Below, piece by piece: positions 1-44,932 of a stretch of 44,932 bases of DNA. A program made the translations under genes and the position numbers. The notes beneath the pieces are model-generated. The model had not been told where the DNA came from. It made no database searches and was given only the letters and a program-made list of their open reading frames with translations. Positions within the stretch are counted from its first letter, which is position 1. Every line of letters begins with the position of its first letter. The DNA is from Dysgonamonadaceae bacterium (GTDB lineage Bacteria > Bacteroidota > Bacteroidia > Bacteroidales > Azobacteroidaceae), in NCBI GenBank assembly GCA_031267385.1, contig JAIRZF010000221.1, forward strand, positions 1 through 44,932, read 5' to 3'.

Positions 1-459
1 TACCTCGTCCGTCTGGCAGGCTATTCCGATGTGACGCAATACAGCTGGAGTTACGACCGGGACGATGTGACGTTCTCCCAATCCGCAGGCGGTATCGGCG
101 AAAACGAAACCCGGATAACGTTCGGAAAACGCTCAATAGGTACGGGAACGCTCACGGTCAGTCTGGAACATCCTTGCGGTGTGCGGGAACTCATCCGGAC
201 TGTCGAGGTGAACTACCCAACCGGAACAGAGGATGTAACGGACGGTTCTGTACGGGTTTATCCGAATCCGACTTCAGGCCTGGTAAATGTAACGAACACA
301 CATTCCGGACAGCCTATCCGGGTGACCGGTGTCACGGGCGCAGAAACCCGCACCTATCCGGCACGCGAGGGCGTCACAACGATCGACCTGGCGGGTTATG
401 CCAGGGGAGTGTACGTGTTGCAGTACGGTGGGAAGAGCTACAAGGTGATACGGAAGTGA
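1..459 (+). CDS. C-terminal end of a T9SS-secreted protein (partial)
   Basis: This is the 3' end of a longer gene. The reading frame is open from base 1 (the residues before GTG 31 are also coding), so the start lies outside the window. The last ~70 residues form a type A T9SS sorting domain: a VYPNPTSG motif, alternating beta strands, then a GVYVLQYGG segment and a basic end (KVIRK). By family knowledge this domain directs export through the outer-membrane T9SS translocon and is cleaved on the way. The part before it (SWSYDRDDVTFSQSAGG) looks like an Ig/PKD-like beta-sandwich repeat, so the protein is probably a large surface adhesin or enzyme. What it binds or cuts cannot be told from here. 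The stop codon is followed at once by a repeat array. Confidence 0.85.
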   Translation, partial: YLVRLAGYSDVTQYSWSYDRDDVTFSQSAGGIGENETRITFGKRSIGTGTLTVSLEHPCGVRELIRTVEVNYPTGTEDVTDGSVRVYPNPTSGLVNVTNTHSGQPIRVTGVTGAETRTYPAREGVTTIDLAGYARGVYVLQYGGKSYKVIRK

Positions 460-460
460 A

Positions 461-640
461 ACATGGAGTTACATGGAGTTACATGAAGTTACATGGAGTT
501 ACATGGAGTTATAGGGAGTTACATGAAGTTACGTGGAGTTACGTGGAGTTATTAACACGGAGTTATTGACACGGAGTAACACGGAGTTATTGACACGGAG
601 TAACACAGAGTTTTTAACGCGGAGTTATTAATAAGTTGTT
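461..640 (+). repeat. Decamer tandem array, left arm
   Basis: Nine consecutive 10-bp units of the form acatggagtt (variants acatgaagtt, atagggagtt, acgtggagtt) start two bases after the stop codon of the cargo gene. The array then decays into longer units containing cacggagt and aacacggag. A reverse-complement array lies at 719-864, and a close relative with the same design is at 32713-32996. The period is close to one helical turn. No open reading frame here looks real. Confidence 0.9.
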
Positions 641-654
641 AATTTTACAAGAGG

Positions 655-710
655 AAAAGGCTGCCTCACATCATTGTGGGGCAGCCTTTTTCCTTTTTTC
701 CTTTTTTTCC
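655..710 (+). terminator. Intrinsic terminator of the T9SS cargo gene
   Basis: A 16-bp stem is formed by AAAAGGCTGCCTCACA (655-670) and TGTGGGGCAGCCTTTT (675-690), with one G-T pair and a 4-base loop. It is followed by a T-rich run to about 710. It sits between the two inverted decamer arms. Confidence 0.9.
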
Positions 711-718
711 TTATTTTT

Positions 719-864
719 TTAAAACTCCGTGTCCTCCGTGAAACAAACTCCGTGTTACTCCGTGGTTAATAACTCCCTATAACTTCCTATAACTCCTTAT
801 AACTCCCTATTAACTCCCTATTAACTCCCTATTAACTCCCTATAACTCCGTGTTAACAACTCCT
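719..864 (-). repeat. Decamer tandem array, right (inverted) arm
   Basis: Units such as aactccctat, aacttcctat and ctccgtgtta are reverse complements of the left-arm units (agggagttat, aacacggag). With 461-640 this makes a large imperfect inverted repeat around the terminator. It lies downstream of the tRNA terminator for minus-strand transcription, so it is probably little transcribed from that side. Confidence 0.88.
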
Positions 865-895
865 CTTTTCTATTCTTTCAAAAAGGCAACAAAAA

Positions 896-933
896 GAAAA
901 AGCTTTCTAATTCGAATCATTAGAAAGCTTTTC
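896..933 (-). terminator. Intrinsic terminator of tRNA-Lys
   Basis: On the minus strand the arms GAAAAGCTTTCTAA and TTAGAAAGCTTTTTC pair across a short loop. They are followed by a T-rich stretch (read off plus bases 885-896). It is 35 bases past the tRNA 3' end and in the right orientation. Confidence 0.85.
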
Positions 934-967
934 CTTAATTTGTCGGCAAGGTGCCATTCACTTTAAG

Positions 968-1040
968 TGATCCACCTGGGGCTCGAACCCAGGACCCCAT
1001 CCTTAAAAGGGATGTGCTCTACCTGCTGAGCTAGTGAATC
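968..1040 (-). tRNA. tRNA-Lys (anticodon TTT)
   Basis: The minus strand folds as a standard cloverleaf of 73 bases. The acceptor stem is GATTCAC/GTGGATC (one G-T pair), the D-stem GCTC/GAGC, the anticodon stem CATCC/GGATG with loop CTTTTAA (anticodon TTT at 1007-1005), and the T-stem CTGGG/CCCAG with loop TTCGAGC. The discriminator base is A and no CCA is encoded. It reads the AAA/AAG lysine codons. It has its own promoter and terminator, so it appears to be a single-gene unit. Confidence 0.97.
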
Positions 1041-1067
1041 AGCCTGATTGCTTTTTAAAAGCGAGTG

Positions 1068-1098
1068 CAAAGGTAGTGAATAAAAATTAATGAGCAAA
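1068..1098 (-). promoter_or_regulatory. Promoter of tRNA-Lys
   Basis: On the minus strand there is TTTG (1098-1095), a 19-base spacer and TACCTTTG (1075-1068). This is a full match to the Bacteroidota housekeeping promoter TTTG-N19..21-TAnnTTTG. It lies 28 bases upstream of the mature tRNA 5' end. Confidence 0.85.
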
Positions 1099-1124
1099 TA
1101 AAATTGAGAAATATTTTGAGTTTC

Positions 1125-1156
1125 TTGCAGTTTTTGATTATAAAACTCTAACTTTG
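1125..1156 (+). promoter_or_regulatory. Promoter of dacB
   Basis: TTGC (1125-1128), a 20-base spacer and TAACTTTG (1149-1156), a match to the Bacteroidota -7 element TAnnTTTG. It ends 19 bases before the dacB start codon, so the leader is very short. Confidence 0.7.
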
Positions 1157-1175
1157 TGTTATTTATTTTTTAGAT

Positions 1176-2618
1176 ATGATTCGTCCTTTTAGAAAAAACA
1201 CAATCCTGTTTTTGTCCTTATTGAGCTTTGTGTTACAAGATGCATCCGCTCAGAGGGCGGAAATAAATGATTTTATCAAAACAGCAAATTTCAGGCATGC
1301 CGGTATCGGGATAAAAGTCGTTGAAGTTTCGTCCGGGAAAACTATTTGCGCTTATAATGAACAAACGGCGCTTTGTCCTGCTTCCTGTATGAAATTAGTT
1401 TCTTCTGCAACCGCATTGGAAGCGCTTGGATCGGATTTTACATATAAAACGATCCTGTTTACCAATGGAACCCTCGATTCGCAAGGTGATTTACAAGGTG
1501 ATTTATATATAAAAGGAGTAGGAGATCCCACTTTAGGTTCCGGATTCATAGAGAAAGACCCGAATGTATTTTTGGATCAATGGCTTACAGACATTCGCAA
1601 AGCCGGTATTAAAGCCGTGAACGGAGACATAATTGCTTTAGATGATTTGTTTGGATATGAAGGCGTTTCTCCCTGGTGGATATGGGTTGATATAGGCAAT
1701 TATTATGCTCCGGGAATATATGGGATCAGTGTATTTGATAATACATACCGCCTTTCATTGAAGTCCGGAGCAGTGGGAACGTGTCCTGAAATTCTGGGCT
1801 GGGAGCCTGCTACCGTCCCCCTGAAGTTTGAAAATAATCTCAAAGCTGCTGCAAATAATACCGATAGCGCTTATATCTACGGACAGCCGTTTGATCCGGA
1901 ACGGAAGATTTTTGGAACAATCCCCCAAAACAGATCCTCATTTACAATAAAAGGAGATATTCCTGATCCCGGATTGTTTTTAGCGTCTCATTTTAAGGCT
2001 GTTTTGGAAAAAGCGGGAATCCGGATTGTAGGAGAAGCTTCCACTTCAAGGTTAAAGAAAGTGCGTCCGGAAGAAAAAAAGATCTTATCGCAAACGATTT
2101 CCCCTGATTTAGAGGAAGTGATCCGGGTGACGAATTTCAGGAGTAATAACCACTATGCAGAATATCTTTTCAAACGTGTTGGCGCCGGAAATAAAGTAAA
2201 AGAACTTTGGAAGATCAAAGGACTGGACACCGACGCCCTTTTTATGTACGATGGTTCCGGACTTTCGCCGGTAAATGCCGTAAGTGTTGATTTTCTGACC
2301 GGTTTGTTGGTATATATGGCATCAAAAAGCAAGTATTCCGAAGCGTGTTACCGGTCTTTACCCCGTGCCGGAAAAGAAGGTACCGTCGCCGGTTTCTTGA
2401 AAAACACCTCGCTGGATGGAATTTCACGAATAAAAAGCGGGAGCATGGGAGGAGTGTTGTCTTACAGTGGATACATTGATAAAAATGGGAAACGTTATGC
2501 GTTTTCCGTTATCCTGAACAAGTTCAACGGCGCTCATTCGGAAGCCCGGAAGCAAGTGGAAAAATTATTGGTTTCCCTGTTTAACAACCCGCAGGCCAAT
2601 ATCGGAAATACCCTCTAA
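1176..2618 (+). CDS. dacB: D-alanyl-D-alanine carboxypeptidase/endopeptidase (PBP4 type, family S13)
   Basis: A 480-residue periplasmic penicillin-binding protein that trims or cleaves peptidoglycan cross-links. A signal peptide ends near ASA-Q26. All three serine-peptidase motifs of the family are visible: SxxK as S70-C-M-K73 (nucleophile and base), SxN as S323-N-N, and the KTG box as K420-S-G. The length matches PBP4/DacB, including the insert between the first two motifs. The start follows a good promoter by 19 bases. The 3' end overlaps the 3' end of gldH on the other strand by 54 bases. The function call is firm; the symbol is by family. Confidence 0.93.
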   Translation: MIRPFRKNTILFLSLLSFVLQDASAQRAEINDFIKTANFRHAGIGIKVVEVSSGKTICAYNEQTALCPASCMKLVSSATALEALGSDFTYKTILFTNGTLDSQGDLQGDLYIKGVGDPTLGSGFIEKDPNVFLDQWLTDIRKAGIKAVNGDIIALDDLFGYEGVSPWWIWVDIGNYYAPGIYGISVFDNTYRLSLKSGAVGTCPEILGWEPATVPLKFENNLKAAANNTDSAYIYGQPFDPERKIFGTIPQNRSSFTIKGDIPDPGLFLASHFKAVLEKAGIRIVGEASTSRLKKVRPEEKKILSQTISPDLEEVIRVTNFRSNNHYAEYLFKRVGAGNKVKELWKIKGLDTDALFMYDGSGLSPVNAVSVDFLTGLLVYMASKSKYSEACYRSLPRAGKEGTVAGFLKNTSLDGISRIKSGSMGGVLSYSGYIDKNGKRYAFSVILNKFNGAHSEARKQVEKLLVSLFNNPQANIGNTL

Positions 2619-3047
2619 TTCCTCAGTTCTCATACCTTGCCTGATAGAGTAAAGGTAGGTTCCCGGAATGTGAAAACGGACGTTTTGCTCAAAAGGAAGA
2701 CTTAAAGCATACAGACTCCCCCCTTTGCCGTGCCATTTCCCAAAAATATCGGCCAGTTCACAGTTGGCGGTATCTTTTCTCGTACTCCCTTCCGGAGTCT
2801 TGAGATTGACGAATAACCAAAGATTTCTGAAAGGATAAGAGTCGTTATTCCTGATTTCCAGAAAGATGTCATAATAACTCAACGTGTCTGTTATCTCAAT
2901 TGCAAAGTTGAAAGATGTGTTTTGATTCCACTTGCCGTTTTCTATACCCTTGTATTGAAAGTACAGGCCGTTCTTCTCTTTACAGGCGAATGTCAGAGCC
3001 AGTAAAAGAAACAAGGAAAGAAGCTTATGACTGTTCTGTCTGACCAT
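2565..3047 (-). CDS. gldH: GldH-type gliding-motility lipoprotein
   Basis: A 160-residue lipoprotein. The signal peptide ends in a lipobox (LALTFAC, Cys22), and the body matches GldH, including YYDIFLEIRN and a C-terminal segment ending near GISDIGLRV. In flavobacteria GldH is needed for gliding. In Bacteroidales that do not glide it is kept in this same neighbourhood beside ricT and holB, and its role is not clear. Its start overlaps the end of ricT by 23 bases, so the two are probably translated together. It overlaps dacB tail to tail. Confidence 0.85.
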   Translation of the reverse strand: MVRQNSHKLLSLFLLLALTFACKEKNGLYFQYKGIENGKWNQNTSFNFAIEITDTLSYYDIFLEIRNNDSYPFRNLWLFVNLKTPEGSTRKDTANCELADIFGKWHGKGGSLYALSLPFEQNVRFHIPGTYLYSIRQGMRTEELEGISDIGLRVVKQGNQ

Positions 3048-4278
3048 TGTCTTTTTTCTTTACGGTTTTAGGGCTGTTATGATTTTGACTTCCTCTGTTT
3101 CCCGGGTGTTTATATTCCGGTTTACCCTGTCTGTTGTTTTTGTTAGGATTTCCGTTATTTCCGTTTCCGTTTCCATTTCCATTATTTTCGTAATCCCGAT
3201 TTCCTTTTTTCTTTTTCTTTTTAGGATTATCGAATCGGGTAACGCTCTCACCCAGTATGTCCTGATATTCTTTTTGGGGTTTGTTACTGTTTTCAGTAGC
3301 CGGTAATTGATCCGGCTTGATTCCTTTCCTGTTTAATCCGATGATTTCAAAAGCCCGTTCGGCAGTAATTGTTACCAGGTTTGCCGCAAAATTTCTGTCG
3401 GATGAATAAGTCATCTGGTCTTTGAACAGATCTGTTTTGAAATGATAGAAAATCCCATCTTTTGTTTCCAGGGGGATTTCTCTTGAAGGATATTTCTTTT
3501 GAACTTCCGCGTATACATCCACCTCATAATTGAGGCAGCATTTCAGTTTTGCACATTGTCCGGCTAATTTTTGAGGATTAAGGGAAATATCCTGAATCCT
3601 TGCAGAACCCGTAGACACCGAAATGAAATTGGTCATCCATCCCGAGCAGCACAATTCCCGTCCGCAGGGGCCTACCCCTCCTATCCTGCTGGCCTCTTGT
3701 CTTGCTCCGATCTGTTTCATTTCAATACGTACCCGAAAAGCTTCCGCCAGGTCTTTGATCAACTGGCGGAAATCGACTCGTTCATCAGCGATATAATAAA
3801 AAATAGCTTTATTACCATCTCCCTGGTATTCCACATCTCCGATTTTCATCTGAAGTCCCAGTCCTTCGGCTATTTTCCGGGAGCGGATCATTGTTTCGTG
3901 TTCCCTGGACTTCGCTTCCTCGTATTTTTCCATGTCATTCGGTTTCACCTTGCGATAAACCCGCCGCACTTCGGCATCCGGACGTACCCGGTTCCTTTTC
4001 ATTTGCAGCAGAACCAGTTTGCCGGTCATGGTTACTGTCCCGATATCATGTCCGGGACTAGCTTCCACTGCCACAACATCCCCTTTTTCCAGAGGTATTT
4101 TCGTGCTATTCAGATAATAGCTTTTACGTGTATTTTTGAATTGAACTTCAACATAATCAGTTGCAAGTTCGGATTCGGGGATGTCGCACAACCAGTCGTA
4201 TGAGTTAAGCTTGTTTGTATGCTTACAACAACCTTTTTTATTCATACAACATCCGCCGTTATATAGTCTGTATTCCAT
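3025..4278 (-). CDS. ricT: RicT/YaaT-type PSP1-domain protein
   Basis: A 417-residue PSP1-family protein. The core runs from about residue 35 to 330 and carries the family's cysteine clusters CGRELCC and CAKLKCC. The N-terminus adds two more CC pairs (GGCC, KGCCKH). In Bacillus the RicT complex binds 4Fe-4S clusters and affects RNA processing; in Bacteroidota the role is less known. The last ~65 residues are a low-complexity basic and Asn/Gly tail (KKKKKKGN, NGNGNGNN) coded by hexamer repeats near 3149-3186. The gene sits in a minus-strand run metF-holB-ricT-gldH, which is a common order in Bacteroidales. Its start codon directly abuts a repeat array. Confidence 0.85.
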   Translation of the reverse strand: MEYRLYNGGCCMNKKGCCKHTNKLNSYDWLCDIPESELATDYVEVQFKNTRKSYYLNSTKIPLEKGDVVAVEASPGHDIGTVTMTGKLVLLQMKRNRVRPDAEVRRVYRKVKPNDMEKYEEAKSREHETMIRSRKIAEGLGLQMKIGDVEYQGDGNKAIFYYIADERVDFRQLIKDLAEAFRVRIEMKQIGARQEASRIGGVGPCGRELCCSGWMTNFISVSTGSARIQDISLNPQKLAGQCAKLKCCLNYEVDVYAEVQKKYPSREIPLETKDGIFYHFKTDLFKDQMTYSSDRNFAANLVTITAERAFEIIGLNRKGIKPDQLPATENSNKPQKEYQDILGESVTRFDNPKKKKKKGNRDYENNGNGNGNGNNGNPNKNNRQGKPEYKHPGNRGSQNHNSPKTVKKKDNGQTEQS

Positions 4279-4279
4279 G

Positions 4280-4370
4280 TTTACGTTATACGTTTTACGT
4301 TTTACGTTTTACGTTCTACGTTTTATCGTGTGTACACAACGTATAACGTATAACGTAAAACGTAAAACCT
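4280..4370. repeat. Period-7 inverted repeat array between ricT and holB
   Basis: The left half is tandem units acgttat/acgtttt/acgttct (about 4282-4326). After a short centre (atcgtgtgtacac) the right half is the reverse complement: aacgtataacgtataacgt followed by aaaacgtaaaacc (about 4338-4369). It fills almost the whole gap between the two genes. The core is nearly identical to that of the array at 5525-5677. Confidence 0.9.
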
Positions 4371-4383
4371 TTCCGCAAAGTTA

Positions 4384-5523
4384 TTACTTTTTCAATAAAA
4401 CCGCAATTTTCATAGACAAATCAAGGAATATCATTCTCGGGTTGACATTCTGTTCGATGTGTCTTTCCGCAAGTTCCAGTTCGTCCATCAGTTCAATAAC
4501 ATTACGTTCATTGACGTATGTCGAGAATTTCGCAGAGAAACCGGATTCTGCGGGGTTCATATAATTGATTTCTTTTGAATGAAGCCGGTAAACGAAATTT
4601 TCCCGGATCATATGTTGTGCATACGAAAGAAAATTCTTCTGCCATTCCCGGCCCATAGAAGCGAAATAATCACCTTTTGCTTTCATATTCCGGATATTCC
4701 GGGTCCAGCTGTTACGCATAATTGTGATGAATAAATCCAAAAAATCTTCATTTTCAGCATTGTTTTCAAGGACTTCTTCAGCTTTGAGATAACTCCCGTT
4801 TGACAGGTGTACTACCGAAACGATTTCTTCTTCCGATAGGTTGTATTTTGCCGGGATAGCTTTAGTCAGATTCTCTTTGTCGATCGGAGGGACATGCAAA
4901 CTTTGGGAACGGGAGCGGATAGTTCCCAACACGCTGTCCGGATTTTCCGACACCAGTAAAAACACTGTTTTGTCGTATGGCTCTTCTATGATTTTCAATA
5001 ACTTGTTGGCGCACTCTTCCTGCATTTTTTCCGGCAACCAGATGATCATGACTTTATATTCCGCTTCATAGATCTTCAGGTTGAGTTTCTTCAGGATATT
5101 GTCGCTTTCGACAGTATAGATAGTTCCCTGAGCATTTTCCGCTCCGATTTCGGTCAGCCAGGATGAAAGTTTGAAGTAACTGTTCCGGTTCAGGAAATTT
5201 CTCCATTCGGAAATATAATCATCGCAAACCGTATCTTTTTCGCTTGTTCCGGAACTTTTTTTCTTTTTTACTATGGGAAAAACGAAATGTAAGTCCGGAT
5301 GAGCATATTTGTTGTATTTGATACATGAAGGACAGGATCCGCAAGAATCGTCGGCCTGTTTGTTTGTACAGTTCAGGTATTGAGCATAAGCAATCGCCAA
5401 AGGAAGAGCGCCTACACCTTCATTTCCATGAAATAATTGTGCATGCGGTACCTGTCCCGATTGAACGGAACGGATCAATCTGTCCTTAAGCTGTTGCTGT
5501 CCTATGATGTCACTGAGTCCCAT
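4384..5523 (-). CDS. holB: DNA polymerase III subunit delta' (clamp-loader subunit)
   Basis: A 379-residue AAA+-fold clamp-loader protein, acting with gamma/tau and delta to load the sliding clamp during replication. It shows an N-terminal DIIGQQQLKDRL segment, four zinc-binding cysteines (C52, C61, C64, C67) and an arginine-rich sensor region (GTIRSRSQSLHVPP). The nucleotide-binding loop is degenerate (GNEGVGALPLA, no GKT), as expected for a delta' subunit that does not hydrolyse ATP. Both sides of the gene are occupied by period-7 repeat arrays, so its promoter is not obvious. The call is firm. Confidence 0.9.
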   Translation of the reverse strand: MGLSDIIGQQQLKDRLIRSVQSGQVPHAQLFHGNEGVGALPLAIAYAQYLNCTNKQADDSCGSCPSCIKYNKYAHPDLHFVFPIVKKKKSSGTSEKDTVCDDYISEWRNFLNRNSYFKLSSWLTEIGAENAQGTIYTVESDNILKKLNLKIYEAEYKVMIIWLPEKMQEECANKLLKIIEEPYDKTVFLLVSENPDSVLGTIRSRSQSLHVPPIDKENLTKAIPAKYNLSEEEIVSVVHLSNGSYLKAEEVLENNAENEDFLDLFITIMRNSWTRNIRNMKAKGDYFASMGREWQKNFLSYAQHMIRENFVYRLHSKEINYMNPAESGFSAKFSTYVNERNVIELMDELELAERHIEQNVNPRMIFLDLSMKIAVLLKK

Positions 5524-5524
5524 T

Positions 5525-5677
5525 AGGTTATACGTTTTACGTTTTACGTTATACGTTTTTTGTTCTACGTTTTTGAGTTTTAAGTTTTAAGTTTTACGTC
5601 GTATATTCTACGTTTTATCGTGCGTAAGCCAACGTATAACGTATAACGTAAAACGTATAACGTATAACGTAAAACCT
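5525..5677. repeat. Period-7 inverted repeat array between holB and metF
   Basis: The array begins two bases from the holB start codon and ends at the metF stop codon. The left half has units acgtttt/acgttat with a degenerate part (gagttttaagttttaagt). The centre is atcgtgcgtaagcc, and the right half has repeated aacgtataacgt and aaaacgtataac units. The outer ends, AGGTTATACGTTTTACG and CGTATAACGTAAAACCT, pair imperfectly. It shares the ctacgttttatcgtg core with the array at 4280-4370. Confidence 0.9.
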
Positions 5678-5678
5678 C

Positions 5679-6632
5679 CTAGTATACCGCTTTTGCGATT
5701 TGCCGCACACTGTCTGTCGCCATCAAGGTATAGAAGTGTAAGCTGGGCACGCCGCTGGCTATCAATTCTTTACATTGCTGAATACTCCATTCTATTCCTA
5801 CAATTTTCGTCTCTTCATCAGTCTTGCATTTCCTCAATTCGGCGGCTAATGTTTCCGGAATTTCGGATCTGAATATTTTAGGTAAAACGGTCAATTGGTT
5901 CATCAGAACAATTGGTTTGATTCCCGGAATAATAGGAGCGTTGATCCCTTCCACCCGGCAGCGTTCTACGAAATCAAAATATTTTTGATTATCAAAAAAC
6001 ATCTGAGTGACTGCATATTCGGCGCCATTCTCGATTTTTTGTTTCAAAAATGCAATATCAGATCCCATGTTCGGAGCTTCTTCATGCTTTTCGGGATAGC
6101 AGGCGACGCCATACGAAAAAGGTGTTTCCATTTTTTCAAAAAGACTTCCGTCACAGGCAATTCCCCGGTTGAAATCATTGACTTGTTCCTGGAGATCCGT
6201 CGTATGCTCATGGCTTTGTCCCGGAAGCATTTGATCCGGATCCAGCTTATTTGAATCTCCCCGGAGCAGCAACAGGTCATGAACCTTTAAAAAGTTCAAA
6301 TCCAATAAAGCATATTCCGTTTCCATTTTGGTGAATCCTTTACAGATAACATGAGGAACGGCCGTAATGCCGTAATGATACTGGATAGCAGCCGCAATAG
6401 CTACGGTGCCGGGACGTTTGCGTACATTGATTTTCTTTATGACTCCGCCTTCAGTTTCCTGATAAATATTCTCGCTGTGATGGGTCGTTATATTGATATA
6501 TTGGGGATCGAAGTCCTTCAATTTATCTATGATGCTGCACACTTTCGAGAAACTGTTCCCTTTCAAAGGGGGTAATATTTCGAACGAAAAAGCGGTTTTT
6601 TTGCTGTTATTTAATAGATCTATGACTCTCAT
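5679..6632 (-). CDS. metF: Methylenetetrahydrofolate reductase
   Basis: A 317-residue FAD enzyme that reduces 5,10-methylene-THF to 5-methyl-THF for methionine synthesis. The family signature is visible: the SFEILPP start, LLLRGD, and a C-terminal MFFDNQKYFDF followed by PIIPGI. I chose ATG 6632 (MRVIDLLNN) rather than the ATG 39 bases upstream. A strong -7 element (6653-6660) lies between the two, so the upstream ATG would not be on the transcript. It is the first gene of the metF-holB-ricT-gldH run and is divergent from ilvE. Confidence 0.93.
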   Translation of the reverse strand: MRVIDLLNNSKKTAFSFEILPPLKGNSFSKVCSIIDKLKDFDPQYINITTHHSENIYQETEGGVIKKINVRKRPGTVAIAAAIQYHYGITAVPHVICKGFTKMETEYALLDLNFLKVHDLLLLRGDSNKLDPDQMLPGQSHEHTTDLQEQVNDFNRGIACDGSLFEKMETPFSYGVACYPEKHEEAPNMGSDIAFLKQKIENGAEYAVTQMFFDNQKYFDFVERCRVEGINAPIIPGIKPIVLMNQLTVLPKIFRSEIPETLAAELRKCKTDEETKIVGIEWSIQQCKELIASGVPSLHFYTLMATDSVRQIAKAVY

Positions 6633-6649
6633 TTTCTTTTTGAAATTTA

Positions 6650-6679
6650 TTGCAAAGATAATATAAATCATTACATTTG
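6650..6679 (+). promoter_or_regulatory. Promoter of ilvE
   Basis: TTGC (6650-6653), 18 bases, then TACATTTG (6672-6679), an exact -7 match. The start codon follows 24 bases later. It overlaps the divergent metF promoter. Confidence 0.65.
6653..6660 (-). promoter_or_regulatory. -7 element of the metF promoter
   Basis: TATCTTTG on the minus strand, an exact TAnnTTTG match 21 bases before ATG 6632. No clear -33 element is seen at 19-21 bases. It lies within the ilvE promoter region, so the two divergent promoters interlock. Confidence 0.65.
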
Positions 6680-6702
6680 CATCATCAATAAATTTACTTT
6701 AG

Positions 6703-7719
6703 ATGGAAAATATCAATTGGTCGGAACTGTCATTTGGTTATATGAAGACAGACTATAACGTAAGATGTTATTATCGTGATGGGAAATGGGGAGAATTGGA
6801 AGTCAGCGATTCGGAGTTTGTTCCGATGCACATGGCTGCGACCTGCCTGCATTATGGACAAGAAGCTTTTGAAGGTTTGAAAGCATTCAAAGGCAAAGAC
6901 GGAAGGGTCCGTATTTTCCGGATGCGTGAAAATGCGTTACGTTTGCAGGCCTCCTGTCGCGGTGTTATGATGCCGGAATTTCCGATAGAAGTGTTCGAAA
7001 AAGCAGTTGTGGAAGTGATCAAACGGAATGAACGTTTTGTTCCTCCTTACGAAAGCGGAGCGTCGCTGTATATCCGTCCTTTACTCATCGGTACGGGTGC
7101 ACAGGTTGGAGTGAAGCCGGCGTCGGAATATCTGTTTGTGGTGTTTGTAACACCGGTAGGCCCCTATTTCAAAGAAGGTTTCAAACCTACTCCATACGCT
7201 ATAATTCGCGGATATGACCGTGCCGCGCCTCTGGGTACGGGAACGATCAAAGTCGGAGGAAATTATGCCGCAAGTCTTGTTGCCGGCGATATTGCACATT
7301 CAAAAGGGTATTCGGCAGTGCTTTATCTCGATGCTAAGGAGAAAAAGTTCATTGACGAATGTGGCCCTGCAAACTTTTTTGGTATAAAAAACAACACCTA
7401 TATAACTCCTGAATCTTCTTCTATTCTACCTTCGATCACGAACAAAAGCTTAATCGTTCTGGCTGAAGAATTGGGAATGAAAGTAGAAAGACGTCCTGTC
7501 CCTGTAGAAGAGCTGGCCACTTTTGAAGAAGCCGGAGCTTGTGGAACGGCTGCCGTCATCAGCCCCGTGTTGAGAATAGATGATCTGGATGAAAATAAAT
7601 CCTATACTTTCTCAAAAGAGGGTCAGGCAGGCCCGGTAAGTCTTAAATTATACAACAAGCTGAAATCCATACAATACGGTGATGAGCCGGACAAGTATGG
7701 ATGGATCACTATTATTTGA
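6703..7719 (+). CDS. ilvE: Branched-chain amino acid aminotransferase
   Basis: A 338-residue PLP enzyme of fold type IV, interconverting leucine, isoleucine and valine with their 2-oxo acids. The PLP lysine is K183 in GTIKVGGNYAASL. Other family segments visible are QEAFEGLKAF, YIRPLLIGTG and EEAGACGTAAVISPV near the C-terminus. The length is typical of the long class-IV BCAT. It is the first gene of a plus-strand run with the following three genes; the next one begins 6 bases after its stop. Confidence 0.95.
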   Translation: MENINWSELSFGYMKTDYNVRCYYRDGKWGELEVSDSEFVPMHMAATCLHYGQEAFEGLKAFKGKDGRVRIFRMRENALRLQASCRGVMMPEFPIEVFEKAVVEVIKRNERFVPPYESGASLYIRPLLIGTGAQVGVKPASEYLFVVFVTPVGPYFKEGFKPTPYAIIRGYDRAAPLGTGTIKVGGNYAASLVAGDIAHSKGYSAVLYLDAKEKKFIDECGPANFFGIKNNTYITPESSSILPSITNKSLIVLAEELGMKVERRPVPVEELATFEEAGACGTAAVISPVLRIDDLDENKSYTFSKEGQAGPVSLKLYNKLKSIQYGDEPDKYGWITII

Positions 7720-7725
7720 TAAATT

Positions 7726-8901
7726 ATGACAAATCTCAACAGGAGAAATTTTCTCCGAATTTCAGCTACGGCAGGAGCAGGCGCTCTTTTCCTCCATCCT
7801 GCGGAATCAATGGCCCTTGTAAAAAAAGGCAACGATACGAAGTTCCCAACCCGAAAATTGGGAAAAACTGATTTGGAACTCCCGATTTTAAGTATGGGAG
7901 TTATGCGGGCAGATAATCCATCTGTGTTGAGAGCTGCTTATAATGCCGGGATCATCCATTTTGATACGGCCAATGGGTATCAAAATGGGAAAAATGAGGA
8001 AATGGTCGGTAACGTCCTGAAAGGGAAACCGCGGGAATCATTTGTTGTAGCAACCAAGTGCAAAGCCAACTATCCGTATGGCGATAATTTCGAGAAAGAG
8101 TTTACCGAACGGTTTGAAACCTCCCTGAAACGTCTTCAAATGGATTATGTGGATATTTTTTATGCTCACGCCCTGGGAGAAGTCGGAGAAGTGGACGATC
8201 CGCGTTTGGTAGCATTGCTGTCGAAATTTAAAAAGGAAGGAAAAACCAGGTACCTGGGATTTTCTACTCATGCGAACAAACCGAAACAGATAGATGCTGC
8301 TATTGACGCCGGAATCTATGACGTTATTCTCCTGAGCTACAATTTCAAAATGAAACAGCTGAAAGAAACGGATGAAGCCATTGCTCGCGGTGTAAAAGCC
8401 GGAATCGGTTTTGTAGCGATGAAAACAATGACCGGAGGAGTAGCCGATGCCGAAGGGAAAAAGAAAATTGATGCGGGAGCTTGTCTGAAATGGGCGTGGC
8501 AAAATAAAAATATAACCACGATCATTCCGGGATTTTCCAGTTATGATGAATTGGAACAATGTATCGCAGCAGCGAACAGTCCTGATCTGAGCAATAAAGA
8601 AAAGGAATATTTGGCAGCCCTTTGCAATGAAGAGTTGTTGTATTGCGTAAATTGCGGGAAATGTGTTGCCGATTGTGTCGAACATTTGCCGATTCCGGAT
8701 ATGATGCGGGCTTATATGTACAATTATGGGTATAAACAGCCGGCTTTATCGAAAGATACACTGATGGAATTAGCGTTGTCCGATGACATGTGTACTTCTT
8801 GCAAATCCTGTGCTGTAAGTTGTACCGAAGGCTTTAATGTTCAGAAAAAGATCGCTTCTATCTCCGGATTGATTAACGTACCCAACGAATTTTTAGTTTA
8901 A
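7726..8901 (+). CDS. Tat-signal aldo/keto reductase with two 4Fe-4S motifs
   Basis: A 391-residue protein. The N-terminus has a twin-arginine signal (RRNFLRIS, then a hydrophobic AGAGALFL), so the folded, cofactor-loaded protein is probably exported to the periplasm. The middle is an aldo/keto reductase barrel with the full catalytic tetrad: D80 and Y85 in FDTANGY, K111, and H148. The C-terminus carries two CxxCxxCxxxC clusters (CVNCGKCVADC and CTSCKSCAVSC), a ferredoxin-like pair. Such fusions are common in Bacteroidota, but the substrates are not known. The iron-sulfur part suggests electron transfer from a membrane donor rather than soluble NADPH; that is inference. It is followed after one base by the DUF6599-like gene. 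Confidence 0.85.
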   Translation: MTNLNRRNFLRISATAGAGALFLHPAESMALVKKGNDTKFPTRKLGKTDLELPILSMGVMRADNPSVLRAAYNAGIIHFDTANGYQNGKNEEMVGNVLKGKPRESFVVATKCKANYPYGDNFEKEFTERFETSLKRLQMDYVDIFYAHALGEVGEVDDPRLVALLSKFKKEGKTRYLGFSTHANKPKQIDAAIDAGIYDVILLSYNFKMKQLKETDEAIARGVKAGIGFVAMKTMTGGVADAEGKKKIDAGACLKWAWQNKNITTIIPGFSSYDELEQCIAAANSPDLSNKEKEYLAALCNEELLYCVNCGKCVADCVEHLPIPDMMRAYMYNYGYKQPALSKDTLMELALSDDMCTSCKSCAVSCTEGFNVQKKIASISGLINVPNEFLV

Positions 8902-8902
8902 T

Positions 8903-9802
8903 ATGAAAAATAAACCGGTAAGCTTCGTTTTTTGCCTTTGTTTTGTGTCTCTTATTTCGGCACAGACCCCGCAGGAACTGAAATCATATCTTCCTCCGGT
9001 TCAGGGTTGGACTATTACGGATGATATAGAGGTCTTTAATCGTGAAAATTTATTCCAAAGGATCAATGGAGCGGCTCCCCTGTATCTGGAAAACAATTTT
9101 CAGGAAATGACGTCGATGGTTTATACGAAAGGAGAAGATTACATCACGATCCAGGCGTATCGTCATGCAACATCGATCGATGCGTTTGGAATGTATGCTT
9201 CCGAACGGTCTTCGGAGATGACTTTTTATGATAATATAGGAGGAGAAGCTCAGGGCGATAACACCGGCTTGTTTTGTTTTGCCGGCTGTGTTTATCTGAA
9301 GATACAGGCAAACAACGAATCTGAAGAGATAGCTGAAGCTTTACGTACAATTGCTAAAGGTTTGACCCTGAAAATAGATCCGGATGCGTCTTATCCCGGT
9401 TTGTTCCGGTATTTCCCTTTGGGAAGTGGTGAATATGGAGATTATAAGATACCACATTCCGAAGCTTATATTACTTCTAACTACATCGGGCATGAATTTC
9501 TGAAGGGGGTTTATACCTGTAATTACAGAGGGGGCGATATTGTGGCTCAACTGTTTGCCATTGATGCTCAGACAGGAGAAAATGCCAGGGAAATAGTGAC
9601 GAAATACTTTGAATTTACAAAGCAGCAAACGGAAGAGATACAGGAAGGAAAATCATTTATTGTCGAGGATAAATACAACGGCGATATCCCCTGTGTTTGG
9701 AACGGACGATATATTTTGGGAGTTTTCAATGAAAAGGGTATCGATTTGAATGAGTACGGCATCGGAACTTTATTGGAACAGCTGATAAAAAGCATGGAAT
9801 AA
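8903..9802 (+). CDS. Secreted DUF6599-like protein
   Basis: A 299-residue exported protein with a signal peptide ending near LISAQ. It resembles the family I know as DUF6599: a NGAAPLYLENNF segment, then a duplicated alpha/beta layout with YLKIQANNE in the first half and NGRYILGVF in the second. I know of no proven function. Its start is one base after the stop of the iron-sulfur aldo/keto reductase, and the next gene overlaps its stop (TAATG). The three are therefore probably made together, and this protein may act with the periplasmic reductase. Confidence 0.7.
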   Translation: MKNKPVSFVFCLCFVSLISAQTPQELKSYLPPVQGWTITDDIEVFNRENLFQRINGAAPLYLENNFQEMTSMVYTKGEDYITIQAYRHATSIDAFGMYASERSSEMTFYDNIGGEAQGDNTGLFCFAGCVYLKIQANNESEEIAEALRTIAKGLTLKIDPDASYPGLFRYFPLGSGEYGDYKIPHSEAYITSNYIGHEFLKGVYTCNYRGGDIVAQLFAIDAQTGENAREIVTKYFEFTKQQTEEIQEGKSFIVEDKYNGDIPCVWNGRYILGVFNEKGIDLNEYGIGTLLEQLIKSME

Positions 9803-10185
9803 TGAGGCGGTATGCTGCGCATTATGTTTTTTTAGGTAAAGGGATTTTTTTAAAACAGCATTATCTTGAGTTGGATGATAACAGTCGTATTATTGGCGTT
9901 CGTCCGCTTGAAAACGAAATTGCAGGAACAGTATTCCATAACGGGATACTGTTTCCTGTTTCTAAAGACTTGAAACTACAATCTTCCACAATTCTCGATT
10001 CCCTCAAAACTTTATCTCAACACTATCCGGGAGATCCGGTATTTCAATTGCTGCACCGTTCCGGGCTGGTATGTGAAGACCGGAACATTCCTGTTTCCAT
10101 TTTTCAGTTGGATGGCATAGATCTACATTCATTGGTATTTTCTCCTGATAAATATCCTGATTCCCGTATTCAACAACTGAGTTGA
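9802..10185 (+). CDS. Small protein resembling an amidohydrolase N-terminal domain
   Basis: A 127-residue protein whose ATG overlaps the previous stop (TAATG), which points to translational coupling. The first ~55 residues (HYVFLGKGIFLKQHYLELDD, then IIGVRPLENE) look like the small beta-sandwich domain that precedes the barrel in amidohydrolases such as cytosine deaminase. The metal-binding barrel with its HxH motif is absent. The C-terminal half is not recognised. It could be a stand-alone structural protein or the remnant of a larger hydrolase. No frameshifted barrel is seen downstream; the next gene is on the other strand. Confidence 0.6.
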   Translation: MRRYAAHYVFLGKGIFLKQHYLELDDNSRIIGVRPLENEIAGTVFHNGILFPVSKDLKLQSSTILDSLKTLSQHYPGDPVFQLLHRSGLVCEDRNIPVSIFQLDGIDLHSLVFSPDKYPDSRIQQLS

Positions 10186-10258
10186 ATCTCCGGCATGTTG
10201 GTTTTGCCTTTCTAACTTAAGATAGAATCGTTTTTCCAATTGGTTTTGCCTTAAAGGT

Positions 10259-13200
10259 TCATCGCTTTGTATCTGTCCGAAATGGCGTTGCAGGCAATCC
10301 TTCGGTATTGAAAAGGGTTGCTCCCGGATTGTTAGCCCATGCATATCTTACGGCTACGGGTTTGTCTATTTTATGGCTGTACACGATGATCTTGTCGCCC
10401 TCTATTTCCGCTTTCGCCCATTCCTGTTTTTTGTCTGCCCCGGCAATCGTGAATCCTTTGAGATAACCGTATTTATCATTGGAAGTTAAGGACGATCCGT
10501 GTGTATCCATTGTGACGATGGCTTTGTTTCCTGTAAATTCAACGGACTTGAATGTCGGCCCGGAGTAAACCGGGGCGCCGTGTTTATAGTCTTTATTCAA
10601 AGCGATCAGGGACAACCGGCGTCCGACCTCCTGTTTATTTGTCGGATGTATGTCGTTGGGATTGCCTATGTCGTATATCACCACTTGTCCTGTTTTCGGG
10701 ACACTCAGCGTCATTGTTTGTGCTTCGCGAAGTTCTGCCCAGGCGCTTTCTTTCGGGTTATTGTCTTCCGGATAAAGGTTTGCGAGTTGCACCCAATAGA
10801 ACGGGAAGTCGTATCCCCATTTGCTGCGCCAGTCATTTATCATGGCCGGGAAAAGGCTGCGGTAATTATCAGCGGCTCCTACATTATTTTCGCCCTGATA
10901 CCATATTACTCCTTTGATTGGGAACGAGGTAAGGGGATTTATCATTGTGTTGTAGAGGGAGGAATGAAGCATATTGGGTGATACATCCAGAACGTTATAT
11001 TGGGCGTTTGTTACTGAGGCTTTGTACATCCATTTTCCGGCCAGGGAGAACTTATCTTTTGAGCCTCCCTGCAGTTCCAGATACAAATCTTCGGAGGGAC
11101 TCCACATTCCGCCGCTGCCTCCGGTGTCTGTTATTTTTACGGTGATGTTGTTTTTCCCTTTTTTCAACACTCCCGGCGGAACATTATAGTAGCGAGGGGT
11201 ATCCCAGCCTTCTGATCTTCCGATTTCTACGCCATTGATCCATGTAATTTCATTGTCGTCAATGGCGCCTAATGATATTACGGCTGATTTTCCGTTAGCT
11301 ACTGCCGGTAATGTTATGTCGTATTTAAACCAGATATGGCCGTCGATCAAAGACAGGGGCGTGGTAGACCATTCGCACGGGACGTCGGCCAACTCCCATG
11401 CCGAGGACTTAAAATCGGGACTGAACCATCCGGCGTCCATAGCCGGATCGGTTTTCATAGCTTCCAGAAAGGCTTGCATGCTTCCTGTGTTTCGGTTTAT
11501 ATATGTATCCAGATTGGCAACGACTTCGGGGTTATAATTCTTTCTGACTGTTTCGGGCAGGGCGTTGAAAGCTTCTATGCTCATCCATGTTTCGATATCG
11601 GTTCCTCCCCATGAAGCATTGATGATGCCTATCGGAATATTCAATTTCCGGTACAATTCCCGTGCATAGAAATAGGCTACTCCTGAAAATTGGCCGGCAG
11701 CGCTTGGGGAGCAAACCTGCCATTCTGCTGTGAAATCATTCTGAGGGTTGGCTTTTATGCTTTTGGGCGCTCTTAATGAACGGATTTGGGGATAACCGGC
11801 ATTGGCTATTTCTTCTGCTGCGTTGTCGGATTGTCCGACAGTCCATTCCATATTCGATTGCCCGCTGCAGAGCCATATGTCGCCGTTAAGGATGTCATGT
11901 AATTCTACGACATTATTTTCCCCGGTCACGGTCATCGTGTAAGGGCCTCCACAGGGCGTCGGCGAAAGCACGGCTTCCCACTTCCCGTCATTGTTGCTGC
12001 GTGTTTTCAGCGTCTGCCTGTTAAACCGGACTTCGATTTGTTCGTTTTTACCGGCTTCGCCTCTTATTTTCACGGGAACATCCCGTTGCAGGATCATGTG
12101 ATCGCTGAAAAAGCCGGATAATTTCACTTCTGCCCCGGCAGGTTTAAACAGGACGGCATCGGCGACGATGATCCCGTCGGCTCCTTTATTTGATATTTCC
12201 ACGTAACACTCCTTTTCGCCGGTCAGACGGAACCTGCCTATGTTCACCCATTCACCGGAAGTCTGTCCGACCACAACAATATCGGCTGCGTTGATCGTCA
12301 TATCCAGTTTTTGCTGTCCGTCGAAGACCGTCACTTCGGTATGCGAAGATGCTTTGTCCACTTTGGGAAAATAGACGTACAGGTCATAATCGTTGTCTTT
12401 CGTTATTCCGGGACTGTATTTCACCGCTTTAAGTACGGCTCCTTTTGAGTCGTCCGACAAGAAATCAGGTCCGTAAGCTTTCCATTCTTCTCTTTTCCAT
12501 TCGCCGGTGATTGTTACCCGGTCTTTATCGCTGTTGTCGACGAGTATTTCGGGTTGACTTCCGTCTGCAAGCGGATTATTTCTGAATTCGTTCCTAATTT
12601 CGGAGGAAGCCACACGCTGTACCACGCCGTCACATTTATCAATGGCTAATACTGCCGCAATGGCTGCCGACTGTCCCAACACCATGAATACCGGTTCCAT
12701 ACGGATGGATCCATAGGCGATGTGGGATGCCGAAATACAAACGGGAACGAGGAGGTTGGTGACTTCCGACTGCTTCGGGGTTATCGACCTGTATGCTATC
12801 GGATAGGGTCCGAATCCGCCTATTTCAACATTTCCCTCGTTTTTGATCATCGCCAAATCCGCCACATTCACGACATGGCGGTCGCAGTTATGGGAATCCA
12901 TTGTATATGCCGCCCAGCCTATCGGATCGGTCACTGTTTCACGACCCTGGCAGTGGTTCTGTGTCATAACGGTTTCTCCTATCAGACGGCGGGCTTCGCG
13001 CACATACAGTTGTGGCGACCAGTGATTGTTGTCCGGATATTCGTCTTTCGGATAACCCCATTGGCGCATCTGGCGGCGTATATTTTCGGGAACTCCGGGA
13101 TCGTTTCCTATAAAATAAAATAAACCTTTGGTATAGTCTTCGTGCAATTTAATGATGCGCTCGCGTTCGTCGTAGCCGGCATCGGGATACGCCTGGTTTT

Positions 13201-14152
13201 CGCCGATCATGTCCATGGAAAAACCTCCCATGTTGTTGATGTCGGTTTTATTGTTAGGCATCATTGTCCAGATAAAGGCATCGGTATGCTGTTTCCAGGG
13301 ATATTTTTCTTTGATGCGTTTTAATAATTCGTAGCGCGAGGGATCGTAATTATCGGGTCTGGTTATCGGAATCATGTTGTCGGGGTCGTTTGTCAAACAG
13401 GTGCGAAAACAGTAAGCCTGTACCTTTTTATCTCCTGTCCCGTTTGGAAGAACCGGTTCGGGATTAATGCCGTATATTACTCCGCTTGTGGGGTCACCGG
13501 GGATGATATACGGGTCTATCCCGTCGGGTACCTGATGTCGATCCATAAGTTGCACTCCATTGTAAGTTTCTCCGTACAGGCTGTTTGCTTCTCTTCCCAC
13601 AAAATAGGAGGCTCCTGCCCTGGCCATCAAATCGCCTTCGTAGGAACAATCAATAAATACTTTTGCCTGCAATCTCCTGTTTGTTTCCGCCGATGGAGCT
13701 TTTGAGTTTTCAATCTCAATTTCCGTTATCCGGGTTCCTTCTTTTTTTATGGTTGTCACGCGGTTTTCGTACCATACTTCGATATTGGCTTCTTTGATGT
13801 AATCGTTGAATTGAGCTTCGGCGACACCCGGTTCAAAAATCCATTGTTCCAATTTACCGTAATGCATGCCTAAACGGCGATAGAAGTCAAGAGCCAGGCC
13901 TTGCACCACATATTTATTCCCGATGTCGGTAAAGCCAAGTCCTCCGGAACTCATTCCTCCGAGATTTCGCCCGGGTTCTATCAGGATTACCTTTTTGCCT
14001 GATTTGGCGGCGGTATAGGCAGCGATGACTCCTGCCGATGTTCCTCCGTAAATGCAAATATCGACACTGACTGCACTGTTGCGCGAATTACACGAAACGG
14101 CGGTGGTGATAACTGCCAGTAAATAAACAATCTTTTGCCTTAAATTTTTCAT
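10259..14152 (-). CDS. Fusion lipoprotein: FAD-dependent oxidoreductase + golvesin-like domain + SGNH acetylesterase
   Basis: A 1297-residue three-part protein. I chose ATG 14152 because it gives a clean lipoprotein signal (VITTAVSC, Cys21); an in-frame ATG lies 24 bases upstream. Residues 30-530 are a FAD_oxidored (xanthan-lyase-annotated) flavoprotein with GGTSAG at 36-41 and GRNLGGMSSGG. Residues 536-665 resemble the golvesin/xanthan-lyase C-terminal beta domain (VDNSDKDRVTITGEW). From about 676 to the end is a sialate-O-acetylesterase-type SGNH esterase: GQSNMEW with Ser766, NASWGGT, and DIHPTNK with Asp1167 and His1169, plus an inserted jelly-roll of about 120 residues. The frame is unbroken across the junctions. 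Last gene of the PUL operon. It probably removes acetyl groups from a glycan at the cell surface or periplasm; the oxidoreductase substrate is unknown. Confidence 0.85.
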   Translation of the reverse strand: MKNLRQKIVYLLAVITTAVSCNSRNSAVSVDICIYGGTSAGVIAAYTAAKSGKKVILIEPGRNLGGMSSGGLGFTDIGNKYVVQGLALDFYRRLGMHYGKLEQWIFEPGVAEAQFNDYIKEANIEVWYENRVTTIKKEGTRITEIEIENSKAPSAETNRRLQAKVFIDCSYEGDLMARAGASYFVGREANSLYGETYNGVQLMDRHQVPDGIDPYIIPGDPTSGVIYGINPEPVLPNGTGDKKVQAYCFRTCLTNDPDNMIPITRPDNYDPSRYELLKRIKEKYPWKQHTDAFIWTMMPNNKTDINNMGGFSMDMIGENQAYPDAGYDERERIIKLHEDYTKGLFYFIGNDPGVPENIRRQMRQWGYPKDEYPDNNHWSPQLYVREARRLIGETVMTQNHCQGRETVTDPIGWAAYTMDSHNCDRHVVNVADLAMIKNEGNVEIGGFGPYPIAYRSITPKQSEVTNLLVPVCISASHIAYGSIRMEPVFMVLGQSAAIAAVLAIDKCDGVVQRVASSEIRNEFRNNPLADGSQPEILVDNSDKDRVTITGEWKREEWKAYGPDFLSDDSKGAVLKAVKYSPGITKDNDYDLYVYFPKVDKASSHTEVTVFDGQQKLDMTINAADIVVVGQTSGEWVNIGRFRLTGEKECYVEISNKGADGIIVADAVLFKPAGAEVKLSGFFSDHMILQRDVPVKIRGEAGKNEQIEVRFNRQTLKTRSNNDGKWEAVLSPTPCGGPYTMTVTGENNVVELHDILNGDIWLCSGQSNMEWTVGQSDNAAEEIANAGYPQIRSLRAPKSIKANPQNDFTAEWQVCSPSAAGQFSGVAYFYARELYRKLNIPIGIINASWGGTDIETWMSIEAFNALPETVRKNYNPEVVANLDTYINRNTGSMQAFLEAMKTDPAMDAGWFSPDFKSSAWELADVPCEWSTTPLSLIDGHIWFKYDITLPAVANGKSAVISLGAIDDNEITWINGVEIGRSEGWDTPRYYNVPPGVLKKGKNNITVKITDTGGSGGMWSPSEDLYLELQGGSKDKFSLAGKWMYKASVTNAQYNVLDVSPNMLHSSLYNTMINPLTSFPIKGVIWYQGENNVGAADNYRSLFPAMINDWRSKWGYDFPFYWVQLANLYPEDNNPKESAWAELREAQTMTLSVPKTGQVVIYDIGNPNDIHPTNKQEVGRRLSLIALNKDYKHGAPVYSGPTFKSVEFTGNKAIVTMDTHGSSLTSNDKYGYLKGFTIAGADKKQEWAKAEIEGDKIIVYSHKIDKPVAVRYAWANNPGATLFNTEGLPATPFRTDTKR

Positions 14153-14179
14153 TATTTTCAGACTAATTAAATTCAACTG

Positions 14180-15184
14180 TCATTCGAACCGGAAATAGGT
14201 CGTATTCCACCACAGACCTACGTCTTTATATCCTTGTACACGGAAACCTACGGAGCATTTTCCTCCTACAACTTCTACGTCCATTGAGTAATCGGCCATG
14301 CCGCCCAACAGGATGCTTTTTCGCGATTCAACGCCATCTTTGTCAATGAAAATCAAATCGAAATCGTTGGCTGCACCTGTGGCTTTACACGAAAGGGTAT
14401 ATGTTCCGTCCGGGATCCCGGTAACTTCTTGCGTCAGACGCGCCTCGAAGTCCGACAGCCTGACTGCCCATGTACGTGACACGGTTTTGGCGCTTACTCC
14501 GTTTATCGTATAATTGGTTATCTCGAAAGTATTGGGTGTTCCGCTCGCCGTCCAGTGGTTGAATGTGTCGGAGAAATCACCGTTCAACAAGAGGTTTCCT
14601 CCTGATTGAGTGATTTTTATCACGATGTCGGCTATACCGTCTGCTTTTACGACCAGGGAGGTAATGCGTTTGACGGCGCCGTTCTCTCCGGTGGTTATTT
14701 TGAATCCATCTTTTGTTATATCTGTTACTTCACACCATTCATCGGCAGGAATTACGGTATAGTCGAGATTTGTATTGAGTGCGACGGTAAGCGTACCGCC
14801 TGTTTTCTCGAATATTTTATTCTTCTGGCCTTCTTCCATGTTGAGGAACGGCACTCCTGCTCCCTGGGTAAGCACAACTGTTACAGGATCAAATTCAGGG
14901 GATTGAATTGAGATATTCGATGTCCTGGGTTTAACGAGTTCATTTAGTCCTATATTGATATAAAAGCCTATGGCGTTTTTATCGGAAATGGTACACCAGG
15001 GTTCGGAAGAGGCTACACTGTAAGCGACGGTCGTACTTACCGGGATGAATATCGCACCGCCATCTTTGTCGATGGAAACAGTTGTATCTCCTTTGACAAT
15101 GAATTGGTCTTTATCATCGTCTTCACATGCGATCGAGGTATTAAGCACTAAAATCAATGTTATTATTTTGAATATCGTTTTCAT
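14180..15184 (-). CDS. BACON-domain lipoprotein with a C-terminal carbohydrate-binding-like domain
   Basis: A 334-residue lipoprotein (lipobox LNTSIAC, Cys20). Two BACON-type beta domains follow, each with the typical strand-turn pattern and a W-C pair (EPWCTI near residue 64, DEWCEV near 151). The last ~135 residues (NLLLNGDFSDTFNHWTASG to the end) look like a CBM4/9-type jelly-roll. By family knowledge BACON domains are glycan- or mucin-associated spacers in PUL surface proteins. It is likely a surface glycan-binding protein in the position often held by SusE/F-type proteins. It lies 27 bases upstream of the fusion gene. Confidence 0.8.
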   Translation of the reverse strand: MKTIFKIITLILVLNTSIACEDDDKDQFIVKGDTTVSIDKDGGAIFIPVSTTVAYSVASSEPWCTISDKNAIGFYINIGLNELVKPRTSNISIQSPEFDPVTVVLTQGAGVPFLNMEEGQKNKIFEKTGGTLTVALNTNLDYTVIPADEWCEVTDITKDGFKITTGENGAVKRITSLVVKADGIADIVIKITQSGGNLLLNGDFSDTFNHWTASGTPNTFEITNYTINGVSAKTVSRTWAVRLSDFEARLTQEVTGIPDGTYTLSCKATGAANDFDLIFIDKDGVESRKSILLGGMADYSMDVEVVGGKCSVGFRVQGYKDVGLWWNTTYFRFE

Positions 15185-15247
15185 ATGTACATAATTTGTT
15201 TTTTAATGGTCATTGTTGTTTGATTTATAATTTCAGACATATTTGTG

Positions 15248-16945
15248 TCATTGGGCAAAAGGGCCGACATAATTGATTCTTTTAGCCGGACGACCTGATA
15301 TATCTGTATCCAACATTCCGTCAAACATCACTCCGCTATTGAATACTTTGGGTTCGGACGGAGTGTACAGCAATGCTTTGGCATATCCATCCATGTCTGA
15401 CGGAACGGTAATTTGAGGGTCAAAGCTGAGGATATTCCCGTGAGCTACCGAGAAGTTACCGACTTTGTTATAGAGATTGTTGTCGAATATACAATTGTCT
15501 ATATGGGACTGATCGAATTTAGCTGTTGTGGGAACATCCGACATGAAAATGTTATTGCGGAACGTAAAATCCCTTGAATGTCCTGCATTTGCCCAGTCAT
15601 CGCTGAAAAGCGCCATCGGATAGGAATTGTTGACGATCACCAGGTTGTTGTATACTTCTGTCCGTCCCACGCCACTTGATACGGTCATCATATTGCCTTT
15701 CCAGGTGCATGTGTTATACAGGAATATATTGTTACGAACAATCGTACCTTGGTGGTCGGCATCTTTTGTGTTGCATATCAACAAGCCGCCGCCTGCATTG
15801 TGGTGTAGATAATTGTACTGTATGATTGTGTTTTTACAGGCTACGTCTACGTCCAATCCTTCACCGTCGGCGCTGCCATTGGCCAGTTGTGTATAGGCTG
15901 CTTCATTGAACTGCACCGTGACATCGGTAGAGCAGTATGGCCAAAGTCCGGCGCTGGCATGTGAGGCGCGACCCAGGAAATTGGCAAAGTAGCATTTGTT
16001 ATGGTCTATCCACGAACGGGTGGATCCCATGAGTATGACTCCATCGCCACCCACATAGCTGATATCATTTCCCTGAATAACGACATTACGGCAAGGATAC
16101 CATTTATTATCGTCATTGTCGTACTCATTGTAGCCGCTTCCGGGTTTATCGCGCTGTCCCCATTTGGTGGTTATCAGTATGCCTGTACGCGCTACCTGAT
16201 GAATTTCATTGTTGGTGATATAGAGGTTCTCGTACCAGCTTGGCCCCATTTCTTTTGTTGTGAAGGCTTCGACAATGATTCCTCCGTATTCTTTGTTGAA
16301 CCGGCTATCGGAACAAATAGCTCTCACATCAAGATTTGCCGGATTGACTCCAATAAAGCCGGTATTTCCCGCCCAATTTACGTCTTCGATACGGCATCCC
16401 GATATTTCGATATTTCCCTTCGCTCCTGGTGTCATAGCCTGTATGCGTATACCTCTGGTTCCGGATTTGTTGGTAATACGTATATTGCGGACACGCACAT
16501 TTTCGTCCTGAATGAGTACCGCCTGATCTCCTGTCCCGTTTATAGTCGGGCGTTCCGTACCATCGTATATATCGAGGATGAACGGTTTATCGGGAGTTCC
16601 TTTGAGTTCTTTCAACATCAGCGCGCCGTTGAATACGGCCCCACTTTTGAGCAGCGCCTTCATTTTAGGGGTTTTTTCCATGTAAGATATTTTCCCTAAC
16701 GTTTTGAAGGGTGTATTCCGGCTCAATCCGTCGTTATTGTCGTCACCGGTTGCACTGTCCACATAATAGACGGTATAGTCGCCATCATCGATCGTTGATA
16801 TGGCTGGCGCTACGGATACTTGAGAGTAAGCAATTTCGATCACTCCGGAACCGCCTCCGGTTTCATTGGAAACCGGGTCATCATTTTTACAACTCGACAG
16901 AAAAGGGAATGTAAAAAACAGGATCAAACAAAGTATGTTTTTCAT
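15248..16945 (-). CDS. Right-handed parallel beta-helix lipoprotein (putative polysaccharide lyase or hydrolase)
   Basis: A 565-residue lipoprotein (lipobox FPFLSSC, Cys19) with a short Gly/Ser linker. A DUF1565-like entry follows (YYVDSATGDDNNDGLS, then PFKTLGKI), and then many turns of a right-handed parallel beta-helix with the repeated pattern NxxIxxN/NNxI (IRNIRITNKSG, ISGCRIEDVN, YITNNEIHQV, IQGNDISYVGGDGV, VQFNEAAYT, IQYNYLHHNAGGG, VRNNIFLYN). This fold is shared by pectate lyases, polygalacturonases and related enzymes acting on acidic glycans. No catalytic set can be assigned with confidence. It starts 9 bases after the susD stop, which supports a role in glycan breakdown by this PUL. 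Confidence 0.75.
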   Translation of the reverse strand: MKNILCLILFFTFPFLSSCKNDDPVSNETGGGSGVIEIAYSQVSVAPAISTIDDGDYTVYYVDSATGDDNNDGLSRNTPFKTLGKISYMEKTPKMKALLKSGAVFNGALMLKELKGTPDKPFILDIYDGTERPTINGTGDQAVLIQDENVRVRNIRITNKSGTRGIRIQAMTPGAKGNIEISGCRIEDVNWAGNTGFIGVNPANLDVRAICSDSRFNKEYGGIIVEAFTTKEMGPSWYENLYITNNEIHQVARTGILITTKWGQRDKPGSGYNEYDNDDNKWYPCRNVVIQGNDISYVGGDGVILMGSTRSWIDHNKCYFANFLGRASHASAGLWPYCSTDVTVQFNEAAYTQLANGSADGEGLDVDVACKNTIIQYNYLHHNAGGGLLICNTKDADHQGTIVRNNIFLYNTCTWKGNMMTVSSGVGRTEVYNNLVIVNNSYPMALFSDDWANAGHSRDFTFRNNIFMSDVPTTAKFDQSHIDNCIFDNNLYNKVGNFSVAHGNILSFDPQITVPSDMDGYAKALLYTPSEPKVFNSGVMFDGMLDTDISGRPAKRINYVGPFAQ

Positions 16946-16954
16946 TGATATGGA

Positions 16955-18454
16955 TTATTTTGTGGTATAACCGGGATTCTGTTTTACTATTCCTTCTGAT
17001 TCCAGGATGTATTTTGAGGGGATGGCGAGCCGTACTTTGTGTTCTGCCGACTGGCTATTGGGAAATTGAGCTTTCGAATCAGAGACAAAAGTCCCGTGAC
17101 GTATTTTGTCCTGACGTGATAATCCTTCGGCCATAAATTCGTGCAGGCGTTCGTTTAATATGGCTTCGTTAAACACGCTTTTGTTGGCCGTCTGTGCTAT
17201 CGTCAATGCCGGAAGTTTCACCCTATTGCGAACTTCATTGACCAGATTGATCGCTTCGGGAGTGGGGCCTCCATTGTTTTCGTTTATACATTCCGCCAGG
17301 GATAACATTACATCTGCGAAACGATATATAATAAGGTCTGCGGTGCAATACTCCCCGTTGAATGTAGGGTCGTCTACTTTTACGATAGCCGCCGCATTTG
17401 CCAGGAAGCTATTGTCACGATCGTTTACTTCGCCTGTTATGCTGACATATTTCGATATGATGGAGTTCAAACGGTCGTCTCCGGATTCGAATGTGTCATA
17501 AAAATTCCAATGCATGCCAAATGTAAACCAACATTGGCGATCCTGGGAATATCTTACCGGATAGAACTGTATCATCCATCTGTTTTGCATTCCATCGGCA
17601 AGGCCGCAGGGTATTGCATGTATGATTTCTTTATTTCTTACGCCGGCCTTACTAAACACATCTTTGTAGTCGGTTTTTACCAGGTCGTAGGTATTTCCCC
17701 TATAGGAATAAAGCTCGCGGGCTACTTTTTCGGCTTCGGCAAACTCTTTATTTACCATCTGGAATTTAAGTTTCAACATGAGCGCCATTCCTTTCGAAAC
17801 TCTTCCCCAATCGTCGTCCTGACGTATCGGGAGAACGGCAATGGCGTCATCGAGATAATCCAGCATGATGTCGCAGTATTCTTTATCGCTGAGCCTCGGT
17901 ATGAGTACTTGTGCTTCGGGACTTGCCATGGCTTCTTCTGTAATCAACGGTACGGGGCCAAACAAATCATACATGATAAATCCGATCCATGCATAAAGGC
18001 ATTTGGCCTCGGCTATTGATTTTGTTTTGACGGCGTCCGTTACACCAGAAGCTTCTATTTTCTTTATGGTGTTGGTGATAGCCGTCAATTTATTGTACTG
18101 GGAGTACATTCTTTCCGAAAAATCTTTGGCATATCCGTTTGGCGTATTTTCTTCCCAACGATGTTCCTGATAGGATGGATAACCCGATGCATCGAGCCAA
18201 CGGCTGGCCATGGTTCCCGCCATGAAATCCGACACTACCTGGTAGCTGTACTGGTCTACTCCATAGAAGCTCCCGTATCCCATTCTGAACGGGACATGAT
18301 ACAGCCCGGCTATTGCTTTATTGACATCGTCTTCGTTACGGAAGAAGTTTTCGGGATATATCTCATTAAATGATTCTCTTTCCAATGTACAGGAACTTAT
18401 GGAAAGTACGAATATTACGAATAATATAATGTATAGTCTTGTCTTCATATTCAA
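16955..18454 (-). CDS. susD: SusD/RagB-family surface glycan-binding lipoprotein
   Basis: A 499-residue lipoprotein (lipobox LSISSC) that caps the SusC channel and captures oligosaccharide. It has the usual SusD layout: an N-terminal EIYPENFFRNEDDVNKAIAG segment, a TPR-like core (KCLYAWIGFIMYDLFGPVPLI), and a C-terminal ADVMLSLAE, VNEVRNR and ILNERLHEFMAEG. The start codon directly follows the susC stop codon with no gap, so the pair is surely cotranscribed. The ligand cannot be predicted from sequence. Confidence 0.95.
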   Translation of the reverse strand: MNMKTRLYIILFVIFVLSISSCTLERESFNEIYPENFFRNEDDVNKAIAGLYHVPFRMGYGSFYGVDQYSYQVVSDFMAGTMASRWLDASGYPSYQEHRWEENTPNGYAKDFSERMYSQYNKLTAITNTIKKIEASGVTDAVKTKSIAEAKCLYAWIGFIMYDLFGPVPLITEEAMASPEAQVLIPRLSDKEYCDIMLDYLDDAIAVLPIRQDDDWGRVSKGMALMLKLKFQMVNKEFAEAEKVARELYSYRGNTYDLVKTDYKDVFSKAGVRNKEIIHAIPCGLADGMQNRWMIQFYPVRYSQDRQCWFTFGMHWNFYDTFESGDDRLNSIISKYVSITGEVNDRDNSFLANAAAIVKVDDPTFNGEYCTADLIIYRFADVMLSLAECINENNGGPTPEAINLVNEVRNRVKLPALTIAQTANKSVFNEAILNERLHEFMAEGLSRQDKIRHGTFVSDSKAQFPNSQSAEHKVRLAIPSKYILESEGIVKQNPGYTTK

Positions 18455-21400
18455 TTAAAATTTAATGTCAATACCAAATGTAAATGCACTTGTACTGGGA
18501 TACATGTAGATATCATACTCTGGATCTTGTCCGTTGTAAGGAGTCAAAACGGCTACATTCTTCAACGCTCCGTAGAAACGCATCGACTGACAGATTCTCT
18601 TTGTGATATTCTTCGGGAGGGTGTATCCTAATGAAATATTTTCGAGGCGTATAAACCAGGCCTTTTCCATGAAATAATCGCCGTATCCTAATGTGGAATT
18701 GGTGTTTTGGGTAAATGCCGGGACTTTGGAGTCCAGGTTATCGAACGTATAGCGTTCGCCAAAGTATTGTATGGCATTAGTTCCCTCAAATGGCCCGTAA
18801 GAGAGATTAGCCTTATAATCGTTGTTTTTCCAGTTGTTGAGTTTTCCATACAGGTATATGTTCAGATCAAAGTTTTTGTAATTGAACGTATTTGACCAAC
18901 TGAAAGGGATGGGGGTGTTATTCCCTATTTTTATAAGGTCGGCTTTATCTATTTTCCCATCCGGTTCACCGGAGTACTCCGGCCGTCCGTCTTCATCGCA
19001 GACAATGTTTCCGGCGGCATCGTATAAATAGCCGTTCACATCCCGTATTTTTACTATGCCTGCAATGGCTCCCGGCATGTAGGAGATGGCTTCTCCCGGC
19101 TGTACCAGTCCGTCGGCGCTGTAATACCACATATCGTTCCAGGTATATCGGTATTCATTGTTTATATCCAATATTTCCGACGGATCACGTTTCGTTGTTT
19201 TATCTTTATAATACGTCAGTGTAAACTGGCTGGTCCACGAGAAAGAATTTTTATTGACCAGGACGCCATAGATCGAAAGGTCGATACCCTGCGTTTTGTC
19301 TATCCGTTTTGTATTGTAATTCAAGGTATTCACTTCGTGGTACGACATCAGGTTCTTTGTTCCGATCCTGTCTTTGATTGTCCGTTCATACACATCGACG
19401 GTTGCTCCTAAATGGCCGTTGAACAGCCCCAGATCAAGCCCGATATTTATATCTTCCTGCGATTCCCACGACAGGTTAGGGTTGCCGACCATTGCCAGGG
19501 CGACGCCGCTGGTATGTTTGTTGTTGAAATAATAGTCTTTACCTGCCGTATAGTATGTCTGGGTTCCGGTAAGACTTCCGGCATAACCGGTTATCCCTGC
19601 TCCGGCACGGAGTTTCAGATTTGAAAGCCACTCGAATTTGTTCATGAATTCTTCTTCGTTGATCCGCCAGGCTAAGGCCACACCGCCAAAGTTACCCCAC
19701 TGCTTGTTGGGCGCAAAGTTGGATGATCCGTCGCGACGGAAGTTTGCGGTGAGTAAATACCGGTCTTTGAACGAATAGTTGAGGCGGGATATGAAGGACG
19801 CATTTTCCGTTGTGCTATAGAATGAGCTGACATTCGGTCTTTCGTAGGTTCCAAGTCCAAGATTATGCCATTTGGCGCCATCGTAAGGGAAGCCTTGATT
19901 GTCGGCGCTGAATCCTTCGGATTCTAATTTCTGAAATTCCCATCCTGCCATGAATTTCAGGGAATGGTACTGTGCGAATATTTTGCTGTAAGTCGCCGTT
20001 ACGTTGACATAATAGTTGGAGAGGTTATTTTCATTGATCTTGGCGATACCTCCGGCATATATTCCTTCCTGCGTGGTTGAAGGGAAATAAACCCCGGTAT
20101 TGGCAAATTTGCGGTCATATCCTACGGTTCCTCTTACGACAAGGTCGTCGAAAGGTTTCACATCCAGATAGGCCGACGATAGGAAGTTGTCTTTTTTGGT
20201 ATACATTGTTACGTCCAGGATGGATGCAGGATTCTGCGCCAAACCGTAGATCGTACCCAGGGCATAGTTACCATTTTCGTCCCGGACAGGAATTGTCGGG
20301 TCGTATTTACGGGCGGCCTGAAAGAGGGTGGTAGAACCTGAGGCTCCGGATATGGGAACGTCATTTGAGTTTATCCTGGAATAACTGACTCCTATTCCGG
20401 CCTTGAGCCACTTACTGAATGTCTGGTCGAAGTTTATACGCCCGGTTATTCGATCGTAATCATTATTTTTTACAATACCGTCATTCCCCATATAACCCAA
20501 TGAAATGAGATAAGCCGAGTTTTTATTGTCCCCGGTCAGGGAAAGGTCGTATTGCTGTATTTGTCCGTCGCGAGTCACGGCGTCATACCAGTCGGTTCCT
20601 CTTATAAAATTGTCTATCGCCGACGGATTATAATTCCATTTTTTACCGGATGCTTCATAAAGCCTTGCCAGTTCGTTATATTCGGGAAGCGACTTATCTC
20701 CCCACGGATAGTATCCCTGATCTTTGACCCAGCGCTCGAGTAAGGAAGCGTTCGACGCCAACATGTAGTCTTTCCCGGACATCACTTTGGGTTTTTCGGC
20801 AATCCGTTGTCCTGTATACGAGGTTTTGAGGGAAACATTGGTACGTCCGCTTTCCGTACCTCTTTTGGTGGTGATCAGTATGACGCCTCCTGCGGCGCGG
20901 GATCCGTAGATGGAAGTTGCACTGGCATCTTTCAATACCTGAATGTCCTGAATGTCATCGGGATTAATGTTGTCAAGAATGCTTTCTTTGTCACCTTTGC
21001 CGAAATTCAGTCTCGCATCCGGCTCCCACATTGTACTTACGGGTATACCGTCTACAACTATGAGGGGTGATGCACCGGCTGCGGCTCCTCTGATCTGCAT
21101 CCAGACGGCGGCGCCGGGCTGATTACTTGTCTGGGAGAAGGATAATCCGGGGATTTGCCCTTTCAGTGTTTGTGCCAGGGTTGTGGCGCCGAGTTTAGGC
21201 AATGCGTCTCCTTTGACGGATGCAATGGAGCCTGTAAGGTCGCTTTTTTTCTGCATGCCGTATCCTACGACGACTACTTCATCCAGGGTTTGTGTATTTT
21301 CTATAAGCCTTATTCTTATATCTTTGTTTGCTTCTACTTTTATTTCCTGGGAGAAATACCCCAGGTAATTTATCTTCAGGACAGCGTTTGGGGAAGCTGT

Positions 21401-21892
21401 CAGTGCAAATTTACCGTCCATGCCGGTTGTTGCTGCTTCGGTCGTATTTTTTATTGCAACAATAACACCGATAAGGGGTTCGTCTTTTTCATCTACGACT
21501 ATACCGGTCAGCTCTACTAAAGATCCGGTATCTTGTGATTTTTGCGTGATTGAGAATGTGTTTCCATTGCGCTTGTAGGCGAGTGTTGTCGAAGACAGTA
21601 TTTTATTGAGAAAGTCTTCTATTTTCATATCGGACGCTGATATTGTTATATTCTTGTCGTTTGGTAATATAACGTCCATATATGTAAACCGATAGATCGT
21701 GTTCTTTTCTACTTTGTCAAACACCGATTGCATACTCTCGTTTGTAACGGAGACAGTTACAGTGGTTTGCTGCTGAGCGAAGAGATTATTCGACAAAAGA
21801 ATAATCAATGCTGATAGAAAAACTTTAAAGAACAGATTCTTTTTACTACTTTTGTGATAACAGATTTTTTCCGGATAACATGAATTGTCCAT
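18455..21892 (-). CDS. susC: SusC/RagA TonB-dependent outer-membrane transporter with an STN signalling domain
   Basis: A 1145-residue outer-membrane importer. I prefer ATG 21892; an in-frame ATG 39 bases upstream adds no signal features. After the signal peptide (ending NNLFAQ) comes an STN domain (about 42-118), a CarboxypepD_reg-like beta domain (about 127-200), the LDEVVVVGYG segment (203-212) that starts the plug, then the barrel, ending with a typical aromatic-charged C-terminus (TFGIDIKF). The STN domain is the part that touches the FecR anti-sigma factor in trans-envelope signalling. That fits the fecR and sigma genes directly upstream. It is the first structural gene of the operon. 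Confidence 0.95.
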   Translation of the reverse strand: MDNSCYPEKICYHKSSKKNLFFKVFLSALIILLSNNLFAQQQTTVTVSVTNESMQSVFDKVEKNTIYRFTYMDVILPNDKNITISASDMKIEDFLNKILSSTTLAYKRNGNTFSITQKSQDTGSLVELTGIVVDEKDEPLIGVIVAIKNTTEAATTGMDGKFALTASPNAVLKINYLGYFSQEIKVEANKDIRIRLIENTQTLDEVVVVGYGMQKKSDLTGSIASVKGDALPKLGATTLAQTLKGQIPGLSFSQTSNQPGAAVWMQIRGAAAGASPLIVVDGIPVSTMWEPDARLNFGKGDKESILDNINPDDIQDIQVLKDASATSIYGSRAAGGVILITTKRGTESGRTNVSLKTSYTGQRIAEKPKVMSGKDYMLASNASLLERWVKDQGYYPWGDKSLPEYNELARLYEASGKKWNYNPSAIDNFIRGTDWYDAVTRDGQIQQYDLSLTGDNKNSAYLISLGYMGNDGIVKNNDYDRITGRINFDQTFSKWLKAGIGVSYSRINSNDVPISGASGSTTLFQAARKYDPTIPVRDENGNYALGTIYGLAQNPASILDVTMYTKKDNFLSSAYLDVKPFDDLVVRGTVGYDRKFANTGVYFPSTTQEGIYAGGIAKINENNLSNYYVNVTATYSKIFAQYHSLKFMAGWEFQKLESEGFSADNQGFPYDGAKWHNLGLGTYERPNVSSFYSTTENASFISRLNYSFKDRYLLTANFRRDGSSNFAPNKQWGNFGGVALAWRINEEEFMNKFEWLSNLKLRAGAGITGYAGSLTGTQTYYTAGKDYYFNNKHTSGVALAMVGNPNLSWESQEDINIGLDLGLFNGHLGATVDVYERTIKDRIGTKNLMSYHEVNTLNYNTKRIDKTQGIDLSIYGVLVNKNSFSWTSQFTLTYYKDKTTKRDPSEILDINNEYRYTWNDMWYYSADGLVQPGEAISYMPGAIAGIVKIRDVNGYLYDAAGNIVCDEDGRPEYSGEPDGKIDKADLIKIGNNTPIPFSWSNTFNYKNFDLNIYLYGKLNNWKNNDYKANLSYGPFEGTNAIQYFGERYTFDNLDSKVPAFTQNTNSTLGYGDYFMEKAWFIRLENISLGYTLPKNITKRICQSMRFYGALKNVAVLTPYNGQDPEYDIYMYPSTSAFTFGIDIKF

Positions 21893-21951
21893 ATTAATTT
21901 TGATTTGAAGGTTGATACTAATTGAATACATGCGGGTATTAACCTGGCGAA

Positions 21952-21983
21952 GGAACTGTGAGAGGTCAGAGTCTCACAGTTCC
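21952..21983. promoter_or_regulatory. Perfect inverted repeat between fecR and susC
   Basis: Arms GGAACTGTGAGA (21952-21963) and TCTCACAGTTCC (21972-21983) with an 8-base loop. On the plus strand it is followed by gattttttaa, like a weak terminator. On the coding (minus) strand it lies 60 bases upstream of the susC start. It could be an attenuator, an operator or a processing site; the sequence does not decide. Confidence 0.6.
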
Positions 21984-22071
21984 GATTTTTTAAGGGTATT
22001 CTTTTTCTTTCATTTTTCTTGATTTAATTATCGGTTAACAGTGAAATAAGTTATTATATCATTGATGTTTT

Positions 22072-23055
22072 TCATTCAAACCGGATCTGTACTTCATCTC
22101 CGTTTTTGGTATATGTGAAATTATAGTGTAATTGTAATATTTTCAGGACGCCGTCGATATAATCTTCTTTGAAGTTTCCGGTGAAAAGGTTTTTGTTATA
22201 ATCGTCGCCCATCACCTGTATTTTAACGCCATACCTGCGCTCCAGCTTTTCTACTATGTCAGAGAATTGCACGGATCTGAATACTAATTCTCCGCGCAAC
22301 CATGCCATTTCGAAGCGGGTCGAGGTTTTGAATACGGATAGAATATCGCGTTCTTTGTAGTAAGCGGCTTTTTCGTTTGGCGACAATATTATCGACTGCG
22401 GTTTTGCTCCTTTGGTCGTTAATTCTATGCTGCCTTCGACCAGGTATGTTTCTATGATCGACGCGCTGCTGTAAGCATTTACATTAAATTTTGTACCAAG
22501 CACCTTTATTTGTACGAGATCGGTATTCACAAAGAAAGGGATCTTTTCATTTTTGGACACATCCAGATAGGCTTCTCCGTTCAGGAATATTTCTCTTGCC
22601 TTGAGTCCGAAATCCGAAGGATAGGATATTGTAGTCGCAGCATTGAGGCAAACGGTTGTCCCGTCGGGCAATGTGATTTGGGCTTTTTCGCCACTTGCGA
22701 CGTCGATGGAGGTAGAGTTGGCAATGAAATTATTAAGCTTTTTATTCTCGGCGTAATGATAAACACTCAGTCCGACAATGAGGGGGATTAATATTGCGGC
22801 GGCGGCTTTTCTTGTCCAGTACAACAGGTTGTGCGTTTTCTTTTGTTGTGGGATGATTCCCAATTTCTCGCTCAGATGATCGAAATCATTCTCCGGAGTT
22901 GTTTTGTCTTCAAATTTATTCCATATATCGGAGAGTATCCCGGTCAATTCATCATCCGACATCATTGACAGGTTTTGCCTGAGGTATTCGCGTTCTTCCA
23001 CATTCAGTCTGCCATGAATGTGCGTATTTATTAATTCTTTGAGTTCTTTTCTCAT
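22072..23055 (-). CDS. FecR-family anti-sigma factor
   Basis: A 327-residue inner-membrane protein. The N-terminal ~80 residues are cytoplasmic and should bind the sigma factor (no canonical DUF4880 motif is obvious). One membrane segment spans about 86-103 (AAAAILIPLIVGLSVYHY). The periplasmic FecR domain is at about 115-210 (GEKAQITLPDGTTVCLNAATTISYP, LNGEAYLDV, VLGTKFNVNAY). The C-terminal DUF4974 domain covers the last ~75 residues (LVFRSVQFSDIVEKLERRYGV, LFTGNF). It holds the sigma factor inactive until SusC signals. It lies 93 bases after the sigma gene and 179 before susC. Confidence 0.93.
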   Translation of the reverse strand: MRKELKELINTHIHGRLNVEEREYLRQNLSMMSDDELTGILSDIWNKFEDKTTPENDFDHLSEKLGIIPQQKKTHNLLYWTRKAAAAILIPLIVGLSVYHYAENKKLNNFIANSTSIDVASGEKAQITLPDGTTVCLNAATTISYPSDFGLKAREIFLNGEAYLDVSKNEKIPFFVNTDLVQIKVLGTKFNVNAYSSASIIETYLVEGSIELTTKGAKPQSIILSPNEKAAYYKERDILSVFKTSTRFEMAWLRGELVFRSVQFSDIVEKLERRYGVKIQVMGDDYNKNLFTGNFKEDYIDGVLKILQLHYNFTYTKNGDEVQIRFE

Positions 23056-23148
23056 TTCGATCTGCCTTTTGTTCGGGAACCGTTTTCTTCTTTCTATAAG
23101 TTATTACGAAACGGGGAAAAGAATCTACTATGAAATTGTGTGTTTTGT

Positions 23149-23718
23149 TTAATAAAAGAATAACATAAACAGGAAACAGGACAGACCCATTTCTTTTCTC
23201 AGGACTTTCATTGCGGAAGATAATATATTGTAGACCGTTTGTTCACTGATGTTTAGTCGTTTGGCTATTTCGGAGGAAGTCAATCCTTCTTCTTTGGATA
23301 ATTCAAATATTTCCTGTTGCCGGGAGGTTAATTTTGTTTTTGCAGTATTCAGTTGTTGTTGAAAGTAATCGAAATCTATTTTCTGTTCGATATTGTCATT
23401 GCTGTCCGCACACAATTGGTCGCAGTATACCATATAATCTTCGAAAACCGGGCTGTTGGTTCGTTTCCGGAATTCGTCTATTATCTTATGTTTCGAGATT
23501 TTGAAGAGATAAGACTTAAACGACAACGACATGTCTATGTTTTCACGGTTTATCCACAGCTTGATAAAGGTCTCCTGCATAATATCTTCCGCCATGGATC
23601 TTGACCGGGTAATATTGAATATAAACCCATACAAGTTAGGTGAATATTCTTCATAAAGGATTTTGAAATCCGAGTAAGATCCCTTTACTAAGCCTTCTAT
23701 GTGTTTCGTGACATCCAC
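23149..23718 (-). CDS. ECF sigma factor (RNA polymerase sigma-70 family, Bacteroidetes expansion type)
   Basis: A 189-residue ECF sigma factor. Region 2 is at about 22-95 (YSPNLYGFIFNI, AEDIMQETFIKLW), region 4 at about 130-180 (LTSRQQEIFELSKEEGLTSSEIAKRLNISEQTVYNIL). The start is GTG: an in-frame TGA lies 18 bases upstream and the nearby ATG is in another frame. It is paired with the FecR gene downstream and should direct RNA polymerase to the susC operon. Upstream is a long repeat-rich gap. Confidence 0.93.
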   Translation of the reverse strand: MDVTKHIEGLVKGSYSDFKILYEEYSPNLYGFIFNITRSRSMAEDIMQETFIKLWINRENIDMSLSFKSYLFKISKHKIIDEFRKRTNSPVFEDYMVYCDQLCADSNDNIEQKIDFDYFQQQLNTAKTKLTSRQQEIFELSKEEGLTSSEIAKRLNISEQTVYNILSSAMKVLRKEMGLSCFLFMLFFY

Positions 23719-23754
23719 TCCGCTTTTTTTTCAGCGAAGGTATAAAATAATTCT

Positions 23755-23762
23755 CAAATATA
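23755..23762 (-). promoter_or_regulatory. -7 element of the sigma-factor gene
   Basis: TATATTTG on the minus strand, an exact TAnnTTTG match 36 bases before the GTG start. No convincing -33 element was found. A small hairpin (AAACGCT, gta, AGCGTTT at 23777-23793) lies where the -33 region would be. Confidence 0.55.
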
Positions 23763-23874
23763 ATGCAAGCGTAAAAAAACGCTGTAAGCGTTTAAATTCC
23801 ATTTGCCCGTCATTGCCTTTGTGCCGGACGGCACAAAAGCGGAAGCCGAACTTCTGCTTCGGAACTCCGGTTTT

Positions 23875-24000
23875 CTCCCTCATAAGTTAAAATTCCTGCA
23901 TAATAAGTTAAAATTTCTCCCTCATAAGTTAAAATTCCTCCCTCATAAGTTAAACGTTCTCCCTCATAAGTTAAACGTTCTCCCTCATAAGTTAAACGTT
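23875..24000. repeat. Six-copy 21-bp tandem array
   Basis: Six units in exact 21-base register with consensus ctccctcataagttaaa followed by attc or cgtt. The core g of cataag falls at 23886, 23907, 23928, 23949, 23970 and 23991. An inverted single unit (aattttaacttatgaagcag) lies at 24017-24036. The units are contiguous with no unique spacers, so this is not a CRISPR array. No gene lies in 23719-24249. Confidence 0.9.
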
Positions 24001-24048
24001 CTGCTTCGGAAGTACAAATTTTAACTTATGAAGCAGAAAATCGACGTT

Positions 24049-24072
24049 CAGAAGTACAAATTTGTACTTCTG
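24049..24072. repeat. 24-bp perfect palindrome
   Basis: CAGAAGTACAAA followed directly by its reverse complement TTTGTACTTCTG. The half-site gaagtacaaatt also occurs at 24009-24020. It could be an operator or just another piece of the repeat collage. It lies 330 bases upstream of the sigma gene. Confidence 0.7.
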
Positions 24073-24095
24073 AGCATTAAATTCGATGCTAAAAG

Positions 24096-24130
24096 AGCCG
24101 GTTTCGATGCTCAACACATCAAAACCGGCT
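24096..24130 (-). terminator. Probable terminator of the alpha/beta hydrolase operon
   Basis: Arms AGCCGGTTTCGATG (24096-24109) and CATCAAAACCGGCT (24117-24130) pair with one mismatch and a 7-base loop. On the minus strand the stem is followed by CTTTTAG. It lies 120 bases beyond the hydrolase stop codon. Confidence 0.55.
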
Positions 24131-24158
24131 GTTTACACATCTAAGGCGGGGCTGTTTT

Positions 24159-24186
24159 GTAGAGACGCAGCGCGCTACGTCTCTAC
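24159..24186. repeat. Short hairpin repeat GTAGAGACG...CGTCTCTAC
   Basis: Perfect 9-bp arms around a 10-base GC-rich loop (cagcgcgcta). From memory, hairpins with these arms recur in intergenic DNA of many Bacteroidota and some cyanobacteria; I could not check that here. It lies between the hydrolase stop codon and the terminator-like stem. Confidence 0.65.
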
Positions 24187-24249
24187 TTCGGTCATACCAA
24201 CCTCATTCCCTCATTTCACTGAATTTATAATTCACAAAACAAGGATAAG

Positions 24250-25644
24250 TTACCGCAAATAATTAGTCAGCCAATCCTGCAATTTATCGAGGATTTCATC
24301 ATTCATCACTGCATTTTCTTCGTTTGAGTATTCACCGATCATGCCCTTTTCTGCTTTCTGAAACAGGTGATTAACACCGTCTATCTCTACGATTGAAAAG
24401 TTATTCTTCTTGTTTTCATAAATGATGTTCATCAATCCGGCTATGTTTTCTTTTGCCGGAACCTGAAGATCTTTTCCTCCCCAGAATGTAATCGCAGGAC
24501 AGGATACTTTGGCCAGATATGGCGCCGGATCGTATGATATAAAAGACCGCATCCACGGACTCAGAGCAGCTTGTGTAAAAACCTGAATCAACGCTTTTTT
24601 CTGCTCACCGGTAAAACCGGGCAAACTGTTTACATACAGGGATATTTTTTCCGAGGCTTTATCATTATCCGGTTCACTCTTGATTATGTTATAAATCCCG
24701 GATCTCATCTCGTAGTCGGTTTTTATGGACTCCTCTCCTACTCCCGCAGCTCTCGTCATCGCCGCAGCCTGGAGGCACAAAATACTATCGCCCGGAAGTG
24801 TCGCTCCGGCAAGCATGACAATGAAAGCAATGTCTTTGTTTTCTGCCGCCGCCATCGCTGCGACATCGGCCCCTTCGCTGTGTCCGGCAAGTCCTATCTT
24901 CGTGCTGTCGATCCCCGGATAAGTCTTCATAAACTCGTACGCAGCCAGAGCATCCGTCACAAAATCGTATGTAGTTGCGACTTTAATGTCTCCTTCGGAT
25001 CCGGCAAATCCACGATCGTCAAAGCGAAGTACTGCAATTCCATTGGCCGACAAACGATCTGCAATCCGCAGAAACGGTTTTTGTCCGAAAAGCGTTTCAT
25101 CCCTATCCTGAACCCCTGAACCGGTCAACAGAATGACGGCGGGACAGTTTGTCTTTCCATTCGGATAAGTAACCGTTCCGGCCAGAGTGATCCGGTCTTT
25201 TTGATTCTTGAATTTAACTTCGGCAGACGTATACTTCCCGACATTCGGGTCTTGAACTGCGGGAGTTCCTTTTTTTACTTCCGGCTGCTTTGTCAACTCC
25301 AAAGGAAATTCCATCCCCATCTGGGTAAATGTTCCTTTCATTGTAACACGATCCTCAACAATTCCTTTGTATTGGGCTTGCAGAGCCGGCATCTTTATTT
25401 CCACTTCATTACCGGACAAAGTCGTACTTTCCGTCGGAATCCCTTTTGCTCCCTGATCCGGACTGTCCATTTTCGTAACCAGGACTCCATTTTCTTCCGA
25501 TATATTAAAAACAATGCTGTATGACTTGTTACTTTGAATGTTCAAGGAGCCGCGCCAGGAACCGACGACATCGTTTTCCTGTGCCTGGCAAAAACAATTC
25601 CCTAAAGTCAATAAAAATGTAAACAATACTATATTTCTTGTCAT
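24250..25644 (-). CDS. Exported alpha/beta hydrolase
   Basis: A 464-residue protein with a signal peptide ending near CFCQA. Residues ~25-125 form a beta-rich N-terminal domain (VVGSWRGSLNI, then VEDRVTMKGTF) often found before this hydrolase type in Bacteroidota. The catalytic domain follows: oxyanion-region ILLTGSGVQDRDE, the nucleophile elbow GHSEG, an acid in the FWGGKDLQVPA region, and the histidine in GVNHLFQ. It probably cleaves an ester or peptide bond in the periplasm; the substrate is unknown. It is the last gene of a three-gene minus-strand run, starting 15 bases after the membrane protein. Confidence 0.85.
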   Translation of the reverse strand: MTRNIVLFTFLLTLGNCFCQAQENDVVGSWRGSLNIQSNKSYSIVFNISEENGVLVTKMDSPDQGAKGIPTESTTLSGNEVEIKMPALQAQYKGIVEDRVTMKGTFTQMGMEFPLELTKQPEVKKGTPAVQDPNVGKYTSAEVKFKNQKDRITLAGTVTYPNGKTNCPAVILLTGSGVQDRDETLFGQKPFLRIADRLSANGIAVLRFDDRGFAGSEGDIKVATTYDFVTDALAAYEFMKTYPGIDSTKIGLAGHSEGADVAAMAAAENKDIAFIVMLAGATLPGDSILCLQAAAMTRAAGVGEESIKTDYEMRSGIYNIIKSEPDNDKASEKISLYVNSLPGFTGEQKKALIQVFTQAALSPWMRSFISYDPAPYLAKVSCPAITFWGGKDLQVPAKENIAGLMNIIYENKKNNFSIVEIDGVNHLFQKAEKGMIGEYSNEENAVMNDEILDKLQDWLTNYLR

Positions 25645-25659
25645 AACTCCTATAATTTA

Positions 25660-26289
25660 TTATAAAAATCCGGCTGTTAAATGAATCAATATCTGGGCTA
25701 ATATTTCGCTTATTATTAAGCCCATTGCAAACGACCAGCCACCCCTTTCGCCTTTGAGATTCGCGGAAACGGAATAAGCATTGTACAGTAGCACAATATA
25801 CCATATAATGAGAGGAATGGAAAATAATCCCGCCCACAGAAACGAGCTTCTATTGGCTTCAATGACCTGGACAATGGAAGCTATTGTTTCTTCATCAACC
25901 AGGCTGATCCCTTTTGTGCATATCGTATGCAATCCGGGATTTAATCCCAACAAAGCGCCAAATACCAATGGGAATCTGGCCATTGCCAGGGTTCCCGCCA
26001 TATCGACCGGTCGTACGGACGACGAGGAGAAAATTTTCGCTACGGGGTATAAAACAGCTACCAACGAGAACCAGGCGATCAACTCGAATAAAGCATGCAC
26101 TCCGTATGGCAACCGCTCCGTTTCACAACCGTAGTGCATGTCCAATACCCCATCATAATTCGTATTCGTCAAATAACCCAAAACCGATAACATCAGCAGA
26201 ACTCCGATTCCAACAAACAGAGATTCTTTCCCTGCTATGTATCTGAACGGCTTGAACAGATAACTCCAAATAGTTCCTTTCATTTTCAT
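25660..26289 (-). CDS. Yip1-like integral membrane protein
   Basis: A 209-residue protein with about five membrane segments (SLFVGIGVLLMLSVLGYL, LFELIAWFSLVAVLYPV, FPLVFGALLGL, FLWAGLFSIPLIIWYIVLL, and a last one near the C-terminus). It resembles bacterial YIP1-family proteins, whose function is unknown. Its start overlaps the stop of the DUF2089 gene (ATGA), and it is followed closely by the hydrolase, so the three are one operon. Confidence 0.7.
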   Translation of the reverse strand: MKMKGTIWSYLFKPFRYIAGKESLFVGIGVLLMLSVLGYLTNTNYDGVLDMHYGCETERLPYGVHALFELIAWFSLVAVLYPVAKIFSSSSVRPVDMAGTLAMARFPLVFGALLGLNPGLHTICTKGISLVDEETIASIVQVIEANRSSFLWAGLFSIPLIIWYIVLLYNAYSVSANLKGERGGWSFAMGLIISEILAQILIHLTAGFL

Positions 26290-26546
26290 GGTTCACAATT
26301 TATCTTTTTAATAATATCATCCAGCAAATTCCGCACCGTAGGATAGCTCAAACTCAACTGTTTGGCCATGTCTTTCAGACTACCGCTACTCTTGACAAAG
26401 CGCAGGATAAAATCTTGTTCTTCCGTCGACAAACGAGCTAAAACGGGAAGGGGATACAATCCGGAAACTTCCGTCCCGCAACTCTCACAAACCAGACTCC
26501 TGACTTTCAAGACGGATTGACAACTTGGGCAATTACAAGGTAACAT
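26286..26546 (-). CDS. DUF2089-type zinc-ribbon/helix-turn-helix regulator
   Basis: An 86-residue protein. The N-terminus has a zinc ribbon (CNCPSC, then CESCG), and the C-terminus a sigma-70 region 4-like helix-turn-helix (GSLKDMAKQLSLSYPTVRNLLDDI). This is the DUF2089 layout. It is likely a transcription factor for its own operon (membrane protein and hydrolase follow, with an ATGA overlap). What it senses is not known. Confidence 0.8.
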   Translation of the reverse strand: MLPCNCPSCQSVLKVRSLVCESCGTEVSGLYPLPVLARLSTEEQDFILRFVKSSGSLKDMAKQLSLSYPTVRNLLDDIIKKINCEP

Positions 26547-26570
26547 AATTTTATATTTGAATTTATTTCA

Positions 26571-26601
26571 CAAAAATAGATTTAAAATAAATAATACGCA
26601 A
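26571..26601 (-). promoter_or_regulatory. Promoter of the DUF2089 operon
   Basis: On the minus strand TTGC (26601-26598), a 19-base spacer and TATTTTTG (26578-26571), an exact -7 match. It lies 25 bases before the DUF2089 start codon. Confidence 0.65.
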
Positions 26602-26731
26602 GTATTTTTAAATAAAATTCAATTTATGTTTCATTTTATTCAAATTATTCACACAATACACCTTGGAACACAATAACAAAAAAGGGAGATATATGAGAAA
26701 TTTAAATTGATCTGATTTATCTTTCCTGATC

Positions 26732-26777
26732 ATTATGTTCCGAAAAATCAGAATATTTTGATTTTTCGGAACATAAT
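26732..26777. promoter_or_regulatory. Perfect 19-bp inverted repeat over the proB promoter (operator candidate)
   Basis: Arms ATTATGTTCCGAAAAATCA (26732-26750) and TGATTTTTCGGAACATAAT (26759-26777) are exact reverse complements with an 8-base spacer. The right arm fills the spacer between the -33 (26757-26760) and -7 (26780-26787) elements of proB. A dimeric regulator bound here should block transcription. No T run follows, so it is not a terminator. Confidence 0.75.
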
Positions 26778-26787
26778 TGTAATTTTG
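26757..26787 (+). promoter_or_regulatory. Promoter of proB
   Basis: TTTG (26757-26760), a 19-base spacer and TAATTTTG (26780-26787): a complete match to the Bacteroidota consensus. It is overlapped by the inverted repeat at 26732-26777. Confidence 0.85.
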
Positions 26788-26846
26788 CAGAAACTAATTT
26801 CAATGAAAAGAAGAGTAAGTAAATCCCTCTTGGAGTGGAAAAACAG

Positions 26847-27929
26847 ATGTTCCGATTCAAACGAATAGCAATCAAAATAGGAAGTAATGTACTGACCCGG
26901 AAAGACGGCGCCCTGGATCTGACCAGGATGTCCTCACTGGTAGATCAGATTGCCGAATTACATAAAAAAGGAATGGAAATCATCCTGGTTTCCTCCGGAG
27001 CCGTAGCCTCCGGGAAAGGTGAACTCAAGGCGAAAGGGAAATTGGATGATGTTTCTTCACGGCAATTATACTCGGCTGTGGGACAGGCAAAACTCATCAA
27101 CCGCTATTACGATTTCTTCAAGGAACACGGAATTGCCTGCGGACAAGTCCTCACTACAAAAGAAAGCCTCGGAACCCGCCGGCATTACCTCAACCAAAAA
27201 AACTGCATGAGCGTAATGCTGGAAAACAGGGTCATCCCCATCATGAATGAAAATGACACGATCTCAGTCACCGAGTTAATGTTCACGGACAACGATGAAC
27301 TTTCCGGCATGATTGCGGCAATGATGGATGTTGAAGCCCTGATCATCTTAAGCAATGTAAACGGGATATACAACGGCTCTCCGGATCACCCCGGATCAAA
27401 AATAATACCGGTTGTAGACCCTTCACAAAAAGATCTTTCCGACTGCATCCAAACGTCCCGGTCTTCATTCGGGAGAGGGGGCATGATCACCAAATACCGG
27501 ATTGCCGTGAAAGTTGCCGATGAGGGAATTGAAGTGATTATCGCAAACGGGAAAAAAGACGATATCCTTCCCGAACTGGTGAAAAAAGACCCGACAGTCG
27601 ATTGTACCCGCTTTTTGCCGACATCAAAAGGAATCTCCGGAGTGAAGAAATGGATCTCCCATTCCGACAGTTTCGCAAAAGGAGAAATATACATCAATCA
27701 AGGTGCAAAAGAAGCCCTGCTCGGAGAAAAAGCAAGTTCCTTACTGCCGGTCGGTATCACAAAAATAACCGGCGTTTTCGAAAAAGATGATATTGTGAAA
27801 ATCCTTGATGAATCGGGATTGCAACTCGGCATCGGGAAAGTGGGATTCGACAGTTCCGGGACAGAAGAATTAATTGGCCGGAAAGGAAATAAACCCATCA
27901 TACACTACGATTATTTATATCTGGAATAA
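26847..27929 (+). CDS. proB: Glutamate 5-kinase
   Basis: A 360-residue kinase that phosphorylates glutamate as the first step of proline synthesis. The N-terminal amino-acid-kinase domain has IAIKIGSNVLTR, ILVSSGAVASGKGEL and MNENDTIS; the C-terminal PUA domain begins near GEIYINQGAKEAL. I chose ATG 26847 because it gives the usual distance to IAIKIGSN; a GTG 12 bases upstream is also possible. proA is not next to it. Its 3' end overlaps that of apbE on the other strand by 19 bases. Confidence 0.93.
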   Translation: MFRFKRIAIKIGSNVLTRKDGALDLTRMSSLVDQIAELHKKGMEIILVSSGAVASGKGELKAKGKLDDVSSRQLYSAVGQAKLINRYYDFFKEHGIACGQVLTTKESLGTRRHYLNQKNCMSVMLENRVIPIMNENDTISVTELMFTDNDELSGMIAAMMDVEALIILSNVNGIYNGSPDHPGSKIIPVVDPSQKDLSDCIQTSRSSFGRGGMITKYRIAVKVADEGIEVIIANGKKDDILPELVKKDPTVDCTRFLPTSKGISGVKKWISHSDSFAKGEIYINQGAKEALLGEKASSLLPVGITKITGVFEKDDIVKILDESGLQLGIGKVGFDSSGTEELIGRKGNKPIIHYDYLYLE

Positions 27930-28933
27930 TCTGACAGTCCTTTGGAGCGGATAATTTTCATAACGCCCTCCCGATCCGAATAAACAAATATATAATCTAG
28001 CTCCGGCAGATCATCCGCTAACTTACAAGCCTCATCCAATCCCAAGGTCATAAATGCCGTGGCATAAGCATCGGCCGTCATGCAATCGCCGGCAATCACA
28101 GTAGCGCTCAACATCTCGTTCTCCGCCGGATAACCGGTACGGGGATCAATCGTATGAGCATACTTTTTACCATCCCTGATATAATAATTCCTGTAATTTC
28201 CCGAAGTCGCCATGGAACGATTACAGAGTTCAACAACCTCAAGACGCTCTTTCCTCAACCCGCTCCGGTCGTCATCCGGTCTGGTAATTTCAATTTTCCA
28301 ACATACGCCGTTCGGATTTTGACCCTTTACCCGAACCTCCCCTCCTATTTCCACCATATAATCTTCGATTCCGTAAGAATCCAAAAGACCGGCTACCACA
28401 TCACAGGAATAACCTTTGGCAATCGCAGACATATTCAGTATGACACGGGGATCTTCCTTAATGATCCGGTTATTCTCAAGACGTATCTTCCGATAACCGA
28501 CAAACGATTTCAGGCTGTCCACCATCTGGGGAGTCACACTGTCGGACTCGTTGAATCCAAATCCCCATAAGTTGACGAGAGGTGCGCACGTGACATCAAA
28601 AGCGCCATCCGAAGCCTCCGACACTTCCTGTGCCTTGTCAAATACAGTGGCAAAATAACGATCAACCTCCACCGGCCGGTTATTATTGACCTTGTAAATA
28701 ACAGACTCTTTGTTGAAGGGATTTAACGACAAATCAAAACTGTCCAGAACCGCCCGGATCTCATCTCCAAGCAGCTTATTGTGCCTGTATTTTATGTGAA
28801 AAGAGGTATGAAACACCTCTCCCTGAGAAAGATAATATTCCGGTGAATTCCTGCAGGATGAAACAGCAAATGTAACAAACAGGAAGAGAATAAGAAAGTT
28901 CAAGATTCGTTCCCTGCCTCCGTTCATTCCCAT
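27911..28933 (-). CDS. apbE: FAD:protein FMN transferase (ApbE)
   Basis: A 340-residue lipoprotein (lipobox FAVSSC) that attaches FMN covalently to threonine or serine of redox proteins such as Na+-NQR and Rnf subunits. Family segments are clear: [66 protein letters not shown], and [10 protein letters not shown]. Its start overlaps the guaA stop by 10 bases, so it follows guaA in one transcript. It ends inside the 3' end of proB on the opposite strand. No flavoprotein target is encoded in the window. Confidence 0.95.
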
Positions 28934-30444
28934 TCTATCGTTGCAGGCGGTTTGGAACTGATGTCATACACGACCCGGTTCACTCCTCTCACCTTGTTGA
29001 TGATTTCATTGGATACCTTAGCAAGGAATTCATTCGGCAACCTGGCCCAATCAGCAGTCATTGCATCCGTAGAAGTGACGGCACGCAATGCAACTGCATT
29101 TTCATAAGTACGTTCATCCCCCATTACCCCTACCGACTGCACAGGTAAAAGAACGACGCCGGCCTGCCACACCTGATCATACAGATCCCATTGCTTCAAA
29201 GCATTGATGAAGATAGCATCGGCATCCTGCAAAATACGCACTTTTTCCGGAGTGATAGCTCCCAGGATACGGACGCCCAGACCCGGTCCCGGGAACGGAT
29301 GGCGATTGATCAAATGAGTCATCATGCCCAATTCGCGACCAACCCGGCGTACTTCATCCTTAAACAATAAGCGCAGAGGTTCCACCAGTTTCAAATCCAT
29401 CTTTTCAGGAAGCCCCCCCACATTATGATGCGATTTGATCACCGTTCCCGTTATGGAAAGCGATTCTATAATGTCAGGATAAATAGTCCCCTGTCCCAAC
29501 CATTTCACGCCATCCAGTTTGTGCGCTTCCTCGTCGAAAACATCTATAAATCCCTTGCCAATAATTTTACGTTTCTTTTCCGGATCGGTAACACCATCCA
29601 AAGCCTTATAAAAGCGTTCCTTCGCATCAATACCGATCACATTCAGTCCAAGATGTTCATAATCTTTCAAAACAATCTCAAACTCGTTTTTACGTAACAA
29701 ACCATGATCCACGAAAATACAGGTAAGATTCTTCCCTATGGCCTTGTTTAGCAATACCGCCGTCACCGAAGAATCGACGCCTCCCGACAAAGCAAGAATT
29801 ACCTTATCATTCCCAAGCTGTTCCTTCATTTGTGCAACCGAGGTTTCAACGAACGAAGCCGGAGTCCAATCTTTCTGCTTCCCACAGATCGACAGGAAGT
29901 TATCAAGGATCGTCATGCCACATTCGGTATGAAACACCTCAGGATGGAATTGTACGCCCCACGTTTTCTCTCCATCAATCTTATAGGCGGCAGCCTTCAC
30001 ATCCGATGTTTCGGCAATAACCCCGAAATTTTCAGGAATAACAGTAATCGTATCCCCATGGGACATCCACACCTGGGATTTCTCTCTGACACCCTTCATC
30101 AAAAGATCATCTTTGCAAACCGAAGTAAGAACTGCCCGTCCATATTCGCGGGAATCTCCTTTTTCTACTTTTCCATTGGAACTGTAAGCCAGGTACTGAG
30201 CGCCATAACAAATTCCCAAAACCGGGAACTTGCCCCGGACAGCAGATAAATCGGGTTTGAAAGCCTCCGTATCATTTACCGAAAACGGGCTACCGGACAA
30301 AATAACTCCTTTTACATACGAATCATCTTCCGGAAATTTATTGTACGGAACAATCTCGCAATAAGTGTTTAATTCCCGGAGCCTGCGTCCGATCAACTGG
30401 GTGGTTTGAGAACCAAAATCAAGTATGACAATTTTTTCGTGCAT
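28924..30444 (-). CDS. guaA: GMP synthase (glutamine-hydrolysing)
   Basis: A 506-residue enzyme that aminates XMP to GMP. The N-terminal class-I glutaminase has [11 protein letters not shown] (catalytic Cys) and [12 protein letters not shown] (His/Glu). The ATP-PPase domain has SGGVDSSV, and the C-terminal dimerisation domain ends in [12 protein letters not shown] 30444 ([13 protein letters not shown]) is the family start; the open frame continues 102 bases upstream but crosses the promoter. The -7 element sits at 30470-30463. Confidence 0.96.
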
Positions 30445-30462
30445 GATAGTAAAATTTGCCTG

Positions 30463-30470
30463 CAAAATTA
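30463..30470 (-). promoter_or_regulatory. -7 element of guaA
   Basis: TAATTTTG on the minus strand, an exact TAnnTTTG match 18 bases before the guaA ATG. No good -33 element is seen. A plus-strand TATTTTTG at 30493-30500 may serve the divergent DUF1080 gene. Confidence 0.6.
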
Positions 30471-30560
30471 AGTATTTCATTTGAAAAAGAATTATTTTTG
30501 ACGACATATTGGAGTCTAAACTCATTCCATACCGATTTCTCAACAATTAACTCATATAAA

Positions 30561-31358
30561 ATGAAAAATCTATTACTTGTTTCACTGGCAATTGTGTGCT
30601 TCGTCTGCTGCAAAAACACAAAAGAAGAAACGGCAACATCCCCCCGGGAAGAAAACTGGATCCAATTATTCAATGGAAAAAATTTAGACGGATGGACCGT
30701 TAAAATCCGCGGTTATGAAGCCGGGAACAACTTCGGCAATACATTTCGCGTCGAAGACGGAGTATTGAAAGTGGCTTATGACGCTTACAACGACACTTTC
30801 AACAATCGCTTCGGACACATCTACACAAATCAGGAATATTCTCATTATAAATTACGGGTAGAATACAGATTTGTAGGCGAACAACTCTCCGACGGCGCAG
30901 GATGGGCCTACCGTAACAGCGGAGCAATGTTGCACGCACAAGCCCCGGAAACAGTCCATCTGGATCAGGATTTTCCGGCTTCCATCGAAGCCCAGTTCCT
31001 TGGAGGGAACGGCACGGACGACCGGCCAACCGGCAATGTATGTACACCCGGAACCGACATATTTATCGGAGGAGTCCCCTACGGACAGCATTGTGCAAAT
31101 TCAACATCAAAAACGTATCCTGGCGACCAATGGGTAAGCATGGAAATGATCATACTGGGAGACAGTATCGGACATCACATCGTTGATGGAGATACCGTCA
31201 TGACCTATACAAAAATGACTGTCGACGGTAAAGGACTGAACCCGGAAGCAAACGTCACTCCCGGCCCGTTGAAATCCGGCAGGATAGCCTTACAATCTGA
31301 AAGTCATCCGGTTGAATTCAGGAAAGTTGAATTATTAGACCTGTCAAAACGGGAATAA
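30561..31358 (+). CDS. DUF1080 (3-keto-disaccharide hydrolase-like) lipoprotein
   Basis: A 265-residue lipoprotein (lipobox CFVCC). The DUF1080 domain fills residues ~33-260: WIQLFNGKNLDGWTVK at the start, FRVEDGVLKV, NSGAMLHAQ, SIEAQFLGG and a C-terminal SGRIALQSESHPVEFRKVEL. Members of this concanavalin-like family include 3-keto-glucoside hydrolases. The start is ATG 30561; the open frame begins earlier but those residues are not signal-like. It is divergent from guaA. No partner gene of a sugar-oxidation pathway is beside it. Confidence 0.88.
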   Translation: MKNLLLVSLAIVCFVCCKNTKEETATSPREENWIQLFNGKNLDGWTVKIRGYEAGNNFGNTFRVEDGVLKVAYDAYNDTFNNRFGHIYTNQEYSHYKLRVEYRFVGEQLSDGAGWAYRNSGAMLHAQAPETVHLDQDFPASIEAQFLGGNGTDDRPTGNVCTPGTDIFIGGVPYGQHCANSTSKTYPGDQWVSMEMIILGDSIGHHIVDGDTVMTYTKMTVDGKGLNPEANVTPGPLKSGRIALQSESHPVEFRKVELLDLSKRE

Positions 31359-31468
31359 CTCATGAATCATTCCTGTGAATATTCCAATTAAAATTCGATA
31401 TTTTGATTTACCGATATACTACATTCATTCTTAAAACGTTAATACAAAAAACAAATTATATACAACAT

Positions 31469-31555
31469 ATGAAGAGTATCGTTTATTTTTGTGTGCTGCT
31501 GTGCTTTGCTGTATTGATAACAGCTTGCGCCTCAACCAAACCTTGCGGTTGTTAA
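31469..31555 (+). CDS. 28-residue putative lipoprotein
   Basis: ATG 31469 to TAA 31553-31555. The peptide has a short basic start (MKS), a hydrophobic stretch (IVYFCVLLCFAVLI) and a lipobox ending TAC at Cys20, then only CASTKPCGC. It looks like a signal peptide attached to a nine-residue Cys-rich tail. It is too short for family recognition. It lies between the DUF1080 gene and gapA. Small lipoproteins like this occur in Bacteroidales, but I do not recognise this one. Confidence 0.55.
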   Translation: MKSIVYFCVLLCFAVLITACASTKPCGC

Positions 31556-32689
<1,134 letters not shown>

Positions 32690-32712
32690 TCTTCAAATAT
32701 ATCATCCGGTCA

Positions 32713-32850
32713 GGAGTTATACGAAGTTATAGGGAGTTATACGAAGTTATAGGGAGTTATACGAAGTTATAGGGAGTTATACGAAGTTATAGGGAGTTAT
32801 AAGAAGTAACACGGAGTAACACAGAGTTTATTTCACGGAGGACACGGAGT
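32713..32850 (+). repeat. Decamer tandem array after gapA, left arm
   Basis: Two alternating 10-bp units, ggagttatac and gaagttatag, repeat about ten times with very little variation. They decay into aacacggagt and ttcacggag units near the centre. Same family and same order as 461-640. Confidence 0.92.
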
Positions 32851-32874
32851 TTTTAGGTTTTTAATAAACCATGT

Positions 32875-32996
32875 CACTCCTTGTTGCTCCCTATACCTCC
32901 ATGTAACTCCCTATACCTCCATGTAACTCCCTATAACTCCCTACACCTTCCCTATACCTCCATGTAACTCCCTATAACTTCGTATTATTCCGTATT
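32875..32996 (-). repeat. Decamer tandem array after gapA, right (inverted) arm
   Basis: Units ctccctatac, ctccatgtaa and ctccctataa are reverse complements of the left-arm type. The centre (ggtttttaataaacc) can form a short stem. Together with 32713-32850 the region is an inverted pair of arrays. The gap 32690-33072 holds no gene. Confidence 0.9.
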
Positions 32997-33025
32997 AAAA
33001 TCTCGATAGCCGGGATGGCATGCAA

Positions 33026-33033
33026 TATTTTTG
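33026..33033 (+). promoter_or_regulatory. -7 element of porE
   Basis: TATTTTTG, an exact TAnnTTTG match 39 bases before the porE ATG, just beyond the repeat array. The -33 element is not clear. Confidence 0.5.
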
Positions 33034-33072
33034 TTAAAAACCCGTTTAGTGTAAAAATCAGGTTATGCTTTT

Positions 33073-35049
33073 ATGCTAAAGAAAATCCTTTTCCCACTCT
33101 CGTTATTGGCTTTTTTGCTGCTATTTTCCTGTAAATCAGCAAAATTAAGCGATGCTGTCGCCAAACAGGAAAAAGGAGAATATTACGATGCCGCTCAAAT
33201 CTACCGCAAAGTATACGGGAAGACATCTTCAAAAAAACGTTATTTACGAGGAGCCATCGCGTTCCAAATGGGAGAATGTTTCCGTGAGACAAACAACTCC
33301 CAACGGGCTCTTGGCGCTTATCAGAACTCCATACGATACGAATATCCCGACAGTATTTCAATATTACATTCAGCTCAAATGCTCCAACATCTGGGCAAAT
33401 ATACCGATGCGACAAAACGCTATCAGGAATTTTTAACACTAAATCCAAACTCCGTTTTAGCTCAAAATGGTATCGCGGGTTGTGAAGCGTCAATTGAATG
33501 GAACAAGAATCCGATTCGTTATGCCGTAAAGCGGATGGATAAACTGAATTCCCGCGAAGGGGAGTTTTCTCCGATGTTATCGGGAGACAAACACGATGAA
33601 CTTTATTTTACATCTTCCAGGAAAGGGGCTACCGGAGACGAAAAAAGTGGAATAACCGGTCAGAAAAATAATGATCTCTTTCTGGTGAAACAAAATGAAA
33701 AAGGAGAATGGCTAAAACCGGAAGCCATAGAAAGCGAGTTGAACACTGAATTCGATGAAGGAACTCCTTCTTTTCCCGAGACGGGCTCCACGATGTACTA
33801 TACTTTTTGCTCCGAAGATGAGGCAACACCCCGGACGGCAGAGATATATAAATCGTCCCGATCCGGCGCCAAGTGGGGGCCGGGCGAGAAAGTCGAGATA
33901 TTCAAAGACAGTACGATAATGACGGCGCATCCGGCGGTAAGTCCTGATGAAATGTACCTTTATTTTGCATCGGACGCCCTCGGAGGTTATGGAGGAAAAG
34001 ATATTTGGCGGATACCCGTAAGAGATATTGGCTCTTCCTATCCGGAAAACCTCGGCCCTGAAATCAACACTCCCGGAGATGAGACATTTCCGTATGTCAG
34101 GAACGATAATGTAATTTATTTTGCATCTAACGGACATCCCGGAATGGGAGGATTAGATCTTTTTAAAGCAGTATATAACTCTAAAACCGAAAAATGGAGG
34201 ATTGAAAACATGAAATCGCCTATAAATAGTATGGGAGACGATTTTGGGATCACATTTGCCGGAGATGAAGAAAAAGGGTATTTCAGTAGTAACAGGAATG
34301 ATGGAAAAGGACTTGATCATATTTATTCTTTTGAACTTCCCAAAATAACGGTAATGGTCGAAGGCTGGGTTTTAGACCGGGATGAAGAAATTATTTCCGG
34401 AGCAAGTGTGAGGATTGTCGGAAAAGACGGGACGAATGTCAGGCATCAGGCGAGAAATGATGGGACTTATTTTATGGAAGTCACTCCGGGAATGGAATAT
34501 ACCATGATGGGAAGCGCTCAGGGGCATTTGAATGAAAAACAATCTCTGGTTGTTTCCACGGAAGAAAAGAGTCAAATTTTTTATGTTGATTTCTACTTGC
34601 CTTCCATTTCAAAACCGGTGTTGATAGAAAATATTTTTTATGCTTTCAACAAGGCGACTCTTCGTCCGGAATCGAAAGAAGCTTTGGATGAACTGATCAC
34701 CATGTTGAATGACAATCCCAATGTAACGATTGAATTATCGGCTCATACCGACCGGAAAGGATCTGAAAAATACAATCAGGATCTTTCCCAAAGGAGGGCT
34801 CAGTCGGTCGTTGATTATCTGATCAGAGGAGGTATTGATAAAGAACGCCTGACCGCCGTCGGGTATAGTAAGACAAAACCTCAGACCGTCAGCAAAAAGG
34901 TAGCGGAAAAATATGATTTTCTGCCGGAAGGACAACTGTTGAATGAAGAATTCATAGGCACATTAATGCCTGAGCAACAGGATATTGCAGATCAAATTAA
35001 CCGACGGACAGAGTTTATGGTATTAAGCACGACCTACCGGTTGCAGTGA
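33073..35049 (+). CDS. porE: PorE-like T9SS periplasmic OmpA-family lipoprotein
   Basis: A 658-residue lipoprotein (lipobox LLFSC, Cys20). In order: TPR repeats (about 25-150), a PD40/WD40-like beta-propeller (about 165-420, with repeats such as DELYFTSSRKG and YLYFASDALGGYGGKDIW), a carboxypeptidase-regulatory-like beta domain (about 430-505) and a C-terminal OmpA peptidoglycan-binding domain (about 525-640, HTDRKGSEKYNQDLSQRRAQ). This four-part order is that of PorE of Porphyromonas gingivalis, which anchors the T9SS to the cell wall. The sorting-domain cargo gene at the start of the window fits an active T9SS. Related OmpA-TPR-PD40 proteins exist, so orthology needs a tree. Confidence 0.82.
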   Translation: MLKKILFPLSLLAFLLLFSCKSAKLSDAVAKQEKGEYYDAAQIYRKVYGKTSSKKRYLRGAIAFQMGECFRETNNSQRALGAYQNSIRYEYPDSISILHSAQMLQHLGKYTDATKRYQEFLTLNPNSVLAQNGIAGCEASIEWNKNPIRYAVKRMDKLNSREGEFSPMLSGDKHDELYFTSSRKGATGDEKSGITGQKNNDLFLVKQNEKGEWLKPEAIESELNTEFDEGTPSFPETGSTMYYTFCSEDEATPRTAEIYKSSRSGAKWGPGEKVEIFKDSTIMTAHPAVSPDEMYLYFASDALGGYGGKDIWRIPVRDIGSSYPENLGPEINTPGDETFPYVRNDNVIYFASNGHPGMGGLDLFKAVYNSKTEKWRIENMKSPINSMGDDFGITFAGDEEKGYFSSNRNDGKGLDHIYSFELPKITVMVEGWVLDRDEEIISGASVRIVGKDGTNVRHQARNDGTYFMEVTPGMEYTMMGSAQGHLNEKQSLVVSTEEKSQIFYVDFYLPSISKPVLIENIFYAFNKATLRPESKEALDELITMLNDNPNVTIELSAHTDRKGSEKYNQDLSQRRAQSVVDYLIRGGIDKERLTAVGYSKTKPQTVSKKVAEKYDFLPEGQLLNEEFIGTLMPEQQDIADQINRRTEFMVLSTTYRLQ

Positions 35050-35061
35050 TTTTCAAAACCC

Positions 35062-35083
35062 AATCCGGCCCGGATTTGTTTTT
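35062..35083 (+). terminator. Probable terminator of porE
   Basis: Arms AATCC (35062-35066) and GGATT (35072-35076) around ggccc, followed by tgttttta. The stem is short, so this is a weak call. Confidence 0.45.
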
Positions 35084-35087
35084 AGTC

Positions 35088-35118
35088 TTGGTTTTTAACA
35101 GAAAATACTTTACATTTG
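35088..35118 (+). promoter_or_regulatory. Promoter of the guanylyltransferase-SIS-PfkB operon
   Basis: TTGG (35088-35091), a 19-base spacer and TACATTTG (35111-35118), an exact -7 match, 25 bases before the start codon. Confidence 0.7.
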
Positions 35119-35143
35119 TAATCAGTCTTTAATACAGATAACC

Positions 35144-36220
35144 ATGAAAGATAATTATTGTGTGATTATGGGCGGTGGAATAGGAAGCCGCTTCTGGCCT
35201 TTCAGTCGCGAAACAATGCCAAAACAATTTCTTGATTTCTTCGGAACCGGAAGGTCCCTTTTGCAACAAACTTTCGACCGTTTCAGTCAAATTATTCCTG
35301 TTGAAAATATTTTCATTGCGACGAATGAACTTTATAAAGATCCGGTAAAAAATCAATTACCGGAATTGAGAGATGAACAGATCCTGCTGGAACCCACACG
35401 AAGGAATACAGCGCCTTGTATTGCCTATGCATCCTACCGGATCCGGGCAATCAATCCCCGGGCGAACATTGTTGTAACGCCGGCCGACCACCTCATCCTG
35501 CAGGAGTATCACTTTTTAAAGAACATACAAACAGGATTAAATTTTGTCAGCAAATTCCCGTCATTACTGACTTTAGGAGTAAAACCCAGCCGTCCGGAAA
35601 CCGGTTATGGATACATACAATCGGAAGATGTAGGAGATGACCGGATACAAAAAATAAAAGCGTTCACGGAAAAACCGAACTATGAGTTGGCGCGAATTTT
35701 TTATGAAAGCGGCGAATTTTACTGGAATTCGGGCGTTTTTATCTGGAACGTAAATTCCATTCTTGAAGCTTTTTCCCTGCATATTCCCGACATTACCACC
35801 CGGTTTAATAAAGGTTTGGGCGTGTTCAATACCGATAAAGAAAAAGCTTTCATCAATGAAGAATATCCGTCTTTGCAAAATGTTTCCATCGACTACGGCG
35901 TAATGGAAAAAGCAGACAATGTCTATATGCTCGTAGCCGATTTCGGATGGTCCGATTTAGGAACCTGGGGCTCATTATATGATCTCGCCGGGAAAGATGA
36001 AAATCATAATGCTACATTAAAATGTAAATCCGCTTTTTATGAAAGTAAAGATAACCTGGTATCTCTTGCGGGAGACAAACTCGCCGTGATACAAGGTTTG
36101 GAGGATTACATCATTGCAGAATCGGATAATATCCTGTTGATCTGTAAAAAATCGGAGGAACAGCGTATTAAACAATTTGTTACTGATGTCAATATGAAAT
36201 ATGGAGACGAATTCGCATAA
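35144..36220 (+). CDS. manC: Mannose-1-phosphate guanylyltransferase
   Basis: A 358-residue nucleotidyltransferase making GDP-mannose from mannose-1-phosphate and GTP. It shows the signature GGGIGSRFWPFSRETMPKQFL-type loop at residues 10-30, LLEPTRRNTAPCIAYAS, VVTPADHLI, and FTEKPNYELA. It lacks the phosphomannose isomerase domain found in bifunctional ManC/AlgA (about 470 residues), so it is the single-function form. First gene of a tight three-gene run (12 and 5 base gaps). GDP-mannose feeds surface glycans, GDP-fucose and protein O-glycans in Bacteroidota. Confidence 0.93.
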   Translation: MKDNYCVIMGGGIGSRFWPFSRETMPKQFLDFFGTGRSLLQQTFDRFSQIIPVENIFIATNELYKDPVKNQLPELRDEQILLEPTRRNTAPCIAYASYRIRAINPRANIVVTPADHLILQEYHFLKNIQTGLNFVSKFPSLLTLGVKPSRPETGYGYIQSEDVGDDRIQKIKAFTEKPNYELARIFYESGEFYWNSGVFIWNVNSILEAFSLHIPDITTRFNKGLGVFNTDKEKAFINEEYPSLQNVSIDYGVMEKADNVYMLVADFGWSDLGTWGSLYDLAGKDENHNATLKCKSAFYESKDNLVSLAGDKLAVIQGLEDYIIAESDNILLICKKSEEQRIKQFVTDVNMKYGDEFA

Positions 36221-36232
36221 CTTTTTCTATTT

Positions 36233-36856
36233 ATGATTGAAGATTTGAGAAGTATTATTCGCAGAGAAACGGATGCTATATTGAACATTCCGTTGACAGA
36301 TGCTTATGAAACCGCCGTGAATATAATCGTGGAACAAGTGCATCATAGAAAAGGTAAATTGGTGACAAGCGGGATGGGAAAGGCCGGACAAATTGCCTCC
36401 AACATCGCAACGACATTCAGTTCAACCGGTACAAGCGCCTGCTTTCTACATCCCAGTGAGGCTCAGCATGGAGATTTGGGCATTCTTCGTGAAAACGACT
36501 TGATGTTATTGATTTCCAACTCGGGTAAAACCCGCGAAATCATTGAATTAATTGACCTGGCCAGGGTATTGATCCCGGATATTCGTTTCATTGTGATCAC
36601 CAGCGACCCGGACAGTCCTCTAGCCAAAGGATCGGACGTTTGCCTGTTGACGGGAAACCCCAAAGAGGTTTGCGCCCTGGGATTAACTCCAACCACCTCT
36701 ACTACCGTGATGACGGTTATCGGAGATCTTCTCGTTGTTGAGACGATGAAAAAAATCGATTTTAACATATCAGACTATGCCAAACGTCACCATGGTGGAT
36801 ATTTAGGGACTATATCCCGGCAACAATCTCAAAATACAGAACCTAAAAACCATTAG
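36233..36856 (+). CDS. SIS-domain sugar-phosphate isomerase (KpsF/GutQ type, no CBS domains)
   Basis: A 207-residue protein made of one SIS domain: GKLVTSGMGKAGQIASNIATT, HPSEAQHGDLGIL, and SNSGKTREIIELI. These are the motifs of arabinose-5-phosphate isomerases (KdsD/KpsF), which interconvert ribulose-5-P and arabinose-5-P for Kdo synthesis. The usual enzyme is about 320 residues with two C-terminal CBS domains; here the protein stops after the SIS domain with a polar tail and no trace of a CBS pair. Lack of CBS also occurs in some phage or strain-specific forms. It sits between manC and a PfkB kinase, which hints at a sugar-activation cassette. Confidence 0.85.
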   Translation: MIEDLRSIIRRETDAILNIPLTDAYETAVNIIVEQVHHRKGKLVTSGMGKAGQIASNIATTFSSTGTSACFLHPSEAQHGDLGILRENDLMLLISNSGKTREIIELIDLARVLIPDIRFIVITSDPDSPLAKGSDVCLLTGNPKEVCALGLTPTTSTTVMTVIGDLLVVETMKKIDFNISDYAKRHHGGYLGTISRQQSQNTEPKNH

Positions 36857-36861
36857 CATCT

Positions 36862-37761
36862 ATGAGAAAAGTAATCGGCATAGGGGAAACAATTTACGAC
36901 ATTATTTTCAAAAACAACCAACCGTTCAAAGCTGCACCCGGAGGATCGACATTTAACTGCATGGTTTCGCTGGGGAGGTTGGGCGTCCCGGCTGTTTTCA
37001 TCAGCGAAGCCGGGGATGATAAAATAGGAAATATCATCAAAAAATTCATGGAAGAAAACAGGCTTTCAACCGAGTTTGTCGATTTTTTCCGGGATGGAAG
37101 TTCTCCTGTCGCCCTTGCGTTCCTGGATGAAAAACAAGATGCCGAATATGCATTTTACCGCAACTTCCCGGAAAAACGGCTGGAAATTGACTTCCCGGTC
37201 ATTCAAAACGACGATATTCTTGTTTTCGGCTCCTATTTTGCACTAAATCCCGTGCTGAGAGATAATGTGTCAGAACTGCTTAAAAGTGCGAATGACAAGG
37301 CTATAATTTACTATGACATCAATTTCAGGAAGGCTCATGCTCATGAACGGAACAGGTTGATGGCGGCTTTTCTCGAAAATTTTGAAAATTCAACAATAAT
37401 TCGTTGTTCCGACGAAGATCTGGAAACATTGTATCCGGGAGAAAGTATCGAGTCTGTCTATGAAAACAGAATTTCATTTTACTGTAAAAATTTTATCGTA
37501 ACGAAAGGACAAGATGGCGTGTACCTGAAAACGGCGTCTATTGAAAAAAACTATCCGGTAGAAGTTCTCGAACCGGTAAGCACAATCGGAGCCGGAGATA
37601 ACTTCAATGCCGGAATTGTATACGGATTGATGAAATACGGATACAACAGAACGGATATTAACAATTTGAAGGAAGAAGATTGGGATCAACTTATTGCCCT
37701 TGGGATCGACTTCGCCGCCGAAGTCTGTATGTCCACAGACAATTATATTTCGGAAAAATAA
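36862..37761 (+). CDS. PfkB-family carbohydrate kinase
   Basis: A 299-residue sugar or nucleoside kinase of the ribokinase fold. It has an N-terminal GIGETIYDIIF, the first signature GGSTFNCMVSLGRLG, and the C-terminal anion-hole motif TIGAGDNFNAGIVYG with the catalytic Asp. Substrate cannot be read from the sequence; fructose or another hexose is most likely by similarity. It begins 5 bases after the SIS gene, so the two are coupled and may act on related sugar phosphates. It meets the cotransporter gene tail to tail with a 4-base gap. Confidence 0.9.
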   Translation: MRKVIGIGETIYDIIFKNNQPFKAAPGGSTFNCMVSLGRLGVPAVFISEAGDDKIGNIIKKFMEENRLSTEFVDFFRDGSSPVALAFLDEKQDAEYAFYRNFPEKRLEIDFPVIQNDDILVFGSYFALNPVLRDNVSELLKSANDKAIIYYDINFRKAHAHERNRLMAAFLENFENSTIIRCSDEDLETLYPGESIESVYENRISFYCKNFIVTKGQDGVYLKTASIEKNYPVEVLEPVSTIGAGDNFNAGIVYGLMKYGYNRTDINNLKEEDWDQLIALGIDFAAEVCMSTDNYISEK

Positions 37762-37765
37762 CCGA

Positions 37766-39580
37766 TCATTTTGTCTTGAATCCCCTGCGGCACCAGGCTT
37801 CTATTACATTAACCACATAGTCATTCAGTTTTTCACATTCTGAAATAAAGTCCATATAATAAACGCCATCCTGGTAATCGTATTTCTGGAGATTCACGTC
37901 CTCTATATTTCGCATACGTAGCTGATTTCTTAACAGATTGATCTCCTTTTCAAGATTATACGTTTCCAAACCGTCATCCTCAACCGGATTTTGGATTTTC
38001 AGGACTTCAATCATCCGTAATAACGATTTATTGATAAAATCAAACATCATGTCTACATGCATATTCATCTCTTCCGTAAATACAGATTTCGCTTCATTCC
38101 GGCGTTTGATTGTTTTTGCAAGATTATATAAAGAATCGCCTACACTTTCAATCTCTGTAACTGCACGCATAATATCACGAATGACTTCCTTACTTCCGGA
38201 ACTCAAACGACCTTCCGACACTTTATTGAGATAATTACCGATCTCAACTTCCATGCGGTCGCAGATGTTCTCATATTTCTCAATCCGGCTGTATATAGTG
38301 ATAAAATCTTTTTCATTTTTCAGATCCAGATAATATAAATCACTCACCATCTGCAACATACGATGCGTTCGTTCTGCATAGACCACAACTTCCCTCTTTG
38401 CTTCAAGTACAGCAAATTCTGAAGTGGAAAGCATGCTTGAAGAGATAAATTTGAGTTGAAATTCTTCATCTGTCTTTTTGCTTTTAATGAGCTTGGTGCA
38501 AATTTTAACATACAGATTAGTAAACCAGACCATAATGCAAACATTCGATATATTGAACGTGGTGTGAAACAACGAAAGCCCGTAGGATACAGACGTCTGC
38601 TCAGTAACGAGACGTTCCCTCAAAGCAATCAATTGAGGATCCGTCAATGTTTCTTTTCCTGATATAAGAGAAATAGTCTCCGAATCAAGTCCATTCAGAA
38701 AACCGTAAATTGAATTTGGATCGCCGGGACCTATGTTTGTGACGACGGAAGCGATAAGCTTTATAAACGGATAGAATAAACAGAGCACCCAGATCACTCC
38801 GAAGACGTTAAACATTAAATGCGCTAAAGCAGCTCTGCGAGCCGAGACATTTGCCGAAAGCGCTGCCAGGTTGGCCGTTACCGTTGTTCCTATGTTTTCT
38901 CCGAGAACCATTGCCACCGCTATTTCAAAAGATATCCAGCCCTGACTGCACATGACCAGGGTAATTGCAACCGTTGCACTGGAGGACTGTACGATAACAG
39001 TTAAAATTGTACCGACTAAAAGGAAAAGCAAAATTGATGCAAATCCCATGTTCGTGTATTCCTGCAGAAATGCCAATATCTGAGGATTGCTTTGTAAGTC
39101 CGGAACACTCATTTTCAGAAAATCCAGTCCCATAAACAACAATGCAAATCCAATTATAAATTCTCCGAAAGATTTACTTTTACTTTTTGAAGAAAAAATA
39201 AACGGTAAAGCTAATCCAACGAGAGGCAAAGCAAATAAACTGATTTCGACTTTAAATCCGAAAAGCGATATGATCCATGCCGTAACTGTAGTTCCGACAT
39301 TCGCACCCATGATCACACTGATGGACTGAGCCAAAGACAACAAGCCCGCATTTACAAAACTGACGACCATCACCGTAGTTGCGGAAGAAGATTGTATCAA
39401 CGCCGTGATTAAAACTCCGGTGAAAACTCCGGTGAAACGATTGGTAGTCATCGCCGACAAAATGTTCCTCAACTTGTCTCCGGCTGCTTTTTGTAGACCT
39501 TCGCTCATAATCTTCATTCCATACAGGAAAATACCTAAAGCGCCTATGAGCTTCAAAAAATCAAAAAAAGAATATTCCAT
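37766..39580 (-). CDS. Na/Pi cotransporter with a PhoU-like domain
   Basis: A 604-residue inner-membrane protein. Two inverted Na_Pi_cotrans halves each carry the family QSSSAT motif (ALIQSSSATTVMVVSFVNAG near residue 60 and IVQSSSATVAITLV near 200). The last ~200 residues are helical and PhoU-like. It probably imports phosphate with sodium, or exports it. I chose ATG 39580: the upstream ATG (39625) lies inside the -7 element. It is divergent from the calcium ATPase. Confidence 0.92.
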   Translation of the reverse strand: MEYSFFDFLKLIGALGIFLYGMKIMSEGLQKAAGDKLRNILSAMTTNRFTGVFTGVLITALIQSSSATTVMVVSFVNAGLLSLAQSISVIMGANVGTTVTAWIISLFGFKVEISLFALPLVGLALPFIFSSKSKSKSFGEFIIGFALLFMGLDFLKMSVPDLQSNPQILAFLQEYTNMGFASILLFLLVGTILTVIVQSSSATVAITLVMCSQGWISFEIAVAMVLGENIGTTVTANLAALSANVSARRAALAHLMFNVFGVIWVLCLFYPFIKLIASVVTNIGPGDPNSIYGFLNGLDSETISLISGKETLTDPQLIALRERLVTEQTSVSYGLSLFHTTFNISNVCIMVWFTNLYVKICTKLIKSKKTDEEFQLKFISSSMLSTSEFAVLEAKREVVVYAERTHRMLQMVSDLYYLDLKNEKDFITIYSRIEKYENICDRMEVEIGNYLNKVSEGRLSSGSKEVIRDIMRAVTEIESVGDSLYNLAKTIKRRNEAKSVFTEEMNMHVDMMFDFINKSLLRMIEVLKIQNPVEDDGLETYNLEKEINLLRNQLRMRNIEDVNLQKYDYQDGVYYMDFISECEKLNDYVVNVIEAWCRRGFKTK

Positions 39581-39622
39581 CCTGAAAAAGGGTGTATTAT
39601 AAAAGCGTTTAATTTTCGTCCA

Positions 39623-39630
39623 CAAAAATA
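39623..39630 (-). promoter_or_regulatory. -7 element of the Na/Pi cotransporter
   Basis: TATTTTTG on the minus strand, an exact match 42 bases before the chosen ATG. It decides the start of that gene. Confidence 0.6.
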
Positions 39631-39674
39631 AACGTTTTTTTTAAAAAATCACATACGAAATATACAAAATGCTG

Positions 39675-39682
39675 TATATTTG
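39675..39682 (+). promoter_or_regulatory. -7 element of the calcium ATPase
   Basis: TATATTTG, an exact match 27 bases before the start codon. Divergent from the cotransporter promoter 44 bases away. Confidence 0.6.
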
Positions 39683-39709
39683 TGACTTTAAAATATTAAC
39701 AAATAAATA

Positions 39710-42436
39710 ATGGGTACTGAAACAGCTTACTATAATTTAACAATCGATCAGGTAGCTGAAAAATTACAAACTTCACTTGAGAATGGATTGAGTACGGAAG
39801 AGGCCAAAAAAAGACTCGAAATTCATGGCTATAATGAATTTGAAAAAAAGAAAAAGAGAGGAATTCTCTACAAATTCATACAGCAGTTCAAAAGTTTCAT
39901 GATCATTGTACTTCTCGCAGCTGCAATCATTTCCGGGGTTGTCGGATGTTTACGTGGAGAAGGATTTACGGATGCCCTCATCATTTTATTCATTGTAATT
40001 TTAAATGCTCTTATCGGTACGATACAGGAAGCGAAAGCGGAACAATCACTGGAAGCTCTTGAAAAAATGTCGGCTCCACAGTGTAAAGTCATTCGCGACG
40101 GACAAGTGGAAGTCATAGAATCCAGGGAACTGGCACCGGGGGATCTGGTTGTACTGGATACGGGAGACGCTATCCCGGCGGATCTTCGCCTTACCGAAAC
40201 CGTCAATCTAAAAATTCAGGATGCCGCACTAACGGGAGAATCTATCCCTGAAGAAAAATTCACCGAAGTCATTGAACAGGAAAATACTCCTCTCGGAGAC
40301 CGGGATAATCTTGGATTTTCTTCAAGTACAGTCACTTACGGAAGAGGAAAAGGCATTGTCATTGAAACAGGGATGAAAACAGAGGTTGGAAAAATAGCAG
40401 CTATGATCCAATCGGTACCAGAAACAAAGACGCCTTTACAGGAAAAACTGGATAAACTCGGGAAATTTCTGGGTATCGGTGCCTTGGTTATCTGTATCTT
40501 TTTATTTATTGTTGGCGTTCTGTACGGAAAAAATATCACGGAAATGTTCATGACTGCTGTTAGTCTGGCTGCGGCAGCTATTCCTGAAGGATTGCCGGCC
40601 GTATCTACAATTGTTTTAGCAGTCGGAGTACAACGTCTGGTTAAGAAAAATGCCATCGTAAGGACTCTCCCGGCCGTCGAAACTCTCGGAAGTACAACCG
40701 TCATCTGTTCTGATAAAACAGGAACTCTGACCCAAAATCGCATGACTGTCGTAAAAATTTATGTCGATGGTCATACTTTAGGCGTTTCTGAAGAAATCCG
40801 GGAAAAGGATCCGGGGATCGATGCATTATTAAAAACATTAATTCTGGCAAACGATGCGAAATTAAGGATTGATGACGGAGAGTGGAAAACGACAGGAGAT
40901 CCTACTGAAACCGCATTGTTGGATTTAGGCGTCAGATTCCGGCTGATAAAAAATGATCTGGAAAACGAATTTCCACGAATAGCTGAAATACCGTTCGATT
41001 CCGAACGAAAAATGATGACTACGATCAACAAAAATGAATCCGGAAATTTAACAATTCATACCAAAGGTGGATTAGACGAGATTTTAAGCTGTTGTGATCA
41101 TGTTCTCGTGGACGGACAAGTGAAAACTTTAACTGAAGACGCCAAAACACAAATTCGTGAAGCCAACGTGGAAATGGCCGGAAAAGCCCTCCGAGTACTG
41201 GCTGCCGCCACAAAAGACATTTCAGCATTACCCGAAAAAATAGAACCCTCAACAATTGAAACCGGTTTCATTTTCATCGGAATGGCGGGAATGATCGATC
41301 CTCCGCGCGGAGAAGTAAAAGACGCCGTGGAAAAATGCCGCACAGCAGGAATCAAGCCCGTAATGATCACCGGAGACCATAAGATAACAGCTCAGGCTAT
41401 TGCTTTGGATCTTGGGATCATGTATCCGGGCGAAGAAAGCCTGACCGGAGCTGATGTGGAGAAAATGACGGACGACGAATTACTGAAAAATGTCCACTCG
41501 GTAGCAGTTTATGCACGTGTATCTCCCGAACACAAAGTTCGCATTGTAAACGCTTTTCAACGTTCGGGAAACATCGTTGCCATGACCGGAGATGGAGTGA
41601 ATGATGCTCCTGCGCTAAAACTGGCGGATATCGGCTGTGCCATGGGTATTACCGGAACAGATGTATCGAAAGAAGCTGCGGATGTTGTCCTGACCGACGA
41701 CAACTTCGCAACCATAGTGACAGCTGTGGAAGAAGGACGACGCATTTACAATAACATTCTGAAAGCCATCCAATTTATGTTATCTACCAATATCGGAGAA
41801 ATTGTCGTACTGTTCATAGCCGTACCGGCCAACTGGATCTCACCATTATTACCGATACATATACTCTGGATCAATCTGGTTACCGACAGTTTGCCCGCTC
41901 TTTCTTTAAGCGTCGATCCGGCAGATGCGGATATCATGCAACAAAAACCGGTGGATTCCGGGCAAGGGATCATGAATAAAGCATTTGCAACCCGTATTTT
42001 CCTGCAAGGGACTATGATCGGACTGTTATCACTGACGGCATACATTATTGGAATGTATACATCAAACGATGTTCAAGGACTTGGATTTGTGGATTTCATG
42101 AAGCGAATGTCGTCTTTTCCGAATGTCGTCACCGCACAAACGATGACATTTGCAGTCCTGGCGCTTTCTCAGATAACTCATGTTTTCAATGTCCGTTCAA
42201 CATACCACTCCGCTTTCAAAGGATTTTTCTCCAATAAATTATTACTTGGAGCCATTTTCCCGGTAGTTGCTCTTATGCTGATCGTTCTCGAAGTTCCTGC
42301 CCTCCATGGCCTGTTCAAGATTACCGGATTAACGGGAGAACAATGGATGTGGGTCACAGGATTATCATTTGCACCTCTTTTGATCATGGAAACAGTTAAA
42401 GGTCTCGAACGTTTATTAAACAAAAACAAATCATAA
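39710..42436 (+). CDS. Calcium-translocating P-type ATPase, PMCA type
   Basis: A 908-residue P2-type cation pump. Order: cation-ATPase N-domain (about 5-75), A-domain with LTGESIPE, M4 with the ion-binding PEGLP (residues ~298-302), the phosphorylation site DKTGTLT with Asp335, N-domain with KGGLDEIL, and the hinge MTGDGVNDAPALK, then six C-terminal membrane segments. It matches plasma-membrane-type calcium ATPases, which export Ca2+ from the cytoplasm; manganese transport is an alternative. The DKNYY lipoprotein begins 9 bases after it, so they may be cotranscribed. Confidence 0.93.
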   Translation: MGTETAYYNLTIDQVAEKLQTSLENGLSTEEAKKRLEIHGYNEFEKKKKRGILYKFIQQFKSFMIIVLLAAAIISGVVGCLRGEGFTDALIILFIVILNALIGTIQEAKAEQSLEALEKMSAPQCKVIRDGQVEVIESRELAPGDLVVLDTGDAIPADLRLTETVNLKIQDAALTGESIPEEKFTEVIEQENTPLGDRDNLGFSSSTVTYGRGKGIVIETGMKTEVGKIAAMIQSVPETKTPLQEKLDKLGKFLGIGALVICIFLFIVGVLYGKNITEMFMTAVSLAAAAIPEGLPAVSTIVLAVGVQRLVKKNAIVRTLPAVETLGSTTVICSDKTGTLTQNRMTVVKIYVDGHTLGVSEEIREKDPGIDALLKTLILANDAKLRIDDGEWKTTGDPTETALLDLGVRFRLIKNDLENEFPRIAEIPFDSERKMMTTINKNESGNLTIHTKGGLDEILSCCDHVLVDGQVKTLTEDAKTQIREANVEMAGKALRVLAAATKDISALPEKIEPSTIETGFIFIGMAGMIDPPRGEVKDAVEKCRTAGIKPVMITGDHKITAQAIALDLGIMYPGEESLTGADVEKMTDDELLKNVHSVAVYARVSPEHKVRIVNAFQRSGNIVAMTGDGVNDAPALKLADIGCAMGITGTDVSKEAADVVLTDDNFATIVTAVEEGRRIYNNILKAIQFMLSTNIGEIVVLFIAVPANWISPLLPIHILWINLVTDSLPALSLSVDPADADIMQQKPVDSGQGIMNKAFATRIFLQGTMIGLLSLTAYIIGMYTSNDVQGLGFVDFMKRMSSFPNVVTAQTMTFAVLALSQITHVFNVRSTYHSAFKGFFSNKLLLGAIFPVVALMLIVLEVPALHGLFKITGLTGEQWMWVTGLSFAPLLIMETVKGLERLLNKNKS

Positions 42437-42445
42437 AATATACGT

Positions 42446-43594
42446 ATGAACTCAAAATATTTTCTTTCGGCATTGATTTTTATCGGTCTTTATTCCTGCG
42501 TGGGAAGTCCAATTGACGAAAATAGTTCCAAATATTACCGGAAAAGTTGGGGAACAGTCTATTTCACAGACAAATCGGCCGGAACCACGGGTATCGGAAA
42601 TAAGATCAAAGGAGCGGATGCGAAAACGTTTCTTCCGCTGGCTGAATTTGTAGCAAAAGATAAAAAAATGGTCTACTACAAGGATATTCCTCAGCCGCAC
42701 ATTGACAGGGAAAGTTTTCAGGTTAAAGAAGATGGAACCATGAGGGACAAAGACCACGTCTATTTTCCTTCATTGGAAGATAAAAATTATACCTTAAGAA
42801 TTTTGTACAATGTTGATTTAGAGACTTATGGTAGCTATAAAGGTCACTTCGGATGGGGATATGACAAAAATCATGTCTATCAAAGTTACAGTAAACCCGT
42901 TGAAGCAGATCCGGCTTCTTTCATGTTTTTGTCAAACAATTTCATGAAAGATAAAGACTTTCTCTATACATCCTATTTCGGGAATATGAAGAAATTGCAA
43001 CTAAAAACGGATAGTCTGGTCAGTCTGGGTGAAACGTATGTCCGGGACAATGATCGTGTGTATTATTTTGACCTGAAAAAGACGAATGAATTTCAATCCA
43101 TCCCGTTTCATTCGGTTGAAAACATGACTATTCCGACCGATCCATTCATCATTATTGACGGCAAAATATATGATAATGGACATTTATTGAACGAAGGAGA
43201 TGCCGACGCCGCCACATTCAGAATTTTGGACGGGTATTTCAGTCGTGATACCAGCCATATTTTCTACTCGGGAAAAGCAATTCCTGCGGATGCAAAAAGT
43301 TTTGAACTTTTACAGGAAGGATTCGCCAAAGACCAACAATCTGCATATTTTCTAGGCCATCTGCTTCAGAATGTGGATGTCAAATCGTTTAAAATCGTAA
43401 ATTCCCTCTATTTTTCAGATAAAAATCACGTTTATTTTATACATTCCATACCCCGGGGAAAAGGTGATTTTTTTGTTATTGTCGATGGAGCCGATCCGGA
43501 AACATTCTATCATGATCCGGGAAAAGATGAACTTTATGGAGCAGATGATAAAAATGAATTTTATAACGGAGGCTTGATCATCAAACCTGTGTAA
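42446..43594 (+). CDS. DKNYY-repeat lipoprotein
   Basis: A 382-residue lipoprotein (lipobox IGLYSC, Cys18). The body consists of repeated ~20-40 residue units with the pattern (K/R)DxxxVYY/F followed by xxxxDxxSF: KDKKMVYYKDIPQPHIDRESF, DKNHVYQSYSKPVEADPASF, RDTSHIFYSGKAIPADAKSF, KDQQSAYFLGHLLQNVDVKSF. This is the DKNYY family (function unknown). The repeats likely form a beta-solenoid or propeller-like surface. It starts 9 bases after the calcium pump. Confidence 0.85.
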   Translation: MNSKYFLSALIFIGLYSCVGSPIDENSSKYYRKSWGTVYFTDKSAGTTGIGNKIKGADAKTFLPLAEFVAKDKKMVYYKDIPQPHIDRESFQVKEDGTMRDKDHVYFPSLEDKNYTLRILYNVDLETYGSYKGHFGWGYDKNHVYQSYSKPVEADPASFMFLSNNFMKDKDFLYTSYFGNMKKLQLKTDSLVSLGETYVRDNDRVYYFDLKKTNEFQSIPFHSVENMTIPTDPFIIIDGKIYDNGHLLNEGDADAATFRILDGYFSRDTSHIFYSGKAIPADAKSFELLQEGFAKDQQSAYFLGHLLQNVDVKSFKIVNSLYFSDKNHVYFIHSIPRGKGDFFVIVDGADPETFYHDPGKDELYGADDKNEFYNGGLIIKPV

Positions 43595-43723
43595 ACATCC
43601 ATACATGAGTACGTTATCCAATAAAATTAACGTTTGTTAATATTATTTCAGCTTTATTAAATCTTCTTGGACTGGTGTTTGTTGTAGTGTAGTGAAACAT
43701 ATATAACATCATTACATACCAGC

Positions 43724-44050
43724 ATGGGAAAGTTTGTTATTGCCAAGAGTAAAACCGGCGAATTCCAATTTAATTTAAAAGCGGGAAATGGACTTATAAT
43801 TTTGACAAGTGAACGGTTTTCAACCAAAAATGCATGCCTCAACGGTATTGAATCAGTAAGACGAAATTCGATGGATGGAACAAATTTTGAGAAACAAACT
43901 TCTCCCAACGGTGAATTCTACTTTAACTTAAGAGCTGCAAATGGTCAGATAATAGGATCGAGTTTGATGTACGAATCGGAACGGTCTGTAAAGAATGGTA
44001 TTATATCCGTAGAAATGAACGCTCCGGATGCAGATATTGAAGAATTATAA
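43724..44050 (+). CDS. DUF1508 (YegP-family) protein
   Basis: A 108-residue protein formed by two copies of the ~48-residue DUF1508 unit. Each copy contains (G/N)GEFxFNLxAxNGxII followed by S(E/Y)xxxSxxxxxNGIxSV. YegP-type proteins are small beta-alpha folds; their function is unknown. No signal peptide, so it is cytoplasmic. It stands alone, 129 bases after the DKNYY gene, with no clear promoter. Confidence 0.9.
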
Positions 44051-44089
44051 AAGTAGGCGTTTTTATTTTAAAAAAATTTATACCTAATT

Positions 44090-44101
44090 TTACGGCCGTA
44101 A
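44090..44101. promoter_or_regulatory. 12-bp palindrome in the tsaE leader
   Basis: TTACGGCCGTAA overlaps the end of a near-match -7 box (TAATTTTA, 44085-44092). It lies 11 bases before the tsaE start and could be an operator half or chance. Confidence 0.35.
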
Positions 44102-44112
44102 TATATCTTGTT

Positions 44113-44538
44113 ATGGTAAACATTCAAATACAAAATACGGCTGCGATTCACGATGCAGCGCGTGAATTCATTCCTTTTATAAAAGAGAATACGGTTTTCG
44201 CATTTAATGGAAAAATGGGAGCGGGAAAAACGACTTTCATTAAAGCAATATGTGAAGAACTGGGAGTTTCGGATGTTATAAATAGTCCGACCTTTGCTAT
44301 TATCAATGAATACAGATCGGATACTACCGCCGAATTGATCTATCATTTCGATTTTTACCGTGTCAATAATATACGTGAAGCGTACAATATCGGAATAGAA
44401 GATTATTTCGAAAGTGGAGCGCTCTGTTTTATCGAGTGGCCTGAAAAAATCGAAAAACTCCTGCCTGAAAATACTGTTTTTGTAACTATTGAAGAACAGG
44501 AAAACGGTTCGAGAACAGTTACGTTCAATGATATTTGA
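44113..44538 (+). CDS. tsaE: tRNA threonylcarbamoyladenosine biosynthesis ATPase TsaE
   Basis: A 141-residue P-loop ATPase that works with TsaB and TsaD to make t6A37 in ANN-decoding tRNAs. Walker A is GKMGAGKTT (residues 33-41). The family segments [18 protein letters not shown] and [15 protein letters not shown] follow. Length is normal for the family. It is the last clear gene of the window. Confidence 0.95.
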
Positions 44539-44932
44539 CGCAATATCGGCTTCCTTTTTATAAGACGCTTCTTTACGAATCTGCATTTGTCTTAAGACAA
44601 TTTCCATAGCATAAAATACGATAGTATACATGTAATTTTTTGTCATATATGCTTTTTGAAAAATAAGAATGCATAATATAACAATAATGAGCAATTTACA
44701 TTAATTTCAATATACACAAAAAAATATGAAATAAACATCATTTATTCAAAACTTAATATTACATTTGTACAGTTGTTTAAGATGATATCTAACCCTTTTA
44801 ACAAAACCATGAAAAATTTTGTGATATTTTTTTAACATGGATTAATTATTAATACGTCCATTTGAATTGATTTTGATTAAATAGTGTATTGACGTTAAGT
44901 ATTAACTTCAATCATGAACCCGTTCTCTTGCG
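44539..44932. other. AT-rich region with no convincing gene
   Basis: No complete gene is seen. On the minus strand, 44646-44539 reads as a plausible protein start (MTKNYMYTIVFYAMEIV, then [19 protein letters not shown]), but the frame then runs on into antisense tsaE. On the plus strand a promoter-like -7 box lies at 44760-44767, an 8-codon frame (MKNFVIFF) at 44809-44835, and an ATG at 44914 (MNPFSC) that could begin a gene beyond the window. Confidence 0.5.
44760..44767 (+). promoter_or_regulatory. -7-like element near the window end
   Basis: TACATTTG, an exact TAnnTTTG match. No clear -33 element. It may serve a gene that begins after 44900. Confidence 0.45.

Follow-up and report, generated by a model that had tools for sequence, protein, structure and literature searches.

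A single gene in the window, the whole 44,932-nucleotide stretch of Dysgonamonadaceae DNA, encodes an FAD_oxidored domain, a golvesin domain and a complete CE20 esterase in one uninterrupted frame. Judged from its sequence this fusion looks real; the pairing of domains is new, of a kind that recurs, and does not amount to a new system. Its best explanation, and in our judgement a probable one, is that a single enzyme deacetylates and, in a putative flavin-dependent step, oxidises the same glycan.

Architecture of the fusion protein

On the minus strand the gene runs from an ATG at 14152 to a stop ending at 10259, and translation gives 1297 uninterrupted codons; measured from the preceding stop the frame spans 1306 aa with zero stops inside. 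The plus strand of 10259-14152 is riddled with stops and is not open. An earlier note on this DNA had described the unbroken 1297-codon frame, which is borne out, and had given no strand. The protein begins with a lipoprotein signal, followed by the FAD_oxidored domain, the golvesin domain and the CE20 esterase (Table 1).

Table 1. Features of the fusion gene and of the genes upstream of it, in window coordinates
Feature	Position	Strand	Basis
Whole fusion gene, 1297 aa and stop	10259..14152	-	Open frame, 0 internal stops
Lipoprotein signal peptide, residues 1-21, TAVSC, lipid Cys21	14090..14152	-	Read from sequence
FAD_oxidored PF12831, residues 31-522, FAD motif GGTSAG at 36-41	12587..14062	-	Pfam, E 4.7e-106
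Golvesin_C PF25275, residues 536-669	12146..12547	-	Pfam, E 1.7e-18
Seam, residues 670-677, KPAG/AEVK, FAD-golvesin C-terminus and mature CE20 N-terminus	12122..12145	-	Alignment with separate orthologs
CE20 esterase half, residues 674-1297	10262..12133	-	Full-length alignment to 7kmm, 9ega, 9h4u; tree with orthologous CE20s
Ancillary beta-sandwich within SGNH domain, residues 923-1039	11036..11386	-	CE20 alignment; Glyco_hydro_2_N-like match
Ser766, nucleophile, in GQSNMEW	11855..11857	-	Motif role from PMC12313940
Asp1167, anchor of water-mediated triad, in DIHPTNK	10652..10654	-	PMC12313940
His1169, catalytic base, in DIHPTNK	10646..10648	-	PMC12313940
BACON-domain lipoprotein	14180..15184	-	Pfam BACON; syntenic in L074, L134, L075, L076, L082
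Right-handed beta-helix, GH136-like, DG..D.D motif kept	15248..16945	-	Solved lacto-N-biosidases, E ~1e-21
SusD-like protein	16955..18454	-	Pfam
SusC-like TonB-dependent transporter	18455..21931	-	Pfam Plug, STN, CarbopepD_reg_2
FecR-type anti-sigma factor	22072..23055	-	Pfam
ECF sigma factor	23149..23718	-	Pfam Sigma70_r2/r4

Export of lipoproteins to the surface in Bacteroidota follows a lipobox with an acidic signal after the cysteine. The AVSC lipobox is present in the fusion protein, but in CNSRNSAVSV the residues after the cysteine (NSRNSAVSV) include no acid. By this rule the sequence lends the proposal of a surface enzyme no support beyond the lipobox.

The esterase half belongs to CE20

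Pfam detects SASA in the esterase half (E 4.5e-18), and residues 663-1295 are colinear with three solved CE20 esterases, XacXaeA (7KMM), Fl8CE20_II (9H4U) and PpCE20_II (9EGA), at E 1e-133 to 1e-140. Alignment to these three chains recovers the CE20 layout, in which a beta-sandwich is inserted in a split SGNH domain and N- and C-terminal beta-sandwiches flank it. The insert corresponds to a Glyco_hydro_2_N-like jelly roll (27.1 bits, just below the cut-off of 28) that separates the two SGNH pieces. PMC12313940 describes an SGNH domain with an inserted beta-sandwich as CE20 architecture and, for CE20 enzymes with the ancillary domain, a Ser-His-(water-Asp/Asn) triad whose Asp reaches the His via an ordered water. 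Block I is complete in the fusion protein (G764-Q765-S766-N767-M768, comprising the catalytic Ser and the oxyanion Gln), and Block V has its DxH (D1167-I-H1169); in separate CE20 orthologs the anchor position is Asp, Asn, Ser or Thr. The complete SGNH acetylesterase with Ser766, Asp1167 and His1169 that had been proposed is present, with the correction that it is a CE20 enzyme with an ancillary domain and a water-mediated triad. Full-length colinearity, GQSNM, DxH and the inserted beta-sandwich are common to this half and the three solved enzymes; unlike them, it sits behind FAD_oxidored-golvesin and lacks a signal peptide of its own. The additional CE20 domains mentioned in the available part of PMC12313940 are CE4, CE15 and GH10, and FAD_oxidored is not among them. 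A structure model of the golvesin and CE20 parts was weak (pLDDT 65, built from only 12 sequences) and was not used.

The FAD_oxidored and golvesin domains

The FAD oxidoreductase domain and its GGTSAG motif, both named in the earlier note, were confirmed: PF12831 scores 356 bits against a cut-off of 27 and is covered over profile positions 1-415 of 416, and GGTSAG is a GxGxxG-type motif of the N-terminal dinucleotide-binding fold. Taking conservation of 97% or more among relatives as strong, 181 FAD-golvesin positions qualify; the fusion keeps 177 of them and differs only mildly at the other four. An AlphaFold model of the FAD half, built from 57 sequences, reached a pLDDT of 92 and a pTM of 0.93, and its FAD-binding core resembles Thi4, thioredoxin reductase, flavocytochrome c3 and others (Z 16-18 over ~200 residues). 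Since these matches are limited to the FAD-binding core and include many unrelated flavoenzymes, we inferred no reaction from the fold; as far as the model goes, they point to dinucleotide binding only. None of the solved structures covers the substrate part of FAD_oxidored proteins, and the literature searched yielded no characterised relative or reaction of this family in glycan loci.

The golvesin domain scores 67.4 bits with PF25275 (cut-off 31.6). A golvesin-like middle domain had been recognised before; it belongs to the normal architecture of the FAD partner. In a structural comparison it resembles the C-terminal domain of the Paenibacillus xanthan lyase 6F2P (Z 19.6, 136 residues, 2.0 Å), which accounts for the annotation 'xanthan lyase'. 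Only residues 901-1040 of 6F2P match the fusion protein, and no polysaccharide lyase catalytic family occurs among its Pfam matches to E 1. Identity as a xanthan lyase (PL8) was rejected on these grounds, the golvesin-type C-terminal domain being alike and the PL8 catalytic domain missing; the suspicion that the label has no basis was correct.

A conserved polysaccharide-utilisation locus

The genes for the BACON protein, beta-helix, SusD, SusC, FecR and ECF sigma factor all lie upstream of the fusion, and the stretch qualifies as a polysaccharide-utilisation locus (PUL), with a susC/susD pair, glycan-active genes, a regulator and the fusion all on one strand. The order sigma, FecR, SusC, SusD, beta-helix, BACON, FAD is wholly or almost wholly syntenic in L074, L134, L075, L076 and L082, where the L082 locus begins inside SusC and the L074 locus inside FecR. 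Sister loci hold added genes, namely GH3, GH43 and GH53 in L134, and GH3, a PF01522 deacetylase and two GH2 in L082. The locus genes weakly suggest that the substrate is an acetylated plant glycan containing galactose or arabinose. When the neighbours of FAD-golvesin genes were tallied, the upstream gene was mostly SusD and the downstream gene a second FAD_oxidored, and no single glycosidase recurred.

Separate orthologs of the two halves

With the FAD half as query, a collection of 84,980 species genomes yielded 465 relatives. The best 80 of these 465 are FAD-golvesin proteins of ~670 aa that end after the golvesin domain, with no CE20 fusion among them (0/80), in keeping with the earlier statement that the halves are usually separate genes. 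A junction query found no FAD+CE20 fusion in 393 genomes of the order, searches of family, phylum, order and class (overlapping samples) found no further one, and a scan of genome contigs with the whole fusion protein as query gave no match. No second FAD+CE20 fusion turned up in the sampled genomes. Large open-frame values can read through stops and were checked by translation: L075 and L076 (frames of 1327 and 1326) were rejected as fusions because each contains a TAA, and G826 C49 because it translates as three separate genes.

CE20 is the next gene after FAD-golvesin, and in the same frame, in Bacteroides congonensis (L076) and in a Bacteroidales MAG (L075), set apart by a single in-frame TAA and a few bases; these CE20s are 61-63% identical to the CE20 half of the window. 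CE20 lies one gene farther on and is fused to GH3 in Bacteroides sp. 51 (L134) and Paludibacter UBA5753 (L082), and in L134 a GH43 gene stands between FAD and CE20. These two loci are orthologous to ours and their CE20s close (71% and 58%), but there the C-terminus of CE20 carries GH3, whereas in the window its N-terminus carries FAD-golvesin. L074, the relative to which the FAD half is nearest (83%), is unfused, its FAD gene having its own stop. In the L074 genome the tail of a CE20 ortholog (L194; 80% over 51 residues) is found at a contig edge, followed by a separate gene that is GH3-like by sequence. Compared with the stand-alone FAD_oxidored and Golvesin_C proteins of Bacteroidota, the fusion shares architecture and locus, with 76% identity to L134 in the FAD-golvesin half, and differs in running on into CE20 where they stop.

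The seam and the reality of the fusion

In four separate CE20 orthologs the signal peptide ends right before AEVRL, AEIKL or AQLRM. In the window VADAVLFKPAG passes directly into AEVKLSGFF, with no stop, spacer or CE20 signal peptide in between, and the frame is kept. The join falls between residues 673 and 674 (window 12134/12133), near the position 12100 at which the earlier note had placed a possible stop or frameshift.

The fusion is known from one MAG, on an assembled contig, and one may ask whether the contig merges two genes, or whether a stop was lost by sequencing or assembly error. The MAG is in 332 contigs and 87% complete, and in the L074 genome the CE20 ortholog lies at a contig edge. 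A base error or lost stop is nevertheless a poor explanation, as the spacer and signal peptide would then remain, and the seam is in frame exactly where mature CE20 begins. The two halves have similar GC and GC3, and the flanking genes are syntenic. We give an assembly artefact very little credence.

Between the FAD-golvesin half and L074, pN is 0.09 and pS 0.74; between the CE20 half and L134, pN is 0.18 and pS 0.77, with synonymous change near saturation. This strong purifying selection on both halves makes a decayed gene or a frameshift artefact unlikely, and a frameshift or pseudogene was rejected on the intact frame, the conserved residues and the low pN/pS. The trees of the two halves agree, grouping the window with L134 (and with L074 for FAD), next L075 with L076, then L082. 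Their agreement indicates that the FAD and CE20 domains travelled in one locus, and that the fusion is a late event inside an unfused group.

A model for the fused enzyme

These data allow us to propose how the fusion may have arisen and act. A deletion of stop codon, spacer and CE20 signal peptide would have joined two adjacent PUL genes, one for an FAD_oxidored-golvesin lipoprotein and the other for a CE20 acetylesterase; the predicted product is a single membrane-anchored bifunctional enzyme. The CE20 half is expected, from its conserved motifs, to strip O-acetyl groups from the glycan by the Ser-His-(water-Asp) mechanism of its family. The FAD half would use its flavin for a redox step on a sugar, either in that glycan or in its oligosaccharides, and the golvesin domain may hold the substrate or the other domains. 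The esterase, exported separately in relatives, would gain the lipid anchor of its FAD partner, and the shared anchor would place both steps in the same compartment at a fixed ratio.

What supports the same-glycan action put forward in the earlier note is gene context, that is, adjacent, co-evolving genes in one syntenic susCD locus. FAD_oxidored is also fused to GH92 in L052 and to GH130 in L214, and FAD_oxidored-golvesin to GH28 in L213, all in Bacteroidales; as in the window a flavin domain and a glycan-active domain share one frame, with different partners and more distant FAD domains. Together with CE20-GH3, these fusions tie both domains to glycan breakdown, and the recurrence of FAD_oxidored-glycosidase fusions speaks most strongly for a flavin domain that acts on glycans. 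Against this explanation count the single MAG, the unfused state of the nearest relative, and a fold comparison that reaches the ~200 residues of the FAD-binding part alone; a fusion is also, by itself, no proof of a common substrate.

The fusion could be real and its activities independent, saving a signal peptide or fixing a ratio while the sugars, or the stages of action, differ between the halves. Neighbouring genes can fuse by deletion without functional coupling, the CE20 partner is changeable, being GH3 in sister loci, and the GH43 gene separates FAD from CE20 in L134. Yet the halves occur in one conserved locus with agreeing trees, and L213 has a similar order of FAD-golvesin and CAZyme, there GH28, so that we regard independent activities as unlikely. 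It is also conceivable that the FAD half is no glycan oxidiser and is instead a redox-neutral flavin enzyme, that its target is a non-sugar substituent, or that its role is chiefly one of binding. The literature searched holds no characterised close relative to speak against this, and the fold search assigns the FAD-binding core only; the whole FAD half is nonetheless strongly conserved and repeatedly fused or linked to glycan-active enzymes, which makes a non-oxidiser improbable.

Under the shared-glycan explanation, a fusion partner from a recognised deacetylase family suggests that the FAD half probably acts on an acetylated glycan or on fragments of it, and the flavin reaction can be sought on substrates accepted by the CE20 half. 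Proteins of the FAD_oxidored family occur commonly in the glycan loci of Bacteroidota, a single genome collection having given 465 relatives. More tentatively, FAD_oxidored, with or without golvesin, might be a widespread glycan-redox module of Bacteroidota that is plugged into CE20, GH28, GH92 or GH130 and performs an undescribed flavin-dependent step, a reading we regard as less likely than not. If true, a keto sugar could for example be formed, easing later cleavage. The FAD_oxidored-GH92 frame of L052 extends to the end of its contig.

Fusion partners of FAD_oxidored and CE20 domains

The flavin domain recurs as a partner in fusions with glycan enzymes, as seen in the GH28, GH130 and GH92 cases found in other Bacteroidales (see table). 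The CE20 esterase in turn occurs in two-enzyme fusions with GH3 within the orthologous loci of Bacteroides sp. 51 and Paludibacter UBA5753.

Coordinates of fusion proteins and of the beta-helix protein
Feature	Location	Strand	Length	Context
FAD_oxidored + Golvesin_C + GH28 fusion	L213:1155-4490	minus		other Bacteroidales
FAD_oxidored + GH130 fusion	L214:924-3851			other Bacteroidales
FAD_oxidored + GH92 fusion	L052:1912-5713			other Bacteroidales
CE20-GH3 two-enzyme fusion	L134:13207-17307		1366 aa	orthologous locus, Bacteroides sp. 51
CE20-GH3 two-enzyme fusion	L082:13011-17114		1367 aa	orthologous locus, Paludibacter UBA5753
beta-helix protein, kin of GH136 lacto-N-biosidases	window 15248-16945	minus		within susCD locus

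Directly 3′ of the FAD-golvesin gene there is often a second FAD_oxidored gene that lacks the golvesin domain and is approximately 47% identical (loci L079, L089, L107, L108, L133, L138, L141, L145-L151 and others among the relatives); FAD_oxidored accounts for 17 of the 59 downstream neighbours. In L074, the nearest relative, the unfused FAD gene is followed by an open frame (11604-11975, minus strand) which, judged by eye, resembles an IS200/REP-type transposase.

In three of the separate CE20 orthologs the anchor Asp of the DxH motif is replaced by Asn in Bacteroides congonensis, by Ser in a Bacteroidales MAG (L075) and by Thr in Paludibacter UBA5753. PMC12313940 describes Asp/Asn as the anchor range of the CE20 water-mediated triad, and the Ser and Thr anchors fall beyond the range given there.

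Elsewhere in the window are a 3-keto-disaccharide hydrolase family protein (PF06439; 30456-31358, plus strand), unlinked to the locus of the fusion, and an ApbE-family protein (flavin transferase family, PF02424; 27911-28933, minus strand), with no sign of a tie to the fusion.
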